Shown piece by piece: positions 1 to 64,000 of a stretch of DNA of 64,000 nucleotides. The stretch is taken from assembly GCA_037138755.1 (NCBI GenBank), contig JBAXHT010000001.1, positions 1,273,805 through 1,337,804 on the forward strand, given 5' to 3'. Under the pieces are notes generated by a model. It ran no database searches. It saw nothing but the letters and a program-made list of their open reading frames with translations, and was not told the origin of the DNA. Position 1 is the first letter of the stretch. Every line of letters starts with the position of its first letter. The translations under genes were made by a program, and so were the position numbers. This DNA comes from Armatimonadota bacterium (lineage in GTDB: Bacteria > Armatimonadota > Fimbriimonadia > Fimbriimonadales > Fimbriimonadaceae).

Positions 1-325
1 TTCCCGAGGCGTCGCCGTCAAGAATTCCGAGCAGTTCTTTCATCGGGACTCTCGCTTTGATCGAACCCGAACTTGCGCCGCCGCTGTCGTTGCCGCCCGA
101 TTTGAAGTCGTCGGACGCTTCGACGACTTGAACCATGCGGTTGACGGAGAGGATTTTGACTTTCGCTTCCTCGCTAATTGCGACCAAGCAGAGATCTTCG
201 GCGACGATTGGATCGAGTTTGACTCCGCTCAGCTTGATCTGGGTATACAACTTTGAACCGCCGATGCCGACCGCGAGGAGAGCGGCAAAGCCGAGTGCGA
301 TCTTGGTCGAAGGGCGAATTCTCAT
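1..325 (-). CDS. Exported or membrane-anchored protein of unknown function (partial)
   Basis: The reading frame starts at ATG 325 on the minus strand and runs off the left edge of the window, giving 108 residues with no stop. The product begins with a short basic stretch (MRIRPSTK) and a hydrophobic segment at about residues 9-23, so it is a signal peptide or a single membrane anchor. The next stretch resembles a small folded domain ending in a Ser/Gly-rich linker (about residues 75-88). I recognise no family. It is co-directional with the ABC exporter genes next to it, 51 bases downstream of the permease stop. The frame is supported by an uninterrupted codon pattern typical of the neighbours; function is unknown. 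Confidence 0.6.
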   Translation of the reverse strand, partial: MRIRPSTKIALGFAALLAVGIGGSKLYTQIKLSGVKLDPIVAEDLCLVAISEEAKVKILSVNRMVQVVEASDDFKSGGNDSGGASSGSIKARVPMKELLGILDGDASG

Positions 326-376
326 ATCCTTTAGGGCAACGAACTAGACGATCCGCCTAGTTCCAGCTAAACCAGT

Positions 377-2059
377 TTACTCGGAAGGGTTGTAGTCAAC
401 ATAGAACCTCCCGGCCAGCGAGGTGAAGAGCGCGACGATCCCGCACATGACACCGGCAGTGAGCACAGCGGGAACGAGTGGTGAGGTATGGATCAGTCCA
501 ATGAAGAGCAGGAAAAGGCCGATGGCCGGCGCCATAACGAACACCATTGCCAGGAGCTGCATGAGACCCCGAAAGGAGCGCTGAGTTGGGTCGTCGAAAT
601 CAGGGAACAGAACGACGACCAAGAAGACCGCGCTGACCATTCCGACGCCGATCGCTGGGGAGGCAATGAGTCCGGCGAGGTGGAATTGCCAGAGTCCCGG
701 CTTGTAGATCAGGCCGATTGTGTACGGAACAAGTGCCAGGAGAATCGCGACAAATGACTTTGCTGCGACTTCATAGAACGCAATCTGACGAGACGTGAGT
801 GGGAGCGGTTTGATGACTTCGACCCGGCGAAGGGTTTCTTGGAATCCATTGAGAGCGGCGATTGAGCCAAAGTTTGCAGTCATGAAACCGACAAGGCCCA
901 GGTAGACGAATGGCAATACGCGCTCGCGCTTTTCCGGGATGCTGAGGAACATGACCGCCATAAACCCGAGGATGAGCATGAACACAAAACTCATTCCGAT
1001 CCCGGTGCGAGCCTGGATCAGCCACTCCTTGTAAATCAATGCCCAGCCATTCAGGAGCTTTACGTCCTGGATTTTTTGGGCGATCCGACCTCGCTTGACC
1101 TTCCCAGAGCGGGCATGTTCGGCCATCATGCCAGACATGTCGCCTTTGCGCTGCATGTCGCGCATTGTTTGGCCTTGGAATCCGCGGGTCGCGGCTTGAT
1201 CGTACATCCAGCCGCTGAGGTTGGAAGCGTAGCGGAGTGAGACCGCGATCAGGAGGCCGAGTGCCAAAACAGCCACCACTGTACTCATCAACGAACCACC
1301 GAAGGAGCCAACGGCAATCACAGTAGAGAGGTACGGAATGATCATGATCGCCCGGACGTGGGGCATCTGGGTGGTTGCCACGATTGTCTTCCATGAGGGG
1401 TCGATATACATTTTCGCACCGAAGGTGGCGAGAACGATTGCGACGGCAAGGGCGATTGTCCACCCAGATATTCGGAGAATCTTCCTGGAGTGCTTTTCGT
1501 TTTTGGCGAGATAGAACGAAAGCGCGTAGCTCAGCGCCACCCACACCGCCGCCATGAGCAGCCAAGAGAGAACCATCCCTCGAATCGCCAGATCAAACCC
1601 CTGGGGATCGCCTTTCTTGAGACCAGCGGCAAGACTGGAGAGCGGTTTGAATCCGAAGAACAGGATGATGAGAGGGAAGAAAAGTGTTAGGAAGTATTCG
1701 CGGAACAACCGGAAATACATCACGAGTCGGGATGAAACCGGGGTAGGAAACAAGACATCGACGTCGGCGGGCTTAAAGGTGTTTTTCATCGCGAAGACGC
1801 CAGCCGCCATAAGGATGCTGATGTTCATGAAGATGAGGAATACGACGGGCTCAACATTCGCTAAATCGAAGGTGATTCCTTTGGGAAGGAGTGGGCCACC
1901 CTTTTTGGTGAAGTCGGTTGGCTTTTCCCAGGGTCGCAGGAAGAAGCCAATGTAGTAGCCCAAACCTACTAGGACGGAGATGAGCCGCTTTGGCGAGCTC
2001 ACGGCGCGCTTGATCCCGTTGAGAATCTGCCTCGCCCAGAGGAAGAAGAGTGGCTTCAT
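377..2059 (-). CDS. ABC exporter permease, large multi-span type
   Basis: This is an integral membrane protein of 560 residues with about 12 hydrophobic segments arranged in two similar halves. Each half starts with an amphipathic N-terminal region (PLFFLWARQILNGIKRAV; then, near residue 330, LLNGWALIYKEWLIQ). This layout fits the putative ABC exporter permease family found in Gram-positives and Armatimonadota. The ATG at 2059 shares one base with the TGA of the upstream ATPase gene (TGATG), so the two are translationally coupled and should form one transporter. A TTG three bases further upstream is an alternative start. The substrate cannot be read from sequence; export of a lipid, peptide or polymer is the general expectation. 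Confidence 0.8.
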   Translation of the reverse strand: MKPLFFLWARQILNGIKRAVSSPKRLISVLVGLGYYIGFFLRPWEKPTDFTKKGGPLLPKGITFDLANVEPVVFLIFMNISILMAAGVFAMKNTFKPADVDVLFPTPVSSRLVMYFRLFREYFLTLFFPLIILFFGFKPLSSLAAGLKKGDPQGFDLAIRGMVLSWLLMAAVWVALSYALSFYLAKNEKHSRKILRISGWTIALAVAIVLATFGAKMYIDPSWKTIVATTQMPHVRAIMIIPYLSTVIAVGSFGGSLMSTVVAVLALGLLIAVSLRYASNLSGWMYDQAATRGFQGQTMRDMQRKGDMSGMMAEHARSGKVKRGRIAQKIQDVKLLNGWALIYKEWLIQARTGIGMSFVFMLILGFMAVMFLSIPEKRERVLPFVYLGLVGFMTANFGSIAALNGFQETLRRVEVIKPLPLTSRQIAFYEVAAKSFVAILLALVPYTIGLIYKPGLWQFHLAGLIASPAIGVGMVSAVFLVVVLFPDFDDPTQRSFRGLMQLLAMVFVMAPAIGLFLLFIGLIHTSPLVPAVLTAGVMCGIVALFTSLAGRFYVDYNPSE

Positions 2060-2784
2060 CAAGCGACCTCGTTCGTGAGCTGGAGGAAGACTTCTTCGAG
2101 CGATTGCCCTTGCATGCCGTAGTGCTCGCGAAGCTGTTCGGGGCTACCCTCGGCGAGGAGCTTGCCTCTCGCCATGATCAGTACCCGGTCGCAGAGCTTT
2201 TCGGCGGTATCTAGCAGGTGTGTAGAAATGAGGACGGCGGCACCGCCTTCCTTCATTCGAACAATCTCTTGTTTGAGCTCATGAGCTCCGGCGGGGTCGA
2301 TGCCGATGAGGGGTTCGTCGAGGAGAAAGACGTTCGCTTCGTGAACCAGCGCGCAGGCGACCGACAACTTTTGCCGCATACCTTTACTAAGCGTTGCGAC
2401 GAGGTCGTTGCGCTTGTCCAGCAGGTGGTAGCGTGCGAGGAGTTCTTCGTGTTTGGCTTCAAATATCGGAAGGGTGTCGAAGCACATCGCAATGAAGCGC
2501 AGGTGCTCATAAACTGTTAGGAGCTCGTATAGGGACGGAACTTCGGGGACAAATGCGAGGCCGCGTTTGGCTTTTGCCTGTTGTTCGTTGATCTCGTAGC
2601 CGTTGATGAGCACTCGGCCGCTGGTTGCCCGCAGGATGCCGGCCATGCACCGCATCCCGGTGGTCTTCCCAGCTCCATTGGGGCCGATGAGGCCGACGAT
2701 TTCGCCAGGATTGATCCTAAAGGAGAGCTCGTTGACTGCTCTGTACTCTTTATATTCCTTTACCAAACCCTGAACTTCAAGCAT
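2059..2784 (-). CDS. ABC transporter ATP-binding protein
   Basis: This is a complete 241-residue nucleotide-binding subunit. Walker A is GPNGAGKTT (near residue 34), the signature motif is the variant LSKGMRQK (near 134), Walker B is VFLLDEP (near 152) and the switch histidine lies in ISTHLLD (near 188). The LSKGMRQ form is typical of ABC-2-type exporters of the CcmA/NatA class. The gene directly precedes, and overlaps, the large permease gene, so the pair is expected to work together as a homodimeric ATPase with one permease. The start ATG at 2784 places the usual LEVQGLVKEY strand at the N-terminus. Confidence 0.93.
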   Translation of the reverse strand: MLEVQGLVKEYKEYRAVNELSFRINPGEIVGLIGPNGAGKTTGMRCMAGILRATSGRVLINGYEINEQQAKAKRGLAFVPEVPSLYELLTVYEHLRFIAMCFDTLPIFEAKHEELLARYHLLDKRNDLVATLSKGMRQKLSVACALVHEANVFLLDEPLIGIDPAGAHELKQEIVRMKEGGAAVLISTHLLDTAEKLCDRVLIMARGKLLAEGSPEQLREHYGMQGQSLEEVFLQLTNEVA

Positions 2785-2863
2785 TTCTAACCCTCTGTTT
2801 CTACCTTAACGGGGCGGGAATGGGTTGCAGAAACGCGGCTTCTGTGCCAAGCTAGGAGAGTTT

Positions 2864-3811
2864 ATGAGCATTGAAGCCAAGGTCCAAAGTGTGCGATCCG
2901 AGATTAGTAAGGTCATCTCGGGGCAGCACGACGTGATCGACCAGATCATTGCGTCGACGTTGGCAAATGGACATGTTCTGCTCGAAGGCGTTCCAGGGCT
3001 TGGCAAGACACTTTTGGTTCGGACATTGGGGCATGTTTTCGGCCTTGAGTTTGGACGAGTCCAGTTCACCCCTGACCTCATGCCTTCGGACGTCACGGGA
3101 ACGATGATTTATGATGCCTCTACGGGCAAGTTCTCGTTTCGGCAGGGACCGGCGTTTGTTGGGCTTTTGCTTGCGGATGAGGTGAACCGAACCCCGCCAA
3201 AGACCCAGGCTGCTCTGCTCGAAGCGATGGAAGAGCGCAAGGTGACGGTTGACGGCACCTCCTACCAACTCCCATCGCCGTTTATTGTCATTGCGACTCA
3301 GAACCCGATTGAGTTTGAGGGCACTTATCCTCTTCCAGAAGCCCAGCAGGATCGCTTCTTGCTGAAGGTTTTGTTGCGCTATCCAACTCCGGAAGAAGAG
3401 ATGGGGGTTCTCAAGATCCACCACGCCGGCTTCTCTCCGCAAAATCTAGAGCAGGCCGGGGTTCAGCAAGTAGTTTCTCAGGCCGAGCTGCTTGAGCTGC
3501 AACGGGAAGTCAGGACGGCAACGGTTGAGGATAAGATTTTCAATTACATCTATCAGATCGTTCATGCCACGCGGGACAACCGAGACGTGATGGTTGGGGC
3601 ATCACCTCGAGCGGGGATTGCACTGATGAATATCAGCAAAGCGTTTGCATTCATGCGCGGCCGGAACTTTGTGACTCCGGATGACGTGAAGGAAATCGCT
3701 CCGGCGGTTCTGCGGCACCGGGTTTCGTTGCGGCCAGAAGCCGAGATTGAGGGGCAGACAGCGGATGACGTCATCAAGCGACTTCTTGACTCGGTTGCGG
3801 TTCCTCGGTAA
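2864..3811 (+). CDS. MoxR-family AAA+ ATPase
   Basis: This 315-residue protein has the AAA_3 core of MoxR ATPases. Walker A is EGVPGLGKT (about residues 42-50), Walker B is LLADEVNR (about 103-110), and ATQNPIE is the sensor 1 region. The C-terminal lid contains the sequence SPRAGIALM. MoxR proteins act as chaperones that assemble or activate partner complexes, often with VWA-domain proteins. The ATG at 2864 follows an AGGAG at 2854 with good spacing; a TTG at 2825 in the same frame is less likely. No VWA gene sits beside this copy, but a second moxR with DUF58/VWA partners lies at 12380-18823, so this one may act in trans or on the neighbouring foldase. Confidence 0.92.
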   Translation: MSIEAKVQSVRSEISKVISGQHDVIDQIIASTLANGHVLLEGVPGLGKTLLVRTLGHVFGLEFGRVQFTPDLMPSDVTGTMIYDASTGKFSFRQGPAFVGLLLADEVNRTPPKTQAALLEAMEERKVTVDGTSYQLPSPFIVIATQNPIEFEGTYPLPEAQQDRFLLKVLLRYPTPEEEMGVLKIHHAGFSPQNLEQAGVQQVVSQAELLELQREVRTATVEDKIFNYIYQIVHATRDNRDVMVGASPRAGIALMNISKAFAFMRGRNFVTPDDVKEIAPAVLRHRVSLRPEAEIEGQTADDVIKRLLDSVAVPR

Positions 3812-3864
3812 ATCCGGTTGGCATGATCCTTTTTCGTCGAAGCGTCGTCTAATTCCGTGAAACT

Positions 3865-4743
3865 ATGAGCCTTGTTGCCGCAATCGCTGGACTTCAAATC
3901 GCCCTCCAAACTGGGGGTGTTCAATTGGGGATTCCAAACCTCAAGCCTGCGCCCGAGAAAGACCAAGTACTGGTGAAGGTGAACGGGCAAGAAATCAAGG
4001 CGAGCGATATCGCAGCCTTGCTGTGGGATGTCAAGTCCGAAGAAATTCTTAACGAGGTTGTCTATTTCCAGCTCGCTAAGGCCGAGGCCGACAAGCTAGG
4101 GGTCTTCCTCACCGGAAAAGAGATTGATGACGGCGTCCAACGAGAGATCGATGGGATGAAGGCGAATCTGGCACCAGGGCAGACCATCGAGCAGGCGATG
4201 GCTTCTTCGGGCCAGACAAGGGCGCGGCTCTACCTTGCCGTGAAGACCTCGCTTCTTCTCACTAAGATCGCGTTTGCCGAATTCGATCCGAAGCTTTATG
4301 TCAAGGTTTCGACGATTATCATTAAGCCAGCATCCAGCTCGGCGACTGACCTGGCCAGCGCGATCAAAATCGCCCAAGGCGCCTATGACCGGCTCCAAAA
4401 GGGAGACGCTTGGGAAGCGGTGGTTGATGATGTCGTGACCGATGAGGCCGGGCGAGAGTCGCGTGGTCGGCTCGGTTGGCGGCTCCTTTCAGCATTCCCC
4501 GATGACGTCCGATCTGACATCGGATTGCTGCGGGCGAACCAGTACAGCAAGCCTGCGCAGATTCAAAATGGGATTCAATTCTTTCGGATCGAGCGATTTG
4601 GCAAAGACCTGGCGAAAGAGGAGCTTGACCAGATGCGGCTTGAAATGACAGACGCCTTGCGAATTCAGGCCGTGAACAAAATTCGTCGAACAATGAATAT
4701 TGAGCGAGTCTGGCCCCCGCAACCGAAGAAGCCGGGCGTATAG
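3865..4743 (+). CDS. SurA/PrsA-like peptidyl-prolyl isomerase (parvulin type)
   Basis: This 292-residue protein is organised like SurA or PrsA foldases. An N-terminal helical chaperone region contains VLVKVNGQEIKASDIAALL (about residues 36-54) and a long helical stretch follows. A degenerate parvulin-like PPIC domain comes near residues 150-260 (GRLGWRLLSAFPDDVRS, then QYSKPAQIQNGIQFFRIE). The N-terminus is hydrophobic only for about 15 residues, so the protein may be secreted or anchored, but the signal peptide is weak. The expected role is folding of exported or outer-membrane proteins. It lies 53 bases after moxR and just upstream of a nitroreductase. Isomerase activity is uncertain because the PPIC domain is divergent. 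Confidence 0.75.
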   Translation: MSLVAAIAGLQIALQTGGVQLGIPNLKPAPEKDQVLVKVNGQEIKASDIAALLWDVKSEEILNEVVYFQLAKAEADKLGVFLTGKEIDDGVQREIDGMKANLAPGQTIEQAMASSGQTRARLYLAVKTSLLLTKIAFAEFDPKLYVKVSTIIIKPASSSATDLASAIKIAQGAYDRLQKGDAWEAVVDDVVTDEAGRESRGRLGWRLLSAFPDDVRSDIGLLRANQYSKPAQIQNGIQFFRIERFGKDLAKEELDQMRLEMTDALRIQAVNKIRRTMNIERVWPPQPKKPGV

Positions 4744-4753
4744 ACTCTTACGT

Positions 4754-5377
4754 ATGAATGTTCGCGAAACCATCGAAACCCGCCGCTCGATCCCGTTTTT
4801 TGATCCCTCGGTGAAGATTCCCAAAGAAGAAATTCTTCGGCTCTGCAATCTCGCAAACCTCTCGCCAAGTTCGATGAATCTCCAGCCGTGGGAGTTTATC
4901 GTCTGCACCACTCCGGAATCGAAGCAAAAACTTCGCGAAGTGAGCTACAACCAGCCCAAGATCACCGATGCCAGCGCAATGATTATCCTGTTGGGAAATC
5001 TTGAGCATCACCTTCACGCCGCTGATGTTGTCGAGAGCCAAATCCGAAACGGCTACTTTGGCGAGGAGCGTCGCGAAAGCTGGATCCAGTCGGCGCTCGG
5101 CGCCTACGCCGACAATGCTCAGAAACAACGCGATGAAGCATTTCGCGGAGGATCGCTTTGGGCAATGACCTTGATGCTGGCTGCCCATGAAGCTGGCTGG
5201 GATAGTGCGCCTCTTGGCGGCTTCGTTCCCGAGCAGGTGAGTGAAGTGTTCAGCATCCCCGAGACGCATATCCCGGTTCTGCTCATCGCACTCGGAAAAC
5301 GCCCTGAAGGAGCTAACATCCTTCCTAGAAATGATCGGATTTCCGCCGAAGAACTGACTCACTGGGAAACTTGGTAA
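4754..5377 (+). CDS. Nitroreductase-family FMN oxidoreductase
   Basis: The 207-residue product starts MNVRETIETRRSIPFFDP, the usual N-terminus of nitroreductases, with the FMN-contacting RRS triad. It continues with LSPSSMNLQPWEFIV, the conserved S-x-x-N-x-Q-P-W/E segment, and ends with an ALGKRPEG-like strand typical of the fold. Such enzymes reduce nitro compounds, quinones or enones with NAD(P)H as a cytosolic homodimer; the physiological substrate is not predictable. I chose ATG 4754 because the conserved ETIxxRRS motif begins there; a longer frame from 4700 would overlap the preceding stop. A short A/T-rich palindrome follows the stop. Confidence 0.9.
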   Translation: MNVRETIETRRSIPFFDPSVKIPKEEILRLCNLANLSPSSMNLQPWEFIVCTTPESKQKLREVSYNQPKITDASAMIILLGNLEHHLHAADVVESQIRNGYFGEERRESWIQSALGAYADNAQKQRDEAFRGGSLWAMTLMLAAHEAGWDSAPLGGFVPEQVSEVFSIPETHIPVLLIALGKRPEGANILPRNDRISAEELTHWETW

Positions 5378-5414
5378 AAAAAGTTAACTTTTTCTGAACG
5401 AAGTCCTGAGTTCA

Positions 5415-7262
5415 TTGCGTCCACTCTATCAACTAATGCAGTGGCAACGGATGCAGTGGCGCGGAATCTTTGGGGGGATAGGCCTGGCAATCGCGGCGTT
5501 TGGCGGTGCGCAGACCGCAAGGATCAACTTGCAACTCCGACCGGTTTGGACGGGAATCTCCATGTCGCAACACATGCCCTGCTACGCCGACATTGAGAAC
5601 AACGGAGTTGATACGACGGGTGTACTTTCGGAAGTTGCGGAGTACGGTGGGATCAACATAGAATATCCGGTCGAACTTCCTAGCGGAGCCCGCAAGCGAG
5701 TGCTACTTTTTTCTACTGGATACGGTACTGCCACTTTCCGACTCATGACTCGGCTTGGTGAAGTGAAGGAGCGGTTGGAAACACCCTATGGGAGTGCCGC
5801 CGCAAGCTACGGTCTGATCAGCGATAACCCTGATGACCTTGTGTTTATGCGCGGTAACTCGCGGGATTCCAGTGATCTGGGAGGCGTCCAGACCGGCGGC
5901 TGCAAACCAGAGGACGCTCCTGATCGGATCTCTGCTTACACTTGCCTGGACGTGGTTGTCTTGGGAGAGGGCACCGAACGACTAAGCGATTCTCAAGTCT
6001 ACGCGATTAAGCTGTACGTCAAAAGCGGCGGTGGCTTAATCTTTATCGGGGGTGTCGCCAAGAGCGCATCGACGGACTCACGCTGGAACGATATTCGTCC
6101 GGTCACAAATCTTGCGCTCGCCAATCGAGTTGTGAATGGGAACACGCTCACCGAGCTCAACGGCTCAGTGGCACCCTGGGGAAAGCCGATTGAGTTTGAA
6201 TTCGGACGAGGGTGGACGACCGATTACGGGTTCGGATCGGTAGGAATGTTGTCCGTGAATCCGTTTGAAAGTCCCGTGCGAACCTACTCGGGCCGAAGAT
6301 CGATGCTCCTGAAAATTGCCCAGAGAAACCGAGGGCAGGCTGCCGGCGGATTTGTTGGCCCGTATCTCCAAACCTCGGCGAACCCCGGTTACGCAAAAAG
6401 CGGTATCGCGATTGATCCTTTCGAGATCCAAGCACCCTCCTCAGGGAGCCTCGCGTGGGTTGTGTTGGGTTACATCGTCGCAGTCATTCCGGTTAACTTT
6501 TTGATCTTGCGAAAACTGAATCGAGTTGAGCTTGCCTGGGTTACAGTGCCCATCATAAGCGTGCTGTTTAGTCTGCTTCTTCTTCGCTCGACAGTTGGAC
6601 TCTACAAGTCCTCGGCGGCAACACGGACTAGGGCGGTCGTCTCGCTCGACGGACGCGGCGGCGAAGGAGTCGTTATGGGAAGAAGCGAGATGTTCTTTCC
6701 GAACGCCGACGCTCACGACCTCAAGCTGGCGAAGATGGACGGAACCTATCGAGCGCGAATGGAAAATGATTACGCCTACTATGGCAACAATCAAGCAGCG
6801 GCTCTAAACTTTGTGGACAATGGTCGCAACCTCATCGCTCCCGCTTGTGACACCACGAATCTGGCGTTTCGGGAGTTCACATACTTGCAGACGACCGACA
6901 CGCTGAAGGGCATTCGGTGCGTTGCAACCAAGACGAGCGATGGCTACCGCGTTTCACTTAGAAATGAATCGCCGTTTGCACTCGAAGCGGTGAACGGATT
7001 TAGCCAAGGGTTCCGTCATCAGCCAATCAACAAGGTCGCTCCGGGACAAACCGTCGAGCTGAATTTTTCCCAGACGCAGTTCATCGCTAATCCGCCGCAG
7101 AATGGCGACCAGACCCTTCGAATCGCCAACAATCAAGCTTTGCCACTTTACGTGCAATTCGTGGTTGTTGGACCGAGATTGGGACCCGGTTGGGGATCAG
7201 CGCATCCTGGTTCGCAAATCGTCGCCGTCATCCACCCCGTCGTCACTGGAGGTCAACAATGA
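5415..7262 (+). CDS. Membrane protein with amidotransferase-like domain, first gene of the MoxR/VWA operon
   Basis: This protein has about 615 residues. It opens with a signal-like hydrophobic segment (IFGGIGLAIAAFGGAQ) and a periplasmic beta-rich region. A Rossmann/amidotransferase-like part follows (YTCLDVVVLGEG, then YVKSGGGLIFIGG, about residues 175-220). Two membrane spans follow at about residues 345-395 (WVVLGYIVAVIPVNFLIL; VPIISVLFSLLLL), and the C-terminus is a beta-sandwich-like domain. Class I glutamine amidotransferase-like folds without catalytic residues are common in BatA/VWA loci. The start is uncertain: TTG 5415 or ATG 5436, neither with a strong ribosome site. Its stop overlaps the next ATG (ATGA), placing it in the operon with the ABC and MoxR genes. 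The function is not established. Confidence 0.75.
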   Translation: MRPLYQLMQWQRMQWRGIFGGIGLAIAAFGGAQTARINLQLRPVWTGISMSQHMPCYADIENNGVDTTGVLSEVAEYGGINIEYPVELPSGARKRVLLFSTGYGTATFRLMTRLGEVKERLETPYGSAAASYGLISDNPDDLVFMRGNSRDSSDLGGVQTGGCKPEDAPDRISAYTCLDVVVLGEGTERLSDSQVYAIKLYVKSGGGLIFIGGVAKSASTDSRWNDIRPVTNLALANRVVNGNTLTELNGSVAPWGKPIEFEFGRGWTTDYGFGSVGMLSVNPFESPVRTYSGRRSMLLKIAQRNRGQAAGGFVGPYLQTSANPGYAKSGIAIDPFEIQAPSSGSLAWVVLGYIVAVIPVNFLILRKLNRVELAWVTVPIISVLFSLLLLRSTVGLYKSSAATRTRAVVSLDGRGGEGVVMGRSEMFFPNADAHDLKLAKMDGTYRARMENDYAYYGNNQAAALNFVDNGRNLIAPACDTTNLAFREFTYLQTTDTLKGIRCVATKTSDGYRVSLRNESPFALEAVNGFSQGFRHQPINKVAPGQTVELNFSQTQFIANPPQNGDQTLRIANNQALPLYVQFVVVGPRLGPGWGSAHPGSQIVAVIHPVVTGGQQ

Positions 7263-8125
7263 GTCACGCGAAAGAATGGTGGAGATACAACATCTCTCAG
7301 AACCCAATGCTCGCCGAAATTGAGCGGTTCCGGCGGAAGTTCTTCAGCTTCCGAGGACCGAATGTTCAGGCGAACGGGGGGCTGGGGCTGATCGTTGTGC
7401 TGTTCCTGTTCTACAGCATCATATGTATCTACAACCGGGGTGATATCGAGCCAATAGCGCAGCTCTCGGTCTATCTGGGTTTTGCGCTGTTTGTGATCCC
7501 GTTCATGCTCCACGCGACCATCGCAGGAGAGCGAGAACGGCGAAGCTGGGACATGCTGCTGGTCGCGCCAATTTCGCCTTCGCAGATTGTGATGGGCAAG
7601 TTTGTGGCGGCGTTTCTGGGGCTTTTGCTGACCTTCGCCCTCTTCATGGTTCCCGTGCTCATCTTGGCTGTTTACTATCCAACCATGCACTGGGATAACC
7701 TACTGTGGGGAATTGTGGTCGTGATGTGCCAGTTGCTCTCGCTGACGGCGCTGACGATTCTTATATCTGCTCGAGTGAAACGTCCGCTTATAGCGCTAGC
7801 GGTGACGATTGGCGTAGTGCTTGTGTTTTTCTTCTTTGCGCCCATGTTTCTGTCCATCGTGGATTCATTCACGAGCAAGTATCTGACGAGTGCGGTGTAC
7901 CCATTTAGCGTGATTGCCGAGCTTGCCCGAGTCAACCAGCCTCCCAGAGCGTATATGGCAGGTGACGATATCGGGTCCTTCGTCAATCCGGTCCTCACGA
8001 GTCTGACGTGTGTTGTCAGCCAGCTCGTCCTCACTTTCGTCTTGCTCGCATGGGCGATCAGAACGCTCCACTTTGCCGACAACGAAGTCCGCTTCATCAA
8101 CCAAAAGAAGAAGAACCATGCTTGA
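7259..8125 (+). CDS. ABC-2-type transporter permease
   Basis: This is a 288-residue integral membrane protein with six predicted spans. The first is GLGLIVVLFLFYSIICIY, and the sixth is followed by a basic tail (FINQKKKNHA). The cytoplasmic loop after span 2 carries GERERRSWDMLLVAPISPSQ, the signature of ABC-2 permeases that contact the ATPase. ATG 7259 overlaps the previous stop, whereas the longer in-frame GTG region upstream lies inside the previous gene and is not needed. With the ATPase at 8118 and the second permease at 9045 it should form a heteromeric exporter. The same order (two permeases around an ATPase, followed by MoxR/VWA genes) suggests gliding- or envelope-type assembly, but the substrate is unknown. 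Confidence 0.9.
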   Translation: MSHAKEWWRYNISQNPMLAEIERFRRKFFSFRGPNVQANGGLGLIVVLFLFYSIICIYNRGDIEPIAQLSVYLGFALFVIPFMLHATIAGERERRSWDMLLVAPISPSQIVMGKFVAAFLGLLLTFALFMVPVLILAVYYPTMHWDNLLWGIVVVMCQLLSLTALTILISARVKRPLIALAVTIGVVLVFFFFAPMFLSIVDSFTSKYLTSAVYPFSVIAELARVNQPPRAYMAGDDIGSFVNPVLTSLTCVVSQLVLTFVLLAWAIRTLHFADNEVRFINQKKKNHA

Positions 8126-9038
8126 AGTCAAAAACCTCCGCAAAACCTACGGCGATTTCACCGCCGTCCAGGGGATTTCGTTTTCGCTGAAACCGGGCGA
8201 TATCTTCGGCTTCATAGGCAGTAACGGTGCTGGCAAAACCACCACGATTCGGATGCTCGCCACCCTGCTGGAGCCAACCAGCGGGACCGCCACGCTGAAC
8301 GGCGTTGACGTGGTTGAGCAGCCGATGGAAATCCGACGAATGATCGGCTACATGCCGGACTTCTTTGGGTTGTACGACGATGTCAAGGTTTGGGAATATC
8401 TCGACTTCTTCGCTAGTATCTACGGGGTTTCTCAGCGAGACAAGGTGATTGATGAGGTTCTTGAACTCACTGACCTGACGATCAAAAAGGAGGCGTTTGT
8501 GCAGTCACTGTCGCGCGGAATGCAACAACGGCTCTGCTTGGCGCGCTGCCTTGTTCACGACCCCAAACTGCTGCTTTTAGACGAGCCGGCTTCCGGCCTC
8601 GACCCTCGGGCCCGGGCCGAGCTGAAAGAGTTGATTGCTGAGCTGGGGCGAATGGGAAAGATCATTATCATCTCTTCTCACATCCTGCCCGAGCTCTCAG
8701 ATTTCTGTAACAGCGTCGGCATCATTGAGCGCGGAAACCTGTTGGCTTTCGGCGATGTGGCTTCGGTTGTGCGCAGCATCCGGCCCACGAAGCTCATCAA
8801 GATTGAAGTGATGGGTGACCTTGATCCTGCCACGAAGTTCTTCTCGAACCAACCCAACACACGCCTTGGCGATGCTGCCGGTAACAACCTGGCAATCGAG
8901 TTCGACGGAGATGACTCTGCGCAGGTAGAGCTTCTTAAGAAGGCACTTGCGGCGGACATCAAAATCCTCAGTTTTAGTGAAGACACCGCAAACCTTGAGG
9001 ATGTGTTTATGAAGCTAACAACCGGCGCGGTGAGCTAG
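8118..9038 (+). CDS. ABC transporter ATP-binding protein
   Basis: This 306-residue ATPase has Walker A GSNGAGKTTT (about residues 35-44), signature LSRGMQQRL (about 134-142), Walker B LLLLDEP (about 154-160) and switch SSHILPE. A C-terminal extension of about 90 residues is typical of CcmA/GldA-like subunits that serve ABC-2 permeases. ATG 8118 begins the expected MLEVKNLRKTYGDF strand and overlaps the permease stop by eight bases; the longer upstream frame is an artefact of that overlap. It is the energising subunit for the permeases encoded immediately before and after it. Confidence 0.94.
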   Translation: MLEVKNLRKTYGDFTAVQGISFSLKPGDIFGFIGSNGAGKTTTIRMLATLLEPTSGTATLNGVDVVEQPMEIRRMIGYMPDFFGLYDDVKVWEYLDFFASIYGVSQRDKVIDEVLELTDLTIKKEAFVQSLSRGMQQRLCLARCLVHDPKLLLLDEPASGLDPRARAELKELIAELGRMGKIIIISSHILPELSDFCNSVGIIERGNLLAFGDVASVVRSIRPTKLIKIEVMGDLDPATKFFSNQPNTRLGDAAGNNLAIEFDGDDSAQVELLKKALAADIKILSFSEDTANLEDVFMKLTTGAVS

Positions 9039-9044
9039 GAGCTG

Positions 9045-10676
9045 ATGCAAATCATTGACCTGAACCGCCTCCGCCGAACCTATTTCGGGAATCCGACCGC
9101 CACGCGCGATCAGCGCGTTCAGTTGCGCGGGAGCAAAGCGGTCGTCCTGTTCACGCTCTACCTGGTGATCATGGCATTGGTTTTGTACGTCGCGTATGAC
9201 AGCGCGATGGGCGCGTCATCCCGCAGCCTTGCCACAGCTCAGCAGAACCTGCAGGGCTTCTACTGGGCCACGATTGGGTGTTTGGGGGTGGTCATCACGA
9301 TTGTTGCTCCAGCAGTTGGGGCGTTCGCGATTGTCACCGAGAAGCAACGCCGGTCCCTCGATCTCGTCTTTTCGGCTCCGGTCGAACCGAAGTTTTATCT
9401 TGTTGGAAAGCTAATCTCGGCCTACCGATATGTCTGGCTGTTGCTCATTCTAGCGCTGCCATTTTGCGCCGTCAGCGTCACGTTGGGCGGAACAACCTGG
9501 ATTCAGCTCTTCATCGCGTTCCTTCTGTTCTCGTTCTACGGCCTGGTCTGCGTAGCGTTTGGGTTGCTTCTATCAGCGATGAGCACCAAGCCGATTCCCG
9601 CACTGTGTTGGACGTACTGCGCGATTGGGGCGTACTGGTTCTTCACCTTTTACATGATGATGATGGGTATCGCTGGCGGGGCGGGAGGACGCGGCGCGTC
9701 GCCTTTCAGCAGCGTGTCACCCATCATGGCGATCTGTCCGATGACGTTTCCTTTTCAGGGCGGACAGTCAGCGATGGTGTTTGGGAAAGAAATTCCTGTC
9801 TGGCTCATCTCGATTGCGGAGCACTTGCTCGCAATCAAGGTCATCATCCTCGGCGCCGGATCAATCATGTCGCCCTCGGACGGGCGAGAAATCAAGTCGC
9901 TGCGGATTCATGGCCTGATCTACTTCGCCGCACTTGCCGCGTTAGTGGGTTGGGGCATGGCCGCCGGCACTAGTTCTAGCCTCGGTTCCTCAACGACTGG
10001 AATCTCAAGCACGGAACAGTCAGCATCCATGTTCGGTAGAGGATTGGCGGGGATGCTGTCCATCACAGGAATCTGTCTCGTGCCCTATTTGAGCACCTTT
10101 GGCGTCAACGAGTATCGACGCTTCCGGTTCAATGGACTCTTCGATTTGCGGAAGTTGCTCGGCGGCACGGTGGCCGGAAACCTCCCTTACCTTCTGCTGT
10201 TTGCTTTCAGCGGGATTGCGGGCTACGTCTTCGGTACGACTTTAGACGTGAGTACGGCGATTCTTTCTATGGGGGGGCGCGGGGTCAAGAAAATGGCAAC
10301 AGGACTGGAGTTGTTCACCGAGCCCATGTTCTTGATGTACATCCTCCTCGCTGCGGGAATATGGACGTTGATGTGGGTGAGCGGGATTCTCTCTGCAGCC
10401 AAGCATCAGAACATTTCCCGAGCTCGAACAATGAGCCTGTTCTCTTTGGTTGGACTAGCCTTAGTTCCGACGTTTTTCCTAAGTATTGTCGCCCCCGAGT
10501 CGCTCGCGCGAGTTGAGGGTCTCTGGGCCTTCAACATCATCGCGAGCATCTTTTGCAACATCGAACACTCCTACTTCGCCGTGATCCACGGCGCGGTTTT
10601 GATGCTTGTTAGCCTTGTCCTCATCGTTTCGCTCAATAAGCGACTCAAACTGTTGAAAGGAGAAACTCCGTCATGA
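9045..10676 (+). CDS. Large ABC transporter permease with about 12 spans
   Basis: This 543-residue membrane protein begins with a cytoplasmic stretch containing LRRTYFGNPTATRDQR. It has about six spans in the first 260 residues, including the loop EKQRRSLDLVFSAPVEPK that marks ABC-2 permeases, and a second set of about six spans from residue 280 to the end. The central loop is Ser/Thr-rich (about residues 305-325). It follows the ATPase by six bases and its TGA overlaps the next ATG. It is probably the second permease of the exporter; the duplicated size suggests a fusion of two permease-like halves or an added membrane domain. Confidence 0.88.
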   Translation: MQIIDLNRLRRTYFGNPTATRDQRVQLRGSKAVVLFTLYLVIMALVLYVAYDSAMGASSRSLATAQQNLQGFYWATIGCLGVVITIVAPAVGAFAIVTEKQRRSLDLVFSAPVEPKFYLVGKLISAYRYVWLLLILALPFCAVSVTLGGTTWIQLFIAFLLFSFYGLVCVAFGLLLSAMSTKPIPALCWTYCAIGAYWFFTFYMMMMGIAGGAGGRGASPFSSVSPIMAICPMTFPFQGGQSAMVFGKEIPVWLISIAEHLLAIKVIILGAGSIMSPSDGREIKSLRIHGLIYFAALAALVGWGMAAGTSSSLGSSTTGISSTEQSASMFGRGLAGMLSITGICLVPYLSTFGVNEYRRFRFNGLFDLRKLLGGTVAGNLPYLLLFAFSGIAGYVFGTTLDVSTAILSMGGRGVKKMATGLELFTEPMFLMYILLAAGIWTLMWVSGILSAAKHQNISRARTMSLFSLVGLALVPTFFLSIVAPESLARVEGLWAFNIIASIFCNIEHSYFAVIHGAVLMLVSLVLIVSLNKRLKLLKGETPS

Positions 10677-12373
10677 TCGCCCCCGAACATCTCTCGCCGT
10701 TCCGCCGCCGCATCCGCCTGCTCTATGCGCTGCGTGGAATGTGGTTTGGCGTACTGGTCAGCGGGGCAGTTGCGGTCCTTTGGAGTTTGCTGGATTTTAA
10801 GGGAGTTTTGTACGCAGAGTGGCCGTGGATGATCGGGCTGGTTCTCTGCGGAGGCGCACTTGGCTTGTTGATCGGTTGGTTTGCACGGGTCAGCGATCAA
10901 GCTGTGGCGATGAGCATCGACCGGCGGGCGGCTCTGAAGGATCGATTGAGTACCGCGATGGAGCTTGACGAGACCGACGAGTATGCGAACGAAGTACGGC
11001 AAGACGCGCTGAAGAAGATCGAGACCACGGACCCAAAGACAATATTCCCGGCCCGCTGGGGCTGGTTGCAGAACTCGGGAATCGGAACTGCGAGCGTGGC
11101 GTTCTTGATCTTCGCACTCAGTTCTAGTTCGATTATCTCTTTGTCCGTGAGTCCGACTGACCAAGCGGAAATGAAGAAGGAAGCCGCCCGTCTCGAAAAC
11201 CTAAAGAAGGCGATTTTTGATGACGGCTCGAAAAAGAAAGCAATCTCCCCCGACCTTCAGGCTCTCCAGAAGGACTTGATGAGGCTACAGAGGGATTACG
11301 AAAAGGCTCGGATCGATCCGAAGCAGGCGATGATCAAGAAGGAAGAGCTGGCCAAGGAGGCTGCGGAGCTTGCGAAACAAAAGGCAACGGAAGCCCTTGA
11401 CGACATCAAGAAGGGAGAAAGCGCTCTAGAGAAGATGGAAAGGGCGGAGCTTGAGAAAGCTGGGCTGAAGGATGTGAACATGTCGGACGTTCACATGGAA
11501 CCGAACGAGTTTGACCAGAAGATGCAGGATGCTCAGCAGAAAGCAGAGACTGCGAAGCAGAAAGTTGGTGATTTACAGCAGAAGCTCGACTCCTTGAATC
11601 AAAAAATGCAGAACCCAAATCTGAGTGAGGCAGAGAAGAAGGAGCTTGAGAAGCAGATGGCTGACGCCAAGAAGGCGATGGACGATGCCAAGAAACAGCT
11701 GTCCGAAGCCGAAAAGCAACTTGCGAATATGAAGCTCTCGCAGGAGGCTCGCGATGTTCTGTCCAAGCTCCAGAACGACCCACTGATGAAGGAGATTCAG
11801 AAGGAACTTGAGCGATTGCGCAAGAAGTTGAAAGAGGCCGCCAAAGGCGATGAAGACACCATGTGGAAGCCCAAGCTGACCAAAGAGCAGATGGCCGAAA
11901 TGCGGAAGAAGATTGAAGACTTCTTGAAAAGCCTTAAGGACGACAAAGCTCGCGAGGAGTATTTGAAGCAGCTTTTGGAAGCACTGAAGAAAGCTGAGGA
12001 GATGGGGCAGTGCAATGGCGTTGGAATGGGATTGGGTCTAGGAATAGGAATAGGAATGGGCGGACCAGGACCTGGGCCAGACAACGACCAAATGCTCTTC
12101 GACAGTGGAGTTGTGAACAAGAGCGATCCGATCCAAGGGAAAGGAAAGGGAACTCCAACCTTTGCACCGACCGAGCGCGATCCGCTTCGACCAGGGCCCG
12201 AGATGACTTTTGAGATCAAAGCCCCGACGTTTAAGGGCACGCGTTCGAGCGTCCCGTATGAGAAGGTTCTGCCCAGCTACAAGCAGAAAGCCGAATCAGC
12301 CCTCAAGAAGCAAGACATCCCCAAGCAGCACCAAGCGCGAGTCAAGCGCTATTTCGATAGCCTGAGTAAGTAG
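10673..12373 (+). CDS. Coiled-coil membrane protein of the MoxR/VWA operon (DUF4175-like)
   Basis: The 566-residue product has two N-terminal membrane spans (about residues 20-65) and a third at about 130-152. A very long Lys/Glu-rich coiled coil follows (about 165-440) with repeated E-x-x-K heptads. Next comes a Gly-rich segment (about 448-465) encoded by short DNA repeats near 12040, and then a compact C-terminal tail rich in Lys. The arrangement resembles DUF4175-type proteins found beside moxR-DUF58-VWA genes. It probably spans the membrane and offers a rod-like periplasmic or cytoplasmic scaffold for the MoxR/VWA proteins encoded downstream. The start overlaps the previous TGA; moxR begins seven bases after its stop. 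Confidence 0.8.
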   Translation: MIAPEHLSPFRRRIRLLYALRGMWFGVLVSGAVAVLWSLLDFKGVLYAEWPWMIGLVLCGGALGLLIGWFARVSDQAVAMSIDRRAALKDRLSTAMELDETDEYANEVRQDALKKIETTDPKTIFPARWGWLQNSGIGTASVAFLIFALSSSSIISLSVSPTDQAEMKKEAARLENLKKAIFDDGSKKKAISPDLQALQKDLMRLQRDYEKARIDPKQAMIKKEELAKEAAELAKQKATEALDDIKKGESALEKMERAELEKAGLKDVNMSDVHMEPNEFDQKMQDAQQKAETAKQKVGDLQQKLDSLNQKMQNPNLSEAEKKELEKQMADAKKAMDDAKKQLSEAEKQLANMKLSQEARDVLSKLQNDPLMKEIQKELERLRKKLKEAAKGDEDTMWKPKLTKEQMAEMRKKIEDFLKSLKDDKAREEYLKQLLEALKKAEEMGQCNGVGMGLGLGIGIGMGGPGPGPDNDQMLFDSGVVNKSDPIQGKGKGTPTFAPTERDPLRPGPEMTFEIKAPTFKGTRSSVPYEKVLPSYKQKAESALKKQDIPKQHQARVKRYFDSLSK

Positions 12374-12379
12374 GAAAAC

Positions 12380-13369
12380 ATGGCAGAACAAGAGGCAATC
12401 TGGTTTCGAGAAACCTTCAACCGCATCCGAACCGAGGTCGGCAAAGCAGTTGTCGGGCAGGACAACATCGTTGAACACGTCCTTATTGGCCTGGCGGCAA
12501 ATGGGCACGTACTGCTGGAAGGCATGCCGGGTCTCGGGAAGACGTTGCTTGTCCGTACCTTAGCGAGCGTTTTATCGCTCGACTTTTCTCGCGTCCAGTT
12601 CACGCCAGACATGATGCCAGCGGACGTGACCGGAACGAACATTTTGGGAGAGAATCGTTCGTTCGAGTTCCGACGCGGACCGATCTTTGCGAACATCGTG
12701 CTTGCGGATGAAATCAACCGCGCGACGCCGAAGACGCAGTCGGCGCTGCTAGAGGCGATGCAAGAAAGGTCGGTCACGGTTGGCGGAAAGCGCCACGATC
12801 TGGCAGAACCGTTCCTGGTGATGGCAACCCAGAACCCGGTGGAGCAAGAAGGAACTTATCCGCTCCCCGAGGCTCAGCTTGACCGGTTCTTCTTCAAGCT
12901 AATCGTCCCATATCCTACAAAGGAAGAGTTAAAGAATGTGGTTTTGCGTACCACGGGGACCGAATCTGCGACGTTGCAGGCGGTAGCCAGTGGCGAGGAT
13001 GTGATTCGAATGCGACAAGTTTCGCGAGAGGTTCCGATGTCGGAGGCTGTGTTGGACTTCGCCTTGGAGCTTTCACTATCTACCCATCCCGATTCGCCTG
13101 GAGCAGGGAAGTTAGTGCAGAAGTATGTACGTTATGGGACTTCGCCTCGCGGCGCGCAATGTCTCTGCTCGGCAGGAAAAGTGATGGCTCTGCTGGACGG
13201 TCGGTTCAACGTTGCGAAAGACGACATTAAGAAAGCCGCAGTTGCGGTGCTACGACATCGACTGATTCTGAACTACGAAGCGGAGGCGGATGGAGTGACT
13301 GCGGATCAAATCGTCGCAGATGCGCTGAGTCACCTCGAAAGCCGAGATCGCGATACGATTCGAGTCTGA
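12380..13369 (+). CDS. MoxR-family AAA+ ATPase of the VWA operon
   Basis: This 329-residue AAA_3 ATPase has Walker A EGMPGLGKT (near residue 50), Walker B VLADEINR (near 110) and the sensor 1 sequence ATQNPVEQEGTYPLPEAQ. The arginine-bearing segment is PEAQLDRFFFK. It is similar throughout to the product of 2864-3811 but clearly a separate paralogue. It sits between a coiled-coil membrane protein and a DUF58 protein, the classical MoxR context, so it very likely remodels or loads the VWA/DUF58 proteins encoded next. ATG 12380 is preceded by an AGGAA at 12372. Confidence 0.95.
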   Translation: MAEQEAIWFRETFNRIRTEVGKAVVGQDNIVEHVLIGLAANGHVLLEGMPGLGKTLLVRTLASVLSLDFSRVQFTPDMMPADVTGTNILGENRSFEFRRGPIFANIVLADEINRATPKTQSALLEAMQERSVTVGGKRHDLAEPFLVMATQNPVEQEGTYPLPEAQLDRFFFKLIVPYPTKEELKNVVLRTTGTESATLQAVASGEDVIRMRQVSREVPMSEAVLDFALELSLSTHPDSPGAGKLVQKYVRYGTSPRGAQCLCSAGKVMALLDGRFNVAKDDIKKAAVAVLRHRLILNYEAEADGVTADQIVADALSHLESRDRDTIRV

Positions 13370-13374
13370 AACCG

Positions 13375-14235
13375 ATGCTCAGTCCGCGCGAAACCCGCCT
13401 GCTCGAAAGCCTGCGGCTCAACCCGAGTCGCGCCTTTCGGGGCGCGACGAAGGGCGAACGGGTGAGTAAGCGGAAGGGGATCAGCATCGAGTTTGCCGAT
13501 TTCCGTAACTACTCGGATGGCGACGACCTGAGGCATCTGGACTGGAACGTCCTTGCTCGCCTCGAAACTCCTGTTTTGAGAACCTATCAAGACGAGGAGG
13601 ATCTGATCTTGTACCTGGTGGTTGATAACTCGGCAAGCATGAAGTTTGGAGAACCGGAAAAGGCAGAAGTCGCGGCCAAAGTTGGTGCCGCACTTGGAAC
13701 CATCGCCCTCATCGGCGGGGACGCCGTTCGGTTAGTGAATGGCTCCCATTCGGCTCCGCCTCAACAGCCGCTTCGGGGGCGATCAAATGCCAGGAACCTG
13801 TTTTCACGCCTCGAAATGCTTGAGGCTGGAGAGAAATCAGTTAGCCAGGCCATCCAGTCCTTGCTCAAAGGATCGGTGAAGAACGGCTTGGTGATTCTTG
13901 TATCAGATGGCCTTGATGAAGCCCTTCCACAAGCAATACGTGCACTTGGTGGCAGAGGGTTCGAAGTATGGATGGCACATGTTTTGGACGACGGCGAGAT
14001 CGATCCCGATCTCGAAGGAGACCTTCGACTGATCGATTCGGAGAATGATCAGATCGCCGAGATCACTGTCAATCGAGATACCTTGCTCGCTTACAAAACC
14101 AACCTCCAGACTCACATCGAGGCAATCCGCCAATCCGTTCAGCGCACGGGTGGTAAGTACACCCTGGTCCAGACGAGCGAAAGCTTGGAGCACACCATCA
14201 GCCGCCGAATGAAGCCGGAGAGGTGGTTCGCATGA
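13375..14235 (+). CDS. DUF58 domain protein (VWA-like partner of MoxR)
   Basis: The 286-residue product carries the DUF58 signature at about residues 24-64: GERVSKRKGISIEFADFRNY followed by the run SDGDDLRHLDWNVLARL. A VWA-like region follows with the MIDAS-type motif VVDNSASMKFG (about residues 81-91) and ILVSDGLDE for the later strand. DUF58 proteins are cytosolic partners of MoxR ATPases. The gene lies five bases after moxR and its TGA overlaps the ATG of the BatA-like gene, so co-production is very likely. No membrane span is visible. Confidence 0.93.
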   Translation: MLSPRETRLLESLRLNPSRAFRGATKGERVSKRKGISIEFADFRNYSDGDDLRHLDWNVLARLETPVLRTYQDEEDLILYLVVDNSASMKFGEPEKAEVAAKVGAALGTIALIGGDAVRLVNGSHSAPPQQPLRGRSNARNLFSRLEMLEAGEKSVSQAIQSLLKGSVKNGLVILVSDGLDEALPQAIRALGGRGFEVWMAHVLDDGEIDPDLEGDLRLIDSENDQIAEITVNRDTLLAYKTNLQTHIEAIRQSVQRTGGKYTLVQTSESLEHTISRRMKPERWFA

Positions 14236-16010
14236 GTTTCCAGAATCCAGCTTTGTTATGGCTGTTTGCGCCGCTCGGCGGAACGATACTGGCGCTCTAC
14301 TTGCTCCGGATGCGTCGCCAGGACGTGCGAATCCCCGCCAGCTTTTTGTGGCCGAGCCACACCGAGGAGATTCGGGCGAACAGCCTCTTTCAAAAACTAC
14401 GGTTCAACTGGCTCTTGGTGCTTCAACTGCTCATCGCGGCCCTGGCCTGCGTCGCTCTTGCCCGGCCCCAGTTCAAACAAAAGGGCTTGCTGGGAACGAC
14501 GACAGTCATAATCATCGACAATTCTGCTTCGATGAGAGCGACCGATGTGTCGCCAAATCGGCTTGAGCAAGCCAAGAGCCTCGCAAACGAGGCGGTTTCG
14601 TCTGCGGGGATCGGAGATCAGATCGCTATTTTGACAGCGGCAAATGTCCCGAAAGTGGTCAGTCCACTCTCTAATGACCCGGGAGCCCACCGAGCGGCTT
14701 TGAGTCAGCTGAAACCGACCGACACCGAGGGTGACATGGCGGAGGCCTTGCGGCTAGCGGCGGCTTTGGTGAGCGGGATCGACGGGGCAAGGATTCTTAT
14801 CCTTTCCGACGGCTGTTTTACAAAGATCTCAGACTTCTCTCCTGGAAAAGCTGCCGTGGTGTACAAGAGTATTGGAGTACGTCAAGAGAATCTAGCGATT
14901 CAGTCGCTAGGCGCAACCAAGAGCCCGAAGGGGACGGAAGTCTACTGCGGCGTCAAGAACTTTGGCTTGAACGAAGCGAAAACCGAGGTGGCGATCTACG
15001 CGGACAACAAGCTCATCCAAGCGCAAAAGATCACGATCCCAAGTCTTAAGTCAGCCGGAATCCGCTGTTTCGCGCCCGCTGGAACAAAGGTGCTGCGAGC
15101 CGAGATCTCGACGAACGACCTCTTGCAAGCCGATAACAGGCTGACGACTCTCGTTGATCCCAATGCGAATCTATCCGTCCTGCTTGTCGCAAAAGGTGAC
15201 CCGTTTCTTGAGCGTGCTCTGTTGCTCGATACCAGGGTGAGCCTAGACACAGCGAAAGAACTTCCTCTTAGCGAGGGCAAGGGGAAGCCTTCAAAGTACG
15301 ATCTGATCATCTTCGATGGTGTCCCGGTTCAGCCGGTCGAAAGCCGAGGTGTGGTCTCGCTAGGAAACGGGGCTGTAAAGATCGACGGACCTAAGGCCGA
15401 CGATGTCAAAGCTCACCCGCTGCTAGCGGAAACTGGCTTAGAAACTCTCTACATCGACTCCTCAAAAAAGCTCGATTTTCCCGCTGAAGCGGTCGTCATC
15501 GCATCGAGCAAAGACCGCCCTCTCGTCGCGATCCAGGAAGGCGAGCAGAAGCGGGTTTGGGTCGGGTTTGAGCCGATGAACAGCGATTTCCCATTGCAAG
15601 TCGGGTTTCCGATCTTTGTTTCCAACCTGCTTGACTTCGTCGGATCAGGTTCTCAGGAAGGCGAAATGGTGGCTTCAACGGGGCGAAGCTTCTTGTACCG
15701 AACGAATACCAAAATCGCGCTGAAAACTCCAAAGGAATGGACGCGAGAGCTTGAGCCAACAGATGGGGTGATCACGCTTCCCGGGCTCCAGGAGGCGGGC
15801 CAGTACAGCCTTGGTGACAAGAAACTCACCGTCAATTTGCGATCTGACATTGAATCCGATATTGCGGTGAAGCCCGATCTTGTGCTCGGCCAAAGTCCGG
15901 TCAAGACCACTCAAACTCCTTACCGCCTTGCCGACATCTGGCGTTTCCTCGCCCTCGCCGCCCTTGGGCTTCTCGCCTTTGAGTGGTGGTTCTATGCGAG
16001 GAAGAGTTGA
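14232..16010 (+). CDS. BatA-like VWA-domain membrane protein
   Basis: This 592-residue protein begins with the BatA N-terminal domain: a hydrophobic span PALLWLFAPLGGTILALYLL, the cytoplasmic PASFLW segment, and a second span near residues 58-78. A VWA domain follows with MIDAS motif IIIDNSASM (about residues 93-101) and ILILSDG. A CARDB/amidotransferase-like region comes next and a single C-terminal span near the end. ATG 14232 has a purine-rich GGAGAGG site upstream and overlaps the DUF58 stop. The protein probably displays a metal-dependent adhesion-type domain in the periplasm, working with MoxR and the VWA protein encoded next. Confidence 0.9.
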   Translation: MSFQNPALLWLFAPLGGTILALYLLRMRRQDVRIPASFLWPSHTEEIRANSLFQKLRFNWLLVLQLLIAALACVALARPQFKQKGLLGTTTVIIIDNSASMRATDVSPNRLEQAKSLANEAVSSAGIGDQIAILTAANVPKVVSPLSNDPGAHRAALSQLKPTDTEGDMAEALRLAAALVSGIDGARILILSDGCFTKISDFSPGKAAVVYKSIGVRQENLAIQSLGATKSPKGTEVYCGVKNFGLNEAKTEVAIYADNKLIQAQKITIPSLKSAGIRCFAPAGTKVLRAEISTNDLLQADNRLTTLVDPNANLSVLLVAKGDPFLERALLLDTRVSLDTAKELPLSEGKGKPSKYDLIIFDGVPVQPVESRGVVSLGNGAVKIDGPKADDVKAHPLLAETGLETLYIDSSKKLDFPAEAVVIASSKDRPLVAIQEGEQKRVWVGFEPMNSDFPLQVGFPIFVSNLLDFVGSGSQEGEMVASTGRSFLYRTNTKIALKTPKEWTRELEPTDGVITLPGLQEAGQYSLGDKKLTVNLRSDIESDIAVKPDLVLGQSPVKTTQTPYRLADIWRFLALAALGLLAFEWWFYARKS

Positions 16011-18823
16011 TCCGGTTCGCGTCGCCGGAATATGCTCTTTTGCTTCTGCCCTTAGGGCTGAGTCTGTGGCTTGGGCATCGCATGATTCGCGGGATGGCAA
16101 AGCGACGCAAGCGGCTGGCCTTTGTCTTGCGGTCATTGTTGTATCTGATCGCCACCATGTCTCTGATGGGGCCGATACTTTACCGTCAAAACCAGGGGGC
16201 ATGTACAATATTCCTGGTCGACAGATCAGACTCGATACGAGACGCCGACCGCCAGAAGCAAGAGGAATTCATTTCTCAGGCGGTCGCCAAGATGCCAGAT
16301 GGCGACCAGGCCGCGGTGGTTGCCTTTGGAGCGAACGCGCTCATCGAATCCGCACCGGCGGGTCGCCGCGAAGTGCGTCGAATTGAGTCGCGAGTCGAAG
16401 CAAGCAACTCCGACCTTGCCGGGGCTGTGCGGCTGGCAAGTGCCATGTTCCCGACCGGAAAAGCTCGCCGAGTCGTGATCCTCAGCGATGGGAACGAGAC
16501 TCGCGGTGAGGTGCGGGCGGCGGCGGCAGCGGCAAAGTCAGACAAGATTTCCATCGACTTCGTTGCTATGGGTGGCGAGAAATCGGGTGCCGAGGCCCTG
16601 GTGAGCAGTCTCGAACTTCCGGATTCAGGGAAAGAGGACCAACCATTTGATCTAACGGTCAAGATCGACTCTCAGGGCATCGGCTCGGGAGTTCTCAGCA
16701 TTGATAGAGATGGCACCATTGTCGACCGAAAGCAGGTCGCACTCCAGGATGGACGCAACTCGATCATTGTCAGGCAGGTTGTCAAAAACGTTGGGCTGGT
16801 TCGCTACCGGGCCACGCTCCAGGCGCCTGGCGACAGCGATCCGCGAAACAATGTCGGAGCTGGGTTTATCAACATCAGGGGGCGTCCGAAGCTACTGATT
16901 GTTCAAGCGAATGAGAAGGACAAATCCCTTTTCGACGCACTGCTGAAATCCGGCCTCAGCGCCGATCTTGCCTTCCCCGGCTCCCTTCCTAGCCGCCCCG
17001 AGCAGCTTCAGTCTTACGACAGTGTCATTCTGAACGACATCAATGCTACGTTAGTGCCCCCCAGTTTTCAGGAATCGCTAGTCGGAGCCACGAGGGATAG
17101 CGGCGTCGGACTTGCGATGGTCGGCGGCGAAGATTCGTTTCTGCCTGGCGGTTGGTACGGTTCACCAGTGATCGAAGCCCTGCCGGTTGACCTAAACATT
17201 CGGCAAAAGAAGTCATTGGCGGCGGCATCGGTCTTCATTTTGGCCGACTGCTCAGGTTCCATGGGCGCGACTGAGGATGGGGTTCCCAAGGTCAAACTCG
17301 CCTCTCGAGCGGCGGAGGAAACGATCAAGATGCTCGGGCCGATGGACCGAGTAGGGGTAGCGGGAAGTAGCGATGGGATCGAAATCGTGGCTCCGATGCA
17401 GAGTGCCGCCAACAAAGAGAATGCGATCATCGGAGCTCGAAAATTAGCAGTAACGGGGGGAGGAATCTACGTTCGCCCGAGCATTCTGAAAGCAGAAGAG
17501 GTTCTGAAAAACGAACCCAGCAAGACTCGGCACTTCATCCTTCTCGCCGACGGAGGAGATTCGACGGACTGGGAGGGAGTTTTTGAAACTGCCTTACGGA
17601 TGCGAGCCCAGAAGATCACGACTTCGGTCGTTGCGATTGGTGATGGAAAGGACGTCGCGAACCTGCGAAAGCTCGCCGCGCTCGGCGGGGGGCGTTACTA
17701 CCTTGCTCTGAAGGCAAACCAACTTCCGGCAATCTTTACGCAGGACACTTCGATCATGTCGCGAAGCGCGATTGAGGAAGGTGCATTTTTGCCGAAGGTC
17801 ACGCAGCTTGATGAGTCGATTCAAGGCGTGCTTGACGCAGGAACGCCACCTCTACTTGCTTATGATTTGGTGGAAGCAAAGCCGCTGGCGAAGACCATTC
17901 TGAAGACGAAAAAGGATGATCCACTACTACTTCACGGACGAGCCGGTTTAGCTCAGACAATGGCATTCACCAGCGATGCAAAGGCTCGCTGGGCGAAGAG
18001 TTGGGTGGGTTGGGACGGATTCGCAACGTTCTGGTCTCAACAGGTTCGGGCGATTGGGCGTCAAGCACCGCAAAACAACTATCAAGTCTCGGTCACGGAG
18101 TCCGGCGGGAAGTCAAAGGTGACGGTCGTTGGGCGAGACAAGACCGGGAATCTCTTGGACGCGCCCGAGACCCCGGTCAGGGTGGCTTCGCCGGACGGCA
18201 AGAGCCAGGAACTGTCCCTGCTCCAATCCGCTCCCGGAACCTACGAAGGCGAGTTTGATGTTGGAGCGACGGGTAGCTACATCGTCAGCGTGGTCGAGTC
18301 AGACGGAAAGGGCGGTAATCGGGTTCAGACGGCGGGAGTCTCGGTTGCTTATCCCGCCGAGTACCGGGTTCTGAAAACAAACTCCAGCTTGCTGAACGAG
18401 ATAGCAAGGGCGACAGGAGGCAAAAAACTCGAACGGCCCGAAGAAGTCCATCGAAAGGTGACAATCCCCGGGGAATCGCTCACGGAGATTTGGCCGACAT
18501 TGCTGATGATCGCCCTCATAATCTTGCCATTGGACATCGCCAATCGCCGCATTTCCGTACCGTTTTGGAAGCTTTTTGAGCGAAAGCCCAAGCAAAAAGA
18601 GAATGTGGAAGTGGCTCGTTTGAGGAACCTGAAGCGGGTGAGAAGAGTGGCGGAGCCTGCCGAGGCACGGGTCGTTCTGCCGAGCCAACCCAGCTCAGCG
18701 GGGAGCGTCACTAAGATGGAATCGCCGCCCGTCAGCCCGATCGTAGAGGAACAAGCCTCGAATCCTGATAGCGCTGGCTCCGCCTTGCTGGAAGCGAAGC
18801 GAAAGCGTAATCGATCAGAGTAA
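16007..18823 (+). CDS. Large VWA/glutamine-amidotransferase-like membrane protein
   Basis: This protein has about 938 residues. Two N-terminal spans are followed by a first VWA domain (IFLVDRSDSIRD, about residues 65-76). A GATase1-like domain follows with the hallmark GVGLAMVGGEDSFLPGGW (about 364-381). A second, more canonical VWA domain has FILADCSGSMGA (about 407-418) and ILLADGGDST. A beta-sandwich follows, then a C-terminal span (about 825-845) and a charged cytoplasmic tail. The order VWA-GATase_VWA-VWA is known from planctomycete and armatimonadete MoxR loci. The start is uncertain: TTG 16007 overlaps the previous TGA and has GAGGA upstream, while GTG 15983 is an alternative. Its last nine bases overlap the convergent ABC gene. 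Confidence 0.85.
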   Translation: MIRFASPEYALLLLPLGLSLWLGHRMIRGMAKRRKRLAFVLRSLLYLIATMSLMGPILYRQNQGACTIFLVDRSDSIRDADRQKQEEFISQAVAKMPDGDQAAVVAFGANALIESAPAGRREVRRIESRVEASNSDLAGAVRLASAMFPTGKARRVVILSDGNETRGEVRAAAAAAKSDKISIDFVAMGGEKSGAEALVSSLELPDSGKEDQPFDLTVKIDSQGIGSGVLSIDRDGTIVDRKQVALQDGRNSIIVRQVVKNVGLVRYRATLQAPGDSDPRNNVGAGFINIRGRPKLLIVQANEKDKSLFDALLKSGLSADLAFPGSLPSRPEQLQSYDSVILNDINATLVPPSFQESLVGATRDSGVGLAMVGGEDSFLPGGWYGSPVIEALPVDLNIRQKKSLAAASVFILADCSGSMGATEDGVPKVKLASRAAEETIKMLGPMDRVGVAGSSDGIEIVAPMQSAANKENAIIGARKLAVTGGGIYVRPSILKAEEVLKNEPSKTRHFILLADGGDSTDWEGVFETALRMRAQKITTSVVAIGDGKDVANLRKLAALGGGRYYLALKANQLPAIFTQDTSIMSRSAIEEGAFLPKVTQLDESIQGVLDAGTPPLLAYDLVEAKPLAKTILKTKKDDPLLLHGRAGLAQTMAFTSDAKARWAKSWVGWDGFATFWSQQVRAIGRQAPQNNYQVSVTESGGKSKVTVVGRDKTGNLLDAPETPVRVASPDGKSQELSLLQSAPGTYEGEFDVGATGSYIVSVVESDGKGGNRVQTAGVSVAYPAEYRVLKTNSSLLNEIARATGGKKLERPEEVHRKVTIPGESLTEIWPTLLMIALIILPLDIANRRISVPFWKLFERKPKQKENVEVARLRNLKRVRRVAEPAEARVVLPSQPSSAGSVTKMESPPVSPIVEEQASNPDSAGSALLEAKRKRNRSE

Positions 18824-19654
18824 CGTGACGAGCACGTCTGCGAGGGATGGGCGGCGGACGAGGGTGCAACGAACGTCTCCGTAACCTTCGATGAGGAGCT
18901 TTTGAGCGAGCTCTTGACCTTCAAACGTCTCGACTCGCAGACCTTCAGGAATCTCGGTGACCTTAATCGCAAACGGCTCGATCATCGACCGAATTGCGTG
19001 AGACCGTGTGGTTTCAATCACTACCTCGCCCGGCACTGTTCTCGCTCGGAGGGCTTCAATGGACGAAGATGCTCTGAAACTAGAGTCCTTCATGACAACA
19101 ACTCCGTCGCATTGGTCGATGATGTCGACTTGGTTGGTAGTGATAATGTGGATGGTTCCCTCCTCTTGTCTTCGCTTCTGCAGACCGTTGAGAATATCGC
19201 GACGAGTCTTGAGGTCGACCAAATCGACGAGCATGTCGATCATGACGATCTGGTTGTGTTCGCAAAAAGCGGGCAAGAGGCACATTGCGGCGAGTTGGCC
19301 GGGGCTGGCATCTGAAACTGAACTCGCTCGCGCTTCCCAAAGCCCACAAATAGTGAGCGCATCGCTTGCCCGGGAGGCCGCAGACGCGCCTCCCTTTAGA
19401 CGGGCAAGAGAGTCGATTCGTCCACGCTTGGGGATCTGGCGTTCGTCTAGCAAACGCAGATCTGAGTTTGCAGAAAAGGAGCCGAGGGCTGGTCGTAACT
19501 GCCCGGCCAAGACCCTGAGTAGCGCAGTCTTACCAGACCCTGCAGCGCCGACAATTGCCACCGCTTGTCCGGGCGCAACCTCAAGACTCAGGCTCGTCCC
19601 GCCTTTGACGAGGGCGAGGTTCTCGATCCTGAGTCCGGAGGGCACGGTGCTCAT
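18815..19654 (-). CDS. Degenerate ABC-type ATPase
   Basis: The 279-residue protein has a clear Walker A (GAAGSGKTAL, about residues 36-45) in an ABC-like N-terminus (LRIENLALVKGGTSLSLEV). Its signature region is SPGQLAAM rather than LSGGQ. The Walker B strand IVMIDMLVDLVD lacks the usual acidic pair D-E, and the switch position reads ITTNQ rather than xTH. A C-terminal domain of about 80 residues resembles those of ABC-2 ATPases (LADVLVTLL at the end). It may bind ATP but hydrolyse it poorly, acting as a regulatory or paired half. No permease gene is adjacent. The start overlaps the aminopeptidase stop (ATGA). Confidence 0.75.
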   Translation of the reverse strand: MSTVPSGLRIENLALVKGGTSLSLEVAPGQAVAIVGAAGSGKTALLRVLAGQLRPALGSFSANSDLRLLDERQIPKRGRIDSLARLKGGASAASRASDALTICGLWEARASSVSDASPGQLAAMCLLPAFCEHNQIVMIDMLVDLVDLKTRRDILNGLQKRRQEEGTIHIITTNQVDIIDQCDGVVVMKDSSFRASSSIEALRARTVPGEVVIETTRSHAIRSMIEPFAIKVTEIPEGLRVETFEGQELAQKLLIEGYGDVRCTLVRRPSLADVLVTLL

Positions 19655-20727
19655 GCCAAGGGCAGTTCGAGGAGCTCTTTGGTGCTTCCAGTGAGGTTGA
19701 TCACGCCGGTTTCGGTGACGACTACGTTGTCCTCAATACGGCAGCCGCCCCACCCTTCCAGATAGACGCCAGGTTCGACCGTCCACACTTGACCGGGTTC
19801 GAGGACGGTTTTGCTACCTACGCCGAGGCGTCCGGTGTCATGAACGAGAATTCCGAGGCCGTGTCCGAGGCCATGGCCAAAGTGCTTCGCAAGTCCGATT
19901 TCGTCGAAGACTTCGCGGGCTTTTGCATCTACAGTTTCTGCAACGACTCCCGCTTTCATCATTTTGATGGATTCAAGCTGAGCTTTTAGAACTTGGTTGT
20001 AGACTTCGCGAGTTCGCTCATCGGCCTTTCCGACGACGACGGTTCTGGTCATGTCCGCGCAGTAGCCATCGAGCTGCGCACCGAAGTCCATGGTCAGAAA
20101 TTCGCCGTTTTCGACTTGCTTGTCTGTCGCCTTGCCGTGTGGGCGTGCACTGTTGGGGCCAGAGACAACGATTGGCTCGAAAGACATATGTCCACCTTGG
20201 CGACGGATGAAGAACTCCATCTCAAGTTGAATCTCGTGCTCGGAGAGTCCCGGCTGGATGATTCGAATGAGATGACTGAAACAGGCGTCCGTCAGCTCAC
20301 ACGCACGTTTTAGCTTCGCGATTTCCGCTTCGGACTTGACCATGCGCAAGTTTTCGATGATATCGCCAAGTGGCTTGAGCAAGATGCCCTCCAGCTTTTC
20401 ACCCCAGGTGAGATATTGGCCATAGGTCGTATTGACTGACTCGAATCCGACTTCTTTAATTCCGAGTTCCGTGAAGATTTCCGATAGAGCCTGGAAACTG
20501 GTTTTGGGAGTTGCGAAGCTCCGTATGTCCATCCCGGAAACTTGCTCCTGAGCTTGAATCGTGTATCGACTGTCCGTCAAGAAAACCACTGCGTTGGAGG
20601 TGACGATCACATAACCAAATGTCCCTGTGAATCCGGTCAGCCAAAACACATTGGTAGGAGCAGAGATGAGGGCGGCGGAGTAGCCACCTTCGGCAAGGGC
20701 AGCGCGTAGGCGAACAAGATTTGACAT
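19651..20727 (-). CDS. Xaa-Pro aminopeptidase/dipeptidase, peptidase family M24
   Basis: This 358-residue protein has an N-terminal creatinase-like domain (about residues 1-125) and a pita-bread M24 catalytic domain (about 130-358). The five expected dimetal ligands are visible: D214 in MDFG, D225 in CADMT, H289 in GHGLGHGLG, E318 in VEPG and E332 in IEDN. It should remove N-terminal residues before proline or cleave Xaa-Pro dipeptides in the cytosol. I prefer ATG 20727, which overlaps the aroQ stop by one base (TAATG); a longer frame upstream lies inside aroQ. Bacterial genomes often place this gene beside aroQ and efp; efp is not seen in this window. Confidence 0.95.
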   Translation of the reverse strand: MSNLVRLRAALAEGGYSAALISAPTNVFWLTGFTGTFGYVIVTSNAVVFLTDSRYTIQAQEQVSGMDIRSFATPKTSFQALSEIFTELGIKEVGFESVNTTYGQYLTWGEKLEGILLKPLGDIIENLRMVKSEAEIAKLKRACELTDACFSHLIRIIQPGLSEHEIQLEMEFFIRRQGGHMSFEPIVVSGPNSARPHGKATDKQVENGEFLTMDFGAQLDGYCADMTRTVVVGKADERTREVYNQVLKAQLESIKMMKAGVVAETVDAKAREVFDEIGLAKHFGHGLGHGLGILVHDTGRLGVGSKTVLEPGQVWTVEPGVYLEGWGGCRIEDNVVVTETGVINLTGSTKELLELPLA

Positions 20728-21182
20728 TAAACGACTTCCTTTTGGAGATTCAGCAAGGCTTGGATTCCGAGAATATATCCGAACCCGCCGAATCCGATAA
20801 CTTGACCAACACATACGGGAGCGATCACGCTTTTGTGCCGGAATTCTTCGCGGGCGTGGACATTGGACAGGTGAACTTCGATGACGGGGAGGCGAACGCT
20901 GGAAAGTGCATCGCGCAAAGCGATGGAATAGTGGGTCAGTCCTCCGGGGTTAATGATGATCCCATCCGCCCATTTGCGGTGCTCCTGAATCGTGTCGATG
21001 AGAATGCCTTCGGAGTTCGATTGGATGATTCTCGACTCGATGCTCAGCCTCGCGCACTCGGCTTTGATGTCATCGTCAATGTCGTCAAGTGGCTTCTTTC
21101 CGTAAACATCTGGCTCGCGAAAGCCAGTGAGGTTCAGGTTCGGGCCGTGAAGCACGAGGATTTTGAAAATCGATTCACTCAT
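20727..21182 (-). CDS. aroQ: Type II 3-dehydroquinate dehydratase
   Basis: This 151-residue enzyme catalyses the third step of the shikimate pathway, dehydration of 3-dehydroquinate, as a dodecamer in the cytosol. All family blocks are present: [19 protein letters not shown] with the catalytic Tyr27, [25 protein letters not shown], and [17 protein letters not shown] with the catalytic His and the substrate-binding Ser-Asn. The length is typical. ATG 21182 lies inside the end of the Trm112-like gene, giving an eight-base overlap, and the stop shares one base with the aminopeptidase start, so the three are translationally coupled. Chorismate made by this pathway also feeds MqnA (36003-36905). 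Confidence 0.97.
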
Positions 21183-21354
21183 CAGTGCCTACGATTCTAT
21201 CCTCTGGAAGCAACTGGGGAATGCCTTCGACGATGGGATATCGGTCTCCGGTCACGGTGCAGACCAAAAACTCTCCTTCACGCTTGAAAGGGGGCCGATC
21301 CGGGTGATTTGGATTTCCAAGAATATCTAAGAGTCGTTCGTCGAACGTTGGCAT
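21175..21354 (-). CDS. Trm112-like small protein lacking the N-terminal CxxC
   Basis: This 59-residue frame begins [20 protein letters not shown] and ends with [17 protein letters not shown], the typical Trm112/UPF0434 pattern (LLxIL-x-CPxC ... YPIxxGIPxLLPE). The usual zinc-binding CPxC is replaced by NPNH; one cysteine remains at position 32. Trm112-type proteins in bacteria are small partners of methyltransferases or of lipid-A/glycosyl-transfer enzymes. It lies between a glycosyltransferase gene, with which it overlaps by 28 bases, and aroQ, which it overlaps by eight. A GAGGA lies just upstream of ATG 21354. The coupling and the intact C-terminal motif support a real gene. Confidence 0.8.
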
Positions 21355-22403
21355 GCTTCCTCATAGGCCCGGATGTGCTGCCGAGCCGACTCCGACCAAG
21401 TGAACTGCTTCTCGCGAATGAGGCCCCTCTGGCTGAATTCAGCTAGTTTACTTGGCTCGTTGAGGAGCTCTGCGATTGCGGTGGTCCACTCTGAAGCCGC
21501 ATAGGAGTTCATGACCTTGGCAGCGTTTCCAGCGACTTCGGGCATCGCACCTCCGATCCCGCACATGACCGGACACCCGCAGCCGAATGCCTCGACAATG
21601 GGAATTCCATACCCTTCGTGGAGGCTGGGGGCTAGGTAAAGGGCCGCCGCCGAGTAGAGCGCGGAAAGCTGCTTTTCTGATACGTATCCAACGGACTGAA
21701 TGCGGCGCGAAGCAAGCTTCTGGGTTGCTTTCCCCGTCACGATCAGCTTGTGGGGGAGGGCGTCTGGTAGGCCATTGACGGCCGCAACGGCAAGTTCCTG
21801 GTTCTTCCGGGCCCAGTTGGTTCCGACAGTCAGCAAGAACGGCTCTCTTACGCCAAGCTCTTTGAGGATTCTCTCCCGTTCGAGTATTTCCACAGGAGCG
21901 ATCCACGGGGGACGGGCGTTATACGCAACCACGACTTTTCCTTTTGATGCAGGGATGAACCGTTCAATTTCGGCTTTTGAGGAGTTGCTAACGGTCAGAA
22001 TTCGCTTCGCCACTTTTGCGGCGAGTGGGATTGAGCGACGCAGCGAGCGAAGGTCTCCGGCTGAAAACCATTCGGGTCCGATGTAGAACGAGGTGTCGTG
22101 GATGGTCGTGACACCGTTTTTTGCAAGAGGACTCAGAGAATATTGAACGTGTAGCACGTCAGCTTTCAGCTTCCTGGCAGCCATCGGGAGCTTCACAAGG
22201 CTCCAGAGGCGACCTCCACCAGGAATTACTTCCCATTGGCAATTTGGTCCGAACGGAACTTCCCGCGACCGGGGCTTGTTAGAGAAGAAGATAATCTCGT
22301 GTTCGGAATGTTCGCGGATCAAAGTGTCGACGAGGCAAGTCCAATAGGTGCTGTCGCCGGTATTTGTTCCGCTGATCAACCGGGCATCAATCGCAATTCT
22401 CAA
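21327..22403 (-). CDS. Glycosyltransferase family 4 protein
   Basis: This 358-residue GT-B-fold enzyme has an N-terminal Rossmann domain (MRIAIDARLISG; LHVQYSLSPLAKNGVTTIHD) and a C-terminal domain with the nucleotide-sugar motif SLHEGYGIPIVEAFGCGCPV, the family-4 E-x7-E signature. It probably transfers a hexose, mannose being common, to an envelope glycan or lipid at the inner membrane face. The TTG start at 22403 is backed by an AAGGAGAG seven bases upstream, the strongest ribosome site seen in this part. The downstream genes (Trm112-like, aroQ, aminopeptidase, ABC) all overlap, so this is the head of a five-gene operon. The sugar and acceptor are unknown. Confidence 0.92.
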   Translation of the reverse strand: MRIAIDARLISGTNTGDSTYWTCLVDTLIREHSEHEIIFFSNKPRSREVPFGPNCQWEVIPGGGRLWSLVKLPMAARKLKADVLHVQYSLSPLAKNGVTTIHDTSFYIGPEWFSAGDLRSLRRSIPLAAKVAKRILTVSNSSKAEIERFIPASKGKVVVAYNARPPWIAPVEILERERILKELGVREPFLLTVGTNWARKNQELAVAAVNGLPDALPHKLIVTGKATQKLASRRIQSVGYVSEKQLSALYSAAALYLAPSLHEGYGIPIVEAFGCGCPVMCGIGGAMPEVAGNAAKVMNSYAASEWTTAIAELLNEPSKLAEFSQRGLIREKQFTWSESARQHIRAYEEACQRSTNDS

Positions 22404-22486
22404 TTCAGGACTCTCCTTGGCAAGAAACTTGCGAGCGTCAACATCTTCTACAATAGTCTAACGGATCGCCATTATTCCAAAACGCC

Positions 22487-22867
22487 ATGAAACAACGTAA
22501 ATCCCCTGTCGCCCTCATTATCGTCGCCGTCTTCGCCGGAGTCGGACTGATGATCGCCGCTAAGCCCTTCCGCGAAGAGAACCTCTCAATGGAAGAAAAG
22601 ATGAAACTTGCTCAGGAACGAGCTCAAGCTGAAGCCGCCTCGAAGATGGCGAACGCTCCGGCGCCCAAGGCAGATCTTAAGGCAGAATCAGCAGCATTGT
22701 CTACAGAAATTCAAAAGTCGGTCAATGTAGCTAAGCGCCCGGGTGCTCCTGCCGAAGAGGGAGGATTGCCGGAAGCACCGGTCATCATCAAGCCAGAAGA
22801 CAAGGTTTACATCCCCAAGCCAAACTCGGCTTCCACTTCTAGTCAGTGGTACGACACAAAGAAGTAA
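22487..22867 (+). CDS. Small single-span membrane protein of unknown function
   Basis: The 126-residue product has a positively charged N-terminus (MKQRKS) and one span (VALIIVAVFAGVGLMIAA, about residues 7-24). The rest is Ala/Glu/Lys-rich, probably helical at about residues 30-60, and then proline-rich (KPEDKVYIPKPNSAS). I recognise no domain. It may be a periplasmic-facing linker protein. It is transcribed divergently from the glycosyltransferase operon with 83 bases between the starts, and its 3' end overlaps the convergent ABC gene by 29 bases. Codon use matches the neighbours, and the ATG at 22487 is the only plausible start. Confidence 0.65.
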   Translation: MKQRKSPVALIIVAVFAGVGLMIAAKPFREENLSMEEKMKLAQERAQAEAASKMANAPAPKADLKAESAALSTEIQKSVNVAKRPGAPAEEGGLPEAPVIIKPEDKVYIPKPNSASTSSQWYDTKK

Positions 22868-23612
22868 CAGCGACGACCGTTTCTGAGTCAATGACTCGGA
22901 AGTCTGTGTCATAGGTACGCTTCAAAACGTTTGAAGCGTGAATCTCACCAAGCGACTCGAATACTTCGAGTCGCTTCTCATTGATGAATCCCCATTTTGC
23001 AGGAAGCCTCAGGCCTTGATTCACGTCGTGCACGGTAAGCAGGATCGTCTTTCCGGTTTCGGCGAGATTGACAACTAACTCTAACACGCTCAAAACATGG
23101 GCGACATCAAGCTGGCTAGCGGGTTCGTCGAGAACCAGAATGTCGGCATCTTGAGCGATGGCCCTGGCGATCCGTACCCGCTGTTTTTCGCCACCACTTA
23201 GCTCAAGCAACGGACGATCAGCCAAGTGAGCCGCATCGCAAACCGCGAGCGCGCGCATGGTCACGTCGACGTCGAACTTCGATTCGAAGACCGAGTCCGA
23301 TAAAGCAGCCCTGCCAAGTGCTGTGAATTCTTTAGCCGTCCAGCCAAATTCAACAAACTCTTCCTGAGGAACCCAAGCGATCTTTTGGCATCGCTGTGAC
23401 AGCGGCAAAGTTGTAACATCTGTCTGATCGATCTCGACTCTTCCGGTCCGCGGACGGATCATGCCACATACGGTCTGCAGGAACGTGGATTTTCCCGAGC
23501 CATTCGGGCCCAGCAGGACGAAAATCTCTCCGGAGCGAAGGTCAAGGGAAAACGGCTCGATCAAGACATCCGTTCTCCCAACCTCCAGGTCTCGGATGGA
23601 CAGGTCAGCCAA
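22839..23612 (-). CDS. ABC transporter ATP-binding protein, FecE/BtuD type
   Basis: This 257-residue ATPase has Walker A GPNGSGKST (about residues 34-42), signature LSGGEKQRV (about 138-146), Walker B ILVLDEP (about 157-163), D-loop SQLDVAH and switch LTVHDVN. The D-x-N-Q-x-L pattern after the switch histidine is typical of importers of iron chelates and cobalamin. No permease or binding-protein gene is adjacent; instead it is coupled (TTG start, GGAGG upstream, eight-base overlap) to the fused ABC exporter gene. Its partner may be encoded elsewhere. Its 3' end overlaps the small membrane protein gene. Confidence 0.88.
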   Translation of the reverse strand: MADLSIRDLEVGRTDVLIEPFSLDLRSGEIFVLLGPNGSGKSTFLQTVCGMIRPRTGRVEIDQTDVTTLPLSQRCQKIAWVPQEEFVEFGWTAKEFTALGRAALSDSVFESKFDVDVTMRALAVCDAAHLADRPLLELSGGEKQRVRIARAIAQDADILVLDEPASQLDVAHVLSVLELVVNLAETGKTILLTVHDVNQGLRLPAKWGFINEKRLEVFESLGEIHASNVLKRTYDTDFRVIDSETVVAVTSLCRTTD

Positions 23613-25473
23613 GGTTGTCCTCCAACAAGCCGTCGCTAAACGCTTTGAATAATAGGGAGTACTGACCGTTCTTCGCCATCAGATCGGTATGCGAGCCTTG
23701 TTCAATGACTTCGCCGCGTTTAAGAAACAGAATCGAATCTGCTCTTGCAGCGGTCGTAAGACGGTGGGCGATGAACATTGTCGTGCGGGTCTCCATGACC
23801 TCTTGGAGAGCGGCGGTGACTGCCTTCTCACTCTCGGCATCCAGGGCACTAGTTGCTTCGTCAAGCAGAAGAATCGAGGGGTCCCGGACCAGTGCTCGTG
23901 CGATGGCAATGCGTTGCATTTGCCCGCCGCTCAGGCGAACGCCTCGTTCGCCAAGCACAGGAACGTTCCGTTCTCGGAACTCACGTGAGAAGTCTTCGGC
24001 GTGAGCCATTTGAAGGGCTTTTGTAAGCTGTTCGTCCGAGGCGTCTGGAGTGCCGAGGCGTAGGTTCTCGTCAATTCCACCCGCGAACAAAAAGGTGTGC
24101 TGAGGGACCACGCCAATCTGGCTGCGGAGCCAGTTCACATCAAGATGCTTGATATCAGTTCCGTCAAGATAGATTGCTCCACTGGTCGGCTCATAGAATC
24201 TTTGCAGCAGGTCAGCGATCGTAGATTTTCCGGCTCCACTAGGGCCAACAAGGGCAAGTGAGGTGCCGGGTTGAATGGAGAACGAGACGTTTCGAAGCGC
24301 CCAAGTTCCGTCAGGGTAGACGAAGGAGACATCGCGGAACTCAATCAGTCCGCTAATTGCATCAAGCGTCTGACGACCGGTGTGCTCGGGCGGAAGGGGC
24401 ACATCAAGGATTTCTGAATAAATCCGATCAGCGGCACCTTGGACGGAGGAGTAGGTTGATGACAGGTTAGTGATGCCACGAAACCCCTGATTGATGGCAT
24501 CGAGAGCAAACGCCAGTGCTCCCATACTGGCCACCGTCATGTTTCCCCTGAGAGCCAAATAGCCGCCAATCAGAAAGGCTAAGGCCAAACCAAAAGCTCC
24601 TAGCATTTCGACCATCGGTCGCAGGCGAGCAACGAGTTCTGCCGAGCGGAGCTGGCTCTTCAAGCTCTTGTTTAGAAGGGACGCATAATCCTGTTCCACA
24701 TTCTGTTCAGCGCCAAACGCTTTGACGACTCGGACGCCTTGTAGCACCTCCTGGGTGACAGCGCCTACTTCGGCAAAATCGCTTTGCACTTGCTTCTGGG
24801 CAAGACGCATTTTTTTTGCGTTTCGTTGCACGATGTAAGCGATAATCGGGAGCATTAGCAGGGTGACAACCGCCATTTGCCACTGCAAAATCAGAATCGC
24901 GATCAGGGCAATGATGGCTTTGAGCGGGGCTTCGATTGAGTCTCGAAGCACTTGAACCGCCGATTGAAAGACGTTGACATCGTTCGTGAGAATGCTCTGA
25001 ATCGAGCCCGCCCGCTTCTCGTTAAAGTAGGTGACAGGCATTTTGAGGAGCTTTGAAACGAGTCGTTGTCGGAGCCCATTTGTCAGACGAGCAACTGCTT
25101 CCGCCAGGAAGTAGGTTTGACCTCGAGTGAAAAAGTAGCGGAGCAAGAACACGACGACGATCAGCAGTGTGCTAATCTTCATCGCCTCGAATGCCTGTTC
25201 GGCACTTGCCCCGTACCTATCCGCGATCTGCGTCAGTTGAACACGCTTTGCGGGATCGACCTCGGCAGCTAAATCCTTCAGAAAACCGATCTGAAGCTTG
25301 TGAGTGGATCCGATTACGGACAGGTCTTCCAGGAGCCGATTCAGTAACCCAATGATGCTTCCGTAAAGAGCGGAACTGATCGCAGTGCATCCCAGACCGA
25401 TGCGGATTAGTCGCTTTTGACCGATGAGCTCGCGTTGGATGCGCGGGTCCATTTGGAAGCGACTTTTTGCCAT
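23605..25473 (-). CDS. ABC transporter with fused permease and ATPase domains (MsbA-like)
   Basis: The 622-residue half-transporter has an N-terminal six-span exporter domain (about residues 25-345) and a C-terminal ATPase. Walker A is GPSGAGKST, the signature is LSGGQMQRI, Walker B is ILLLDEATSALD and the switch is FIAHRLTT. The loop between spans 1 and 2 is unusually long (about residues 45-105, charged). Homodimers of this type flip lipids, lipid A or peptides outwards across the inner membrane; the large loop makes the substrate uncertain. The gene starts directly after the asnS stop (TAA-ATG) and overlaps the downstream ABC ATPase, giving an asnS-ABC-ABC operon. Confidence 0.92.
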   Translation of the reverse strand: MAKSRFQMDPRIQRELIGQKRLIRIGLGCTAISSALYGSIIGLLNRLLEDLSVIGSTHKLQIGFLKDLAAEVDPAKRVQLTQIADRYGASAEQAFEAMKISTLLIVVVFLLRYFFTRGQTYFLAEAVARLTNGLRQRLVSKLLKMPVTYFNEKRAGSIQSILTNDVNVFQSAVQVLRDSIEAPLKAIIALIAILILQWQMAVVTLLMLPIIAYIVQRNAKKMRLAQKQVQSDFAEVGAVTQEVLQGVRVVKAFGAEQNVEQDYASLLNKSLKSQLRSAELVARLRPMVEMLGAFGLALAFLIGGYLALRGNMTVASMGALAFALDAINQGFRGITNLSSTYSSVQGAADRIYSEILDVPLPPEHTGRQTLDAISGLIEFRDVSFVYPDGTWALRNVSFSIQPGTSLALVGPSGAGKSTIADLLQRFYEPTSGAIYLDGTDIKHLDVNWLRSQIGVVPQHTFLFAGGIDENLRLGTPDASDEQLTKALQMAHAEDFSREFRERNVPVLGERGVRLSGGQMQRIAIARALVRDPSILLLDEATSALDAESEKAVTAALQEVMETRTTMFIAHRLTTAARADSILFLKRGEVIEQGSHTDLMAKNGQYSLLFKAFSDGLLEDNLG

Positions 25474-26865
25474 TTAGAAATCCGCGTTGCCGGGAGTGCG
25501 GAAGTAAGGGATCACGTCCCGAATATTTTTCATTCCCGTCACGTACATCATCAACCGCTCAAAGCCGAGCCCGAAGCCCGCGTGGGGCACTGAGCCGAAA
25601 CGGCGCAGATCAAGGTACCACCAGTAGGCTTCAATCGGCAGACCTGCTTCCAAGATACGCCGCTCAAGCACATCCAGTCGCTCTTCGCGCTGCGATCCGC
25701 CAATGATCTCTCCGATTCGCGGAGCAAGAACGTCCATCGCGCGGACGGTCTTTCCGTCGTCGTTGAGACGCATGTAGAACGCTTTAATCTCCGCGGGATA
25801 ATCGGTCAGGATCATTGGTCGTCCAACTTTAACTTCGGTGAGCCATCGTTCGTGCTCGCTCTGCAAGTCAGTTCCCCAGCTAACGGGGTACTCGAAGTTC
25901 TCACCGCTTGCCTCGAGGTGCTTGACCGCTTCCGTGTATGTCATCCGCTCGAACCCGCTTTCTACGACGTGGTTGAGAGTCTTCAGTAGCTCTGGCTCGA
26001 TGCGTTGGTTGAAGAACTCCAGATCGGGCATACAGTTGTCAAGCGCGTGTTGGATCGTCTCCTTCAGAAACTCTTCCGCAAGGTTCATGTTGCCTTCAAG
26101 CGAGCAGAAGGCCATCTCTGGCTCGATCATCCAGAACTCGGCGAGGTGTCGGCTCGTGCTCGAGTTCTCGGCTCGGAACGTGGGGCCAAACGTGTACACG
26201 TTGGTCAGTCCAAGTGCCAACGTTTCGGCATCCAACTGACCACTTACGGTCAAATAAGAAGGCTTGCCAAAGAAATCGTCCGCTGGGTCTTTACGCGCCA
26301 GCTTGTATCCATCTTCGGCGTGTTCCAGAGCGGTCGTGACTTGGAACATCGCTCCAGCACCTTCGCAGTCACTGGCAGTGATGATCGGAGTGTGAATGTA
26401 GTGGAAACCGCGCTTATCGAAGAACTGGTGTACGGCCTGCGACAACTGGTTCCGAACCCGGAAAACCGCGCCAAAGGTGTTCCCACGAACGCGAAGGTGA
26501 GCCTTCTCTCGAAGGAACTCCATGGTCGCTCCCTTCTTCTGCAATGGGTAGGTTAGTGGGTCGGCCTCCCCAAAAATTTCGAGGGAAGAGGCCTTGAGCT
26601 CGACCGCCTGACCCGCAGCCGGAGACTCCACAATCAGTCCAGAAAATGCCACGCACGAACCGGTTGTAACTTTTTTCAAAAGCTCGGCGTCAACAACGCC
26701 TTCATCGACGATGATCTGCAAGTCCTTGAACGTCGAGCCGTCATTAAGCTGAACAAACGATAGACCTTTGCTGTCCCGCCGAGTCTTGACCCAGCCGAAA
26801 GCGGTCGCCTCCGTGCCAGGAGCGAGTTCAAAAAGCTGCTTGATGTAACTACGTCGATAATCCAT
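25474..26865 (-). CDS. asnS: Asparaginyl-tRNA synthetase
   Basis: This is a 463-residue class IIb synthetase that charges tRNA-Asn. An N-terminal OB-fold anticodon-binding domain ([20 protein letters not shown], about residues 19-38) is followed by the catalytic core. Motif 2 is visible as [21 protein letters not shown] and motif 3 as [15 protein letters not shown]. It ends with [12 protein letters not shown], the usual AsnRS C-terminus, and FRAEN rather than FRDED favours Asn over Asp specificity. Having asnS suggests that direct charging of tRNA-Asn is possible here; gatCAB was not seen in this window. It starts at ATG 26865, and two ABC genes follow without a gap. Confidence 0.96.
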
Positions 26866-26925
26866 GTGAAACTGCTAGGTTCAGGATACCGGAGCGTGAG
26901 GTTTGAACGGCAGTTGGCCGGGAAT

Positions 26926-28416
26926 CTATCGATGGACGACCGTTGCACATTCCCGCACTTTCTGGATGACTTCAACTTCCTCTCGAACCTGCCGCATCTT
27001 CGACATTAACGACTGATACATTCGAGTCTTGAGCTCGGCTGGAGTGGGCATACCAACCCATAGATTCTTCGACTCCTCGGGATCAGCTTTCAGATCAAAC
27101 AACTCGAACTCTTGCAACTCATAGTAGCAAATCAACTTGTACCGCTCACCGACAATTGAAACGTATTTCGGCACCTTGTGCTCGCCATCGTTGTTCTCGT
27201 AGAAGTGCCCATAGGCGAACTCTTTCTCACCCTTCCCGGACAGCATTGTGGGAACTAGACTGCTTCCTTGCATCCAGGGATCCGGAGCACACTTGGCGAA
27301 ATCTAACAGAGTCGGCGCAATGTCGACGTTTTCGCTAAGGCTGTTGATCCGCCGAGCTTTCACTCCGGGGGCAGAGATTACGAGCGGTGTGCCCGCCGAG
27401 GGTTCGTAGTACCACCGCTTATCAAACCAGCCCTTCTCGCCAAGAAAGAAGCCTTGGTCAGACGCATAGATCACGATGGTGTTCTTGTCCAGCTTAGCTT
27501 CTTTAAGGGCATCCATCAGTTGCCCGACGCTGGTGTCGACATCTTGGACACACCGCAAATATTGCCTCATGTACCGCTGGTAGTTGGCACCGACCAAGTC
27601 GCCCTTCTTGAGTGACTCTGTATACTCCGCGTCTTCGCGCGAATAAGTTTTTCGCCAAAGATCGAGGTAACTTGTGACCGAAGTTGCCGGGGCTCGGCCA
27701 ACATACAGATCGCTCGTCGGATTCAGATTCGAGCCGACTCCCATGCCGACAGTTTTTGCGCCTGAGGCAAGCGTCGCATAATCGGTCCTCAGGGTTTTCG
27801 GCTCAGGGAACACCGTATTCTTGAACATCTCCAGGCTCTTCGGTCCAGGAATCCAGGGTCGGTGAGGAGCCTTGTGCCCGACAACCATGAAGAACGGTTT
27901 GTCGTGTTGCTTTCTTAGAAATCCCAGTGCCTTTTCGGTGCTGACTTCTGTGGTGTAACCAGTCGCCTTTGAAGTTCCCGAAGCGGACAAGATTGTTGGG
28001 TCATAGTATTCGCCCTGGCCGCGCAAGATTTCCCAGTGATCGAAGCCGGTCGGTTCAGAAACGAGGTGCCACTTACCGATCCAGGCCGTCTCGTAGCCGC
28101 TGGCTTGTAGGAGTTTCGCGACGTTGGACTGTTTGCCGTCGAAGGCTGATGCATTATCTTTATGTCCGTTGAGGTGGCTGTATTTTCCCGTAAGGAGGGT
28201 CGCTCGGCTAGGAGCACAGATCGGATTTGAAGTGTAATGCCGCTCGAACAGCGCGCCGTTCCTAGCTAGTCGGTCAATGTTCGGCGTCCGATTCACCTTT
28301 GAACCGTAAGCGGAAATCGCCCGCCGAGCGTGATCGTCCGAAAAGATCAGAACGATGTTGGGCCGTTGACCGAGAGTTCCGATCGAAGCCATCATCCCCA
28401 GCACAGCAGTCAGCAT
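26926..28416 (-). CDS. Secreted type I sulfatase
   Basis: The 496-residue protein has a short signal peptide (about residues 1-16) and the alkaline-phosphatase-like sulfatase fold. Metal-binding acids lie in IVLIFSDDH, and the active site is C67-A-P-S-R71 followed by ATLLTGKY, the CxPSR motif in which Cys is turned into formylglycine by a maturase. GWFDKRWYYE and ISAPGVKARRINSLSENVDI continue the family pattern. It should hydrolyse sulfate esters of polysaccharides outside the cytoplasm. It is transcribed with the uracil-DNA-glycosylase-like gene 34 bases upstream; carbohydrate-active genes lie further on (33116-42809). The substrate is not predictable. Confidence 0.93.
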   Translation of the reverse strand: MLTAVLGMMASIGTLGQRPNIVLIFSDDHARRAISAYGSKVNRTPNIDRLARNGALFERHYTSNPICAPSRATLLTGKYSHLNGHKDNASAFDGKQSNVAKLLQASGYETAWIGKWHLVSEPTGFDHWEILRGQGEYYDPTILSASGTSKATGYTTEVSTEKALGFLRKQHDKPFFMVVGHKAPHRPWIPGPKSLEMFKNTVFPEPKTLRTDYATLASGAKTVGMGVGSNLNPTSDLYVGRAPATSVTSYLDLWRKTYSREDAEYTESLKKGDLVGANYQRYMRQYLRCVQDVDTSVGQLMDALKEAKLDKNTIVIYASDQGFFLGEKGWFDKRWYYEPSAGTPLVISAPGVKARRINSLSENVDIAPTLLDFAKCAPDPWMQGSSLVPTMLSGKGEKEFAYGHFYENNDGEHKVPKYVSIVGERYKLICYYELQEFELFDLKADPEESKNLWVGMPTPAELKTRMYQSLMSKMRQVREEVEVIQKVRECATVVHR

Positions 28417-28450
28417 GGGCGCAGATTACCAAACCTCTCGCTTTTGCCGC

Positions 28451-29041
28451 CTAGGAGCTGGATTCGATCAACGCGGCGCGAACCCGCTCCTTGATTGTAG
28501 GCAAAACATCGCTGACAAACCACGGATTTTTTGCCAGCCAGATGTTGTTCCGAGGGGAAGGGTGGGGAATGAGTATCAGCGATTCATATTGAGAAGAATC
28601 ATCCTTCACTGCTTCGGTCAAGGATCGGCGCTCATCGGACATATGGTAAGCCTGTGCGTATTGGCCGATGACAATCGTCAGCCGCAACTCCCTCATCTGG
28701 TCAGTCAATCGCTGTCGCCACGCCTCGGCGCACTCCGGACGTGGTGGCAAATCGCCTGATTTCCCAGTTCCTGGGTAGCAGAAACCCATGGGAAGGATCG
28801 CGACTTTGCTGGCATCATAGAACTCTTCGCGGCTTAGTCCGAGCCAGTCCCGCAATCGCTCTCCGCTAGCGTCGTCAAACGGAATTCCGGACTCGTGAAC
28901 TTTTCGGCCCGGTGCTTGCCCCGCGATCAATACGCGCGCTGAAGATGACATCTGGAAGACCGGTCTGGCACCAAGCGGCAGACTTGCCGCACAGATCTGG
29001 CAGGCTCGAACTTCTTGTATCAGTGACTCAAGATCATGCAA
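28451..29041 (-). CDS. Uracil-DNA glycosylase superfamily protein
   Basis: This 196-residue protein has the layout of the UDG-like family. A Cys-containing N-terminus CQIC (about residues 14-17) is followed by the active-site strand VLIAGQAPGRKVHESGIPF (about 42-60), SGERLRDWLG, and HPSPRN in place of the usual HPS motif. It may excise deaminated or mismatched bases, although this subgroup, whose GQAPGxxxHxxGxPF motif differs from GExPG, is largely uncharacterised. The TTG start at 29041 overlaps the speE stop by eight bases. Two cysteines near the N-terminus could belong to an Fe-S site, but the full four-Cys set of family 4 is not seen. Confidence 0.85.
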   Translation of the reverse strand: MHDLESLIQEVRACQICAASLPLGARPVFQMSSSARVLIAGQAPGRKVHESGIPFDDASGERLRDWLGLSREEFYDASKVAILPMGFCYPGTGKSGDLPPRPECAEAWRQRLTDQMRELRLTIVIGQYAQAYHMSDERRSLTEAVKDDSSQYESLILIPHPSPRNNIWLAKNPWFVSDVLPTIKERVRAALIESSS

Positions 29042-29864
29042 ATGCTAGCTCACTGAACGCTAAATTATAAGTCGATTCATTCAGCGTTGACCATCCTTTG
29101 TCAAACTCAACCGACCATTTCGGCGCTGGTGCTGCGCCCTTCGATCCCCAAACGAATCCCGAAAAACCGCCAAAGGAAGGAACGAGCGCGAAATAGAAGC
29201 CTTTCGACGGGAAAACTGATCCGAAGAGCTCAAGGACGTCTTCAGACGAATACGGGCAATAGACATGGTTGTCCGCCTGTGTCACCACAAAGCCATCGGG
29301 TGACAACAACCGAAGTAGGTCAGTGTAGAACCCCGAAGTCCAAAGCATTTCGCTGATTTCTCCCTCTTCGTCCTCGTAGGTGTCGGTCGAATCCACAACG
29401 ATCAAGTCATACTGGTCCGAAGCTGACTTCACCCAGGCAAAGGCGTCGGTGAGATGCAACCGAACTCGCGGGTCGTCAAAAGCTCCGTTCGAAAGGGAAG
29501 GCATGTGCTCTTTGCAGGCAGCAACGACACCCTTATCAATTTCGACCATGTCGATCTGAGTCACCGACGCGTGTCTGCAAAGCTCTCGAATAACTCCACC
29601 GTCGCCGCCGCCGATTACCAATGCCTTCGCAAACGAGGGCAGATTGAGAGCAGGAATCTGAACCAACGCTTCGTGATAAGCCTTCTCGTCAAAATCAGTG
29701 AGCTGGATGTGGCCATCCAATAAAAGCGCCTTACCATACACTTCCGTGTCCAGAATCGTGACTCGCTGAAACTCCGTTTGAGCGTCGAAAACCGTGGAAG
29801 TGACCGAGCAGGTCATGGTTAGCTTGTCCGAGCGAATAGGGAAAGTGAAGTGCGATTCCGACAC
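29034..29864 (-). CDS. speE: Spermidine synthase (polyamine aminopropyltransferase)
   Basis: The 276-residue product has the spermidine-synthase fold. An N-terminal beta-domain (KALLLDGHIQLTDFDEKAYHE) is followed by the Rossmann domain with GGGDGGVIRELCRH, VEIDKGVV, and VVDSTDT, the last carrying the acid that activates putrescine. It transfers an aminopropyl group from decarboxylated SAM to putrescine in the cytosol. GTG 29864 is the first codon of the conserved frame. A speD or speA gene is not seen nearby. Downstream, the UDG-like gene overlaps its stop, so the two are co-translated. Confidence 0.94.
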   Translation of the reverse strand: MSESHFTFPIRSDKLTMTCSVTSTVFDAQTEFQRVTILDTEVYGKALLLDGHIQLTDFDEKAYHEALVQIPALNLPSFAKALVIGGGDGGVIRELCRHASVTQIDMVEIDKGVVAACKEHMPSLSNGAFDDPRVRLHLTDAFAWVKSASDQYDLIVVDSTDTYEDEEGEISEMLWTSGFYTDLLRLLSPDGFVVTQADNHVYCPYSSEDVLELFGSVFPSKGFYFALVPSFGGFSGFVWGSKGAAPAPKWSVEFDKGWSTLNESTYNLAFSELAFA

Positions 29865-29894
29865 CTTGTTAGTTTACTGGAGCAGCACGCGCGC

Positions 29895-30557
29895 TCAAGC
29901 CGCGATGTCCAAGTGAATCACGTTTGAATCAGCCCGGCGCTCGAAGAATTTGTGAACAACCCACGAGACCAGCGGGACGGCTAACGGCACCCACTGTGCG
30001 ACAATCACATTTTGGAACGAAACCAAGATTGAGACGAGAAACACGAGCGGGATCGTCGCAAGCCTCCAGATATAAAACGCTTGCACAACGTGGTCCACCG
30101 TGCTGTCCAGAAGCGAATCTCTGGATGCTCGTAGCCACAGCCCGAGAAGACCGAGTCCGGCAACTGTGACGTTTCCGGCATACAGCCACCACCCAATCCG
30201 AAGCTCATGGTTGCCAGAATGAATGGAAGTTGTGAGAGGCAAAATAGAAAGGAAGAAGAGGAACTGCAAGTTCAGCCAATACAGTTCGCGGTTGAACTTC
30301 GACAGGTGACGAAAAACCCGTTGATGCATCATCCAGAAGCCGCCAATGATGAAGAAACTCAAGATGTAGCCGAGCAGAGGAGCGGCTTGCTCTTTGATGG
30401 CATTGATGATCTCGCGGTCCGACCCCGCGTCGCTGAGTTTTGCGATATCGAGTCGAAAAATGAGGAACGTGAGAACGATGGCAAAGACGCCGTCGCTGAG
30501 CGCACGAACACGCGCCGAGTTTGACCCTTCATCCTTCAGCTCCCTACTCAATGACAT
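29895..30557 (-). CDS. TMEM175-like potassium channel family protein
   Basis: This 220-residue membrane protein has about six spans. It opens with the family hallmark RVRALSDGVFAIVLTFLIF (about residues 17-35), the R-x3-FSDGVFAI pattern of bacterial TMEM175/DUF1211 proteins, which form K+-conducting tetramers. The remaining spans (LLGYILSFFIIGGFWMMHQR, LQFLFFLSILPLTTS and others) follow the usual topology, and the C-terminus is short and basic. The serine in LSDGVF stands where FSDG is usual. It is monocistronic or co-transcribed with speE (30 bases apart). Confidence 0.88.
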   Translation of the reverse strand: MSLSRELKDEGSNSARVRALSDGVFAIVLTFLIFRLDIAKLSDAGSDREIINAIKEQAAPLLGYILSFFIIGGFWMMHQRVFRHLSKFNRELYWLNLQFLFFLSILPLTTSIHSGNHELRIGWWLYAGNVTVAGLGLLGLWLRASRDSLLDSTVDHVVQAFYIWRLATIPLVFLVSILVSFQNVIVAQWVPLAVPLVSWVVHKFFERRADSNVIHLDIAA

Positions 30558-30645
30558 GCAACTGGTCTAGTTTTCGGTTCGTCCTCGCTCTAGGCAGATA
30601 CTAGGATAAGGCAAGAATAGGTTCAAAGGTGCCAAACTAGTAGTC

Positions 30646-31389
30646 GTGCGGGGAACAAACGGTTACGGGATGTTGGCGATCGTTGGCGTCGCGGGCGCGC
30701 TGCTCGTGCTATTTGATCGCCGTTCGAGTGCCTCGAATGTCGCGAAACATGTCGAGTTTCCTCAAAGTCCATCCGCACGAGCTTCTGGGTTCAATGTCAA
30801 AGGCGAAGCCAAGGTGGCCGATGGAAAGCTAAAAACTATGTTAAGCGCCGGCGGGCAGATGCACTCCAATGAGGTTATTCGCTTCGAAGCCCAGTCATTC
30901 GTCCGCAAAGCGGATGGAACGCTAGTTCCGATTTCACAGCCAAGATCGACATTTAGCGAAAAGCTTATCGAAGAAGTGCCTGCGAAGAAGCTCGGTCAAG
31001 GAGACAAGGTCGTGATTCGGGGTCGCGTGTTTGTCTATCGTCGTGAGGATGTCAAAGTCGAGCGCGAGATGCAACCTGACGGCTTCCCCAAGCTTTACCT
31101 GAATACGGGATACGTTACTTTCAAACGCGCACAGACCCCCAGCGGGCCGCGGGTGATGGTGACCTGCACGAATCTAAAGTCTGTACACGAGCACGGAATG
31201 GAGTTCTTGACAAAAGACAAAAAAATGGTCTCTGCGCGAATCATGTTCACGCCAGGAGACCAGATTATGGATCGAGAGAACATCCCGTTCATGTCGAAGT
31301 TTCAAGGGCTTGAGCCGATTACGATTAATCAGCTCATTCCCAAGCGAACGGAGCCCATTGAGCTAACCGTTCCAATCAGCGGACTCTAG
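30646..31389 (+). CDS. Single-span exported protein of unknown function
   Basis: The 247-residue product begins with a short hydrophobic span (YGMLAIVGVAGALLVLF) after a short N-terminus. A soluble, beta-rich region follows with repeated short strands and GDKVVIRGRVFVYRRED. I recognise no family. GTG 30646 is used; an ATG at 30670 inside the span is less attractive because it would cut the positive N-terminus. It is divergent from the TMEM175-like gene with 88 bases between them, and its stop overlaps the convergent helicase stop by four bases. Probably a periplasmic lipid- or wall-associated protein, by topology only. Confidence 0.65.
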   Translation: MRGTNGYGMLAIVGVAGALLVLFDRRSSASNVAKHVEFPQSPSARASGFNVKGEAKVADGKLKTMLSAGGQMHSNEVIRFEAQSFVRKADGTLVPISQPRSTFSEKLIEEVPAKKLGQGDKVVIRGRVFVYRREDVKVEREMQPDGFPKLYLNTGYVTFKRAQTPSGPRVMVTCTNLKSVHEHGMEFLTKDKKMVSARIMFTPGDQIMDRENIPFMSKFQGLEPITINQLIPKRTEPIELTVPISGL

Positions 31390-32741
31390 CGTCCGCTTCC
31401 GCCGCGCCAAGCACCAGTCTTCCGACCGCGATTTCGGCTTGGGCGGTTTCCGCCTTGGCCTGGTCGTCCGCCGTGGGTGCGCGGAGCGGGCAGCGAACAC
31501 TCAGAATCTTCGGAGATTGCAAGTTGCATTCCCATCAGCTTCTCGATGTCTCGCACATCTCGGTGCTGGTCCGGCGATGCAAGCATCACGGCTCGGCCTT
31601 TGGCACCAGCTCGACCGGTTCGACCGATTCGGTGAACGTAATCCTCAGGATTCTCCGGCACGTCGTAGTTGACGACCAAGGAGATTCCCTTGACGTCAAT
31701 TCCACGAGCGGCGATGTCGGTCGCAACCATGACTCGGTACTCGCCAGTCTTGAAGCCCTTGAGGGCACTCATGCGCTGGGCAAGGGTTCGGTCAGAGTGC
31801 AGTTCGGCAGCCGTGTGGCCGTCGTTCCGCATCGCCTTCGCGAGTTTGGTCGCCCCGTGTCGAGTTCGAGAGAACACCAAAATGGTGCCCTTTTCTTCGT
31901 AAACGATTCGGCGAAGCATCTCCGGCTTAGAGTCTTTCTGCAGAACCAACAGCTCCTGGGTAACCAGGTCAATCGCGGTGCCCTGTTTGGCAACCTCGAT
32001 TCGCTGAGGGTCTCGCATGAACTCCGAGGCCAATCGCTCAATCTCTTGAGGGAAGGTCGCTGAGAACAACAGAGTCTGTCGGTCTGTAGGAGTCTTGCCG
32101 AGGATGTCTCGAATCGGTCCGATGAAACCCATATCGAGCATTCGATCGGCTTCGTCAAGTACCGCAACCCGAACGTCGCGGAGATTAACCGTTCGCTGAG
32201 CCAGGTGATCGGCAAGCCGACCTGGGGTCGCAACGATGACCTTAGGATTCGAACGAAGCTGGCTAACTTGACGACCCATTGGCGCGCCGCCGATGAGAAG
32301 CGCTGTTCGCACTCCGAGTTTCTGGAACGTCTCTTGAATCTGAGCGGCAAGCTCACGAGTTGGTGCAAGCACCAGCCCTTGGTCGTACTGACCAAGCTTC
32401 ACAAGCATTGGCAGGCCAAACGCAAGCGTTTTGCCCGTTCCCGTCTGAGCAAGGCCAACAACATCAACACCAGTCAAAGCGACCGGAATGGCTGCTCCTT
32501 GGATCTCTGTAGGCTCAGAAATGCCCATCGGCGTCAGCCGACTAGCAAGCCAGTTAGGGAGTCCAAGTGCAGTGAAGGCCATCGGGGCGATGGCAGTCTC
32601 CACAACCGCAGTGGACTCGTGTCGCGGTCGTGAAGGTCGATCCGAATTTCGCGCCGTGATCGTTGTCGAAGCGGCGTATTTTCGGAATCGTTTGGGTGAG
32701 GCATCGCCACGCGATGCACCCCGGTTTTGGGTATTTGGCAT
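31386..32741 (-). CDS. DEAD-box ATP-dependent RNA helicase
   Basis: The 451-residue enzyme has a poorly conserved basic N-terminus (about residues 1-55). The helicase core shows the Q motif (FTALGLPNWLASRLTPMGI), Walker A AQTGTGKT, PTRELA, DEADRMLD and SAT. Domain 2 carries IVFSR-type LVFSRTRHGATKLA, ATDIAARGIDVKG and HRIGRTGRAG. The tail of about 35 residues is Gly/Arg-rich, as in RhlE and CsdA. It unwinds RNA in ribosome assembly or mRNA turnover. I prefer ATG 32741, although an upstream in-frame TTG at 32759 exists; no strong ribosome site is visible for either. Confidence 0.93.
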   Translation of the reverse strand: MPNTQNRGASRGDASPKRFRKYAASTTITARNSDRPSRPRHESTAVVETAIAPMAFTALGLPNWLASRLTPMGISEPTEIQGAAIPVALTGVDVVGLAQTGTGKTLAFGLPMLVKLGQYDQGLVLAPTRELAAQIQETFQKLGVRTALLIGGAPMGRQVSQLRSNPKVIVATPGRLADHLAQRTVNLRDVRVAVLDEADRMLDMGFIGPIRDILGKTPTDRQTLLFSATFPQEIERLASEFMRDPQRIEVAKQGTAIDLVTQELLVLQKDSKPEMLRRIVYEEKGTILVFSRTRHGATKLAKAMRNDGHTAAELHSDRTLAQRMSALKGFKTGEYRVMVATDIAARGIDVKGISLVVNYDVPENPEDYVHRIGRTGRAGAKGRAVMLASPDQHRDVRDIEKLMGMQLAISEDSECSLPAPRTHGGRPGQGGNRPSRNRGRKTGAWRGGSGR

Positions 32742-32804
32742 AGAAAAAGCCGCACGCAAAGGAATGTGTAAAGTTCGGCGGCACTACCATGATACCATAA
32801 GTGC

Positions 32805-33110
32805 CTACCAGGTTCCTTGAACCGCCGCCTCGCGACCCATCTTGGCCAGCACTTCTCGCAAAGTTGCCTGTACATCTTCCGCGCTTAGTGTCGCCAAAAG
32901 GGGAACCGTCAGCACATGGGTTACCTGCTGATCGCTCGGAGCCGCAATCTCTTGATAGCTCTTATCGACGCTGAAGACGACGCCTTCTGGAGTCCGAGCA
33001 AACACCACGTCGATCATCGATTCCAACTCGGTCCGCAACTCTTCCAACGAACTCGCCGAAGAAGTCGCCACCGAAAGGTTGCCAAAGTTATCCGTTGATT
33101 CCCAGTTCAT
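32805..33110 (-). CDS. Small protein of unknown function
   Basis: The 101-residue product has no signal peptide or membrane span. It is acidic, with a helix-strand pattern (SLEELRTELESMIDVVFAR, about residues 21-39) and a central HVLTVPLL strand. I recognise no family. It lies 5 bases downstream of the GH13 amylase stop and 63 bases upstream of the helicase start, on the same strand, so it is probably in the same transcription unit. Codon use follows the neighbours and the frame is closed by ATG 33110, so the gene is likely real. Confidence 0.55.
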   Translation of the reverse strand: MNWESTDNFGNLSVATSSASSLEELRTELESMIDVVFARTPEGVVFSVDKSYQEIAAPSDQQVTHVLTVPLLATLSAEDVQATLREVLAKMGREAAVQGTW

Positions 33111-33115
33111 GCCGG

Positions 33116-34648
33116 TTAGTTTAGCGGATCAATCCGGTGGTAGCGGCTGATGCCGTCGGTCGCCGACGTGATCGGCCGCAACACTTGAACCGACTTCGGG
33201 GGCACTGTCACCGTCAACATCCCGTTCACGCTCCGGTACTTCGTCCCGCTCAGCGCATCTTCCAGCTCACCCCAGCTCATAATCCGCCCGACCCGGCTAG
33301 GAAACGTCTCCGTCACCGCTTTGCTCGTCGGATTCGCAACCACAATCACCGCCTCCCGAACCTTGTCTGTCGTCCGCACAAACCCCAACAACTTCTCCGT
33401 CGCCAAACCCAAGCAATCCCCATAACGCAAAGCCGGAGATTCCTTTCGCAAGGCTACCAATTTCCGAGTCGAAGCCAAATCCGGATTCGAATCACTCACC
33501 AAGTCCCAACGCATCGGGGCTCGGTTCATCGGGTCATCCTTACCCTCCATCCCTAGTTCAGAGCCGTAATACAAAACCGGCGACCCGGGCACCAGGAACT
33601 GAATTGCCCGAACAAAATTCCGATCTTCGAAACCAGGCACCACACTCGCCAGCCGCGCTGTATCGTGGTTATCGGTATGCACCCAACTTCGGAGTAAGTT
33701 CTCGATCCCTGCGTCCTCGACCATATGCTGCAAAGCCAAGCTCGCCTGTCCGCCAGACATCTTGCCGTCGAGCATCGCCCGTCCGATGGCAAATGGAGTG
33801 AAGTTGTACGTTCCATCAAGCTGCGGGAACCAGTCCGACGGATACCCGGCAACCTCTCCCACAACCCACGATCCATTTTTCTCTTTGTGCGCCGCCTTGG
33901 TGATTTCGTCGCACCACTGAGGACCGACTTCAAACGCCACATCCAGCCGCCAGCCATCGACGCCGTCCTTGAGATACTGCCGGATAATCGAGGACTTCGC
34001 ATTCCAAAGATAATCCCGAACCGACTTGTTCTCTAGGTTCCACGCCGGCATGTTCCGAACGTTGGCGTATGCCCGATAAGCGCCCTTGTCGTCAAAGAAA
34101 AACCAATCCCGACGAGCGTCCGTCGCATCCGCCCGAGCTGCCGTGAATATCGGCGCATACTGGCTGAGATGGTTAAAGACGCCATCCAGCATCACCTTCA
34201 TCCCGTCACGATGGAGCCCCTTCACCACACGCCGTAAATCTTCCCGTGTACCGTACTGGGGGTCGATCTTGGTGTAATCCATCGTGTCGTACTTGTGGTT
34301 GGTAAACCCCTCAAAGATCGGCAGGAAGTACACAACATCCGCCCCGAGCTCCTTGATGTAGCTCTGCTTCGACTCGAACGAGGCCAAATCCCCGCCCCAA
34401 AAATCGATCTCGTGCGACCACATCCCCAGCTTCTCGTTGTTCTTCCCCTGCTTGGGTTCAGTGGTCCACGGCAAGAGTCGCTTCGGAGAAGCGTACAAAG
34501 CTTTCTTCGCCTCAAGGTTCACCGAAGGCGCAAAGCGGTCCACCATTACCTGGTAAACCACCGCCCCATTCCGCCAATCCGCCGCCCGGCGGGCAAAATC
34601 CTTTGAGGTAGTCAACGTCGACATCAGCACCAAAGCTCCAGTGAGCAT
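33116..34648 (-). CDS. Secreted GH13 alpha-amylase/neopullulanase-like enzyme
   Basis: This 510-residue glycoside hydrolase starts with a short signal peptide and WRNGAVVYQVMVDRF. It contains all four GH13 regions: DGVFNH (about residue 153), GWRLDVAFE with the Asp nucleophile (about 233), GEVAG with the acid Glu (about 273), and TDNHDT (about 328). The region GGDLASFESKQSYIKELGAD is typical of cyclomaltodextrinase- and neopullulanase-type enzymes. A small beta-domain ends the protein. It should cleave alpha-1,4 (and perhaps alpha-1,6) glucans. It is followed five bases later by a small unknown gene, and two other alpha-glucan enzymes lie at 40776 and 60005. Confidence 0.93.
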   Translation of the reverse strand: MLTGALVLMSTLTTSKDFARRAADWRNGAVVYQVMVDRFAPSVNLEAKKALYASPKRLLPWTTEPKQGKNNEKLGMWSHEIDFWGGDLASFESKQSYIKELGADVVYFLPIFEGFTNHKYDTMDYTKIDPQYGTREDLRRVVKGLHRDGMKVMLDGVFNHLSQYAPIFTAARADATDARRDWFFFDDKGAYRAYANVRNMPAWNLENKSVRDYLWNAKSSIIRQYLKDGVDGWRLDVAFEVGPQWCDEITKAAHKEKNGSWVVGEVAGYPSDWFPQLDGTYNFTPFAIGRAMLDGKMSGGQASLALQHMVEDAGIENLLRSWVHTDNHDTARLASVVPGFEDRNFVRAIQFLVPGSPVLYYGSELGMEGKDDPMNRAPMRWDLVSDSNPDLASTRKLVALRKESPALRYGDCLGLATEKLLGFVRTTDKVREAVIVVANPTSKAVTETFPSRVGRIMSWGELEDALSGTKYRSVNGMLTVTVPPKSVQVLRPITSATDGISRYHRIDPLN

Positions 34649-34713
34649 GATGTGATTCTAATCCAAATTTCTCTGAATAACCGAGAATCAATCAGATCGT
34701 CGGCAGCTTGCCA

Positions 34714-35901
34714 TTACTCGCTGATCTCGTACTTCTCGATGAGTGACCGATCCAGCCGCTTCGCCTCAAGCGAAATCGACTTCTTCGTCACCTTCACCCG
34801 CAGGTATCCATTCGTCTTCTCGCGCAGAGCGCACTTCTCCGGCATCGGGTCGCTGAAGTCGTACATCGGCCGTCCGCCGCCGCCCTCGATCACATAAAGA
34901 GTTCCAACGCCCTTCTTGTACTTGCTCTTGTCTTTGCTGGCAATCGCGTTGGAGCGCATGGGGTACTGCCGCTCGTAGTGGTGGTCGTGGCCCTGCAGAA
35001 CCAAGTCAACCTTGTACTTATCGTAGATCGGAGCCACGTTATCGATCAGCCCTTGGTTATCGCCGCGTCCTTTCGAGGTTCCGTAGACCGGGTGGTGCTG
35101 CATTACCACGATCCACTTCACTGACGGGTCTTTCCGAGCCGTCGCCAACGTCGCATCGAGCCACTCCAGGTGCCCCGGAGCTTTGTAGGCGTCGGAATTG
35201 ATGGAGACAAAGCGGGCGCAGCCGTAGTCGAACGTGTACCAATTCTCGGCCCCCGGCATCGCAAATCGGGCGAGCGTCGACATATACCCGATCTTGGTCG
35301 AGGCACCATCAATCTTGATGTCCTCGTTCTCGTGATTACCCAAAGTGAGCATGTAGGGGATGACGCTGGTCATTGGCTCGATCTGCTGCAGGTACTTGTC
35401 CCAAATCGGCTGATCTCCGTTGGCATAAGAGATGTCGCCGAGCATCAGATGGAAAGCCGGCTTCTCGAAAAGAACGTTCTCAACATTCTTCGCCGCATCC
35501 GACGAGACACCGTGATCGCCGTAAGCAGTAAAAACGAACTCCTTAGGATCTGGCTCCGCCGTCATGAACTCGCGCACCGGGCTGAATCCACCTTCCTTGC
35601 TACCAACTCTGTAGAAGTACTTCGTCTTAGGCTTCAGGTTGTAAAGCGTCGCCTCACAAATCGCGCCGGTTTGGTAAGGATAAGTCGGCTGAATCCCCGG
35701 GGCAACCATCCCAAGCTCCTTAGTCTCTCCGTACTCAACCGTGCGAGTCCCAGTTGGACTCGCCGTCTGCCACATAACCCGCATCATCCGAGTCGGGTCC
35801 TCGCCATAGGAGATGTGAACCTGGCTGGGTGTCGTATCCTGCGGAGCAACTCCGACACCGCCAATCAAACCGAACGCGACAAGAGCAATACCAATCTTCA
35901 T
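34714..35901 (-). CDS. Secreted purple-acid-phosphatase-like metallophosphoesterase
   Basis: The 395-residue protein has a signal peptide (about residues 1-20) and a fibronectin-like N-terminal domain (SQVHISYGEDPTRMMRVMWQ). The metallophosphoesterase domain has Zn/Fe ligands in YGDHG, LMLGDISYA, TLGNHEN, VMQHHPVY and GHDHHYER. This is the order of purple acid phosphatases; the usual GD-x-G first block is present as TAYGDHG. It probably releases phosphate from esters outside the cell. An inverted repeat and a TATTAT box lie upstream (35924-35950 and 35916-35921), hinting at regulation. Confidence 0.9.
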   Translation of the reverse strand: MKIGIALVAFGLIGGVGVAPQDTTPSQVHISYGEDPTRMMRVMWQTASPTGTRTVEYGETKELGMVAPGIQPTYPYQTGAICEATLYNLKPKTKYFYRVGSKEGGFSPVREFMTAEPDPKEFVFTAYGDHGVSSDAAKNVENVLFEKPAFHLMLGDISYANGDQPIWDKYLQQIEPMTSVIPYMLTLGNHENEDIKIDGASTKIGYMSTLARFAMPGAENWYTFDYGCARFVSINSDAYKAPGHLEWLDATLATARKDPSVKWIVVMQHHPVYGTSKGRGDNQGLIDNVAPIYDKYKVDLVLQGHDHHYERQYPMRSNAIASKDKSKYKKGVGTLYVIEGGGGRPMYDFSDPMPEKCALREKTNGYLRVKVTKKSISLEAKRLDRSLIEKYEISE

Positions 35902-35923
35902 ATAACCTGTTAAGAATAATAGC

Positions 35924-35950
35924 CCTAAGTTAAGGTTTGGTTAGCTTAGG
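35924..35950. promoter_or_regulatory. Inverted repeat upstream of the phosphatase gene
   Basis: Two ten-base arms, CCTAAGTTAA and TTAGCTTAGG, match as an inverted repeat at nine positions with a seven-base spacer. The repeat lies about 25 bases upstream of the phosphatase start, next to a TATTAT box (35916-35921, minus strand). The position fits an operator, for example for phosphate control, but it could also be a 3' hairpin of mqnA. No Pho-box-type direct repeat was found. Confidence 0.35.
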
Positions 35951-36002
35951 CGGGTTTCAGTTTTTTGGCTGTCCGTCTGCTTGCTCGATGTGGTCTCGTT
36001 CC

Positions 36003-36905
36003 CTAGACTTGGGAATACAGCTTGGCCACCGCCAAGATTCGCTCAAACGGTCCGATACCGATTTCTCTTGAGCTCGACAGGAGGTTGTGGCCCTGTAGTC
36101 GCGCCTGAAATGCGGCAAGGCTGCGATGCATTTCTCCAGCGTAACGTACGTTATGGGTGAGATAGTCCTCTACTTTCTCGAAAGACCAACCCGATCTAGA
36201 TGCGGCTTCCGAGAACACCCAGGTGAGCGCTGGTCCACGGTCTTCAATAGTGGTGTTCTCGACGTTGTCTGAAGCGAGATCTAGGGTGCAATGGATTCGG
36301 ACAATGCCGCTAAAAGTGTTCGCATGTTTTAGGTAGTCACGAAGTTCGTTGTAGTCGAAACTCTGACCTCGCTTCGCCAGCCAAAGTGCCCAGACGAACT
36401 GCTCCCCCGTCAACTCCGTCCAAGCCGCCCCCAAATCAATGTCGACCAACCCTGTCCCATCGGCCTCCAGCCCCTTATCCCCAATCAAAACGCAAGCATC
36501 ACAAGCTGCCAACATCGCCGTCTGGTCCGGCTCCATCGTCAGCAACGAAGGTCGAACCCCCTGCTCCGCCAGAATAATCTGAGCCAGCATATTGCTCGTC
36601 ATCGAGCTTTCATCTAGAGCCAAAGTCCGAATCTCCTCCAAAGGAACCTTCGACAGCATCCGAACCGACGCCACCGGCCCATTGCTCATAATCCCCACGT
36701 CCGCCGCGATCACCAAGTCCTCCCGGCGCAGATACTCGATGGAGGACACCAAAATCGCATCCACCTCCCCCGAATCCAGCAACGCCGGAAGCCGAGACGG
36801 CACGTCATAAACCACCTCAACAAACTCATTCGGCTGGTCAAAACACGCCACCAACGGCCTCGCGTTCACATAAGGAACGCATCCCACCCGAAACCTAGCT
36901 TTCAT
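36003..36905 (-). CDS. mqnA: Chorismate dehydratase (futalosine menaquinone pathway)
   Basis: This 300-residue enzyme makes 3-enolpyruvylbenzoate from chorismate, the first step of the futalosine route to menaquinone. It has the periplasmic-binding-protein-like fold with RVGCVPYVNARPLVACF (about residues 5-21), the conserved YVNARPL of MqnA. DSGEVDAILVSSIEYLRR follows, then an SVRMLSK-type strand and the second-half sequence LDLGAAWTELTG-like (read here as IDLGAAWTELTGEQFVWALW). Length is normal. It lies beside the DUF3052 gene. The other mqn genes are not in the window. With aroQ it supports menaquinone-based respiration. Confidence 0.9.
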   Translation of the reverse strand: MKARFRVGCVPYVNARPLVACFDQPNEFVEVVYDVPSRLPALLDSGEVDAILVSSIEYLRREDLVIAADVGIMSNGPVASVRMLSKVPLEEIRTLALDESSMTSNMLAQIILAEQGVRPSLLTMEPDQTAMLAACDACVLIGDKGLEADGTGLVDIDLGAAWTELTGEQFVWALWLAKRGQSFDYNELRDYLKHANTFSGIVRIHCTLDLASDNVENTTIEDRGPALTWVFSEAASRSGWSFEKVEDYLTHNVRYAGEMHRSLAAFQARLQGHNLLSSSREIGIGPFERILAVAKLYSQV

Positions 36906-36939
36906 ATCACTATTCTACGTTTCAAGAATCTCTGAAAGC

Positions 36940-37341
36940 TCACCGAAGCTCTTTTCGAACCACCAACTTCAGCCCGCTCCACACGTCACTCACCGCACAC
37001 ACCTTCACGTCCACCCACCCCATCGGCAGGCAAACATCTCGAATCACCTGCTCGTCGACGTCCGTCGGAACCTTAGACGCTTTCTTTGGCCAGCTCACCC
37101 ATACAACCACCGTGCGCGTGCACTCCTGCCACAGGCGATCCAGTTCAAGCTCCAAGGTTGATCGCTCGACGGCAAAGAGATGCACTAGCTCGGCATCCTT
37201 AGGCAACGTGGACAAAACTTCAAAGTCCAACCCAACTAAGGGCGCATACTCGACGTCCTGACCCAGAACCGAAACCCGGAGTCCCGGTTTCAGTCCGAGC
37301 TTTTCCCAAACCGCCTTGCCAGAGTAACCAACGGCGCTCAA
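36940..37341 (-). CDS. DUF3052 family protein
   Basis: The 133-residue product starts with VGYSGKAVWEKLGLKPGLRV, the conserved N-terminus of DUF3052. It shows an alternating strand/helix pattern and ends SDVWSGLKLVVRKEL, which is also typical. No catalytic function is known for the family. I chose TTG 37341: AGGAAG lies six bases upstream and the codon overlaps the methyltransferase stop (TTGA); the longer frame to 37449 lies inside the methyltransferase gene. It is therefore probably co-translated with that methyltransferase. Confidence 0.75.
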   Translation of the reverse strand: MSAVGYSGKAVWEKLGLKPGLRVSVLGQDVEYAPLVGLDFEVLSTLPKDAELVHLFAVERSTLELELDRLWQECTRTVVVWVSWPKKASKVPTDVDEQVIRDVCLPMGWVDVKVCAVSDVWSGLKLVVRKELR

Positions 37342-38063
37342 CTCGGCTTCCTTGCGACGATCACCACCGAGCTTCCCCAAGGCAGGTTGATCCTCTTCAG
37401 CAGTGAAAGCTCGAGACGCATCACCCAACCGAGGTACCGTTGGAACCATGCCGGAAGCTCGGGGAGTTTCGCCGACGGTTCTCCACCCTTTAGCTTACTG
37501 AGGACTCTTGAGGCAAGCACCATCGGAAACAACAGGAAGACGCTGTAGGTCGCACGCTCCACTTCCAGTCCGGCCGCCAAAACCGCTCGGCGAGCCGAGG
37601 CGGTGGTGTACCGCCGCTGATGCATCAGCGCGATATCGTGCGGCCCCCAAAGAAACATGAACGCGGGGACGTTCATCAGGAGCAGTCCCCCAGGTTTGAG
37701 GACTCGCGCGATTTCTTTCAGGGCTGCCCGGTCATCCGGAACGTGCTCAATGGTATCTAAAGTTACAACAGCATCGACCGAACTTGTACGAATTGGGAGC
37801 TTTTCCGCGTCAGCCTTCGCCAGCAAAGTGAGGCCCCGGGAACCCGAAAACTCTAGCGCTTCCTGGCTAAAGTCAACGCCATAAACCGTCCCAAACTCCG
37901 CAAAAGCCGACTGGCCTGCGCCTGTTCCGCAACCGACGTCCAGCAACGTAGCACCGGACAAACCCGCCCCGTGTAGCACCGAGAGCGCCAGTTCCCGGCG
38001 AGCAACGAACCACCAATAGGTGTCCTCCAGCTCATACATCCGGGCGTATTCTGCGCTTTGCAC
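37338..38063 (-). CDS. Class I SAM-dependent methyltransferase
   Basis: This 241-residue enzyme has the standard methyltransferase core: LLDVGCGTGAGQSAF (motif I, about residues 40-54), VYGVDFS, SVDAVVTLDTIEHV and VLKPGGLLLMNVPAF. The N-terminal MYELEDTYWWFVARRE is typical of the family of wall- or lipid-associated methyltransferases near glycosyltransferase genes. The C-terminus is hydrophobic (about residues 165-190), suggesting membrane contact. GTG 38063 is the first codon of the conserved frame. The substrate is not known; the DUF3052 gene overlaps its stop. Confidence 0.87.
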   Translation of the reverse strand: MQSAEYARMYELEDTYWWFVARRELALSVLHGAGLSGATLLDVGCGTGAGQSAFAEFGTVYGVDFSQEALEFSGSRGLTLLAKADAEKLPIRTSSVDAVVTLDTIEHVPDDRAALKEIARVLKPGGLLLMNVPAFMFLWGPHDIALMHQRRYTTASARRAVLAAGLEVERATYSVFLLFPMVLASRVLSKLKGGEPSAKLPELPAWFQRYLGWVMRLELSLLKRINLPWGSSVVIVARKPS

Positions 38064-38098
38064 TCAGCCAAGATTCTAGCTCATTCGGGCTTCTGGCC

Positions 38099-40675
38099 CT
38101 AAGGCTTCTCAGACAAGGCATTGAAGAGGAGTTTGAACCCGGCGTCGCTCTGCGCCCGGAAGTTCACCTCCGGCCCAATCAGGACCACTTCACCTTTCCC
38201 TAGTGGGCAGAGTGCCACCGCCGTTGTATCCTTCAGCTTGTCCTGACCCAGCGCCCAACCTGACCGAAGCGGCGAAGCCGAGTCAAACCAAGCGATCCGT
38301 GTCGCACCCTCCTTCAGCTTGTAAACCGGCGAGTTGTCGAACATCACATCCACGTACTCTTCATAACCGCGCGTCAGCCAGCTCGGCTCAACTCGCATCC
38401 GCAGGACCGAAGAAGGAACGTAGTACTCCGTCCCCTTTACGCCGTCAAGGGCATCCTCAACCGGCAATGAGAAGCGCGTAGCCAGGTTCTTTCCCGCCGA
38501 TCCAATCGCCACGACCCGCCCGCCATCCTTCACGAACTTCTCCAGATTCTTGATCCGCTCCGCGTTCATGTCGCCCATGATCGCCTTCAGCTCAGCCGAA
38601 ACCGTCGGGTCATTTAGCAGGTCGTTACTACCCCGTCGATCCCCCGTCGGAATCGCGCCATCTGGGAACAGGATCACGTCAAACTTCTCCCCCAAATCCT
38701 CGCCAAACTGGGGCGGGTAAATCACCTTAAAATCAAAGTGATACTTCTCCAACGTGTACCGCAACCACCCCGAATCCATCGACCCGCCGTAGGTATCCCA
38801 GAGTCCGATGCGGAGACGTTTGTAGGGGACGGCCGTATGAGGAGCTCCTGTGTACTTCGTCATTCCGTATCGGAGTTGAACGAGCAAAGGGGTTAAGTTC
38901 TTCGGGAGCGCGATAACAAAATCTCCCTTGTCGGTTCGAGTGACTTTCCCACCCGCTTCGCTAACCACGTTTGCCCAAGCAAACGACATTCCTGCATCTA
39001 CTGGAAACAATCCCGTTGTTTCCGTCCATCCGCCAATTCCATCCCCCTGCTTTGCGCCAGCCTTCTCGGTCCAGAACAATTGAGGCTCAATGAGCTTGAA
39101 CCAATTCATTGGCCAAGTGAGTTCTTTGTTTGAACGCAGGAAGTTGTCGTCAAGTATTCGCTCAAACTTGACGCCCATCTGCATCGCCAACGTCCACCCC
39201 GCTGAGTCGTACGGGCGATTTGGTGGGCCTCCCGGGTACGACAGATCGTTGGGGTGATCCTGCGGCTCGAACATGTCAATAATGTGCGGACGGAAAGCTT
39301 GATTTGCCCTAATCAAGTACCCCTTTTCGCATCGTTCAATCTCCACGCCACAAATTGCCAGGCGATCTAAGAGCTTTTGAGCAGCGGGGAAGTCGGGCTG
39401 GTTAGACGGAATCAAATACGCCCGCGCATCCCGCAATTCCGGATCAGAAAGCGCCTTCTCCCCGTACTGGGCGATCTTCGACGGATACTTTGTCCAGCTA
39501 TCCTTCGACCCCTTCTCAATTGAGTTCTGGGCCGCCCGGTACATGTTGTAAACCAGAGTCTCTCGCTGGCGCGAAGCGTAGTCGAGCAGGGCGTAGTTAG
39601 CCGTGATCTCGTACTCCAGCGAGTCCCGCGCATGCCACATCCCCGGATCCGCTGGCAAAGGTAAGTCACCCGTAGGAACCTGGCGCGCTGCCACAAACGG
39701 AATAGGACCCGGATTCGGCGAGCCCCAAAGCTCCGTCAAAATCCCAATCATGTTGTGGAAGTAAGTCGTGGTGCGAAGCCCGCCGTTCCACCAAGCCGAA
39801 TACCCCGCGCCGTTGCGCATCACCGAGCCCTTCTTGCCCTCGGCAATCAGTCGCTGGTGAATCAGCGTCCCCGCCAAATCCGTGCTGATCTGCACCAATG
39901 CGTCCACGTTATGGTTGAATGGCGAACGGAAAGGCGGCACAAACATGATCGCTCCCGATGGGGCCGTCTGGTGGTGATTGTAAACAATCTGCGGGAACCA
40001 CTCGTGATACAAAATCCGGTTCATGTTCCGCGTCTCGGCAAGGTTTGAAGCATAGAAGTCCCGGTTGTTATCGTGCCCCGCGTACTTCTCATAAAGCCGG
40101 GGCAATCCCGCCAAGGAGCGCTCCTCCGGCTTGGACCGACGCATGTACCACTTGGAAACCAGGTCCATCCCGTCCGGGTTAGCGTGAACCAGCAGGATGA
40201 TGCAGTCCTTCAGGATTCGCTTCGTCTCTTCATCGTCCTTGCTCGAAAGCCGGTAAGCGGTTTCGATCAGAGATTGCGTCGAAATCGTCTCGTTCGAGTG
40301 CAGCCCACCGTCGATCCAAACGACCGCCTTGGCTCCTTTCGCCAACTTCCGAGCCTCGGCTTCGTTGCCAATCGACTTCGCCAAAACAATCCTGCGGTTG
40401 ATCTCCTGATACTTCTTCAGGTTCTTGTAGTTTGCCGGGTCAGTGACGATTGCCATGTACTGATCGCGTCCTTCCTCGGTCTTCCCCATCGACTGGACGT
40501 GAAGTCGCCCTGACTCTTTTTCAAGCAGCTTCCAGTAAGCCGAAAGCTGCCCGTAATCGGCCAGTTGATAGTCGGCGCAAACATCAAACCCCAGGAATTG
40601 CTTCGGCGTCGTCACGTCTTTTGCAGATGCCAATCCACAACCCAAAGCCAACCCAAAAACCGCCCAGTACCGCAT
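38099..40675 (-). CDS. Secreted M14 zinc carboxypeptidase
   Basis: The 858-residue protein has a signal peptide (about residues 1-19) and an M14 catalytic domain. Zinc ligands H126 and E129 lie in GGLHSNETIS, and the third ligand is probably the His pair in IVYNHHQT. GILTELWGSPNP may hold the general base. The second half (about residues 420-858) has a jelly-roll-like region and a class I amidotransferase-like segment (DVILFPDGAIPTG; GGRVVAIGSAGK). This composite layout is seen in bacterial M14 proteins of the Acidobacteria/Bacteroidota type. It should degrade peptides outside the cytoplasm. It is divergent from the GH31 gene (100 bases apart). Confidence 0.9.
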   Translation of the reverse strand: MRYWAVFGLALGCGLASAKDVTTPKQFLGFDVCADYQLADYGQLSAYWKLLEKESGRLHVQSMGKTEEGRDQYMAIVTDPANYKNLKKYQEINRRIVLAKSIGNEAEARKLAKGAKAVVWIDGGLHSNETISTQSLIETAYRLSSKDDEETKRILKDCIILLVHANPDGMDLVSKWYMRRSKPEERSLAGLPRLYEKYAGHDNNRDFYASNLAETRNMNRILYHEWFPQIVYNHHQTAPSGAIMFVPPFRSPFNHNVDALVQISTDLAGTLIHQRLIAEGKKGSVMRNGAGYSAWWNGGLRTTTYFHNMIGILTELWGSPNPGPIPFVAARQVPTGDLPLPADPGMWHARDSLEYEITANYALLDYASRQRETLVYNMYRAAQNSIEKGSKDSWTKYPSKIAQYGEKALSDPELRDARAYLIPSNQPDFPAAQKLLDRLAICGVEIERCEKGYLIRANQAFRPHIIDMFEPQDHPNDLSYPGGPPNRPYDSAGWTLAMQMGVKFERILDDNFLRSNKELTWPMNWFKLIEPQLFWTEKAGAKQGDGIGGWTETTGLFPVDAGMSFAWANVVSEAGGKVTRTDKGDFVIALPKNLTPLLVQLRYGMTKYTGAPHTAVPYKRLRIGLWDTYGGSMDSGWLRYTLEKYHFDFKVIYPPQFGEDLGEKFDVILFPDGAIPTGDRRGSNDLLNDPTVSAELKAIMGDMNAERIKNLEKFVKDGGRVVAIGSAGKNLATRFSLPVEDALDGVKGTEYYVPSSVLRMRVEPSWLTRGYEEYVDVMFDNSPVYKLKEGATRIAWFDSASPLRSGWALGQDKLKDTTAVALCPLGKGEVVLIGPEVNFRAQSDAGFKLLFNALSEKP

Positions 40676-40775
40676 TCCCAGATGTTATCCCAAACGCGTT
40701 ATCTCAAACTGAGCAGAGCCTGCGGTACGATTGCCAAGTCCTCTGACGGCAGGGGGTCTCGGCAAGGAAAAGCGA

Positions 40776-42809
40776 ATGCAGTTTCTACTCGGAGTCATCA
40801 TGACGAGCGCAGGCAATCAACCAAAAACGAACTGGACGGAGATTCAGCCAGGAATCTGGCGAGCCCAAATCGGCTCGGCAGATAAGCCGACGCTGACCGA
40901 TGCAGGTCGAACAAAAGCGAAAACCGAGCGGCTCGCCGCCATGCCGAAAGGAAGGCTGCCGTTCGCGCTCGAATCGGTTGGTCTGAAAAAATCCAAGAAC
41001 TTCGCCACGGTCCACATCCCGCTCGGGAAAGGCGAGAAAATCTTCGGCCTAGGTCTCCAGATGAAAGGGGCAGATCGGCGGAAAGGGATTTACCACCTGC
41101 GCGTCGACCACTACGACCAAGGTAACGACCGCCTCCACGTCCCGACTCCGCTCTACGTCAGTAGCGCTGGCTATGCGGTCTTCCTCAACACAAGCCGCCC
41201 AACCAACTTCTACGTCGGGATCGGAAACCGGCTAGACGACGCGAACCGCCCGCCGTTCCGAGATCGCAACACCGACCGAAAGTGGGACGACCAGCCACCC
41301 AGCGAGTGGGTCGAAGCCAGCGTCGAAGCGCCGGGTCTCGAAGTGATCGTGCTGACCGGACCAACCGCGATGGACGCGATCCGGAGGTACAACTTGCTTT
41401 GCGGCGGCGGAGCGATGCCCCCAATGTGGGCGCTCGGATTCTGGCACCGAACCCCTTCGCTGGCAACCGCCCAGCAGGTACTCGACGAAGCGAACGAGTT
41501 CGAAAAGCGAGGATTCCCGCTCGATGTGATCGGCCTCGAACCGGGCTGGCAAACCCGGTCGTACCCCGGCTCGATGGAGTGGAGCAAGGAGCGATTCCCT
41601 GATCCGCCAGGGTTCCTCACGAAACTAGGCGAGAAAGGTATCAAGGTCAACCTTTGGGAGAACCCCTACGTCGCACCACAGACTGAGCTTTTTACGGCTC
41701 TCGGTGACAAGTTCGGCTCGCACACCGTCTGGCTCGGTGGAGCCCCCGATGTTCTCGACAAGAAAGCCCGAAAGACGGTCCAAGACTTTCACGCCGCAAA
41801 GCATCCTGGAGTCAGCGGCTACAAAATTGACGAAGTGGACGGCTTCGATGTCTGGCTCTGGCCCGATCATGCAGAGTTCAAATCCGGCCCAGACGGCCTC
41901 CAAATGCGCCAAATTTACGGTGTCCTTTGGCAAGAGCTGCTGCTCGACATGTACAAGAAAAAGAACGAGCGAACCTTTGGCCTCGTCCGAGCCTCAAACG
42001 GCGGCGCAAGCCACCTCCCGTTTGCGATCTACAGCGACACGTATGATCACCGCCAATACGTCACCGCGCTCACGAGTTCATCCCTCGCCGGCACCCTCTG
42101 GTGTGCTGAAATCCGAAGTGCCAGCAGCCCCGAAGAGTGGGTCCGGCGGATGCAATCTGCCTGTCTGTCACCCATCGCCCAATTAAACGCTTGGGCAGAC
42201 GGAACCAAGCCCTGGAGCTTCCCGACAGTCAACGAAAACGTGAAGGAAGCAATGCTCCTTCGCGAGTCATTAGTGCCCTATCTATACACCGCCTTCGCTC
42301 AGTACGCGATGGACGGCACCCCGCCGATTCGCCCAATGAGCCTCGTCGATGGCGGAACCGAAACCGACCAGTACATGATCGGCGACTCCTTGCTGGCCGC
42401 TCCGATGTTCACCGGCGAGACCTCACGTACAGTAAGGTTGCCGAAAGGGAAGTGGTACGAATATGCGAATGGGAAACTCGTCGGCGAAAACGAAAAGATC
42501 ACCGTCAAACCCGGTCTCAGCGAGATCCCGCTTTACGTTAGAGAAGGCAGCGCAATTCCGACTTTTGCGAAGGCAAAAAACGTCGCCCAGGCCCTCACGG
42601 CCGGAAAGTTGACCCTCAGATGTTACGGTTTAGGACCAATCGAGGGAAGGGTTTACGAGGATGACGGGAAAAGCTTCGGCTACGAGAAGGGAGACTTCGG
42701 CTTGTTCCGGGTCGTTGTCCGCGACGAAGCTCCGGATGCACAATCCATTGGCGGCCTCCGAAAGGAGCTTCGAAGCAAACTCGAAGTCCTTTCGGTCGGC
42801 AGGAACTAG
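40776..42809 (+). CDS. GH31 alpha-glucosidase/xylosidase-like enzyme
   Basis: This 677-residue glycoside hydrolase has an N-terminal galactose-mutarotase-like domain (GEKIFGLGLQMKG; YHLRVDHYDQGND) and a (beta/alpha)8 barrel beginning MPPMWALGFWHRTPS. The nucleophile motif is GYKIDEVDGFD (about residues 346-356), the K-x-D-x-x-E/D form of GH31. It ends with a beta-domain (YEYANGKLVGENEKITVKPG). It releases glucose or xylose from alpha-glycans. ATG 40776 follows AAGGA with normal spacing; the N-terminus MQFLLGVIMTSAGN is only a short hydrophobic stretch, so secretion is uncertain. The VIT-domain gene converges on it with three bases between stops. Confidence 0.92.
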   Translation: MQFLLGVIMTSAGNQPKTNWTEIQPGIWRAQIGSADKPTLTDAGRTKAKTERLAAMPKGRLPFALESVGLKKSKNFATVHIPLGKGEKIFGLGLQMKGADRRKGIYHLRVDHYDQGNDRLHVPTPLYVSSAGYAVFLNTSRPTNFYVGIGNRLDDANRPPFRDRNTDRKWDDQPPSEWVEASVEAPGLEVIVLTGPTAMDAIRRYNLLCGGGAMPPMWALGFWHRTPSLATAQQVLDEANEFEKRGFPLDVIGLEPGWQTRSYPGSMEWSKERFPDPPGFLTKLGEKGIKVNLWENPYVAPQTELFTALGDKFGSHTVWLGGAPDVLDKKARKTVQDFHAAKHPGVSGYKIDEVDGFDVWLWPDHAEFKSGPDGLQMRQIYGVLWQELLLDMYKKKNERTFGLVRASNGGASHLPFAIYSDTYDHRQYVTALTSSSLAGTLWCAEIRSASSPEEWVRRMQSACLSPIAQLNAWADGTKPWSFPTVNENVKEAMLLRESLVPYLYTAFAQYAMDGTPPIRPMSLVDGGTETDQYMIGDSLLAAPMFTGETSRTVRLPKGKWYEYANGKLVGENEKITVKPGLSEIPLYVREGSAIPTFAKAKNVAQALTAGKLTLRCYGLGPIEGRVYEDDGKSFGYEKGDFGLFRVVVRDEAPDAQSIGGLRKELRSKLEVLSVGRN

Positions 42810-42812
42810 CTC

Positions 42813-45800
42813 TTAATCAGCGATCCGGAGCACGCCCTTCCGGGTCGCCAAGAGGGTTCCCTGATCCGTTTTACAAATGCCCTGAACCTCGTCTCGTCCC
42901 TCAAGATCGAGCTTTCGCACCGATCCGTCCTGAAGCATAAACACCCCGGTTCGAGTGGCAATCAGATTCCCCGAGATTCCCGTGACCTGCATTCCGCTCG
43001 TTTCCGAAATGGCCGATAGCTTTCCGTCGCGGAAGAAGTAAGCCCCTCCGCCGAACGTTCCCACAACCCCGGTGCCAAAGCCAGTCACCCAGTCGTCAGT
43101 AAGCCCTTGTGGTTCTGCCATAGCGGTGATCCCTCGCGATGAGAGATCGACCGAGAAGAACCCGCGACCTTGGATCCCGATCTCAACTCTGCCTTTGGCA
43201 ATCGAAATCGCAGAAGGCGCTCCGCCAGCGAGTTCCGGGAGATCGAACCAGTTGGAGTTCGAGTCCCCGAGAAGGGTGAATCCGCCGGTCTGGGCAACCG
43301 CGAGCGTCTTCCCATCCGATGCAATCGCTAGGGCCGCCCGCCTCGGCAGCTGTGAGTTGATCGACCGGAACGTGAAATCTTCGCTGAGCAGAACCAAGTC
43401 TCCGCTGCCGAACCGGATCGCGAGTTCGTTCCCAAAAGGTACAAACTGGCGTGCTGCTTGGCTGGGTAGTCCTCCCAAAAGTGCCCACTGCCCGCCGGGA
43501 CGGCGGTAGTAGAGCCCTTCATCAAGCGTCCCCGCGAAGTCAATTCCGCGCCAATGTCCGACGGCTTGGATGTTCATCCCCGCGAGTTCGTGGGTCAGGG
43601 TTTGAACCTTCGCAAGTTTGGCGATCCCTGGCTCTGACCTAACAACGTCAGAACCCAAATACTGGGCCACATTATGGGCTCCGTCAAAAGCGAACACTCG
43701 CACGCCTTCGACCCCTTCGACGCCACCAACAGAGACCCATTCAAAAGAACCTCGTGCCGCCAAAGCAATCGCTTCACCGTCCGATCCGAACGCCTTTACT
43801 CGAACCGCTTGTTTGGTTGTATCTCGGATCACCAGTCGGCCATTCGCAACCGAAATCGCCAGGGCTGGAGCCGTCATGTCAACTGTCAGCGGAGCCGAAT
43901 GCACACGCGGAACTCCGCTGTATCCAAAGCTCAGCACAACAATCTGCCCTGGCCCCTCGCTGGCGGTTGGCGGAATGTCAAATCGAACCTGATACTCACC
44001 AGATTTCGGATTAAGGCTCAAATCTCGAACCTCTCCCCAAGGGAAGATCGCCTTCGCCGAAACCGTATCCTCCGGCAGCGTGAGCGAGAGCAACGGATCT
44101 CCCATGCGAGCGATGATCGGCTCAAGTTCCTTCTTCAACCGCTCAACGCGACCCTGGGATGCACCTGTCTCTTCCAGACCCTCAATCTCCACCGAGAGTT
44201 TGATGCGTTGCAGTCTGTCTTTTTTGTAATCTTCGCCCCTCCACTGGTTCGAGGGGTCCGTCAGGAACTGCTTTTCCAAAGACGAAATCTCTTGCTGGTT
44301 CAGATTTCCACGCTTCCGATAGGCGGTGATCAATCGTTCACGTGAGCCAAAAGTCACCGCTTCGGCTTCGCGCTGGGCTCGGGCTTCATCAGCGTAGAGC
44401 CATGCCAGCTTCTTGATCAACCGCTGCTTCGCCTCTGCTCGGTACTTCTCAGATTTCCCAATTGTTCCGTACTCTTCGATGTATTGATTCTTGGCATAGT
44501 AAACGTCACCACTCGTTTCTTGGTCAACTTGTTCGGCGAAGTACTTGAACTGTTTCGTCAACGCCGGAACGGTCTTCGCGTACTCGTCGAGCCGCCGCCG
44601 ATATGCCTGGATGTAGTCGACTCGGCTCTCGAAATCATCCTTGTTACGAATGACAAGATTGCTCCAAGGTGCGAATGCGTAGGCAATGCCACGGTTCAGG
44701 CAGTCATCAGCCATACGCTTCGAGAGCTGGTTCACTCGATTTCTGAACTCGACGAGTTCCTCGGTATCGATCCTCCCGCGCTGCTCCCATTGCCCTTGTA
44801 GTTTCGATCCTTCTTCTCGCAACTGACGATACTTTGGAACGTCCAGAAACTCAGATTCGGTAGAGAATCCGATTCGGTTCGCTAGCCGAGCCATTTCGCT
44901 CCGCTGTTCGCTACTCAGCTCCGGAAGCGAGTTACCTTGGGCGTCGTAACCAGGCATCGAGAGCTGGTCCAACTGATCCACATCTTGATGAATGTTGAAC
45001 TTCTTCTGCAACTTTGACAGTCGTTCGATCACAGGTTGATCTGTTGGTTTCAAACCGCCCATTCTGATGTTATGGAATAGAGCGTCCGTGGCCACGCGAT
45101 AGGCATACTGGGCAGCATTTTCCTCGGAGATGCTACTCAGCGATGGGCAGTGCTTTTTGATGAAGTTCCAATCCAATGCACCCTTGAGCGCTTTACCCAT
45201 TACCTCAGCCGTCAAATACTGTTCGTAGCCATCTAGGCTGCCAATATCCGCTTGGTCAGGTTCTGCGCCCAACCAGCGTAACTTCTGCACTCCGCTGGCA
45301 ACCGAAGCTTCTGTCTCTAACAGCTTTCTGTGCTGGGCGGACTTCGATAGGCTCCCGAAATCGTAGGCTGCCTGAATTCGGCGATTGATTGAATCGGAGA
45401 TTGGCTCGTGTAGATAAGTTGACTCAAATGCTGCCGGATCCGCCGCGACCGACAATATCTCCATCCGCAAAGCTGCATACTGAGCCTTCGTCGCCTTCTC
45501 GCTAAGCCGGCCCTTCAGCACATCCTCGGCAAGCTTTCGCGCCTTCACGGCCGTCTTCGCCTCCTTGATCATCTGAGCGAATCGCTTTCGCTCCTCCGTC
45601 GGAATCGCGATCCAGGAGGTGAACTTGCTAATCAGGTTGTGCCGAAGCGACATCGCGATGACCTGCTCGCGATTCTTTGCAGACCGCTCCATTGAGCGAA
45701 TCCGCTGGTAAGCCCAAATCTTGAGCCCTGGGTGATTAGGCATCACCTCTTGAGACAATCGCGAAGCGGGGCCATAAGTGCCAGAGGTCACTTTGGTGCC

Positions 45801-46592
45801 GCCGACTTCCATCGTCATCGGCGAGTTCAATGCTGGACCACCGTTGCCTGCCACGGCTGCATATCCTTTCTCCGAGCCGGATCGACCGTCTATGACGGTC
45901 ACTGGCTTTTGACCAGCCACAGGCAACAGCGAGAAACGCCAATCCGAACGTGGCCGAACCGCCGTCTGGTCAAACGTGAACACTCCTGAATCCGATTTCA
46001 ACCCAATGCTCTCCGTGGCTCGTTTGAGCCACGGCACGCGAGCGACGGTCACCTTTGCGGAGACCTCGCTCAGCGGATCCTGCTTCCGCATTTTGATCGG
46101 GAACTCAAACGTCGGCACGCCCTTCACCGTCTTCGCAATCTGAATCCAGCAGACCTCCATTCGGAGATCCTGACCATATTCGACGGGGAAGATCCGGACT
46201 CGAAACGTCTTCTTGCCGATAAACTCGATCAGTGCGGGATCCTGCATCCGGGTGGTGATGTTCTTGTAGATTTCCTTTGCCCGTTCTTTCTCTGTAATGA
46301 ATGCGGGAACCCGCTCGCCATGATAGTAGTAGGCGAAGTCCGTCGGAATCGCGCCATCGGGGAGGGTGTAAATGATGTCCAGCTCCGTTCGCCAGTTCTC
46401 TCCCGATTTGAAGATGTGGGTAGCTTTGACCTTAGCGAAATGCCCGGTTACGTCCGCCGTCAGTTCGAGTCGCTTCTGCTGAAGCCGTTCCCCCCTACCG
46501 TCGTTTCCGGCAGTGATTCCTACCTGGCCCAGCGAGGTCCCGGCAACAATAGCCAACCCGCCACACAAAAGAAACTGTCGCATTTTCCCCAT
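42813..46592 (-). CDS. Very large VIT-domain protein with coiled coil and beta-propeller-like C-terminus
   Basis: The product has about 1259 residues. A signal peptide (about 1-25) is followed by a VIT domain, in which FKSGENWRTELDIIYTLPDG and ITEKERAKEIYKN are the hallmarks, extending to about residue 215. A long helical, charged coiled-coil region covers about 330-870, then comes a beta-sandwich. The last 230 residues contain WD- or sensor-propeller-like repeats such as LLGGLPSQ and VTGFGTGVVGTFGGG. VIT domains usually precede a VWA domain (inter-alpha-trypsin-like), but no MIDAS motif was found. It probably forms a surface or periplasmic scaffold. The start is uncertain between ATG 46592, ATG 46583 and GTG 46595. 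Confidence 0.8.
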   Translation of the reverse strand: MGKMRQFLLCGGLAIVAGTSLGQVGITAGNDGRGERLQQKRLELTADVTGHFAKVKATHIFKSGENWRTELDIIYTLPDGAIPTDFAYYYHGERVPAFITEKERAKEIYKNITTRMQDPALIEFIGKKTFRVRIFPVEYGQDLRMEVCWIQIAKTVKGVPTFEFPIKMRKQDPLSEVSAKVTVARVPWLKRATESIGLKSDSGVFTFDQTAVRPRSDWRFSLLPVAGQKPVTVIDGRSGSEKGYAAVAGNGGPALNSPMTMEVGGTKVTSGTYGPASRLSQEVMPNHPGLKIWAYQRIRSMERSAKNREQVIAMSLRHNLISKFTSWIAIPTEERKRFAQMIKEAKTAVKARKLAEDVLKGRLSEKATKAQYAALRMEILSVAADPAAFESTYLHEPISDSINRRIQAAYDFGSLSKSAQHRKLLETEASVASGVQKLRWLGAEPDQADIGSLDGYEQYLTAEVMGKALKGALDWNFIKKHCPSLSSISEENAAQYAYRVATDALFHNIRMGGLKPTDQPVIERLSKLQKKFNIHQDVDQLDQLSMPGYDAQGNSLPELSSEQRSEMARLANRIGFSTESEFLDVPKYRQLREEGSKLQGQWEQRGRIDTEELVEFRNRVNQLSKRMADDCLNRGIAYAFAPWSNLVIRNKDDFESRVDYIQAYRRRLDEYAKTVPALTKQFKYFAEQVDQETSGDVYYAKNQYIEEYGTIGKSEKYRAEAKQRLIKKLAWLYADEARAQREAEAVTFGSRERLITAYRKRGNLNQQEISSLEKQFLTDPSNQWRGEDYKKDRLQRIKLSVEIEGLEETGASQGRVERLKKELEPIIARMGDPLLSLTLPEDTVSAKAIFPWGEVRDLSLNPKSGEYQVRFDIPPTASEGPGQIVVLSFGYSGVPRVHSAPLTVDMTAPALAISVANGRLVIRDTTKQAVRVKAFGSDGEAIALAARGSFEWVSVGGVEGVEGVRVFAFDGAHNVAQYLGSDVVRSEPGIAKLAKVQTLTHELAGMNIQAVGHWRGIDFAGTLDEGLYYRRPGGQWALLGGLPSQAARQFVPFGNELAIRFGSGDLVLLSEDFTFRSINSQLPRRAALAIASDGKTLAVAQTGGFTLLGDSNSNWFDLPELAGGAPSAISIAKGRVEIGIQGRGFFSVDLSSRGITAMAEPQGLTDDWVTGFGTGVVGTFGGGAYFFRDGKLSAISETSGMQVTGISGNLIATRTGVFMLQDGSVRKLDLEGRDEVQGICKTDQGTLLATRKGVLRIAD

Positions 46593-46686
46593 CACTTCGT
46601 ACCTGTGCTGCTAACCCCAACCAAAATGCTGATCGGCCTGTTCCCATAATCTCCTAACTTTCCACTCCCAACTTGCAGCCGAGTGG

Positions 46687-46715
46687 TTGACAAAACCCAT
46701 GTTTCCTCGTCTTAT
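46687..46715 (+). promoter_or_regulatory. Likely sigma-70 promoter of the amidase gene
   Basis: TTGACA at 46687-46692 is a perfect -35 box, followed after 17 bases by TCTTAT (46710-46715), which matches four of six -10 positions. The amidase ATG is nine bases downstream of the -10, so transcription would begin very close to the start codon and give a short leader. The preceding gene (VIT protein) is on the other strand, so a promoter is needed here. Confidence 0.5.
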
Positions 46716-46723
46716 AGGTAAAG

Positions 46724-47590
46724 ATGCCAATTCCCTTTATCGGTCGTCGATTCCGCCCCGCCGAATTCGAGGCGTATCTCAAGACCGTCACATTCACCGA
46801 CTTTCGCCCGGAGTTTGTCACGTTACATCACACCGGAGCTCCTTCACTGGCCACACGCCCAGACGGGCTGACCGACCAGCACCTCCAAAACTTGTTGAGC
46901 TACTACCAAGACCAGCTCGGCTGGAGCGGCGCGCCGCACCTGTTCATCGACGATCGAGCCGATGGGATCATCGTCTTCCAGCGCCTCGATCGACGCGGAG
47001 TCCATGCCGTCAGTTTCAACCGCAACAGTTGGGGGATCGAGATGTTGGGCGAATACGATTCGGAAGAGGTCAATTCGGGGCGCGGTGCCATCGTCCGAGA
47101 CCACGCCGTCAAAGCCATTTCGTTGATGAATAAGCGCATTGGAGCGGCGCCCGAAAGCTTAAAGTTCCACCGAGACGACCCTCAGACCAACAAGACGTGC
47201 CCTGGACTAAAGGTCCAGAAGGCAGACATCGTTGCTAGAGTCGCGGGCGCGATGCAAACGGCTCCTCCTCCAGACATGGTGAGCACATCGGTGCCATGGA
47301 AGGTGTATCTGAGTACGGGACTCGAAATTAGGCTCGTTCACATGGTTTCCGGAAGACCAACGTGCCGGATCAGGGAACTTCTGACACTTTTGCGTCCTGA
47401 CGGCACTTTCTCCCTGAACGGGAGTAAGACCAAAGTGACGTGGAATACCAGCACTGGCAACGTCAAAGTGATTAATGTCGCTCAAATCGACGAGAAGGGA
47501 AGCCCATGGGGATTCCTCAAGGAGATCGCAGAAGCCGCCAGGTATCGATATGATGTCAGCGGAAACAGAATTACACTTACAAAGATTTGA
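46724..47590 (+). CDS. N-acetylmuramoyl-L-alanine amidase (Amidase_2/PGRP type)
   Basis: The 288-residue enzyme has an Amidase_2 domain at about residues 15-180. The first zinc ligand lies in LHHTGAPS (about 35-42), the second in KFHRDDPQTNKTCPG (about 145-159, with the Cys), and HLFIDDRADGIIVFQRLDRRGVH lies between. It cleaves the amide between MurNAc and the stem peptide. The C-terminal 100 residues look like a copper-amine-oxidase N-terminal-like domain (WKVYLSTGLEIRLVHM; IRELLTLLRPDGTF; GNRITLTKI). No signal peptide is visible, as in some phage endolysins, but no phage genes surround it. A good promoter lies just upstream (46687-46715). Confidence 0.88.
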   Translation: MPIPFIGRRFRPAEFEAYLKTVTFTDFRPEFVTLHHTGAPSLATRPDGLTDQHLQNLLSYYQDQLGWSGAPHLFIDDRADGIIVFQRLDRRGVHAVSFNRNSWGIEMLGEYDSEEVNSGRGAIVRDHAVKAISLMNKRIGAAPESLKFHRDDPQTNKTCPGLKVQKADIVARVAGAMQTAPPPDMVSTSVPWKVYLSTGLEIRLVHMVSGRPTCRIRELLTLLRPDGTFSLNGSKTKVTWNTSTGNVKVINVAQIDEKGSPWGFLKEIAEAARYRYDVSGNRITLTKI

Positions 47591-47624
47591 CCACTGGATT
47601 CAGGAGTGAATCGGGACTTTTCGA

Positions 47625-47653
47625 TTGTAATCGACGCAATTACTTGGTATAGT
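47625..47653 (+). promoter_or_regulatory. Likely sigma-70 promoter of the outer-membrane-like protein gene
   Basis: TTGTAA (47625-47630) and TATAGT (47648-47653) are separated by 17 bases, close to the sigma-70 consensus with four and five matches. The start ATG (47669) lies 15 bases downstream of the -10. A GGCGGGA lies between the two and can serve as ribosome site. The promoter would drive the beta-rich protein and the tiny lipoprotein, which end at the terminator at 48533-48560. Confidence 0.55.
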
Positions 47654-47668
47654 GACGGCGGGAATTCT

Positions 47669-48367
47669 ATGATGAACACTCGTATTCTTATCGGTGTTGC
47701 CGCTGCACTCGTCGGTCAAGTCGCACTTGCCAACAGTGAGGGCAGCCAATCACTGCAACTTCGCTACACTGCTTTCGGCGGAGCCGAAAGCCTCTACCGC
47801 AGCTACACTTACCGAGCATCTAACGCCGACGGTAGCTCGTTCCACCTCAAAGCCGTCCAAAGCCTACGGGAAACGACAGGTGCTTTCCCGGCGATCAATA
47901 CTGGCGGAAACGACATTGAGTTCGGAATCACGGCAAACATCGCAGATTTCAACGGGACCTACTCGCTAGGATTCGCGTTTCCTAATACGTTTGCGGACAA
48001 TTCCACGTCGTTCGTCTACGCTGTGACTCGCTCACTGAGCGACACTGTGGGAGTCTCGATCAAGGGTTTCAGCGGAGCAACTTCGGCCAACGCGTTTTTC
48101 GTCAACAAGAACTTCAAGTTGAATAACTCGCTTTCGTTCGACGCAGAAGTCGGTGTGATAATCACTGGCTACTCGACCGTTGATGAGACCACGGGAGCTG
48201 CGAAGCGGAATGCCCTGGTTAACGCCCGGTTGAACTACCAATTGTCGGAGATGCTCAATGCATTTGTTGGCGTGACGAACACCCTCGGCGACTCAACCCG
48301 ATTCTCGCTCAACAGCTCGGTCGGAAACAAGATGGCCCTTACCTTCGGAATCGGAGGCAAATTCTAA
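47669..48367 (+). CDS. Beta-rich, probably outer-membrane-associated protein
   Basis: The 232-residue product has a signal peptide ending near ALAN (about residues 1-22) and a body of alternating hydrophobic strands (SLQLRYTAFGGAESLYRS, SFVYAVTRSLSDTVGVSI, ALVNARLNYQLSEMLNAF) ending in MALTFGIGGKF, a terminal aromatic residue as in beta-barrel outer-membrane proteins. No family was recognised; it may be a small barrel of about 10-12 strands. ATG 47669 is chosen because the signal peptide starts there and a purine-rich site lies upstream. Its stop overlaps the start of the tiny lipoprotein gene (TAATG). Confidence 0.8.
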   Translation: MMNTRILIGVAAALVGQVALANSEGSQSLQLRYTAFGGAESLYRSYTYRASNADGSSFHLKAVQSLRETTGAFPAINTGGNDIEFGITANIADFNGTYSLGFAFPNTFADNSTSFVYAVTRSLSDTVGVSIKGFSGATSANAFFVNKNFKLNNSLSFDAEVGVIITGYSTVDETTGAAKRNALVNARLNYQLSEMLNAFVGVTNTLGDSTRFSLNSSVGNKMALTFGIGGKF

Positions 48368-48513
48368 TGAAGCACCTCAAACTAATCGCCCTAGCTCTCT
48401 TCGTCATTATGGCCCTGATCTTCATCGGTTGCGGAGGCGCATTCCCTGGAGTCGCTGGCGGAGATACAAACAGCAGCGGCTACGGTAACGATAACAACCA
48501 ACCTAACCAGTAG
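48367..48513 (+). CDS. Tiny lipoprotein (48 residues)
   Basis: This short frame starts at ATG 48367, sharing one base with the upstream TAA. It encodes a lysine-bearing N-terminus (MKHLK), a hydrophobic stretch (IALALFVIMALIF) and a lipobox IGCG with Cys22. The remaining 26 residues are Gly/Asn/Ser-rich. It should be a lipoprotein of the outer or inner membrane. It is too short for a folded domain and may be a small companion of the beta-rich protein, with which it is translationally coupled. The Asn/Gln-rich tail resembles the surface anchors of other diderms. A terminator follows 19 bases after its stop. Confidence 0.75.
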   Translation: MKHLKLIALALFVIMALIFIGCGGAFPGVAGGDTNSSGYGNDNNQPNQ

Positions 48514-48532
48514 TCAGGCACACCTGATCAAG

Positions 48533-48560
48533 ATAGCCAGATTTTTTCGAATCTGGCTAT
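48533..48560 (+). terminator. Rho-independent terminator after the lipoprotein gene
   Basis: An 11-base-pair perfect stem (ATAGCCAGATT / AATCTGGCTAT) with a six-base loop (TTTTCG) is followed by TTGACTTT, a partly T-rich tail. It lies 19 bases past the lipoprotein stop and ends the two-gene unit. It is the clearest terminator-like hairpin in the window. Confidence 0.7.
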
Positions 48561-48639
48561 TTGACTTTACAGGGAACGATTTTTGGGCAAACCTCATAAG
48601 CTGGTTACAGTGATAGCCCTCGCCCTGGAAATACCGAAG

Positions 48640-49173
48640 ATGAGTACAGCACCGAAAAGAGAAGACTTTGAACGCTTCATCATTCCCTTGCTGCCTCGAC
48701 TAAACGCCTTCACTCGTCAGTTGACGGGAGCAAACAATGAGATCGCCAGAGACATTGCTCAAGAAGCCATCGTAAAAGGCTTCCAGAGTTTTATGGCGGG
48801 TAAGTTGGAACTCAGCGACCGCACCATGTCCTGGCTCGCCACCGTTGCTCGCAACGAGTTCCTGATGATGAAGCGCAAAGATCGCCGCATCGTCGAATTC
48901 TCGGATGAAGAAGGCGGCTATGAAGCCCAACTTCCGCCGCACGACGGTCAACGAGACGCCGATAACTCAGACACACGCGCGATTCTCCAACAAGCTCTCG
49001 CCGAACTTCCCGAAGACCAGCGTGAAGTTGTCGAACTAGTTGATATGAACCAGTTTGACTATGAAGAAGCCGCCGATATCCTCGGAATTCCCGTAGGAAC
49101 TGTTCGTTCTCGCCTATCCCGCGCCCGCCTCAAACTTGCCGCCCGACTCCACTTTATGGTGAACCCCGTATGA
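48640..49173 (+). CDS. ECF RNA polymerase sigma factor
   Basis: The 177-residue sigma factor has region 2 (FIIPLLPRLNAFTRQLTG; ARDIAQEAIVKGFQSFMAG; WLATVARNEFLMMKRKDRR) and region 4 with a helix-turn-helix (ALAELPEDQREVVELVDMN; YEEAADILGIPVGTVRSRLS). It follows a terminator, and its TGA overlaps the start of a small zinc-finger gene, the typical sigma/anti-sigma arrangement. It should direct transcription in response to an envelope or stress signal. ATG 48640 has no strong ribosome site; an upstream in-frame GTG or TTG (48610, 48583) is possible. Confidence 0.92.
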   Translation: MSTAPKREDFERFIIPLLPRLNAFTRQLTGANNEIARDIAQEAIVKGFQSFMAGKLELSDRTMSWLATVARNEFLMMKRKDRRIVEFSDEEGGYEAQLPPHDGQRDADNSDTRAILQQALAELPEDQREVVELVDMNQFDYEEAADILGIPVGTVRSRLSRARLKLAARLHFMVNPV

Positions 49174-49436
49174 TCAACGCCGAACCCAAACTCCGCCCCT
49201 GCCCTCAAATCCTCTCGAGCATCGAGAAGATCGCCGAAGGCAAAGACTCGAACGGCTTGTTCATGAAGTACGTGAAGAAGCACGTCGAAAAGTGCTCGCA
49301 TTGCGGCGAAGCACTCGATGCCTTAACTTGCTATCAGGATGCAGTCAAAGCTGCCTACAAGGATACGCTGGAGGAAGGTGAATCTAACCTGACCGCCAGT
49401 GATCTCACCTCAATCCTTGACGGAATCAGCCACTGA
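49170..49436 (+). CDS. Small zinc-finger protein, probable anti-sigma factor
   Basis: This 88-residue protein contains K-H-V-E-K-C-S-H-C-G (about residues 37-46), i.e. H-x3-C-x2-C, the zinc-binding motif of anti-sigma factors (ZAS domain). It lacks the membrane span and periplasmic part seen in most anti-sigma factors, so it would be a soluble, cytoplasmic regulator. Its ATG overlaps the sigma-factor stop (ATGA). No other role is suggested by the sequence. It may sense redox state through the Cys residues. Confidence 0.75.
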   Translation: MINAEPKLRPCPQILSSIEKIAEGKDSNGLFMKYVKKHVEKCSHCGEALDALTCYQDAVKAAYKDTLEEGESNLTASDLTSILDGISH

Positions 49437-49494
49437 CATCTAGAATTCGACTGTGGCGACTTCCTTTGACGAAACCCGTTATAGACTGTTTCGT

Positions 49495-50232
49495 ATGGAA
49501 GCCGCCACCCGATCCCGACTCACCTCCGAGCAAGTCGAGCATTTTGACAAGCATGGCTACTCCCTCTTCAACCAGCCCGTTTTCGAAGCCGCCGAGTTCG
49601 CCCGCCTTACCGCCGAATTCGAACGGTGCCTCGAAAAGTACGGAGCCGCCGACCTAGACACCATCCATTTTCGCGAGCCCGTCTTTCTCGATTTCCTGAT
49701 GAACGACAAGGTTCTCGATCTTGTCGAGCCCCTCATTGGCCCCAACATCGGTATCTGGAGCAGCCACTTCATCTGCAAAGAGCCGCGAACCGGCAAAGCA
49801 ACCCCCTGGCATGAAGACTCCGCCTACTGGAACGGCCGAACCAGCACCATGGAGGGCATTGTCACCGTCTGGCTGGCCATCGACCGAGCCTTCCCCGAAA
49901 ACGGCAGCATGGGCGTCGTCCCCGGCACCCACAGCGGAGGCTTCAGCGAATACCAAAAAGTCGACGGAGGCACCAACATCTTCGAAACCGAAGTCATTGG
50001 CGTGGATGAATCCAAGGCTGTTTACTTCACTCTCGAACCAAACGAGTGCTCGCTACACGAAGCCCGCATCATCCACGGAGCGAAAGCAAACACCAGCGAG
50101 TTCCGCCGCTGTGGATACACCATGCGCTACTTCCCAACCACCACCGAGGTGCTTCCAGAGCGAAACCAAGGCCACAAAGTCTGGCTAGCTAGAGGCAAAA
50201 ACCTCTCTAAAACCAAGTTCGAGAACGAGTAA
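49495..50232 (+). CDS. Phytanoyl-CoA dioxygenase (PhyH) family protein
   Basis: The 245-residue enzyme belongs to the Fe(II)/2-oxoglutarate oxygenase superfamily. LTSEQVEHFDKHGYSLF is the usual N-terminal block, HEDSAYW carries the first metal His and Asp, MGVVPGTHSGGF is the typical turn, and HGAKANTSEFRRCGYTMRY holds the distal His (in HGA) and the 2-oxoglutarate-binding Arg. It hydroxylates an unknown small molecule; bacterial relatives act on ectoine, lipids or secondary metabolites. ATG 49495 is close to the conserved LTxEQ block, and a GTG at 49453 is an alternative. Confidence 0.92.
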   Translation: MEAATRSRLTSEQVEHFDKHGYSLFNQPVFEAAEFARLTAEFERCLEKYGAADLDTIHFREPVFLDFLMNDKVLDLVEPLIGPNIGIWSSHFICKEPRTGKATPWHEDSAYWNGRTSTMEGIVTVWLAIDRAFPENGSMGVVPGTHSGGFSEYQKVDGGTNIFETEVIGVDESKAVYFTLEPNECSLHEARIIHGAKANTSEFRRCGYTMRYFPTTTEVLPERNQGHKVWLARGKNLSKTKFENE

Positions 50233-50279
50233 TCCAACCGAGAACCACAACCGCGAACCCAAGTTCGTGATATGATTGC

Positions 50280-50729
50280 ATGGCAAAGTTGGAGACCGCG
50301 CTACAGAACTATCTCGCCGAAAACATCCCCATCACATCCGCGATGGGGATCAAGGTTGCCGTTGCCTCGCCCGAGCGAGTCCTTCTGGAATGTCCGCTCG
50401 AGCCGAATCGAAACCACCGAGGAACCGGTTTCGGAGGCAGTATCGCCAGCATCGCGACCCTCGCCGGCTGGGCCTGGATCTGGGTGATGATGCGCGAGCG
50501 GACGATCCCGCCCAACATCGTGATCTCGAAAAGCAGCATCGAATATGAACAACCGGTTGAAGGGAACTTCAGCGCCGAACTCCGGCCTCCGTCCGATGCT
50601 CAGATCAAGTCATTTATCGACTCCTTCGATCGTCGAGGGTCAGCACGGATCGAGTTGAAAGTCGACGTGCTCTGCCAAGGCGAAGAGGCCGCGTTGTTCA
50701 CCGGAGTCTACGTAGCGGTTAAGTCATAA
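50280..50729 (+). CDS. YiiD C-terminal-like hotdog thioesterase
   Basis: The 149-residue product matches the hotdog-fold thioesterase domain of YiiD. IPITSAMGIKVAVASPERV is followed by LECPLEPNRNHRGTGFGGSI, with the characteristic N-H-x-G-T-x-F-G-G motif, and later SKSSIEYEQPVEG. It is a stand-alone cytosolic domain. It probably hydrolyses acyl-CoA or acyl-ACP thioesters. It lies 13 bases upstream of accB, so a role in fatty-acid metabolism is plausible. Confidence 0.85.
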   Translation: MAKLETALQNYLAENIPITSAMGIKVAVASPERVLLECPLEPNRNHRGTGFGGSIASIATLAGWAWIWVMMRERTIPPNIVISKSSIEYEQPVEGNFSAELRPPSDAQIKSFIDSFDRRGSARIELKVDVLCQGEEAALFTGVYVAVKS

Positions 50730-50741
50730 TAAGGGGCAGGA

Positions 50742-51200
50742 ATGGGCGATCACAAAAAGTTTCAGGGGCATATCGACGAGGTTGCTAAACTGATCTCGGA
50801 ATACAACCTGTCCGAAGCCGAGCTTGAGGTCGACGACTTCAAAATCGTCCTCCGTCGCCAGCGCCCGCAGGTGATGGTCGGAACTCCGGCTCCCCAGCAG
50901 TTCATCGAACAAGCCGTTGAAGAAGCTCCGCCCGCTACGATTCCGGCGTCGGCTCCCGTCCAAACCGGAACCCCGATCAGTAGCCCTATGATGGGAATCT
51001 ATTACGCCTCCTCAAGCCCTTCGGCAGATCCTTATGTGAAGGAAGGTGACACGATCACTGCAGGTCAAGTTGTCGGCCTTATCGAGGCCATGAAGGTCTT
51101 CAACGAAATTCAATCCACCGTCAGCGGCACCGTCAAAAAGATCGTCGCCGAAGGCGGAGCCATCGTCAACCCCGGCGATCCCCTCATGTTCATCGGCTAA
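50742..51200 (+). CDS. accB: Biotin carboxyl carrier protein of acetyl-CoA carboxylase
   Basis: This 152-residue protein is the biotin-bearing subunit of acetyl-CoA carboxylase. The N-terminal helical part (KKFQGHIDEVAKLISEYNLS) is followed by an Ala/Pro-rich linker and the biotinyl domain with GLIEAMKVFNEIQSTVSG, where the Lys of E-A-M-K-V receives biotin. It ends GDPLMFIG. An AAGGGGCAGG ribosome site lies upstream of ATG 50742. accC is not next to it in this window; instead a cyanophycinase-like gene follows after 10 bases. Confidence 0.96.
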   Translation: MGDHKKFQGHIDEVAKLISEYNLSEAELEVDDFKIVLRRQRPQVMVGTPAPQQFIEQAVEEAPPATIPASAPVQTGTPISSPMMGIYYASSSPSADPYVKEGDTITAGQVVGLIEAMKVFNEIQSTVSGTVKKIVAEGGAIVNPGDPLMFIG

Positions 51201-51210
51201 AGTACATCGG

Positions 51211-51873
51211 ATGATAATTGCCTCTCTACTCGCATGTAAAGTCGGAGCGTTTATGCTCGTCGGCGGAGGCAGCACGACCCCCGAAATGGTCGCCAAGTTC
51301 GCCAACCTCTGCGGCGGCTGGGAAGCAAAAATCGTCGTTCTTGGTCAAACCCGCCAGAAACCAAGCGACGCCACAAGCAGCCGCGACTTCCTCCTCAAAC
51401 AAGGTTTCAAGAACGTCGAACTCTACGACGATTCCGAATTCTCACTAACCCGCAAGCGAGAACTCGCCGCCTCCGTCCTTAGCGCCAACGGAATCTGGGT
51501 TCCCGGTGGTGACCAACGCCTCATCGTCGAGCGCCTCGGCGCCGACTGGGGCAAGAACCTATTTGAGAAAGCCATCAAGAACGGCACCAACTGGTTCGGA
51601 ACCAGTGCCGGGGCCATGTGCGTCTCCGACCCCATGATCCGCGACGAAGTCACCGAACCCGGCTTCGGCCTGATCGACTTCCTCATCGACACCCACTTCG
51701 TCAAACGCAACCGCGAAATGCGCCTCAAACGCGCCTTTTTCGGCGGCAAAGCCGGAATGGGCATCGGCCTCGACGAAGGCGAATGGATCATCATCCGTAA
51801 CAACCAAATCGAAGAAACCAAAGGCTCCCCAAGAGTGCTGCACAGGGAATATGCCTCTCCCCTTGCCCCCTGA
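51211..51873 (+). CDS. Cyanophycinase-like serine peptidase (family S51)
   Basis: The 220-residue enzyme has the S51 fold: FMLVGGGSTTPEMVAKF at the start, IWVPGGDQRLIVERLG, and the nucleophile elbow FGTSAGAM (about residues 129-136), where Ser is catalytic. LIDTHFVKRNREMRLKRA follows. It may cleave beta-aspartyl-arginine peptides or, in the wider family, isoaspartyl dipeptides; no cyanophycin synthetase gene is in the window. The last dozen codons run into a GC-rich repeat, so its C-terminus is probably not conserved. Its start follows accB by 10 bases. Confidence 0.9.
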   Translation: MIIASLLACKVGAFMLVGGGSTTPEMVAKFANLCGGWEAKIVVLGQTRQKPSDATSSRDFLLKQGFKNVELYDDSEFSLTRKRELAASVLSANGIWVPGGDQRLIVERLGADWGKNLFEKAIKNGTNWFGTSAGAMCVSDPMIRDEVTEPGFGLIDFLIDTHFVKRNREMRLKRAFFGGKAGMGIGLDEGEWIIIRNNQIEETKGSPRVLHREYASPLAP

Positions 51874-51885
51874 GGGGGAAAGGGG
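51859..51885. repeat. GC-rich imperfect hairpin (dispersed-type repeat)
   Basis: The sequence CCCCTTGCCCCC pairs with GGGGGAAAGGGG around a three-base loop (TGA), with one mismatch. It is embedded in a stretch (about 51850-51905) of C/G runs and GGGTTAGGGGG that resembles intergenic repeats reported in many GC-rich bacteria. It overlaps the last codons of the cyanophycinase-like gene and could act as an RNA hairpin or terminator, although no T tract follows. Confidence 0.4.
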
Positions 51886-52007
51886 CCGGGGGTTAGGGGG
51901 TTGTCGCCCCGAAAAAATCCATTTCCACCGCGCTAAACAACGACGATCAACAGCGCGCAATCCCAACGCACCCCCGGAGTCTCGCCGGGTCTCCCAGACC
52001 TCATTAC

Positions 52008-52055
52008 CGAAGCCCGAAGCCCGAAGCCCGACCACCAAAAGCCAAAAGCCAAAAG
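52008..52055. repeat. Two adjacent heptamer tandem arrays
   Basis: The unit CGAAGCC is repeated three times (52008-52028), followed after six bases by the unit CCAAAAG repeated three times (52035-52055). The two seven-base units share no obvious relation except length. They occupy the end of the 206-base gap between the cyanophycinase-like gene and the SDR gene. Seven-base intergenic tandem repeats occur in other bacteria; whether they form a family in this genome cannot be seen here. Confidence 0.6.
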
Positions 52056-52079
52056 CGAACAGCGGGTAACGTAAAACCC

Positions 52080-53057
52080 ATGAAAGCCCTCTTCATCGGC
52101 GGAACCGGGATCATCAGCTCCGCCAGCTCCCCCCTCGCCGTGAAGCAAGGCTTCGAACTCACCCTTCTCAACCGAGGAAAATCCGCCCGCCCGACCCCCG
52201 AAGGCGTCGAAGTCATCCACGGCGACATCAACAACCTCGAAGAAACCCAAAAACTCCTCAAAGGAAGAAAGTGGGACGTCGTCGTCAACTGGATCAACTT
52301 CGTTCCTAGCCAAATCGAACGCGACATCGAGCTCTTCCGAGGCAAAACCAACCAGTACATCTTCATCAGCAGCGCCAGCGCCTACCAAACCCCACCGGCC
52401 TCACTACCGGTAAGAGAATCCACCCCGCTCGATAACCCCTACTGGGAATACTCACGCAACAAAATCGCCTGCGAAGAAGCCCTGCTCAAGGCGTACCGCG
52501 ATGAAAAATTCCCCATGACCATCGTGCGCCCATCGCACACCTACGACAAAACCCTCCTCCCGTTCGACTACGGATACACCATCCTCGACCGAATGCTGAA
52601 AGGTAAGCCGGTCGTCGTCCACGGCGACGGAACCAGCCTCTGGACCCTCACCCACCACACCGATTTCGCCAAAGGCTTCGTCGGACTCATGGGCCACTCC
52701 GCCGCCATCGGCGAGGCGTTCCACATCACCAGTGATGAATGGCTCACCTGGAACCAGATCTACGACACCGTCGCCCGGGCCGCCGGAGTCGAGGCCAAAA
52801 AAGTCCACGTCCCCTCCGACATCCTCGCCGTCCGCGACCCCAACCGAGGCCCCGGCCTCCTCGGCGACAAATCCAACAGCTTCATCCTGGATAACTCAAA
52901 GATCAAGTCCCTCGTCCCCGCCTTCACCTGCACCACCCCCTTCAGCCGAGGCGCCCAAGAAATCGTAGCCCACTACACCGCCCCCGGAGTCAAAGGCGTA
53001 GTCGACCCACAGAAGGACGCGTTAGAAGACGAGCTTTGCGCGGAGTTTGCGAGCTGA
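52080..53057 (+). CDS. NAD-dependent epimerase/dehydratase (extended SDR)
   Basis: This 325-residue protein has a Rossmann fold with ALFIGGTGIISSASS in place of the canonical GGTGFIG. YIFISSASAY and YWEYSRNKIACEE supply the catalytic Ser and the Y-x3-K. It contains DRMLKGKPVVVHGDGTSLW, as in sugar-nucleotide epimerases. A role in sugar-nucleotide or natural-product modification is likely. It is preceded by the heptamer arrays and is the last gene before the accessory island; codon use is like the upstream genes, not the island. Confidence 0.88.
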   Translation: MKALFIGGTGIISSASSPLAVKQGFELTLLNRGKSARPTPEGVEVIHGDINNLEETQKLLKGRKWDVVVNWINFVPSQIERDIELFRGKTNQYIFISSASAYQTPPASLPVRESTPLDNPYWEYSRNKIACEEALLKAYRDEKFPMTIVRPSHTYDKTLLPFDYGYTILDRMLKGKPVVVHGDGTSLWTLTHHTDFAKGFVGLMGHSAAIGEAFHITSDEWLTWNQIYDTVARAAGVEAKKVHVPSDILAVRDPNRGPGLLGDKSNSFILDNSKIKSLVPAFTCTTPFSRGAQEIVAHYTAPGVKGVVDPQKDALEDELCAEFAS

Positions 53058-53087
53058 TCGCTGAAGCTCGGATTTCCTAGAATGGCT

Positions 53088-55253
53088 CTATGAGGCCAAA
53101 ACGTATTCCAGAACCCGGTTCACAATTGGGCTGTAAGCTCTCTGTCTTACCGAAAGTGCCGTTAAGTGCCTTGAGTATAGTATTCGGTTTTCCGGTGTCA
53201 CTAAACCACGTGCGAACATCAACAAGACTTCGTAGGGCAGGATATTCCAGTCACTCCTGGTGGAAAGCTGCCTAAACAGCCTTCTTAGCAGCAACGCTTG
53301 GTTGGTTCCACCCCACTCGTGCCGCTCTACGGCACGGATAAACAAAGCTTCCAGTAGCTCATCGTTGTACCTCTGTACCGTATTCCATGATAACACTTGA
53401 GGAGAGTAGTATTGTGCACTCAATCGAGCCGAAGAAGGCTCGGCCATTCTTAGATTCTGAAGTGCATTGGAAATGTACAACTGTGCTGCGATAGCCGACC
53501 ACCCCGCAGGAAAAACCTTCGAGCCTTGACTTACTGAAAGCCGAGAGTCAGTGACCGAACCGCCAGCAATGTCCCAACCGCTGATCAGTTTCCTTCGAAG
53601 AAGCTGTAGCCTGCCGCCACAGTCATCCTCTGCTTCGGGGGAAGACTCAATGACCTTCTCCAAGACTCTCGCTTCCTCACACCATGGGCACGCCAGCTCA
53701 GTTGAGAATGGAATTCGGTCCACAACATGAAGTTGTACTTTCCAAGAGTTTCCCCTCCCGATGGCGGATTGGACGCTGTCTATTTCAGGATCGGAGGTGC
53801 AAGCCAGACCCACCAGATAATCGACGGACGCAGGATTGTTATGGCTGGTAGCAAGTGTTCTGATTTGAACACTATCAGTGATGAGAGTATCCCCCGATGA
53901 GAGTCCTTCCCTAACAAAAAGTATCTTTTTGTCCTTTATGTCAGAACCTCTGGCTAGCTCGATCATTTTCACGGGCAAGCCCAGTTGCTTAGCTATACGA
54001 CTGCCAAGCGTAATGCTCGGTTCGAATCCAGCTGTAACGACTAGGTCAAACTGACGACCTTGCATCGTTGGTAGGGTTAATGCTTTGTTTATCCAGCTTT
54101 CAGATGTTGCAAGTACGCCAATATCAATGAAGAATGGAAAATGCCTATCCTCAAAGTCTCTATGGACCTGAATCGCGTCCGGAACGCGATCGTATAAGTC
54201 AATGCATGATCTCTGATCTGATCCGCGAAGCTCCTCCCACATTCCTTCCTTAACGGATGCATCGTACTTCAGTCCAAAATGGGCTGGCTTAACCTGCACG
54301 GTTGTCTCCGGCCATACTCTTGGATAGAAGAGCACAGGATCGATAGTTACCCGTTTTCTATCCAGGAACTGATCTGCGTTCGAAAAGCTTGAAATGTCCT
54401 CGATCACTCCGAGTGAATCATCTTTGATCTCCGGAGACGAGTCTGAGAGACAGAATAGGTAGCTCACCTTCGCGGTAATACTTGCAGGCGCATCCCTAAA
54501 AAGCTTCTCAACAATGGACTGGTACTTGCCGGTGCTACCTACGCTGGTGAGACATAGGATCGATGCCCCTTCGGCGACCCGGTCTTCAATGTTTTGCACG
54601 ACCTTGCCAGCATTCACCGAATCATGACTCGGATGAATCTCAAAACCCTGCACGGGAATTGACATCTCTGCGAGTTGCAACATCCTAAATGCAACTGCTG
54701 AAATTGACCACGTGTCAAGCAGAATCGCTGTCTTTTGGTGAAGGTAGGGGAGTGACCAAAATGCAAGTATATCGATGTGTTCAGCACTGTTGAGTAGATT
54801 TGCACATCGGAAAAAATCTTCGCAGAGGCTACCGGACGGGCTCAGAAAAACGAAACCTTCATTCTTATGTAGAGATAGTTTTTTCCCCGTTTCAATGAGT
54901 CGACCGATCTCCTGTTTTCGGATCTCTCTGCAGAGCTCGACATCTTCGATCCGTTCCAAAGTAACGTTGCTGCTCGTTCGACGAAGCGTATATAGTTCAA
55001 TCTGGTAGTCCTTAGGGCTGAAAGTTATGAAATAAAGATCAGCACTTACGCTACGTGCCGCCAGTGTCCTGTACTTGCTTTGAGTCGCCGCCTTTAATGT
55101 TTGCAGTAATCCTGGTGCTATCTTGACAACGACGGCCTGGGATCTGGCAAGCGCTTCGTTGGGAATAGCGTGAATACATGAATCCAGTTCATGTATAGTG
55201 GTGATGTCGAGACCACTGCAAATTTCGAATGGCAACACTGCAGATGAGCTCAT
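53088..55253 (-). CDS. Protein with two phosphoribosyltransferase-like domains, partner of a GHKL ATPase
   Basis: The 721-residue product has no match I know as a named enzyme. Two Rossmann-type regions resemble PRTases: about residues 155-270 with the loop LCLTSVGSTGKY, and about 365-485 with FDLVVTAGFEPSITLGSRIA followed by ILFVREGLSSGDTL. In both, the PRPP-loop acidic pair (usually D-D) is lost (T-S and R-E), so transferase activity is doubtful. A CPWC pair follows at about 522-525, then a helical C-terminus. ATG 55253 overlaps the ATPase stop (ATGA); GTG 55262 is an alternative. The DNA is visibly more A/T-rich than the flanks. A role in nucleotide sensing or defence is inference only. 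Confidence 0.8.
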   Translation of the reverse strand: MSSSAVLPFEICSGLDITTIHELDSCIHAIPNEALARSQAVVVKIAPGLLQTLKAATQSKYRTLAARSVSADLYFITFSPKDYQIELYTLRRTSSNVTLERIEDVELCREIRKQEIGRLIETGKKLSLHKNEGFVFLSPSGSLCEDFFRCANLLNSAEHIDILAFWSLPYLHQKTAILLDTWSISAVAFRMLQLAEMSIPVQGFEIHPSHDSVNAGKVVQNIEDRVAEGASILCLTSVGSTGKYQSIVEKLFRDAPASITAKVSYLFCLSDSSPEIKDDSLGVIEDISSFSNADQFLDRKRVTIDPVLFYPRVWPETTVQVKPAHFGLKYDASVKEGMWEELRGSDQRSCIDLYDRVPDAIQVHRDFEDRHFPFFIDIGVLATSESWINKALTLPTMQGRQFDLVVTAGFEPSITLGSRIAKQLGLPVKMIELARGSDIKDKKILFVREGLSSGDTLITDSVQIRTLATSHNNPASVDYLVGLACTSDPEIDSVQSAIGRGNSWKVQLHVVDRIPFSTELACPWCEEARVLEKVIESSPEAEDDCGGRLQLLRRKLISGWDIAGGSVTDSRLSVSQGSKVFPAGWSAIAAQLYISNALQNLRMAEPSSARLSAQYYSPQVLSWNTVQRYNDELLEALFIRAVERHEWGGTNQALLLRRLFRQLSTRSDWNILPYEVLLMFARGLVTPENRILYSRHLTALSVRQRAYSPIVNRVLEYVLAS

Positions 55254-56368
55254 TTTTGCCACAGTACAGTTATCGAGGTACCGAGACAGCCGCCACTTGT
55301 GCCGTCAAGCGGAACGAAACGGTCCCTAATCTCAGTGCCATTCTGGTAACAGCGAACAATTGTAGTTAAGCCCGGGGTGTCAACAATTACGGTTGCGTGC
55401 AGAACCTCGGAGGCTTCCACCAGACTGCTCAGTCCATAGCCGTTTCCCGACTTTCTACCTGGCTGGGCTTTAGTCGTAGTACCCGGCGTGAAGGCCAGTT
55501 TGACCAGCTCGAAATCAGCTAAATCTGATACGTTCGCAGGTTGGTTGGCTTCTCGAAACGAGTTTGGGATACCTCTACCGATATCTGCGACACCAACATA
55601 GTATGCCGGTGCCCCCGAGGCAACCCCCTTAAACAGGTCTCTATGATCTCTTAGGATGTCTGAGTTGGCGTCTTCGAGAGATTTTAGCTTTGCGCCAAAT
55701 ATACAGTAGTGTCCGAAGATTTCCGAACCGGCCCGGCTCTTTAAGCAGATGTCATGCTCCTCCGTCGCATTCTGCAGCGCCTGGTATAAAATCTCCGGCA
55801 ATTCGTTGACTCCCAGTTGCCTCTGATCTCCATACTGCTTATTAAGTACCAATGATTCGAACAGCTGATTCAGTCGCTTCCAACTTACCGTGCTGGTCGA
55901 CTCGTCGCTAGAGTTCTTTAGTTGCCTAAGAGGAAAGGGGAGTGGATGTATTGGGAACTTGCAGACTAGAGTCCAACCCGAATCATAAGACAACCTATCT
56001 CGGTGATCCTGATGCTGTTGCACTAAGGGAGCTCTTACATGATCTTCACGATCTAACTGTTTGTTGTCCTGACTAAAAGTTTTTGCAGCAAATACTAATG
56101 CGAACCCAAAGCCTGACGTTAAAAAGGTTGGGGGCATCTCGTCGGTCAACATTTCCTCTGGAAGAGATTGGAAGTTCAGGTGGATCGTTCGGCCTTCACG
56201 CTTCAAGTACTGAACCCACTGGATCGCAACGCCTTCGCAAAGCGGTTCTACCGCGAACTCTGCGGGTACTTTGACCTCAATGCTGACGCCAGCGGGCAAC
56301 TGACTGTGCTCTAAGATGAACGATCGGGTCAGATGTGTGGGAAGAGAAATGCAAAGACGAGCGCTCAT
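55250..56368 (-). CDS. GHKL ATPase with STAS-like N-terminus
   Basis: The 372-residue protein has an N-terminal part (about residues 1-100) that resembles an anti-sigma-antagonist or STAS fold (VSIEVKVPAEFAVEPLCEG, then a helix and HLNFQ). A GHKL domain follows with N box LYQALQNATEEHD (about 194-206), G1 box VADIGRGIPNSF (about 260-271), ATP lid AFTPGTTTKAQPGRKSGNG and G2 GNGYGLSSL (about 308-316). No dimerisation or phosphoacceptor His domain is present. It should bind ATP. Its TGA overlaps the start of the PRTase-like gene, so both are made together. ATG 56368 was chosen over TTG 56377; neither has a clear ribosome site. Confidence 0.82.
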   Translation of the reverse strand: MSARLCISLPTHLTRSFILEHSQLPAGVSIEVKVPAEFAVEPLCEGVAIQWVQYLKREGRTIHLNFQSLPEEMLTDEMPPTFLTSGFGFALVFAAKTFSQDNKQLDREDHVRAPLVQQHQDHRDRLSYDSGWTLVCKFPIHPLPFPLRQLKNSSDESTSTVSWKRLNQLFESLVLNKQYGDQRQLGVNELPEILYQALQNATEEHDICLKSRAGSEIFGHYCIFGAKLKSLEDANSDILRDHRDLFKGVASGAPAYYVGVADIGRGIPNSFREANQPANVSDLADFELVKLAFTPGTTTKAQPGRKSGNGYGLSSLVEASEVLHATVIVDTPGLTTIVRCYQNGTEIRDRFVPLDGTSGGCLGTSITVLWQK

Positions 56369-56418
56369 GAACACCAAGTTGGAAAAAATCTGCTAGCCAA
56401 AAGCCTGAGATGTATCCT

Positions 56419-56424
56419 ATTATA
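56419..56424 (-). promoter_or_regulatory. Perfect TATAAT box upstream of the GHKL/PRTase-like operon
   Basis: On the minus strand a consensus TATAAT lies 50 bases upstream of the ATPase start, inside an A/T-rich stretch. No clear -35 box is found at 16-18 bases, where repeat copy A begins; a weak one may be supplied by the repeat. The box is the best candidate promoter for the operon. Confidence 0.4.
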
Positions 56425-56447
56425 ATCCGCTGTTTAGCTAGCCATGA

Positions 56448-56669
56448 GCGTGGGAGGTACGAGCAGGTGTGTACAGGGTTGGCATTGTCAAGCGACCAAA
56501 CACCTAGAACTTCCGACCACCGGAAAACGAGCTTGTCAGTGAACAGTCTCCCGCTCGTGCCCCACCTCTCGCCACCCTCCCCCGGACGGGTAGAAATCCG
56601 CAAATCCCTGGTTGACAAACCCCCGATTTCGTCGCCTATGTATTGATGATGAAATCCTGCAGACCGCGA
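56448..56669. repeat. Dispersed repeat, copy A
   Basis: This copy runs from GCGTGGGAGG to CTGCAGACCGCG. It contains blocks shared with copies B and C: AGCGACCAAACAC, GAACTTCCGACCACCGGAA, AGCTTGTCAGTGAACAG, CCCTGGTTGACA and GATTTCGTCGCCTATG. Read on the minus strand these blocks give open frames without start signals, so I treat it as a non-coding repeat. It lies directly upstream of the GHKL operon and only about 15 bases from copy B, in the same orientation. Confidence 0.8.
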
Positions 56670-56683
56670 ACGGCGAGCCACTG

Positions 56684-56811
56684 GCGTGGGCGGGGTAAGC
56701 AGGAGTTCGAGGGGTGGCACTGGCAAGCGACCAAACACCGAGAACTTCCGACCGCCGGAAAGGTAGCTTGTCAGTGAACAGCCTCCCGCTCATGCCCCCT
56801 CCTCCCGCCCG
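56684..56811. repeat. Dispersed repeat, copy B (first half only)
   Basis: The copy matches A and C over GCGTGGGCGGGG, GGGGTGGCACTGGCAAGCGA, AACTTCCGACCGCCGGAA and AGCTTGTCAGTGAACAGCCT, and ends after CCTCCCGCCC, where A and C continue for another 90 bases. It is therefore a truncated unit. It sits between copy A and the terminator-like hairpin of the PEP-CTERM gene. Confidence 0.8.
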
Positions 56812-56829
56812 ACTCAATTTGAACTGGTT

Positions 56830-56860
56830 GCTACCCCGAGATCCATAATCCCGGGGTAGC
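56830..56860 (-). terminator. Hairpin downstream of the PEP-CTERM gene
   Basis: GCTACCCCG and CGGGGTAGC form a nine-pair stem, extended by three further pairs after one mismatch, around a five-base loop. It lies 28 bases past the stop of the minus-strand PEP-CTERM gene. A T tract is lacking, so termination efficiency is uncertain; it may also protect the 3' end of the mRNA. Confidence 0.45.
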
Positions 56861-56887
56861 AGAAGTGATCTACTAGCCTGAGCGAGC

Positions 56888-57649
56888 TCAGGCCTTCTTG
56901 CGGCGCTTAAGAAGAGCTAGCCCACCAAGCGCAAGGGCGGTCATCGATGCTGGTTCTGGAACCGAGTCGAATCGCGCCATCGGCGTAAATCCGGTCCAAC
57001 CAGTATCGCGTCGGAACGTGCCAACTCCACCAACTCCACCGTCGGTGTAGTTGCCAGCGGTCTGAGTGTTCCAATACGTATCATCAGCGTCAACATCCGT
57101 GCCAATTGTTGGAGCCGTGTTGATCACTGCATAGTTTAGTGAGTTATAGGGACCGCCCGCTCCGATTGGGTTTGCCCCCCAAGTTTCGGTGTTGTAAGCC
57201 AGTCCATAGATGAAAGTATCTGGGTAGTTGAGGTTGAGCGAGGAAAGGTCAAACGTGACGTTCTGAGCAATGCCGTTGAAGCCAAAAACTTCTGGTCGGT
57301 AAAGGATGCTAAAGGTTTGAGTCTTCGTAGCGAGCAATGCGCCAACTGTGTTTCCCGCACCAGCGGCGTAAATGTTGAGCGTCAAAGGGTGGTCGAACGT
57401 CGTTGCCGTGCCAACGGTTGGCCACTCGCTTTTCTTTGCCCAACTGCTCAGTGTGAACGTAGCAGCCGTTGCAAGCCGGGTTGAACCCGCCAAAGTGATC
57501 TTGTTGCCAAACTCTGCGGTTTGTGTCGCTTGGTAACCGAGGCTGGGATAGTTACCCGCCAGTGTCGAAGGAATGTTGTCAAAGACAACTTGCGCCTGAG
57601 AAGAAGCCGCCAACAGCAAAGTTGCGCCTGCTAAAGATAAGTTTTTCAT
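56888..57649 (-). CDS. PEP-CTERM sorting-signal protein
   Basis: The 253-residue protein has a signal peptide (LAGATLLLAASSQAQ) and a beta-rich secreted body of about 200 residues. The C-terminal PEP-CTERM tag comprises VPEPASM, a hydrophobic span TALALGGLALL and the basic end KRRKKA. Such proteins are sorted and processed by an exosortase at the cell envelope, often with exopolysaccharide. The body is Gly/Thr/Asn-rich, probably a choice-of-anchor or adhesin-like domain; I recognise no named family. The gene lies between repeat copies B and C and its hairpin follows the stop. No exosortase gene is in the window. Confidence 0.88.
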   Translation of the reverse strand: MKNLSLAGATLLLAASSQAQVVFDNIPSTLAGNYPSLGYQATQTAEFGNKITLAGSTRLATAATFTLSSWAKKSEWPTVGTATTFDHPLTLNIYAAGAGNTVGALLATKTQTFSILYRPEVFGFNGIAQNVTFDLSSLNLNYPDTFIYGLAYNTETWGANPIGAGGPYNSLNYAVINTAPTIGTDVDADDTYWNTQTAGNYTDGGVGGVGTFRRDTGWTGFTPMARFDSVPEPASMTALALGGLALLKRRKKA

Positions 57650-57819
57650 GTTAAGCCCAATCAGAACCCGCGAAAATGCTGGTTCAACATGTCAAGAATA
57701 GAGCAAGTCTCCATTCAGCAGGCATGATTACCGGAATTTCCTAACTTAAACTAGCAAATGTGCTGTGGTGCTTAGAATTCATCCAGCTACGTCTCGCATT
57801 CCATCATGTTTTGGAAAGA

Positions 57820-57948
57820 AGCTTATCGATCAAGACTCCGACTCGGCAAGAATCGGAAGATACTGGTAGGCCCGCAAGAGTGATGCGCTTTTGGCGTAAC
57901 GACTATCAACAGGATGCCATCGCCGAGCAAATTGCATGGGTGAGGTAA
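57820..57948 (+). pseudogene. Truncated copy of the N-terminus of the downstream sigma factor
   Basis: The frame reads SLSIKTPTRQE, then a stretch ending GRPARVMRFWRNDYQQD, and stops at 57948. The sigma-factor gene at 58519 reads SLSIKAPTREE and ends GRLGRAMLFGRRDYKKD over the same length, without gaps. Many of the base differences are synonymous, so both copies once encoded protein. The match ends where repeat copy C begins (57934), which suggests that the repeat replaced the rest of the gene. No start codon of its own is convincing. Confidence 0.65.
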
Positions 57949-58180
57949 TAAGGAGGATCAGGGGTGGCACTGTCCGGCGACCAAACACAGACAACTTCCG
58001 ACCACCCGAAAAATAGCTTGTCCGCAGAATGTCCCGATGAAATCGGGATGAACAGCCTGCCGCTCATGCCCCCGCCTCCCGCCCCTTTTCCATCGGGCGG
58101 ATGGAATTCCGCAACTCCCTGGTTGACAGACCCCCGATTTCGTCGCCTATGGATTGATGATGAAATTCTGCAGACCGCGC
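57934..58180. repeat. Dispersed repeat, copy C
   Basis: This full-length copy runs from GCATGGGTGAGG to CTGCAGACCGCG and matches copy A throughout. It has an insertion with a small stem (TCCCGAT / ATCGGGA) in the middle of the first half, at about 58032-58048. It has the same orientation as A and B. It stands between the PEP-CTERM gene and the sigma-factor gene and abuts the sigma-like fragment. Confidence 0.8.
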
Positions 58181-58518
58181 GCTAAGCATGCCGATCATGC
58201 CGATCAGGCCGGGGCATCTCACCGTCCCACGCTGATGTTCGAGCAAAGCCCAGAAAAAGGCTCACAACAAGGCTCAGTTCCAACCTCTACACGCCTACCC
58301 AACCCTACCCAACGTTCGCCCAAAATCCGAACTTCGTTGAACCTGACTACCCATCAAAATGCGTTGCAGTTCTTTCTTCGAGAACCGCTCAAGACTCGAG
58401 ATCCCTGCCCCTCAAACTCCACGCACGCCTACCGCGCCAAAACACGACAAACCCAGCAACAAACCCGGAACCAAACCCCAACCCCGCCTGTTGAAACCCC
58501 ACAGAGGTTCAACACCAG
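58181..58518. other. Intergenic stretch before the sigma-factor gene
   Basis: No gene is supported here. The stretch begins with a direct repeat (GCCGATCAT/GCCGATCAG) and continues with C- and A-rich, low-complexity sequence such as CTACCCAACCCTACCCAACG and CCAAACCCCAACCCCGCC. It probably contains the promoter of the sigma/anti-sigma pair, but no consensus boxes are obvious. Confidence 0.5.
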
Positions 58519-59163
58519 ATGGCACTGGGGATCAGTTTAAGTATCAAAGCTCCGACTAGGGAGGAAACAGATGGGAAAGGTAGACTCGGACGAGCCATGC
58601 TCTTCGGGCGCCGAGACTACAAAAAGGACTCGTTCGAGCAGCAAGCCGAGCGAGTGTTCAGCTCCGTCTTCGGCACCGCCCTGCGCCTCACTCGAAGCCG
58701 CGAAGAAGCCGAAGACCTCGCCCAAGAAGCCATCGTCCGAGCCTACGAGGCCTACGACCGCTTCGACGGAACCAATTTCAAAGCGTGGATCCTGCGGATC
58801 ACCACCAACCTCTACATCAACAAGTACCGATCCCGCCAACGCGGACCGATGATGGCATCGCTCGAAGACGAAAACGTCGCCGAGCCAATGTCAACCGAAG
58901 CCCAAATCCCCGACCGCCAACTGTTCGACGGAATGGTCGGAGCCGAGGTAGAAAAGGCCCTCAAGAGCGTCCCCGATGAATTCCGGCTCGCCGTCATCCT
59001 CAGCGATGTGGAAGAAATGAGCTACCAGGAAATCGCCGACGCAACCGGAGTTCCCATCGGCACGGTACGATCTCGAATTGCGCGAGGGCGAGCCATGCTC
59101 CGCCGCTCGCTCGAAAGTTATGCCCTCAAAGAGGGATTTATTAAGGAAGGCGAAGATCTATGA
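58519..59163 (+). CDS. ECF RNA polymerase sigma factor
   Basis: This sigma factor of about 214 residues has region 2 (SFEQQAERVFSSVFGTALRL; SREEAEDLAQEAIVRAYEAY; WILRITTNLYINKYRSRQRG) and region 4 (LKSVPDEFRLAVILSDVEEM; YQEIADATGVPIGTVRSRIA). The N-terminal extension (about 26 residues before the MLFGRRDY segment) is echoed at protein level by the truncated copy at 57820, which supports ATG 58519 over ATG 58597. It overlaps the anti-sigma gene (ATGA). It probably controls an envelope regulon; the following amylase may be a target. Confidence 0.93.
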   Translation: MALGISLSIKAPTREETDGKGRLGRAMLFGRRDYKKDSFEQQAERVFSSVFGTALRLTRSREEAEDLAQEAIVRAYEAYDRFDGTNFKAWILRITTNLYINKYRSRQRGPMMASLEDENVAEPMSTEAQIPDRQLFDGMVGAEVEKALKSVPDEFRLAVILSDVEEMSYQEIADATGVPIGTVRSRIARGRAMLRRSLESYALKEGFIKEGEDL

Positions 59164-59891
59164 TCGACCCAATACAATTGCATTCATATCTAGACGGAGA
59201 GCTCAGCGAGACTGAGGTCAAAGAAATCGAAGCTAAGCTGGCAAACTGCCAAGCTAGTCGAGAAGAGCTAGCCGCAATTCAGTCAGTCAAGACCGTACTG
59301 AAAGGTCGCTTAGAAACGCAGACTTGCGACAAAACCTGGGCCGCCTGCCAAGCAAGACTCAAAGAAATCGAGAGAGTAGAGAAGAGCGGAAACTTCGTTT
59401 CCAAATACTCCTGGGCTTTTGCACTGGGCGTTGCGATGATTTTGGTCGTCGGTGGAACCTTCTCTAGGTACACCCAACAGTCGTCAATTTCGACTGGCGC
59501 ACTGGCTGGATTCGTCGGAAAGAGCAACCGAATGACTCCGGAGAAAGCACTCTCTGAGGCGATCTCAACCGATGTTCTTAGCCGAGTTGATGCAAACCTT
59601 TCCAGGCTGCAGGTCCTGAGTGGAAGGGAAATCGTTCTCGAAGGTCAGCTAGCTACCGCACTCCTGGTCAAGGACGCAAACGGCCCTCTCCAGATGCTCG
59701 TCTTCCCCGTGAAAGCCAATTTTGAGAACCTCACCAAGGTCGAAGGAACTCGCTACTCTGGTGGCGAGACGTCGTCCAAGCAGAACGCGATTTCGTTCGA
59801 GGTGAACGGTCAGTCAGTCGTCCTCTTCGGGCAACGTTCGCAAGAAGCGTTAATGCGATCCGCCGATAAGAACTTTCCCGAAACCAAGTAG
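59160..59891 (+). CDS. Anti-sigma factor, single-pass membrane protein
   Basis: The 243-residue product has an N-terminal zf-HC2/ASD-like part (LHSYLDGELSETEVKEIEA, then LANCQASREEL, about residues 7-38), in which the H-x3-C-x2-C site is reduced to a single Cys. A membrane span follows at about 87-104 (WAFALGVAMILVVGGTF), then a periplasmic part of about 135 residues with beta-strands. It should hold the sigma factor at the membrane until a signal releases it. It overlaps the sigma gene. The loss of most zinc ligands is common in ASD proteins. Confidence 0.85.
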   Translation: MIDPIQLHSYLDGELSETEVKEIEAKLANCQASREELAAIQSVKTVLKGRLETQTCDKTWAACQARLKEIERVEKSGNFVSKYSWAFALGVAMILVVGGTFSRYTQQSSISTGALAGFVGKSNRMTPEKALSEAISTDVLSRVDANLSRLQVLSGREIVLEGQLATALLVKDANGPLQMLVFPVKANFENLTKVEGTRYSGGETSSKQNAISFEVNGQSVVLFGQRSQEALMRSADKNFPETK

Positions 59892-59941
59892 CCAAAAGAC
59901 CCAAATCCTTTCGCAAAACCTGACAGAATGTGTTAAATTAG

Positions 59942-59965
59942 AGTTGAGAATACGAATTCTCAACT
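59942..59965. promoter_or_regulatory. Perfect palindrome upstream of the amylase gene
   Basis: A ten-base inverted repeat (AGTTGAGAAT / ATTCTCAACT) with a four-base centre (ACGA) lies 40 bases upstream of the amylase start and 50 bases past the anti-sigma stop. It may be an operator for a LacI-type or similar repressor of starch use, or a transcription terminator. The absence of a T tract and the long perfect arms favour an operator. Confidence 0.45.
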
Positions 59966-60004
59966 GCCTCTGTTGCGGTGTCGCAAGAGGGCAAGGGTTT
60001 GACG

Positions 60005-63000
60005 ATGTTGTTAAAGGCTCGGTTTTTTGGCGTTTTTGTGCTCGCTATGTTCGCGCAAGCGACACTCGCGCAGTTGTCGTGGTTAGGTGGAACAACCACC
60101 TTCAATATGGGCTCCCAAATCCCGACGGTTGGCGCCTACATGCAACCATTCTCGAGCGTCACAATCTCGACCCAAACCTTCCCAATCGCCGCCGGCCAAA
60201 GTGTCGTCGCCGTGGTCACGACCAACAACTGGCAGACGCAAACCGAGATTCCGCTCAACTTCGACGGCAACGTTGGCAACAACACCAAGTGGTACGGCAT
60301 AGTCGGCCCTTATCCACAAGGAACCAACGTCCAGTTCTACCTTCGAGCAAACGGCTCCGGGAATACCGTTCAGTACGACAACAATAGTGGTCAAAACTTC
60401 CAATACACCTGGCGGTACTCCCCCGCGGCTCGACGCGGCGCGATCCTCCAGTGGTTCGCTACCGACTACAAAACGATGCTCAAACGACTTCCCGAAGTCG
60501 TGCAGGCTGGCTATGGTTCGATCTACCTACCACCGCCATCCAAGTCCGGCGGCGGAGGCTTTAGTGCCGGCTATAACCCGATTGATCGCTTTGACCTCGG
60601 CGATCGCCTGCTTAGCGGGACCGTCAAAACGAGATTTGGTAGCACCGAAGAGCTCCAAGACCTGATCCGAGCAGCAAAGCGTTTTGGTCTTGAAGTCTAT
60701 TGCGACCTCATCATCAACCACAACGATAATCGCGCGAGCTGGGCGATCAACCGCTACCCAGACATGATCCCAGAGGATTTCCATATTCGAAGCAGCGCAG
60801 ACACTGGGAACAACGAAATCGACTTTAACAACGCTGGGCCCCTGAGCTTTTCGATGCTCAACCATGACCTGGTTGGACTGGCAGACATCGCCCACGAAAA
60901 CGGAAACCTAACGCAAACGGGTGTATTCAACCTTCCCAGTTTCGCTGAGTGGAACATGTGGGGCAAGCCATGGTTCGTGAGGCAACCGACAACGCCCCAG
61001 TACTATCCGGGAGGAGTACCGGTGAAGGAAGATGTCCGAGAATACTTGCGCCGCTGGTGCTGGTGGCTCAGCACGGTGGTTGGCTTCGATGGCTTCCGTG
61101 TGGATGCTTTGAAGCACGTCAATCCACGCTTCATGATGAAGACTCAGGGGCAAGCGGGTTACGATTCCAACAACTCTGATCTGCTGCCGTCGATCTATGC
61201 CGCGAATCCCAACGCCTACATTTTTAGCGAAGTTCTCTCCGGCGACAACTATGAGCTTCGTGAGTTTGCCAAGACCGGCACCCAGCTCCTCGACTTCCCG
61301 CTAAAATTCAAGACCGCCTCGCTGTTCAACTCAAGCGGATTTGGTGATCTGACTCAACTAGCGAACGGCTTCGCAATTGACGGGAACACCGGACTGGGTT
61401 TCCAGAATGGCGGGGTTGATGCGTCCCTTGGCGTCAGCTTCATCCAAAGCCACGATGACAACGCGCCAGTTTCTAACAACTTGGCCCATGCTTTCTCGCT
61501 CTTGCGCCCTGGCGGCTCGGTTGTTTACTACGACGGAAACAACTTGAATCCCTCTGACTACGGCCAGTTCCCCCGGCCGGGCCGGTACGATTCGCTTGGC
61601 AACGGCAGCGACTACACCCTGAAGATGGTCGATGCGCGAAATCGCTTCGGACGAGGCACGATCTTCAATCGCTGGACAAACGACAAACTCTACATCTTTG
61701 AGCGGCATGTGAACGGTCAAGCGACGATCCTGGTCGGCATGAATATCCGAGGCGATCTCACATCGCTTACTCAGACTGTGAACACCGCGTTTGCACCGGG
61801 AACGGTTTTGGAAGACTTGAGTGGTCAACAGCCGAATGTGACCGTCAACGGCTCGGGTCAAGCAACGATAACCGTCCCTTCAAACAGCACCTCGACCAAC
61901 AGCAATAACGCTCGGGGCTACGTGCTCTATGCTCCGGTTTCGCCGAAGGCGAACGGTACACCGATTGTTGTGTCAGACGCGGTCACCACCGTTTCCTACC
62001 CAGAAACTACGATAACGCAACCAACGGGCTCGTTTGCCCAGACCGCGGGCACGCAGACCAAGCGGGCAACCGTCACTGGCAAGTCGCTCAACGTCAATAT
62101 CAATACGACCGCCGATGGGAACGCTGCGTTCGTGATGCTGGACAATGGAAAGCCAGGAGCTTGGTACACCGGGCTCACGAACACTCTGGAAGGTCTCACC
62201 GATGGCTACGTCGCCACAACAAAGCTAGCGAACGGTAGCTTCCGGCTCGCAAACTTCGATATCTCAAATCTTGAGGATGGTCTGCACGTCCTCAAGGTCC
62301 GCGTGTTTGCCGACACTGGCAGCCGCCCCGGCGTATTCAGCGACTTTTACTACTGGTTCGATGTCCGTCGGGGACTGGGGACTGGCTGGACCATTGACGG
62401 AAACCTCACCGAATTCGGTACTGAGGCCAACTGGTGGCAGCAACGTACTCCTTCATCGAGCTCGAATCGTCTGGATGGGCTCTTCATTTCAAATGACGAC
62501 CAGTACCTCTACATCGGGCTTGCTGGTCGAGTCGACCCAGCCGAGGGAATGACGAACGGAATGTCGTTGTTGATCGACCCTGCAGTCGGTTCAAGTGGAG
62601 GGATCACGAATCTTGCGTCTCTTAATGATGATAGTGGTCCGGCTCCGAGGCTTTTATCGAATACTCGCCTCACTGTTCCAAGTGGGTTCTCCGCAAAGTT
62701 GGCTCTATCCAGCTTCCGCCATAGTGTGCTAAGCACGTCGCCGGAATCGGGAATCAATGGGCTGCCCACGCTGCCGAAGACCGCCGGTGCCGAGGCGGGC
62801 ACTTGGCGAATTGACCCCACTAGGCTGAGTGCGCTGATCGGAGTTCCTAGCAGTATCGCCATCCAACCGCGAACTTCACCTACGGGGACTCTCACCGGGC
62901 TTGAAGCAGCGATTCCGTTGCGATCAATCTTCCGCAACGGAGCAGTAAGTGGCCAGGCAATGGGCTTCCTAGCCTATCTTGGAACGACTGGAGAGGCAGG

Positions 63001-63490
63001 GACAACACTTCTTTCCACTGACCCTCTCCGGGGAAGTATCGGCGGACGGCCCGAAGCCGTGAGCTGGCTGTCGAACCAGTTCCTTCCGACCCAGTCAAAT
63101 GTCTTGAATGACCCTGGTACAAACTTGTTGACGGTTCCGAGCTTCCTAAGCTACCAGCCGATGCGAGCAAGCGCGAGTCCTGACATTGTCATTAGAACCA
63201 CGAGTTACGATCCCGCGACCCAAACTCAGACGGTCGGGGTTCGGAACAATGGAACAACCACCCTGTCTGGCCCGGTTTGGTTGGTGGTCACTCCTGGAGT
63301 AAAGAGCACGGCTCAAGTGGTGAATCGGCAGGGGATGACCATTTACGGAACGCCGAAGCCGTACTGCCTGATTCGCCGGACGAGCCTTGCTCCGAAGCAA
63401 GAGCAGGTGTTCGAGGTGAAGTTTAGCAACGTGAACGGAAGTTCGCCGCTGGCAACCTACGCTGCAATGTTTGGTAGAGGCGCGCTGTAG
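60005..63490 (+). CDS. Large secreted GH13 alpha-amylase with N- and C-terminal beta domains
   Basis: The 1161-residue enzyme has a signal peptide (about 1-22) and an N-terminal beta-sandwich resembling a starch-binding module (about 23-135). The GH13 barrel follows, with YCDLIINHNDN (region I, about 233), GFRVDALKHV with nucleophile Asp (about 365), IFSEVLSG with acid Glu (about 407) and FIQSHDDN (region IV, about 480). A small beta domain is next, then Ig-like repeats, and a DOMON/CBM9-like domain from about 795 (TIDGNLTEFG; DDQYLYIGLAG). It degrades alpha-glucans outside the cell. ATG 60005 follows AAGGG. An upstream palindrome suggests control. Confidence 0.93.
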   Translation: MLLKARFFGVFVLAMFAQATLAQLSWLGGTTTFNMGSQIPTVGAYMQPFSSVTISTQTFPIAAGQSVVAVVTTNNWQTQTEIPLNFDGNVGNNTKWYGIVGPYPQGTNVQFYLRANGSGNTVQYDNNSGQNFQYTWRYSPAARRGAILQWFATDYKTMLKRLPEVVQAGYGSIYLPPPSKSGGGGFSAGYNPIDRFDLGDRLLSGTVKTRFGSTEELQDLIRAAKRFGLEVYCDLIINHNDNRASWAINRYPDMIPEDFHIRSSADTGNNEIDFNNAGPLSFSMLNHDLVGLADIAHENGNLTQTGVFNLPSFAEWNMWGKPWFVRQPTTPQYYPGGVPVKEDVREYLRRWCWWLSTVVGFDGFRVDALKHVNPRFMMKTQGQAGYDSNNSDLLPSIYAANPNAYIFSEVLSGDNYELREFAKTGTQLLDFPLKFKTASLFNSSGFGDLTQLANGFAIDGNTGLGFQNGGVDASLGVSFIQSHDDNAPVSNNLAHAFSLLRPGGSVVYYDGNNLNPSDYGQFPRPGRYDSLGNGSDYTLKMVDARNRFGRGTIFNRWTNDKLYIFERHVNGQATILVGMNIRGDLTSLTQTVNTAFAPGTVLEDLSGQQPNVTVNGSGQATITVPSNSTSTNSNNARGYVLYAPVSPKANGTPIVVSDAVTTVSYPETTITQPTGSFAQTAGTQTKRATVTGKSLNVNINTTADGNAAFVMLDNGKPGAWYTGLTNTLEGLTDGYVATTKLANGSFRLANFDISNLEDGLHVLKVRVFADTGSRPGVFSDFYYWFDVRRGLGTGWTIDGNLTEFGTEANWWQQRTPSSSSNRLDGLFISNDDQYLYIGLAGRVDPAEGMTNGMSLLIDPAVGSSGGITNLASLNDDSGPAPRLLSNTRLTVPSGFSAKLALSSFRHSVLSTSPESGINGLPTLPKTAGAEAGTWRIDPTRLSALIGVPSSIAIQPRTSPTGTLTGLEAAIPLRSIFRNGAVSGQAMGFLAYLGTTGEAGTTLLSTDPLRGSIGGRPEAVSWLSNQFLPTQSNVLNDPGTNLLTVPSFLSYQPMRASASPDIVIRTTSYDPATQTQTVGVRNNGTTTLSGPVWLVVTPGVKSTAQVVNRQGMTIYGTPKPYCLIRRTSLAPKQEQVFEVKFSNVNGSSPLATYAAMFGRGAL

Positions 63491-63519
63491 TTATGCGGTA
63501 AAATGTAAGTTCTCCGCGC

Positions 63520-63595
63520 AGGGGTATAGCTCAGTTGGTAGAGCGTCGGTCTCCAAAACCGTAGGTCGCGGGTTCAAGTCCTGTTGCCCCTGCCA
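63520..63595 (+). tRNA. tRNA-Trp (anticodon CCA)
   Basis: The 76-base gene folds into a cloverleaf. The acceptor stem AGGGGTA pairs with TGCCCCT (one G-U), the D arm is GCTC-AGTTGGTA-GAGC, and the anticodon loop is CTCCAAA with CCA at 63553-63555. The T arm has GGGTTCAAGTC. The 3' CCA is encoded. Position 27-43 of the anticodon stem is a T-T mismatch, the only irregularity. It stands alone, 29 bases past the amylase stop. Confidence 0.96.
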
Positions 63596-63655
63596 TTTTA
63601 CTGCGGAAATCTCAAGAAACCGATCCTAGTAGAAATGCGTTTATACTAGTCAAGT

Positions 63656-64000
63656 ATGGACGGCGAATACAGCAAGCTGGAAAAGGACTTCCTTGGCAAT
63701 GAGCGGATGGTTCATTACAACTCGGACGGAGTTGCCGTTTCCGCCAGCCGTGTTGAGCGAGCCGAGGATGGGTCGATGACGGTCGGTGAGCCGATTCCTC
63801 TTTCCACCCAATCGCAACCGACCCAAGTACCGGTCCGGCCGACTACAGATGCTGGGCCAGGAAGTTATCCTCCTGGAACCGTCGCCACGATCGGTATTGC
63901 GTCTTTTGTCTTGGCTGCCCTAGCAGCTTTGTTCATCATCAACTCAAACAAGTCGGATTCGCCGGCCGAGCGGTTTAATACTGCTGTCTACCGTGATCCT
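63656..64000 (+). CDS. Single-span membrane protein of unknown function (partial)
   Basis: The frame starts at ATG 63656 and is open for 115 codons to the window edge. It encodes a charged, soluble N-terminus (MDGEYSKLEKDFLGNERMV), a Pro/Thr-rich stretch (about residues 50-75) and one membrane span (TIGIASFVLAALAALFII, about 83-100). The reading then continues SNKSDSPAERFN. I recognise no family. It lies 61 bases after the tRNA. A TATACT box at 63642-63647 precedes the start by only nine bases. The topology (cytoplasmic N-terminus, periplasmic C-terminus) fits anti-sigma-like or secretion-related proteins, without proof. Confidence 0.6.
   Translation, partial: MDGEYSKLEKDFLGNERMVHYNSDGVAVSASRVERAEDGSMTVGEPIPLSTQSQPTQVPVRPTTDAGPGSYPPGTVATIGIASFVLAALAALFIINSNKSDSPAERFNTAVYRDP

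What the first reader, a model, noticed from the sequence alone, without database searches (positions are those of the whole stretch)
53088..56368. Two-gene operon of a GHKL ATPase and a tandem PRTase-like protein in an A/T-rich island
Seen: a STAS-like/GHKL ATPase is translationally coupled (ATGA) to a 721-residue protein with two PRTase-like folds, in DNA visibly richer in A/T than both flanks, next to dispersed repeats and away from any pathway genes. Known: GHKL ATPases without kinase partners (for example MORC-like ones) and orphan PRTase domains occur in bacterial conflict systems. Inferred: the pair could be an ATP-gated sensor with a nucleotide-handling or nucleotide-sensing effector. 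I know of no named system with this exact pair.
Basis: partly seen in the sequence, partly recalled or inferred. Interest (0 to 1): 0.75.

Follow-up and report, generated by a model that had tools for sequence, protein, structure and literature searches.

The report
Divergent PDC-M65-like candidate anti-phage pair
Two overlapping genes, an ATPase and a partner containing a nucleotide-binding-like fold, form a distant member of a widespread but untested candidate anti-phage system, sitting at a chromosomal spot where sister species carry other candidate defence genes.

Summary
Window 53088-56368 (minus strand) encodes a 372-aa GHKL-type ATPase (A) and a 721-aa protein (B) joined by an ATGA overlap, in the lowest-GC stretch of the window (0.491 against a mean of 0.548). 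The pair is not wholly unnamed. B matches PADLOC "phage defence candidate" PDC-M65B (4e-12), and profiles built from relatives find A (4.5e-7) and B (2.9e-31). The same A-then-B operon is present at 35 of 35 testable loci in Proteobacteria, Acidobacteriota, Myxococcota and Bacteroidota, often beside Qat, DISARM, MADS, RM, TIR/pAgo or ThiF genes. In the window's own phylum only 2 of 291 genomes have B. Two sister species carry other candidate defence genes at the same site (AbiJ_NTD4/PDC-S32; PD-(D/E)XK/PDC-S26), so the site looks like a defence hotspot. Modelling supports a GHKL fold in A and one PRTase fold in B (residues ~366-514, Z 15). The second PRTase fold is unproven, and the PRPP loop is degenerate, so B is more likely a ligand-binding partner than a PRTase enzyme. 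Defence is probable; the mechanism is inferred. I found no experimental test of any member.

The parts
55250..56368 (-). gene A: 372-aa GHKL ATPase, relative of PDC-M65A; N-box N200 (with Q196 in place of the family Glu), DIGRGIP G1 box (262-266), GNGYG G2 box (about 308-312)
   Evidence: ORF; Pfam HATPase_c E 0.028, below cut-off; family profile without the window finds it alone among 275 window ORFs, E 4.5e-7; fold Z 10 to SpoIIAB; motif columns
53088..55253 (-). gene B: 721-aa partner, relative of PDC-M65B
   Evidence: PADLOC PDC-M65B E 4.2e-12; family profile E 2.9e-31; hhalign 98.3%, E 1.3e-14
53709..54158 (-). B residues about 366-515: type I PRTase fold with degenerate PRPP loop (ILFVREGLSSGDTL, residues 444-457)
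   Evidence: Model and PDB comparison, Z up to 15.0; loop composition
54354..54881 (-). B residues about 125-300: first alpha/beta region with family-invariant D180 and S237 (family motif SATTSG); possibly a second PRTase-like fold, unproven
   Evidence: (lower pLDDT)
53106..53651 (-). B C-terminal helical region (residues about 535-716) with the family-invariant R602, R628, D631, R640, E646
   Evidence: Alignment A6 invariant columns
55250..55253 (-). ATGA stop/start overlap of A and B; a 4-base overlap is also the commonest spacing in relatives
   Evidence: spacing list
53050..56440 (.). low-GC insert: homology to two sister species stops at 53047-53049 (3' end of the epimerase gene) and resumes at the repeats from 56440
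52080..53057 (+). left anchor of the hotspot: NAD-dependent epimerase, 94-98% identical in sisters
58519..59163 (+). right anchor of the hotspot: sigma factor-like gene, conserved in all 20 genomes of the genus tested

Best explanation
The pair is a horizontally acquired two-gene anti-phage defence module, a divergent relative of the uncharacterised PADLOC candidate PDC-M65. Shown here: conserved operon, folds, patchiness, defence-island context and hotspot replacement. Inferred: A and B form a complex in which A is an ATP-gated switch of the SpoIIAB/GyrB type. In that complex the PRTase-like region of B binds a nucleotide-type ligand (PRPP, a nucleotide or an alarmone) without making a product, and infection releases an activity of the conserved C-terminal helical region of B, probably ending in growth arrest or cell death. 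I put defence function at about 0.75 and this specific sensing mechanism at about 0.3.
For: Same A-then-B order, overlapping or at most 8 bp apart, in 25/25 testable genome loci; A directly before B in 10/10 plasmid loci with a complete B, plus a second genome of the phylum. A and B trees co-vary (Mantel r 0.90; 0 of 2000 permutations reach it). Neighbours include Qat, TIR genes, ThiF/multiubiquitin, DISARM, MADS, type I and IIG RM, pAgo-TIR, ThsA and SoFic. Rare in own phylum: B in 2/291, A in 1/291 by single-protein search, none of 60 relatives. The same site holds AbiJ_NTD4/PDC-S32 in one sister and PDDEXK_4/PDC-S26 in another. Lowest GC of the window. No aligned B protein has the acidic PRPP-loop pair; 25 of 26 lack both residues and the window keeps only E449, which favours binding over catalysis. 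GHKL motifs are conserved in the family.
Against: No experiment on any member was found (and paper searches). No known defence gene lies next to the pair in the window itself. A alone does not reach the PADLOC PDC-M65A model or Pfam's cut-off. The N-box Glu is Gln in this copy, so hydrolysis may be impaired. The G167 homologue carries an in-frame stop. The flank survey had no matched control set, and ligand and effector chemistry are pure inference.
Confidence: 0.7

Rival explanations
1. B is an active phosphoribosyltransferase that consumes PRPP or makes a modified nucleotide signal when A is triggered (nucleotide-depletion or second-messenger defence).
For: Clear type I PRTase fold; the window copy keeps one acidic residue and an SSGDT-like phosphate loop (ILFVREGLSSGDTL); published precedent for PRTases in Ter immunity proposals (PMC5512222).
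Against: The canonical acidic pair of the PRPP loop is absent in all 26 aligned members; only the window keeps one acidic residue, E449.
Confidence: 0.15
2. The pair is a partner-switching regulator (SpoIIAB-like kinase with an N-terminal STAS-like part) that controls a host stress response rather than acting as immunity.
For: Best fold matches of A include the anti-sigma factors SpoIIAB (Z 10.0, 9.7) and UsfX (Z 8.2); a sigma factor gene lies about 2.2 kb away.
Against: That sigma gene is present in all 20 genomes of the genus, while the pair is absent from its other members. The pair travels alone across phyla and into defence islands.
Confidence: 0.1
3. Ordinary host metabolic or housekeeping operon.
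For: PRTase fold and, in Rhizobiales only, a thyX gene directly upstream.
Against: Patchy: 1-2 of 291 genomes of the phylum; replaced by unrelated genes at the same site in sisters.
Confidence: 0.04
4. Decaying, no longer functional copy of a PDC-M65 module.
For: Most divergent member (about 17-20% identity); N-box Glu to Gln; a homologue with an in-frame stop in G167.
Against: Both frames are full length with the ATGA overlap kept, and the GHKL G boxes and the invariant residues of B are conserved.
Confidence: 0.1

Closest known systems
PADLOC phage defence candidate PDC-M65 (models PDC-M65A PDLC04764, PDC-M65B PDLC04765)
   Same: Same two components in the same order and size; B matches PDC-M65B directly; the G167 pair matches both models.
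   Different: The window A does not reach the PDC-M65A model; about 17-20% identity to other members; Gln replaces the N-box Glu; it lacks the mid-protein CxxC...G motif seen in many members. PDC-M65 itself is only a candidate.
Anti-sigma factor kinases of the SpoIIAB type and GyrB-type GHKL ATPases
   Same: Fold of the A ATPase region.
   Different: A has an additional N-terminal region and an obligate PRTase-like partner; no sigma or anti-anti-sigma partner gene is linked.
Type I phosphoribosyltransferases and the PRPP-binding regulator PurR
   Same: Fold of B residues ~366-514 (Z up to 15); PurR is a PRTase-fold ligand binder found among the matches.
   Different: Degenerate PRPP loop; embedded in a 721-aa protein with a conserved helical C-terminus that matches no Pfam family.
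GHKL-containing defence proteins such as VcSduA (Shedu type, PMC12137116)
   Same: A GHKL ATPase proposed to gate an effector in phage defence.
   Different: VcSduA is one protein with a PD-(D/E)xK nuclease; here there are two proteins and no recognised nuclease.

Membership tests
PDC-M65 (PADLOC candidate) | B-type protein matching PDC-M65B | tested here: met
   E 4.2e-12; own family profile E 2.9e-31
PDC-M65 (PADLOC candidate) | A-type protein matching PDC-M65A | tested here: inconclusive
   No match to the PADLOC model at E up to 1, but the family profile excluding the window finds it, E 4.5e-7 over N- and C-terminal parts; hhalign 52%, E 1.4e-4
PDC-M65 (PADLOC candidate) | A directly upstream of B, overlapping or nearly so | tested here: met
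   ATGA overlap; A directly before B in 25/25 genome loci and 10/10 plasmid loci
PDC-M65 (PADLOC candidate) | Defence-island location | tested here: met
   Met for relatives; for the window through sister species with other candidate defence genes at the same site
GHKL ATPase | Bergerat fold with N, G1 and G2 boxes | tested here: met
   Fold Z 10 to SpoIIAB; N200, D262/G264/G266, G310/G312. The catalytic N-box Glu is Gln here
Type I phosphoribosyltransferase | PRTase fold | tested here: met
   Residues ~366-514, Z 15.0
Type I phosphoribosyltransferase | Acidic PRPP-binding loop needed for catalysis | tested here: not met
   No acidic pair in family; R448-E449 in window
Tandem PRTase protein | Second PRTase fold in the N-terminal half | tested here: inconclusive
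   Half-to-half hhalign P 0.01, probability 4%; low model confidence there
HEPN RNase effector | Conserved Rx4-6H motif | tested here: not met
   The window has RAVERH (640-645), but the His is not conserved; R640 and E646 are the invariant residues
Anti-phage defence system | Protection against phage | not testable with these tools
   Needs plaque assays

The most novel reading that the evidence does not exclude
A GHKL ATPase and a catalytically dead PRTase-fold protein form an immune complex that reads the cell's nucleotide or PRPP state and triggers an effector fold in the helical C-terminus of B that matches no described family: a new class of metabolite-sensing immunity, with this copy working as an ATP-binding rather than ATP-hydrolysing switch.
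Probability: 0.25. Interest if true: 0.8.

Novelty: new member of a known kind. Interest (0 to 1): 0.45.

Why it matters
PDC-M65 is catalogued as a candidate, but I found no experiment or mechanism for it. This case extends it to a new phylum, shows the family's strict two-gene architecture, assigns a PRTase fold to B and points to residues to mutate. The sister-species comparison also exposes a small chromosomal spot (3' end of an epimerase gene) that holds a different candidate defence module in each species, a convenient place to look for further systems in this lineage.

Tried and rejected
Plasmid and viral searches with the window proteins themselves found nothing; the G167 homologue was needed as a bridge. 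The phage collection had no B homologue. Pfam and NCBIfam have no family for B in the window and none credible in 26 members; sequence search of solved structures gave nothing credible. A HEPN-type effector was considered for the C-terminus (RAVERH) and rejected because the His is not conserved. A link to the nearby sigma factor gene was rejected: it is genus-wide, the pair is not. A thyX link was considered and limited to Rhizobiales. 'Housekeeping operon' was rejected by distribution. No integrase and no flanking direct repeat were found in the window insert. Paper searches returned no PDC-M65 study; the library holds only open-licence papers, so a subscription paper or preprint could exist.

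Full report
Observation. On the minus strand, gene A runs from ATG 56368 to TGA 55250 (372 aa) and gene B from ATG 55253 to 53088 (721 aa), with an ATGA overlap. The cassette has GC 0.491; same-length windows across the 64 kb average 0.548 (sd 0.015) and the cassette is the minimum. Dispersed repeats flank it on the A side and occur about 29 times in the genome.

What the proteins are. Pfam gives A only a sub-threshold HATPase_c match and B nothing. PADLOC identifies B as PDC-M65B at 4.2e-12. A second genome of the phylum (G167) has the same operon; its proteins match PDC-M65A (1.9e-15) and PDC-M65B (2.5e-65), although B there has an in-frame TAG (read through only for the search). With that pair as a bridge, plasmid loci were found, and a genome-wide scan gave 27 more loci. 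A profile made from these relatives without the window finds window A at 4.5e-7 (only hit among 275 ORFs, covering both N- and C-terminal parts) and window B at 2.9e-31. The window pair is the most divergent member (about 17-20% identity).

Structure. The AlphaFold2 model of A is of modest quality (pLDDT 60, pTM 0.66), but its matches are all GHKL ATPases, best SpoIIAB at Z 10.0 over 135 residues. The motifs agree: N200, D262/G264/G266 and G310/G312 are invariant in 24 sequences. The Glu at the N-box, nearly invariant in the family, is Gln196 in the window, so this copy may bind ATP but hydrolyse it poorly (inference). The model of B (pLDDT 69.5) contains a type I PRTase fold at residues ~366-514, Z 15.0 to an orotate PRTase. 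The PRPP loop lacks the acidic pair throughout the family; the window has ILFVREGLSSGDTL. The region 125-300 is another alpha/beta stretch with invariant D180 and S237; a profile comparison of the two halves is only suggestive (P 0.01, probability 4%), so 'tandem PRTase' stays unproven. The C-terminal helical region holds a cluster of invariant residues (R602, R628, D631, R640, E646) and matches no Pfam family.

A fixed pair that moves. A lies directly upstream of B in 25/25 genome loci where the contig allows the test, with a 4-base overlap the commonest spacing, and in the 10 plasmid loci with a complete B gene (in one of these, Spirosoma, B is annotated as two ORFs, and the eleventh hit, L018, is a fragment). 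Distances in the A and B trees correlate (r 0.90, 0/2000 permutations). Hosts span alpha-, beta- and gammaproteobacteria, Acidobacteria, Myxococcales, Bacteroidota and the window's phylum. In that phylum, B is in 2 of 291 genomes and absent from all 60 closest relatives tested. This fits horizontal spread, not vertical housekeeping.

Defence context. Neighbours in relatives include a complete-looking Qat operon, TIR genes with ThiF/multiubiquitin and dgt, ThiF/multiubiquitin, ThiF and nucleases, and, in the genome loci, DISARM, MADS, type I and type IIG RM, pAgo-TIR, ThsA and SoFic proteins. No matched control set was scanned, so I give no enrichment value.

Hotspot. The two closest sister species (94-98% protein identity at the anchors) keep the epimerase and the sigma factor gene on either side but differ in between. 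Homology stops at 53047-53049, the 3' end of the epimerase gene, in both. One sister has an AbiJ_NTD4 protein (PDC-S32, 2.8e-61), the other a PD-(D/E)XK protein (PDC-S26, 4.7e-11). Three different candidate defence modules at one site in three sister species is the strongest local evidence that the window pair is cargo of the defence kind.

Mechanism. Shown: operon, folds, co-divergence, mobility, context. Inferred: A is an ATP-gated switch, B binds a nucleotide-like ligand through a non-catalytic PRTase fold, and the conserved helical C-terminus of B is the effector or interaction module; outcome probably abortive. An active PRTase, a partner-switching regulator and a decayed copy are the rivals. 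In Rhizobiales a thyX gene sits directly upstream (four of four), a hint, no more, that thymidylate metabolism matters in that branch.

Verdict. Real, probably defence, a divergent member of an existing but untested candidate (PDC-M65).

Noticed in passing
window 53050-58449; L060 (G016) and L061 (G001): The interval between an epimerase gene and a sigma factor gene is a small variable hotspot: PDC-M65-like pair in the window, AbiJ_NTD4 (PDC-S32) plus a 267-aa ORF in G016, PD-(D/E)XK (PDC-S26) plus other ORFs in G001.
   Followed up: yes
window 56440-56820 and 57916-58180: Dispersed repeat family (89-107 nt units), about 29 places in the genome and also at the same site in both sisters; G001 has a Y1/REP-associated-type transposase ORF in the same interval, so these may be REP-like elements.
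   Followed up: partly
L061 reverse complement about 1545-1646: In sister G001 the last ~100 bp of the epimerase gene are duplicated about 150 bp downstream (86% identical to the window's gene end), as if integration had happened at the gene's 3' end.
   Followed up: partly
L009 5696-6634, L010 5679-6617, L012 5558-6496, L041 5558-6496: In Rhizobiales a thyX gene (FAD-dependent thymidylate synthase) sits directly upstream of the pair in all four loci seen, three on plasmids; not seen elsewhere.
   Followed up: partly
L007 10778-10780: The B homologue of genome G167 (same family as the window's organism) has an in-frame TAG: sequencing error, recoding or inactivation.
   Followed up: no
window A residue 196 (window 55781-55783): Gln in place of the nearly invariant N-box Glu of the family; may convert the ATPase to an ATP-binding switch.
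   Followed up: partly
L060 reverse complement 2599-3402: 267-aa ORF (MSTPKYLLYIDILGFSNLV...) next to the AbiJ_NTD4 gene in G016, no Pfam or PADLOC match; its start resembles nucleotide cyclase-like proteins by eye.
   Followed up: no
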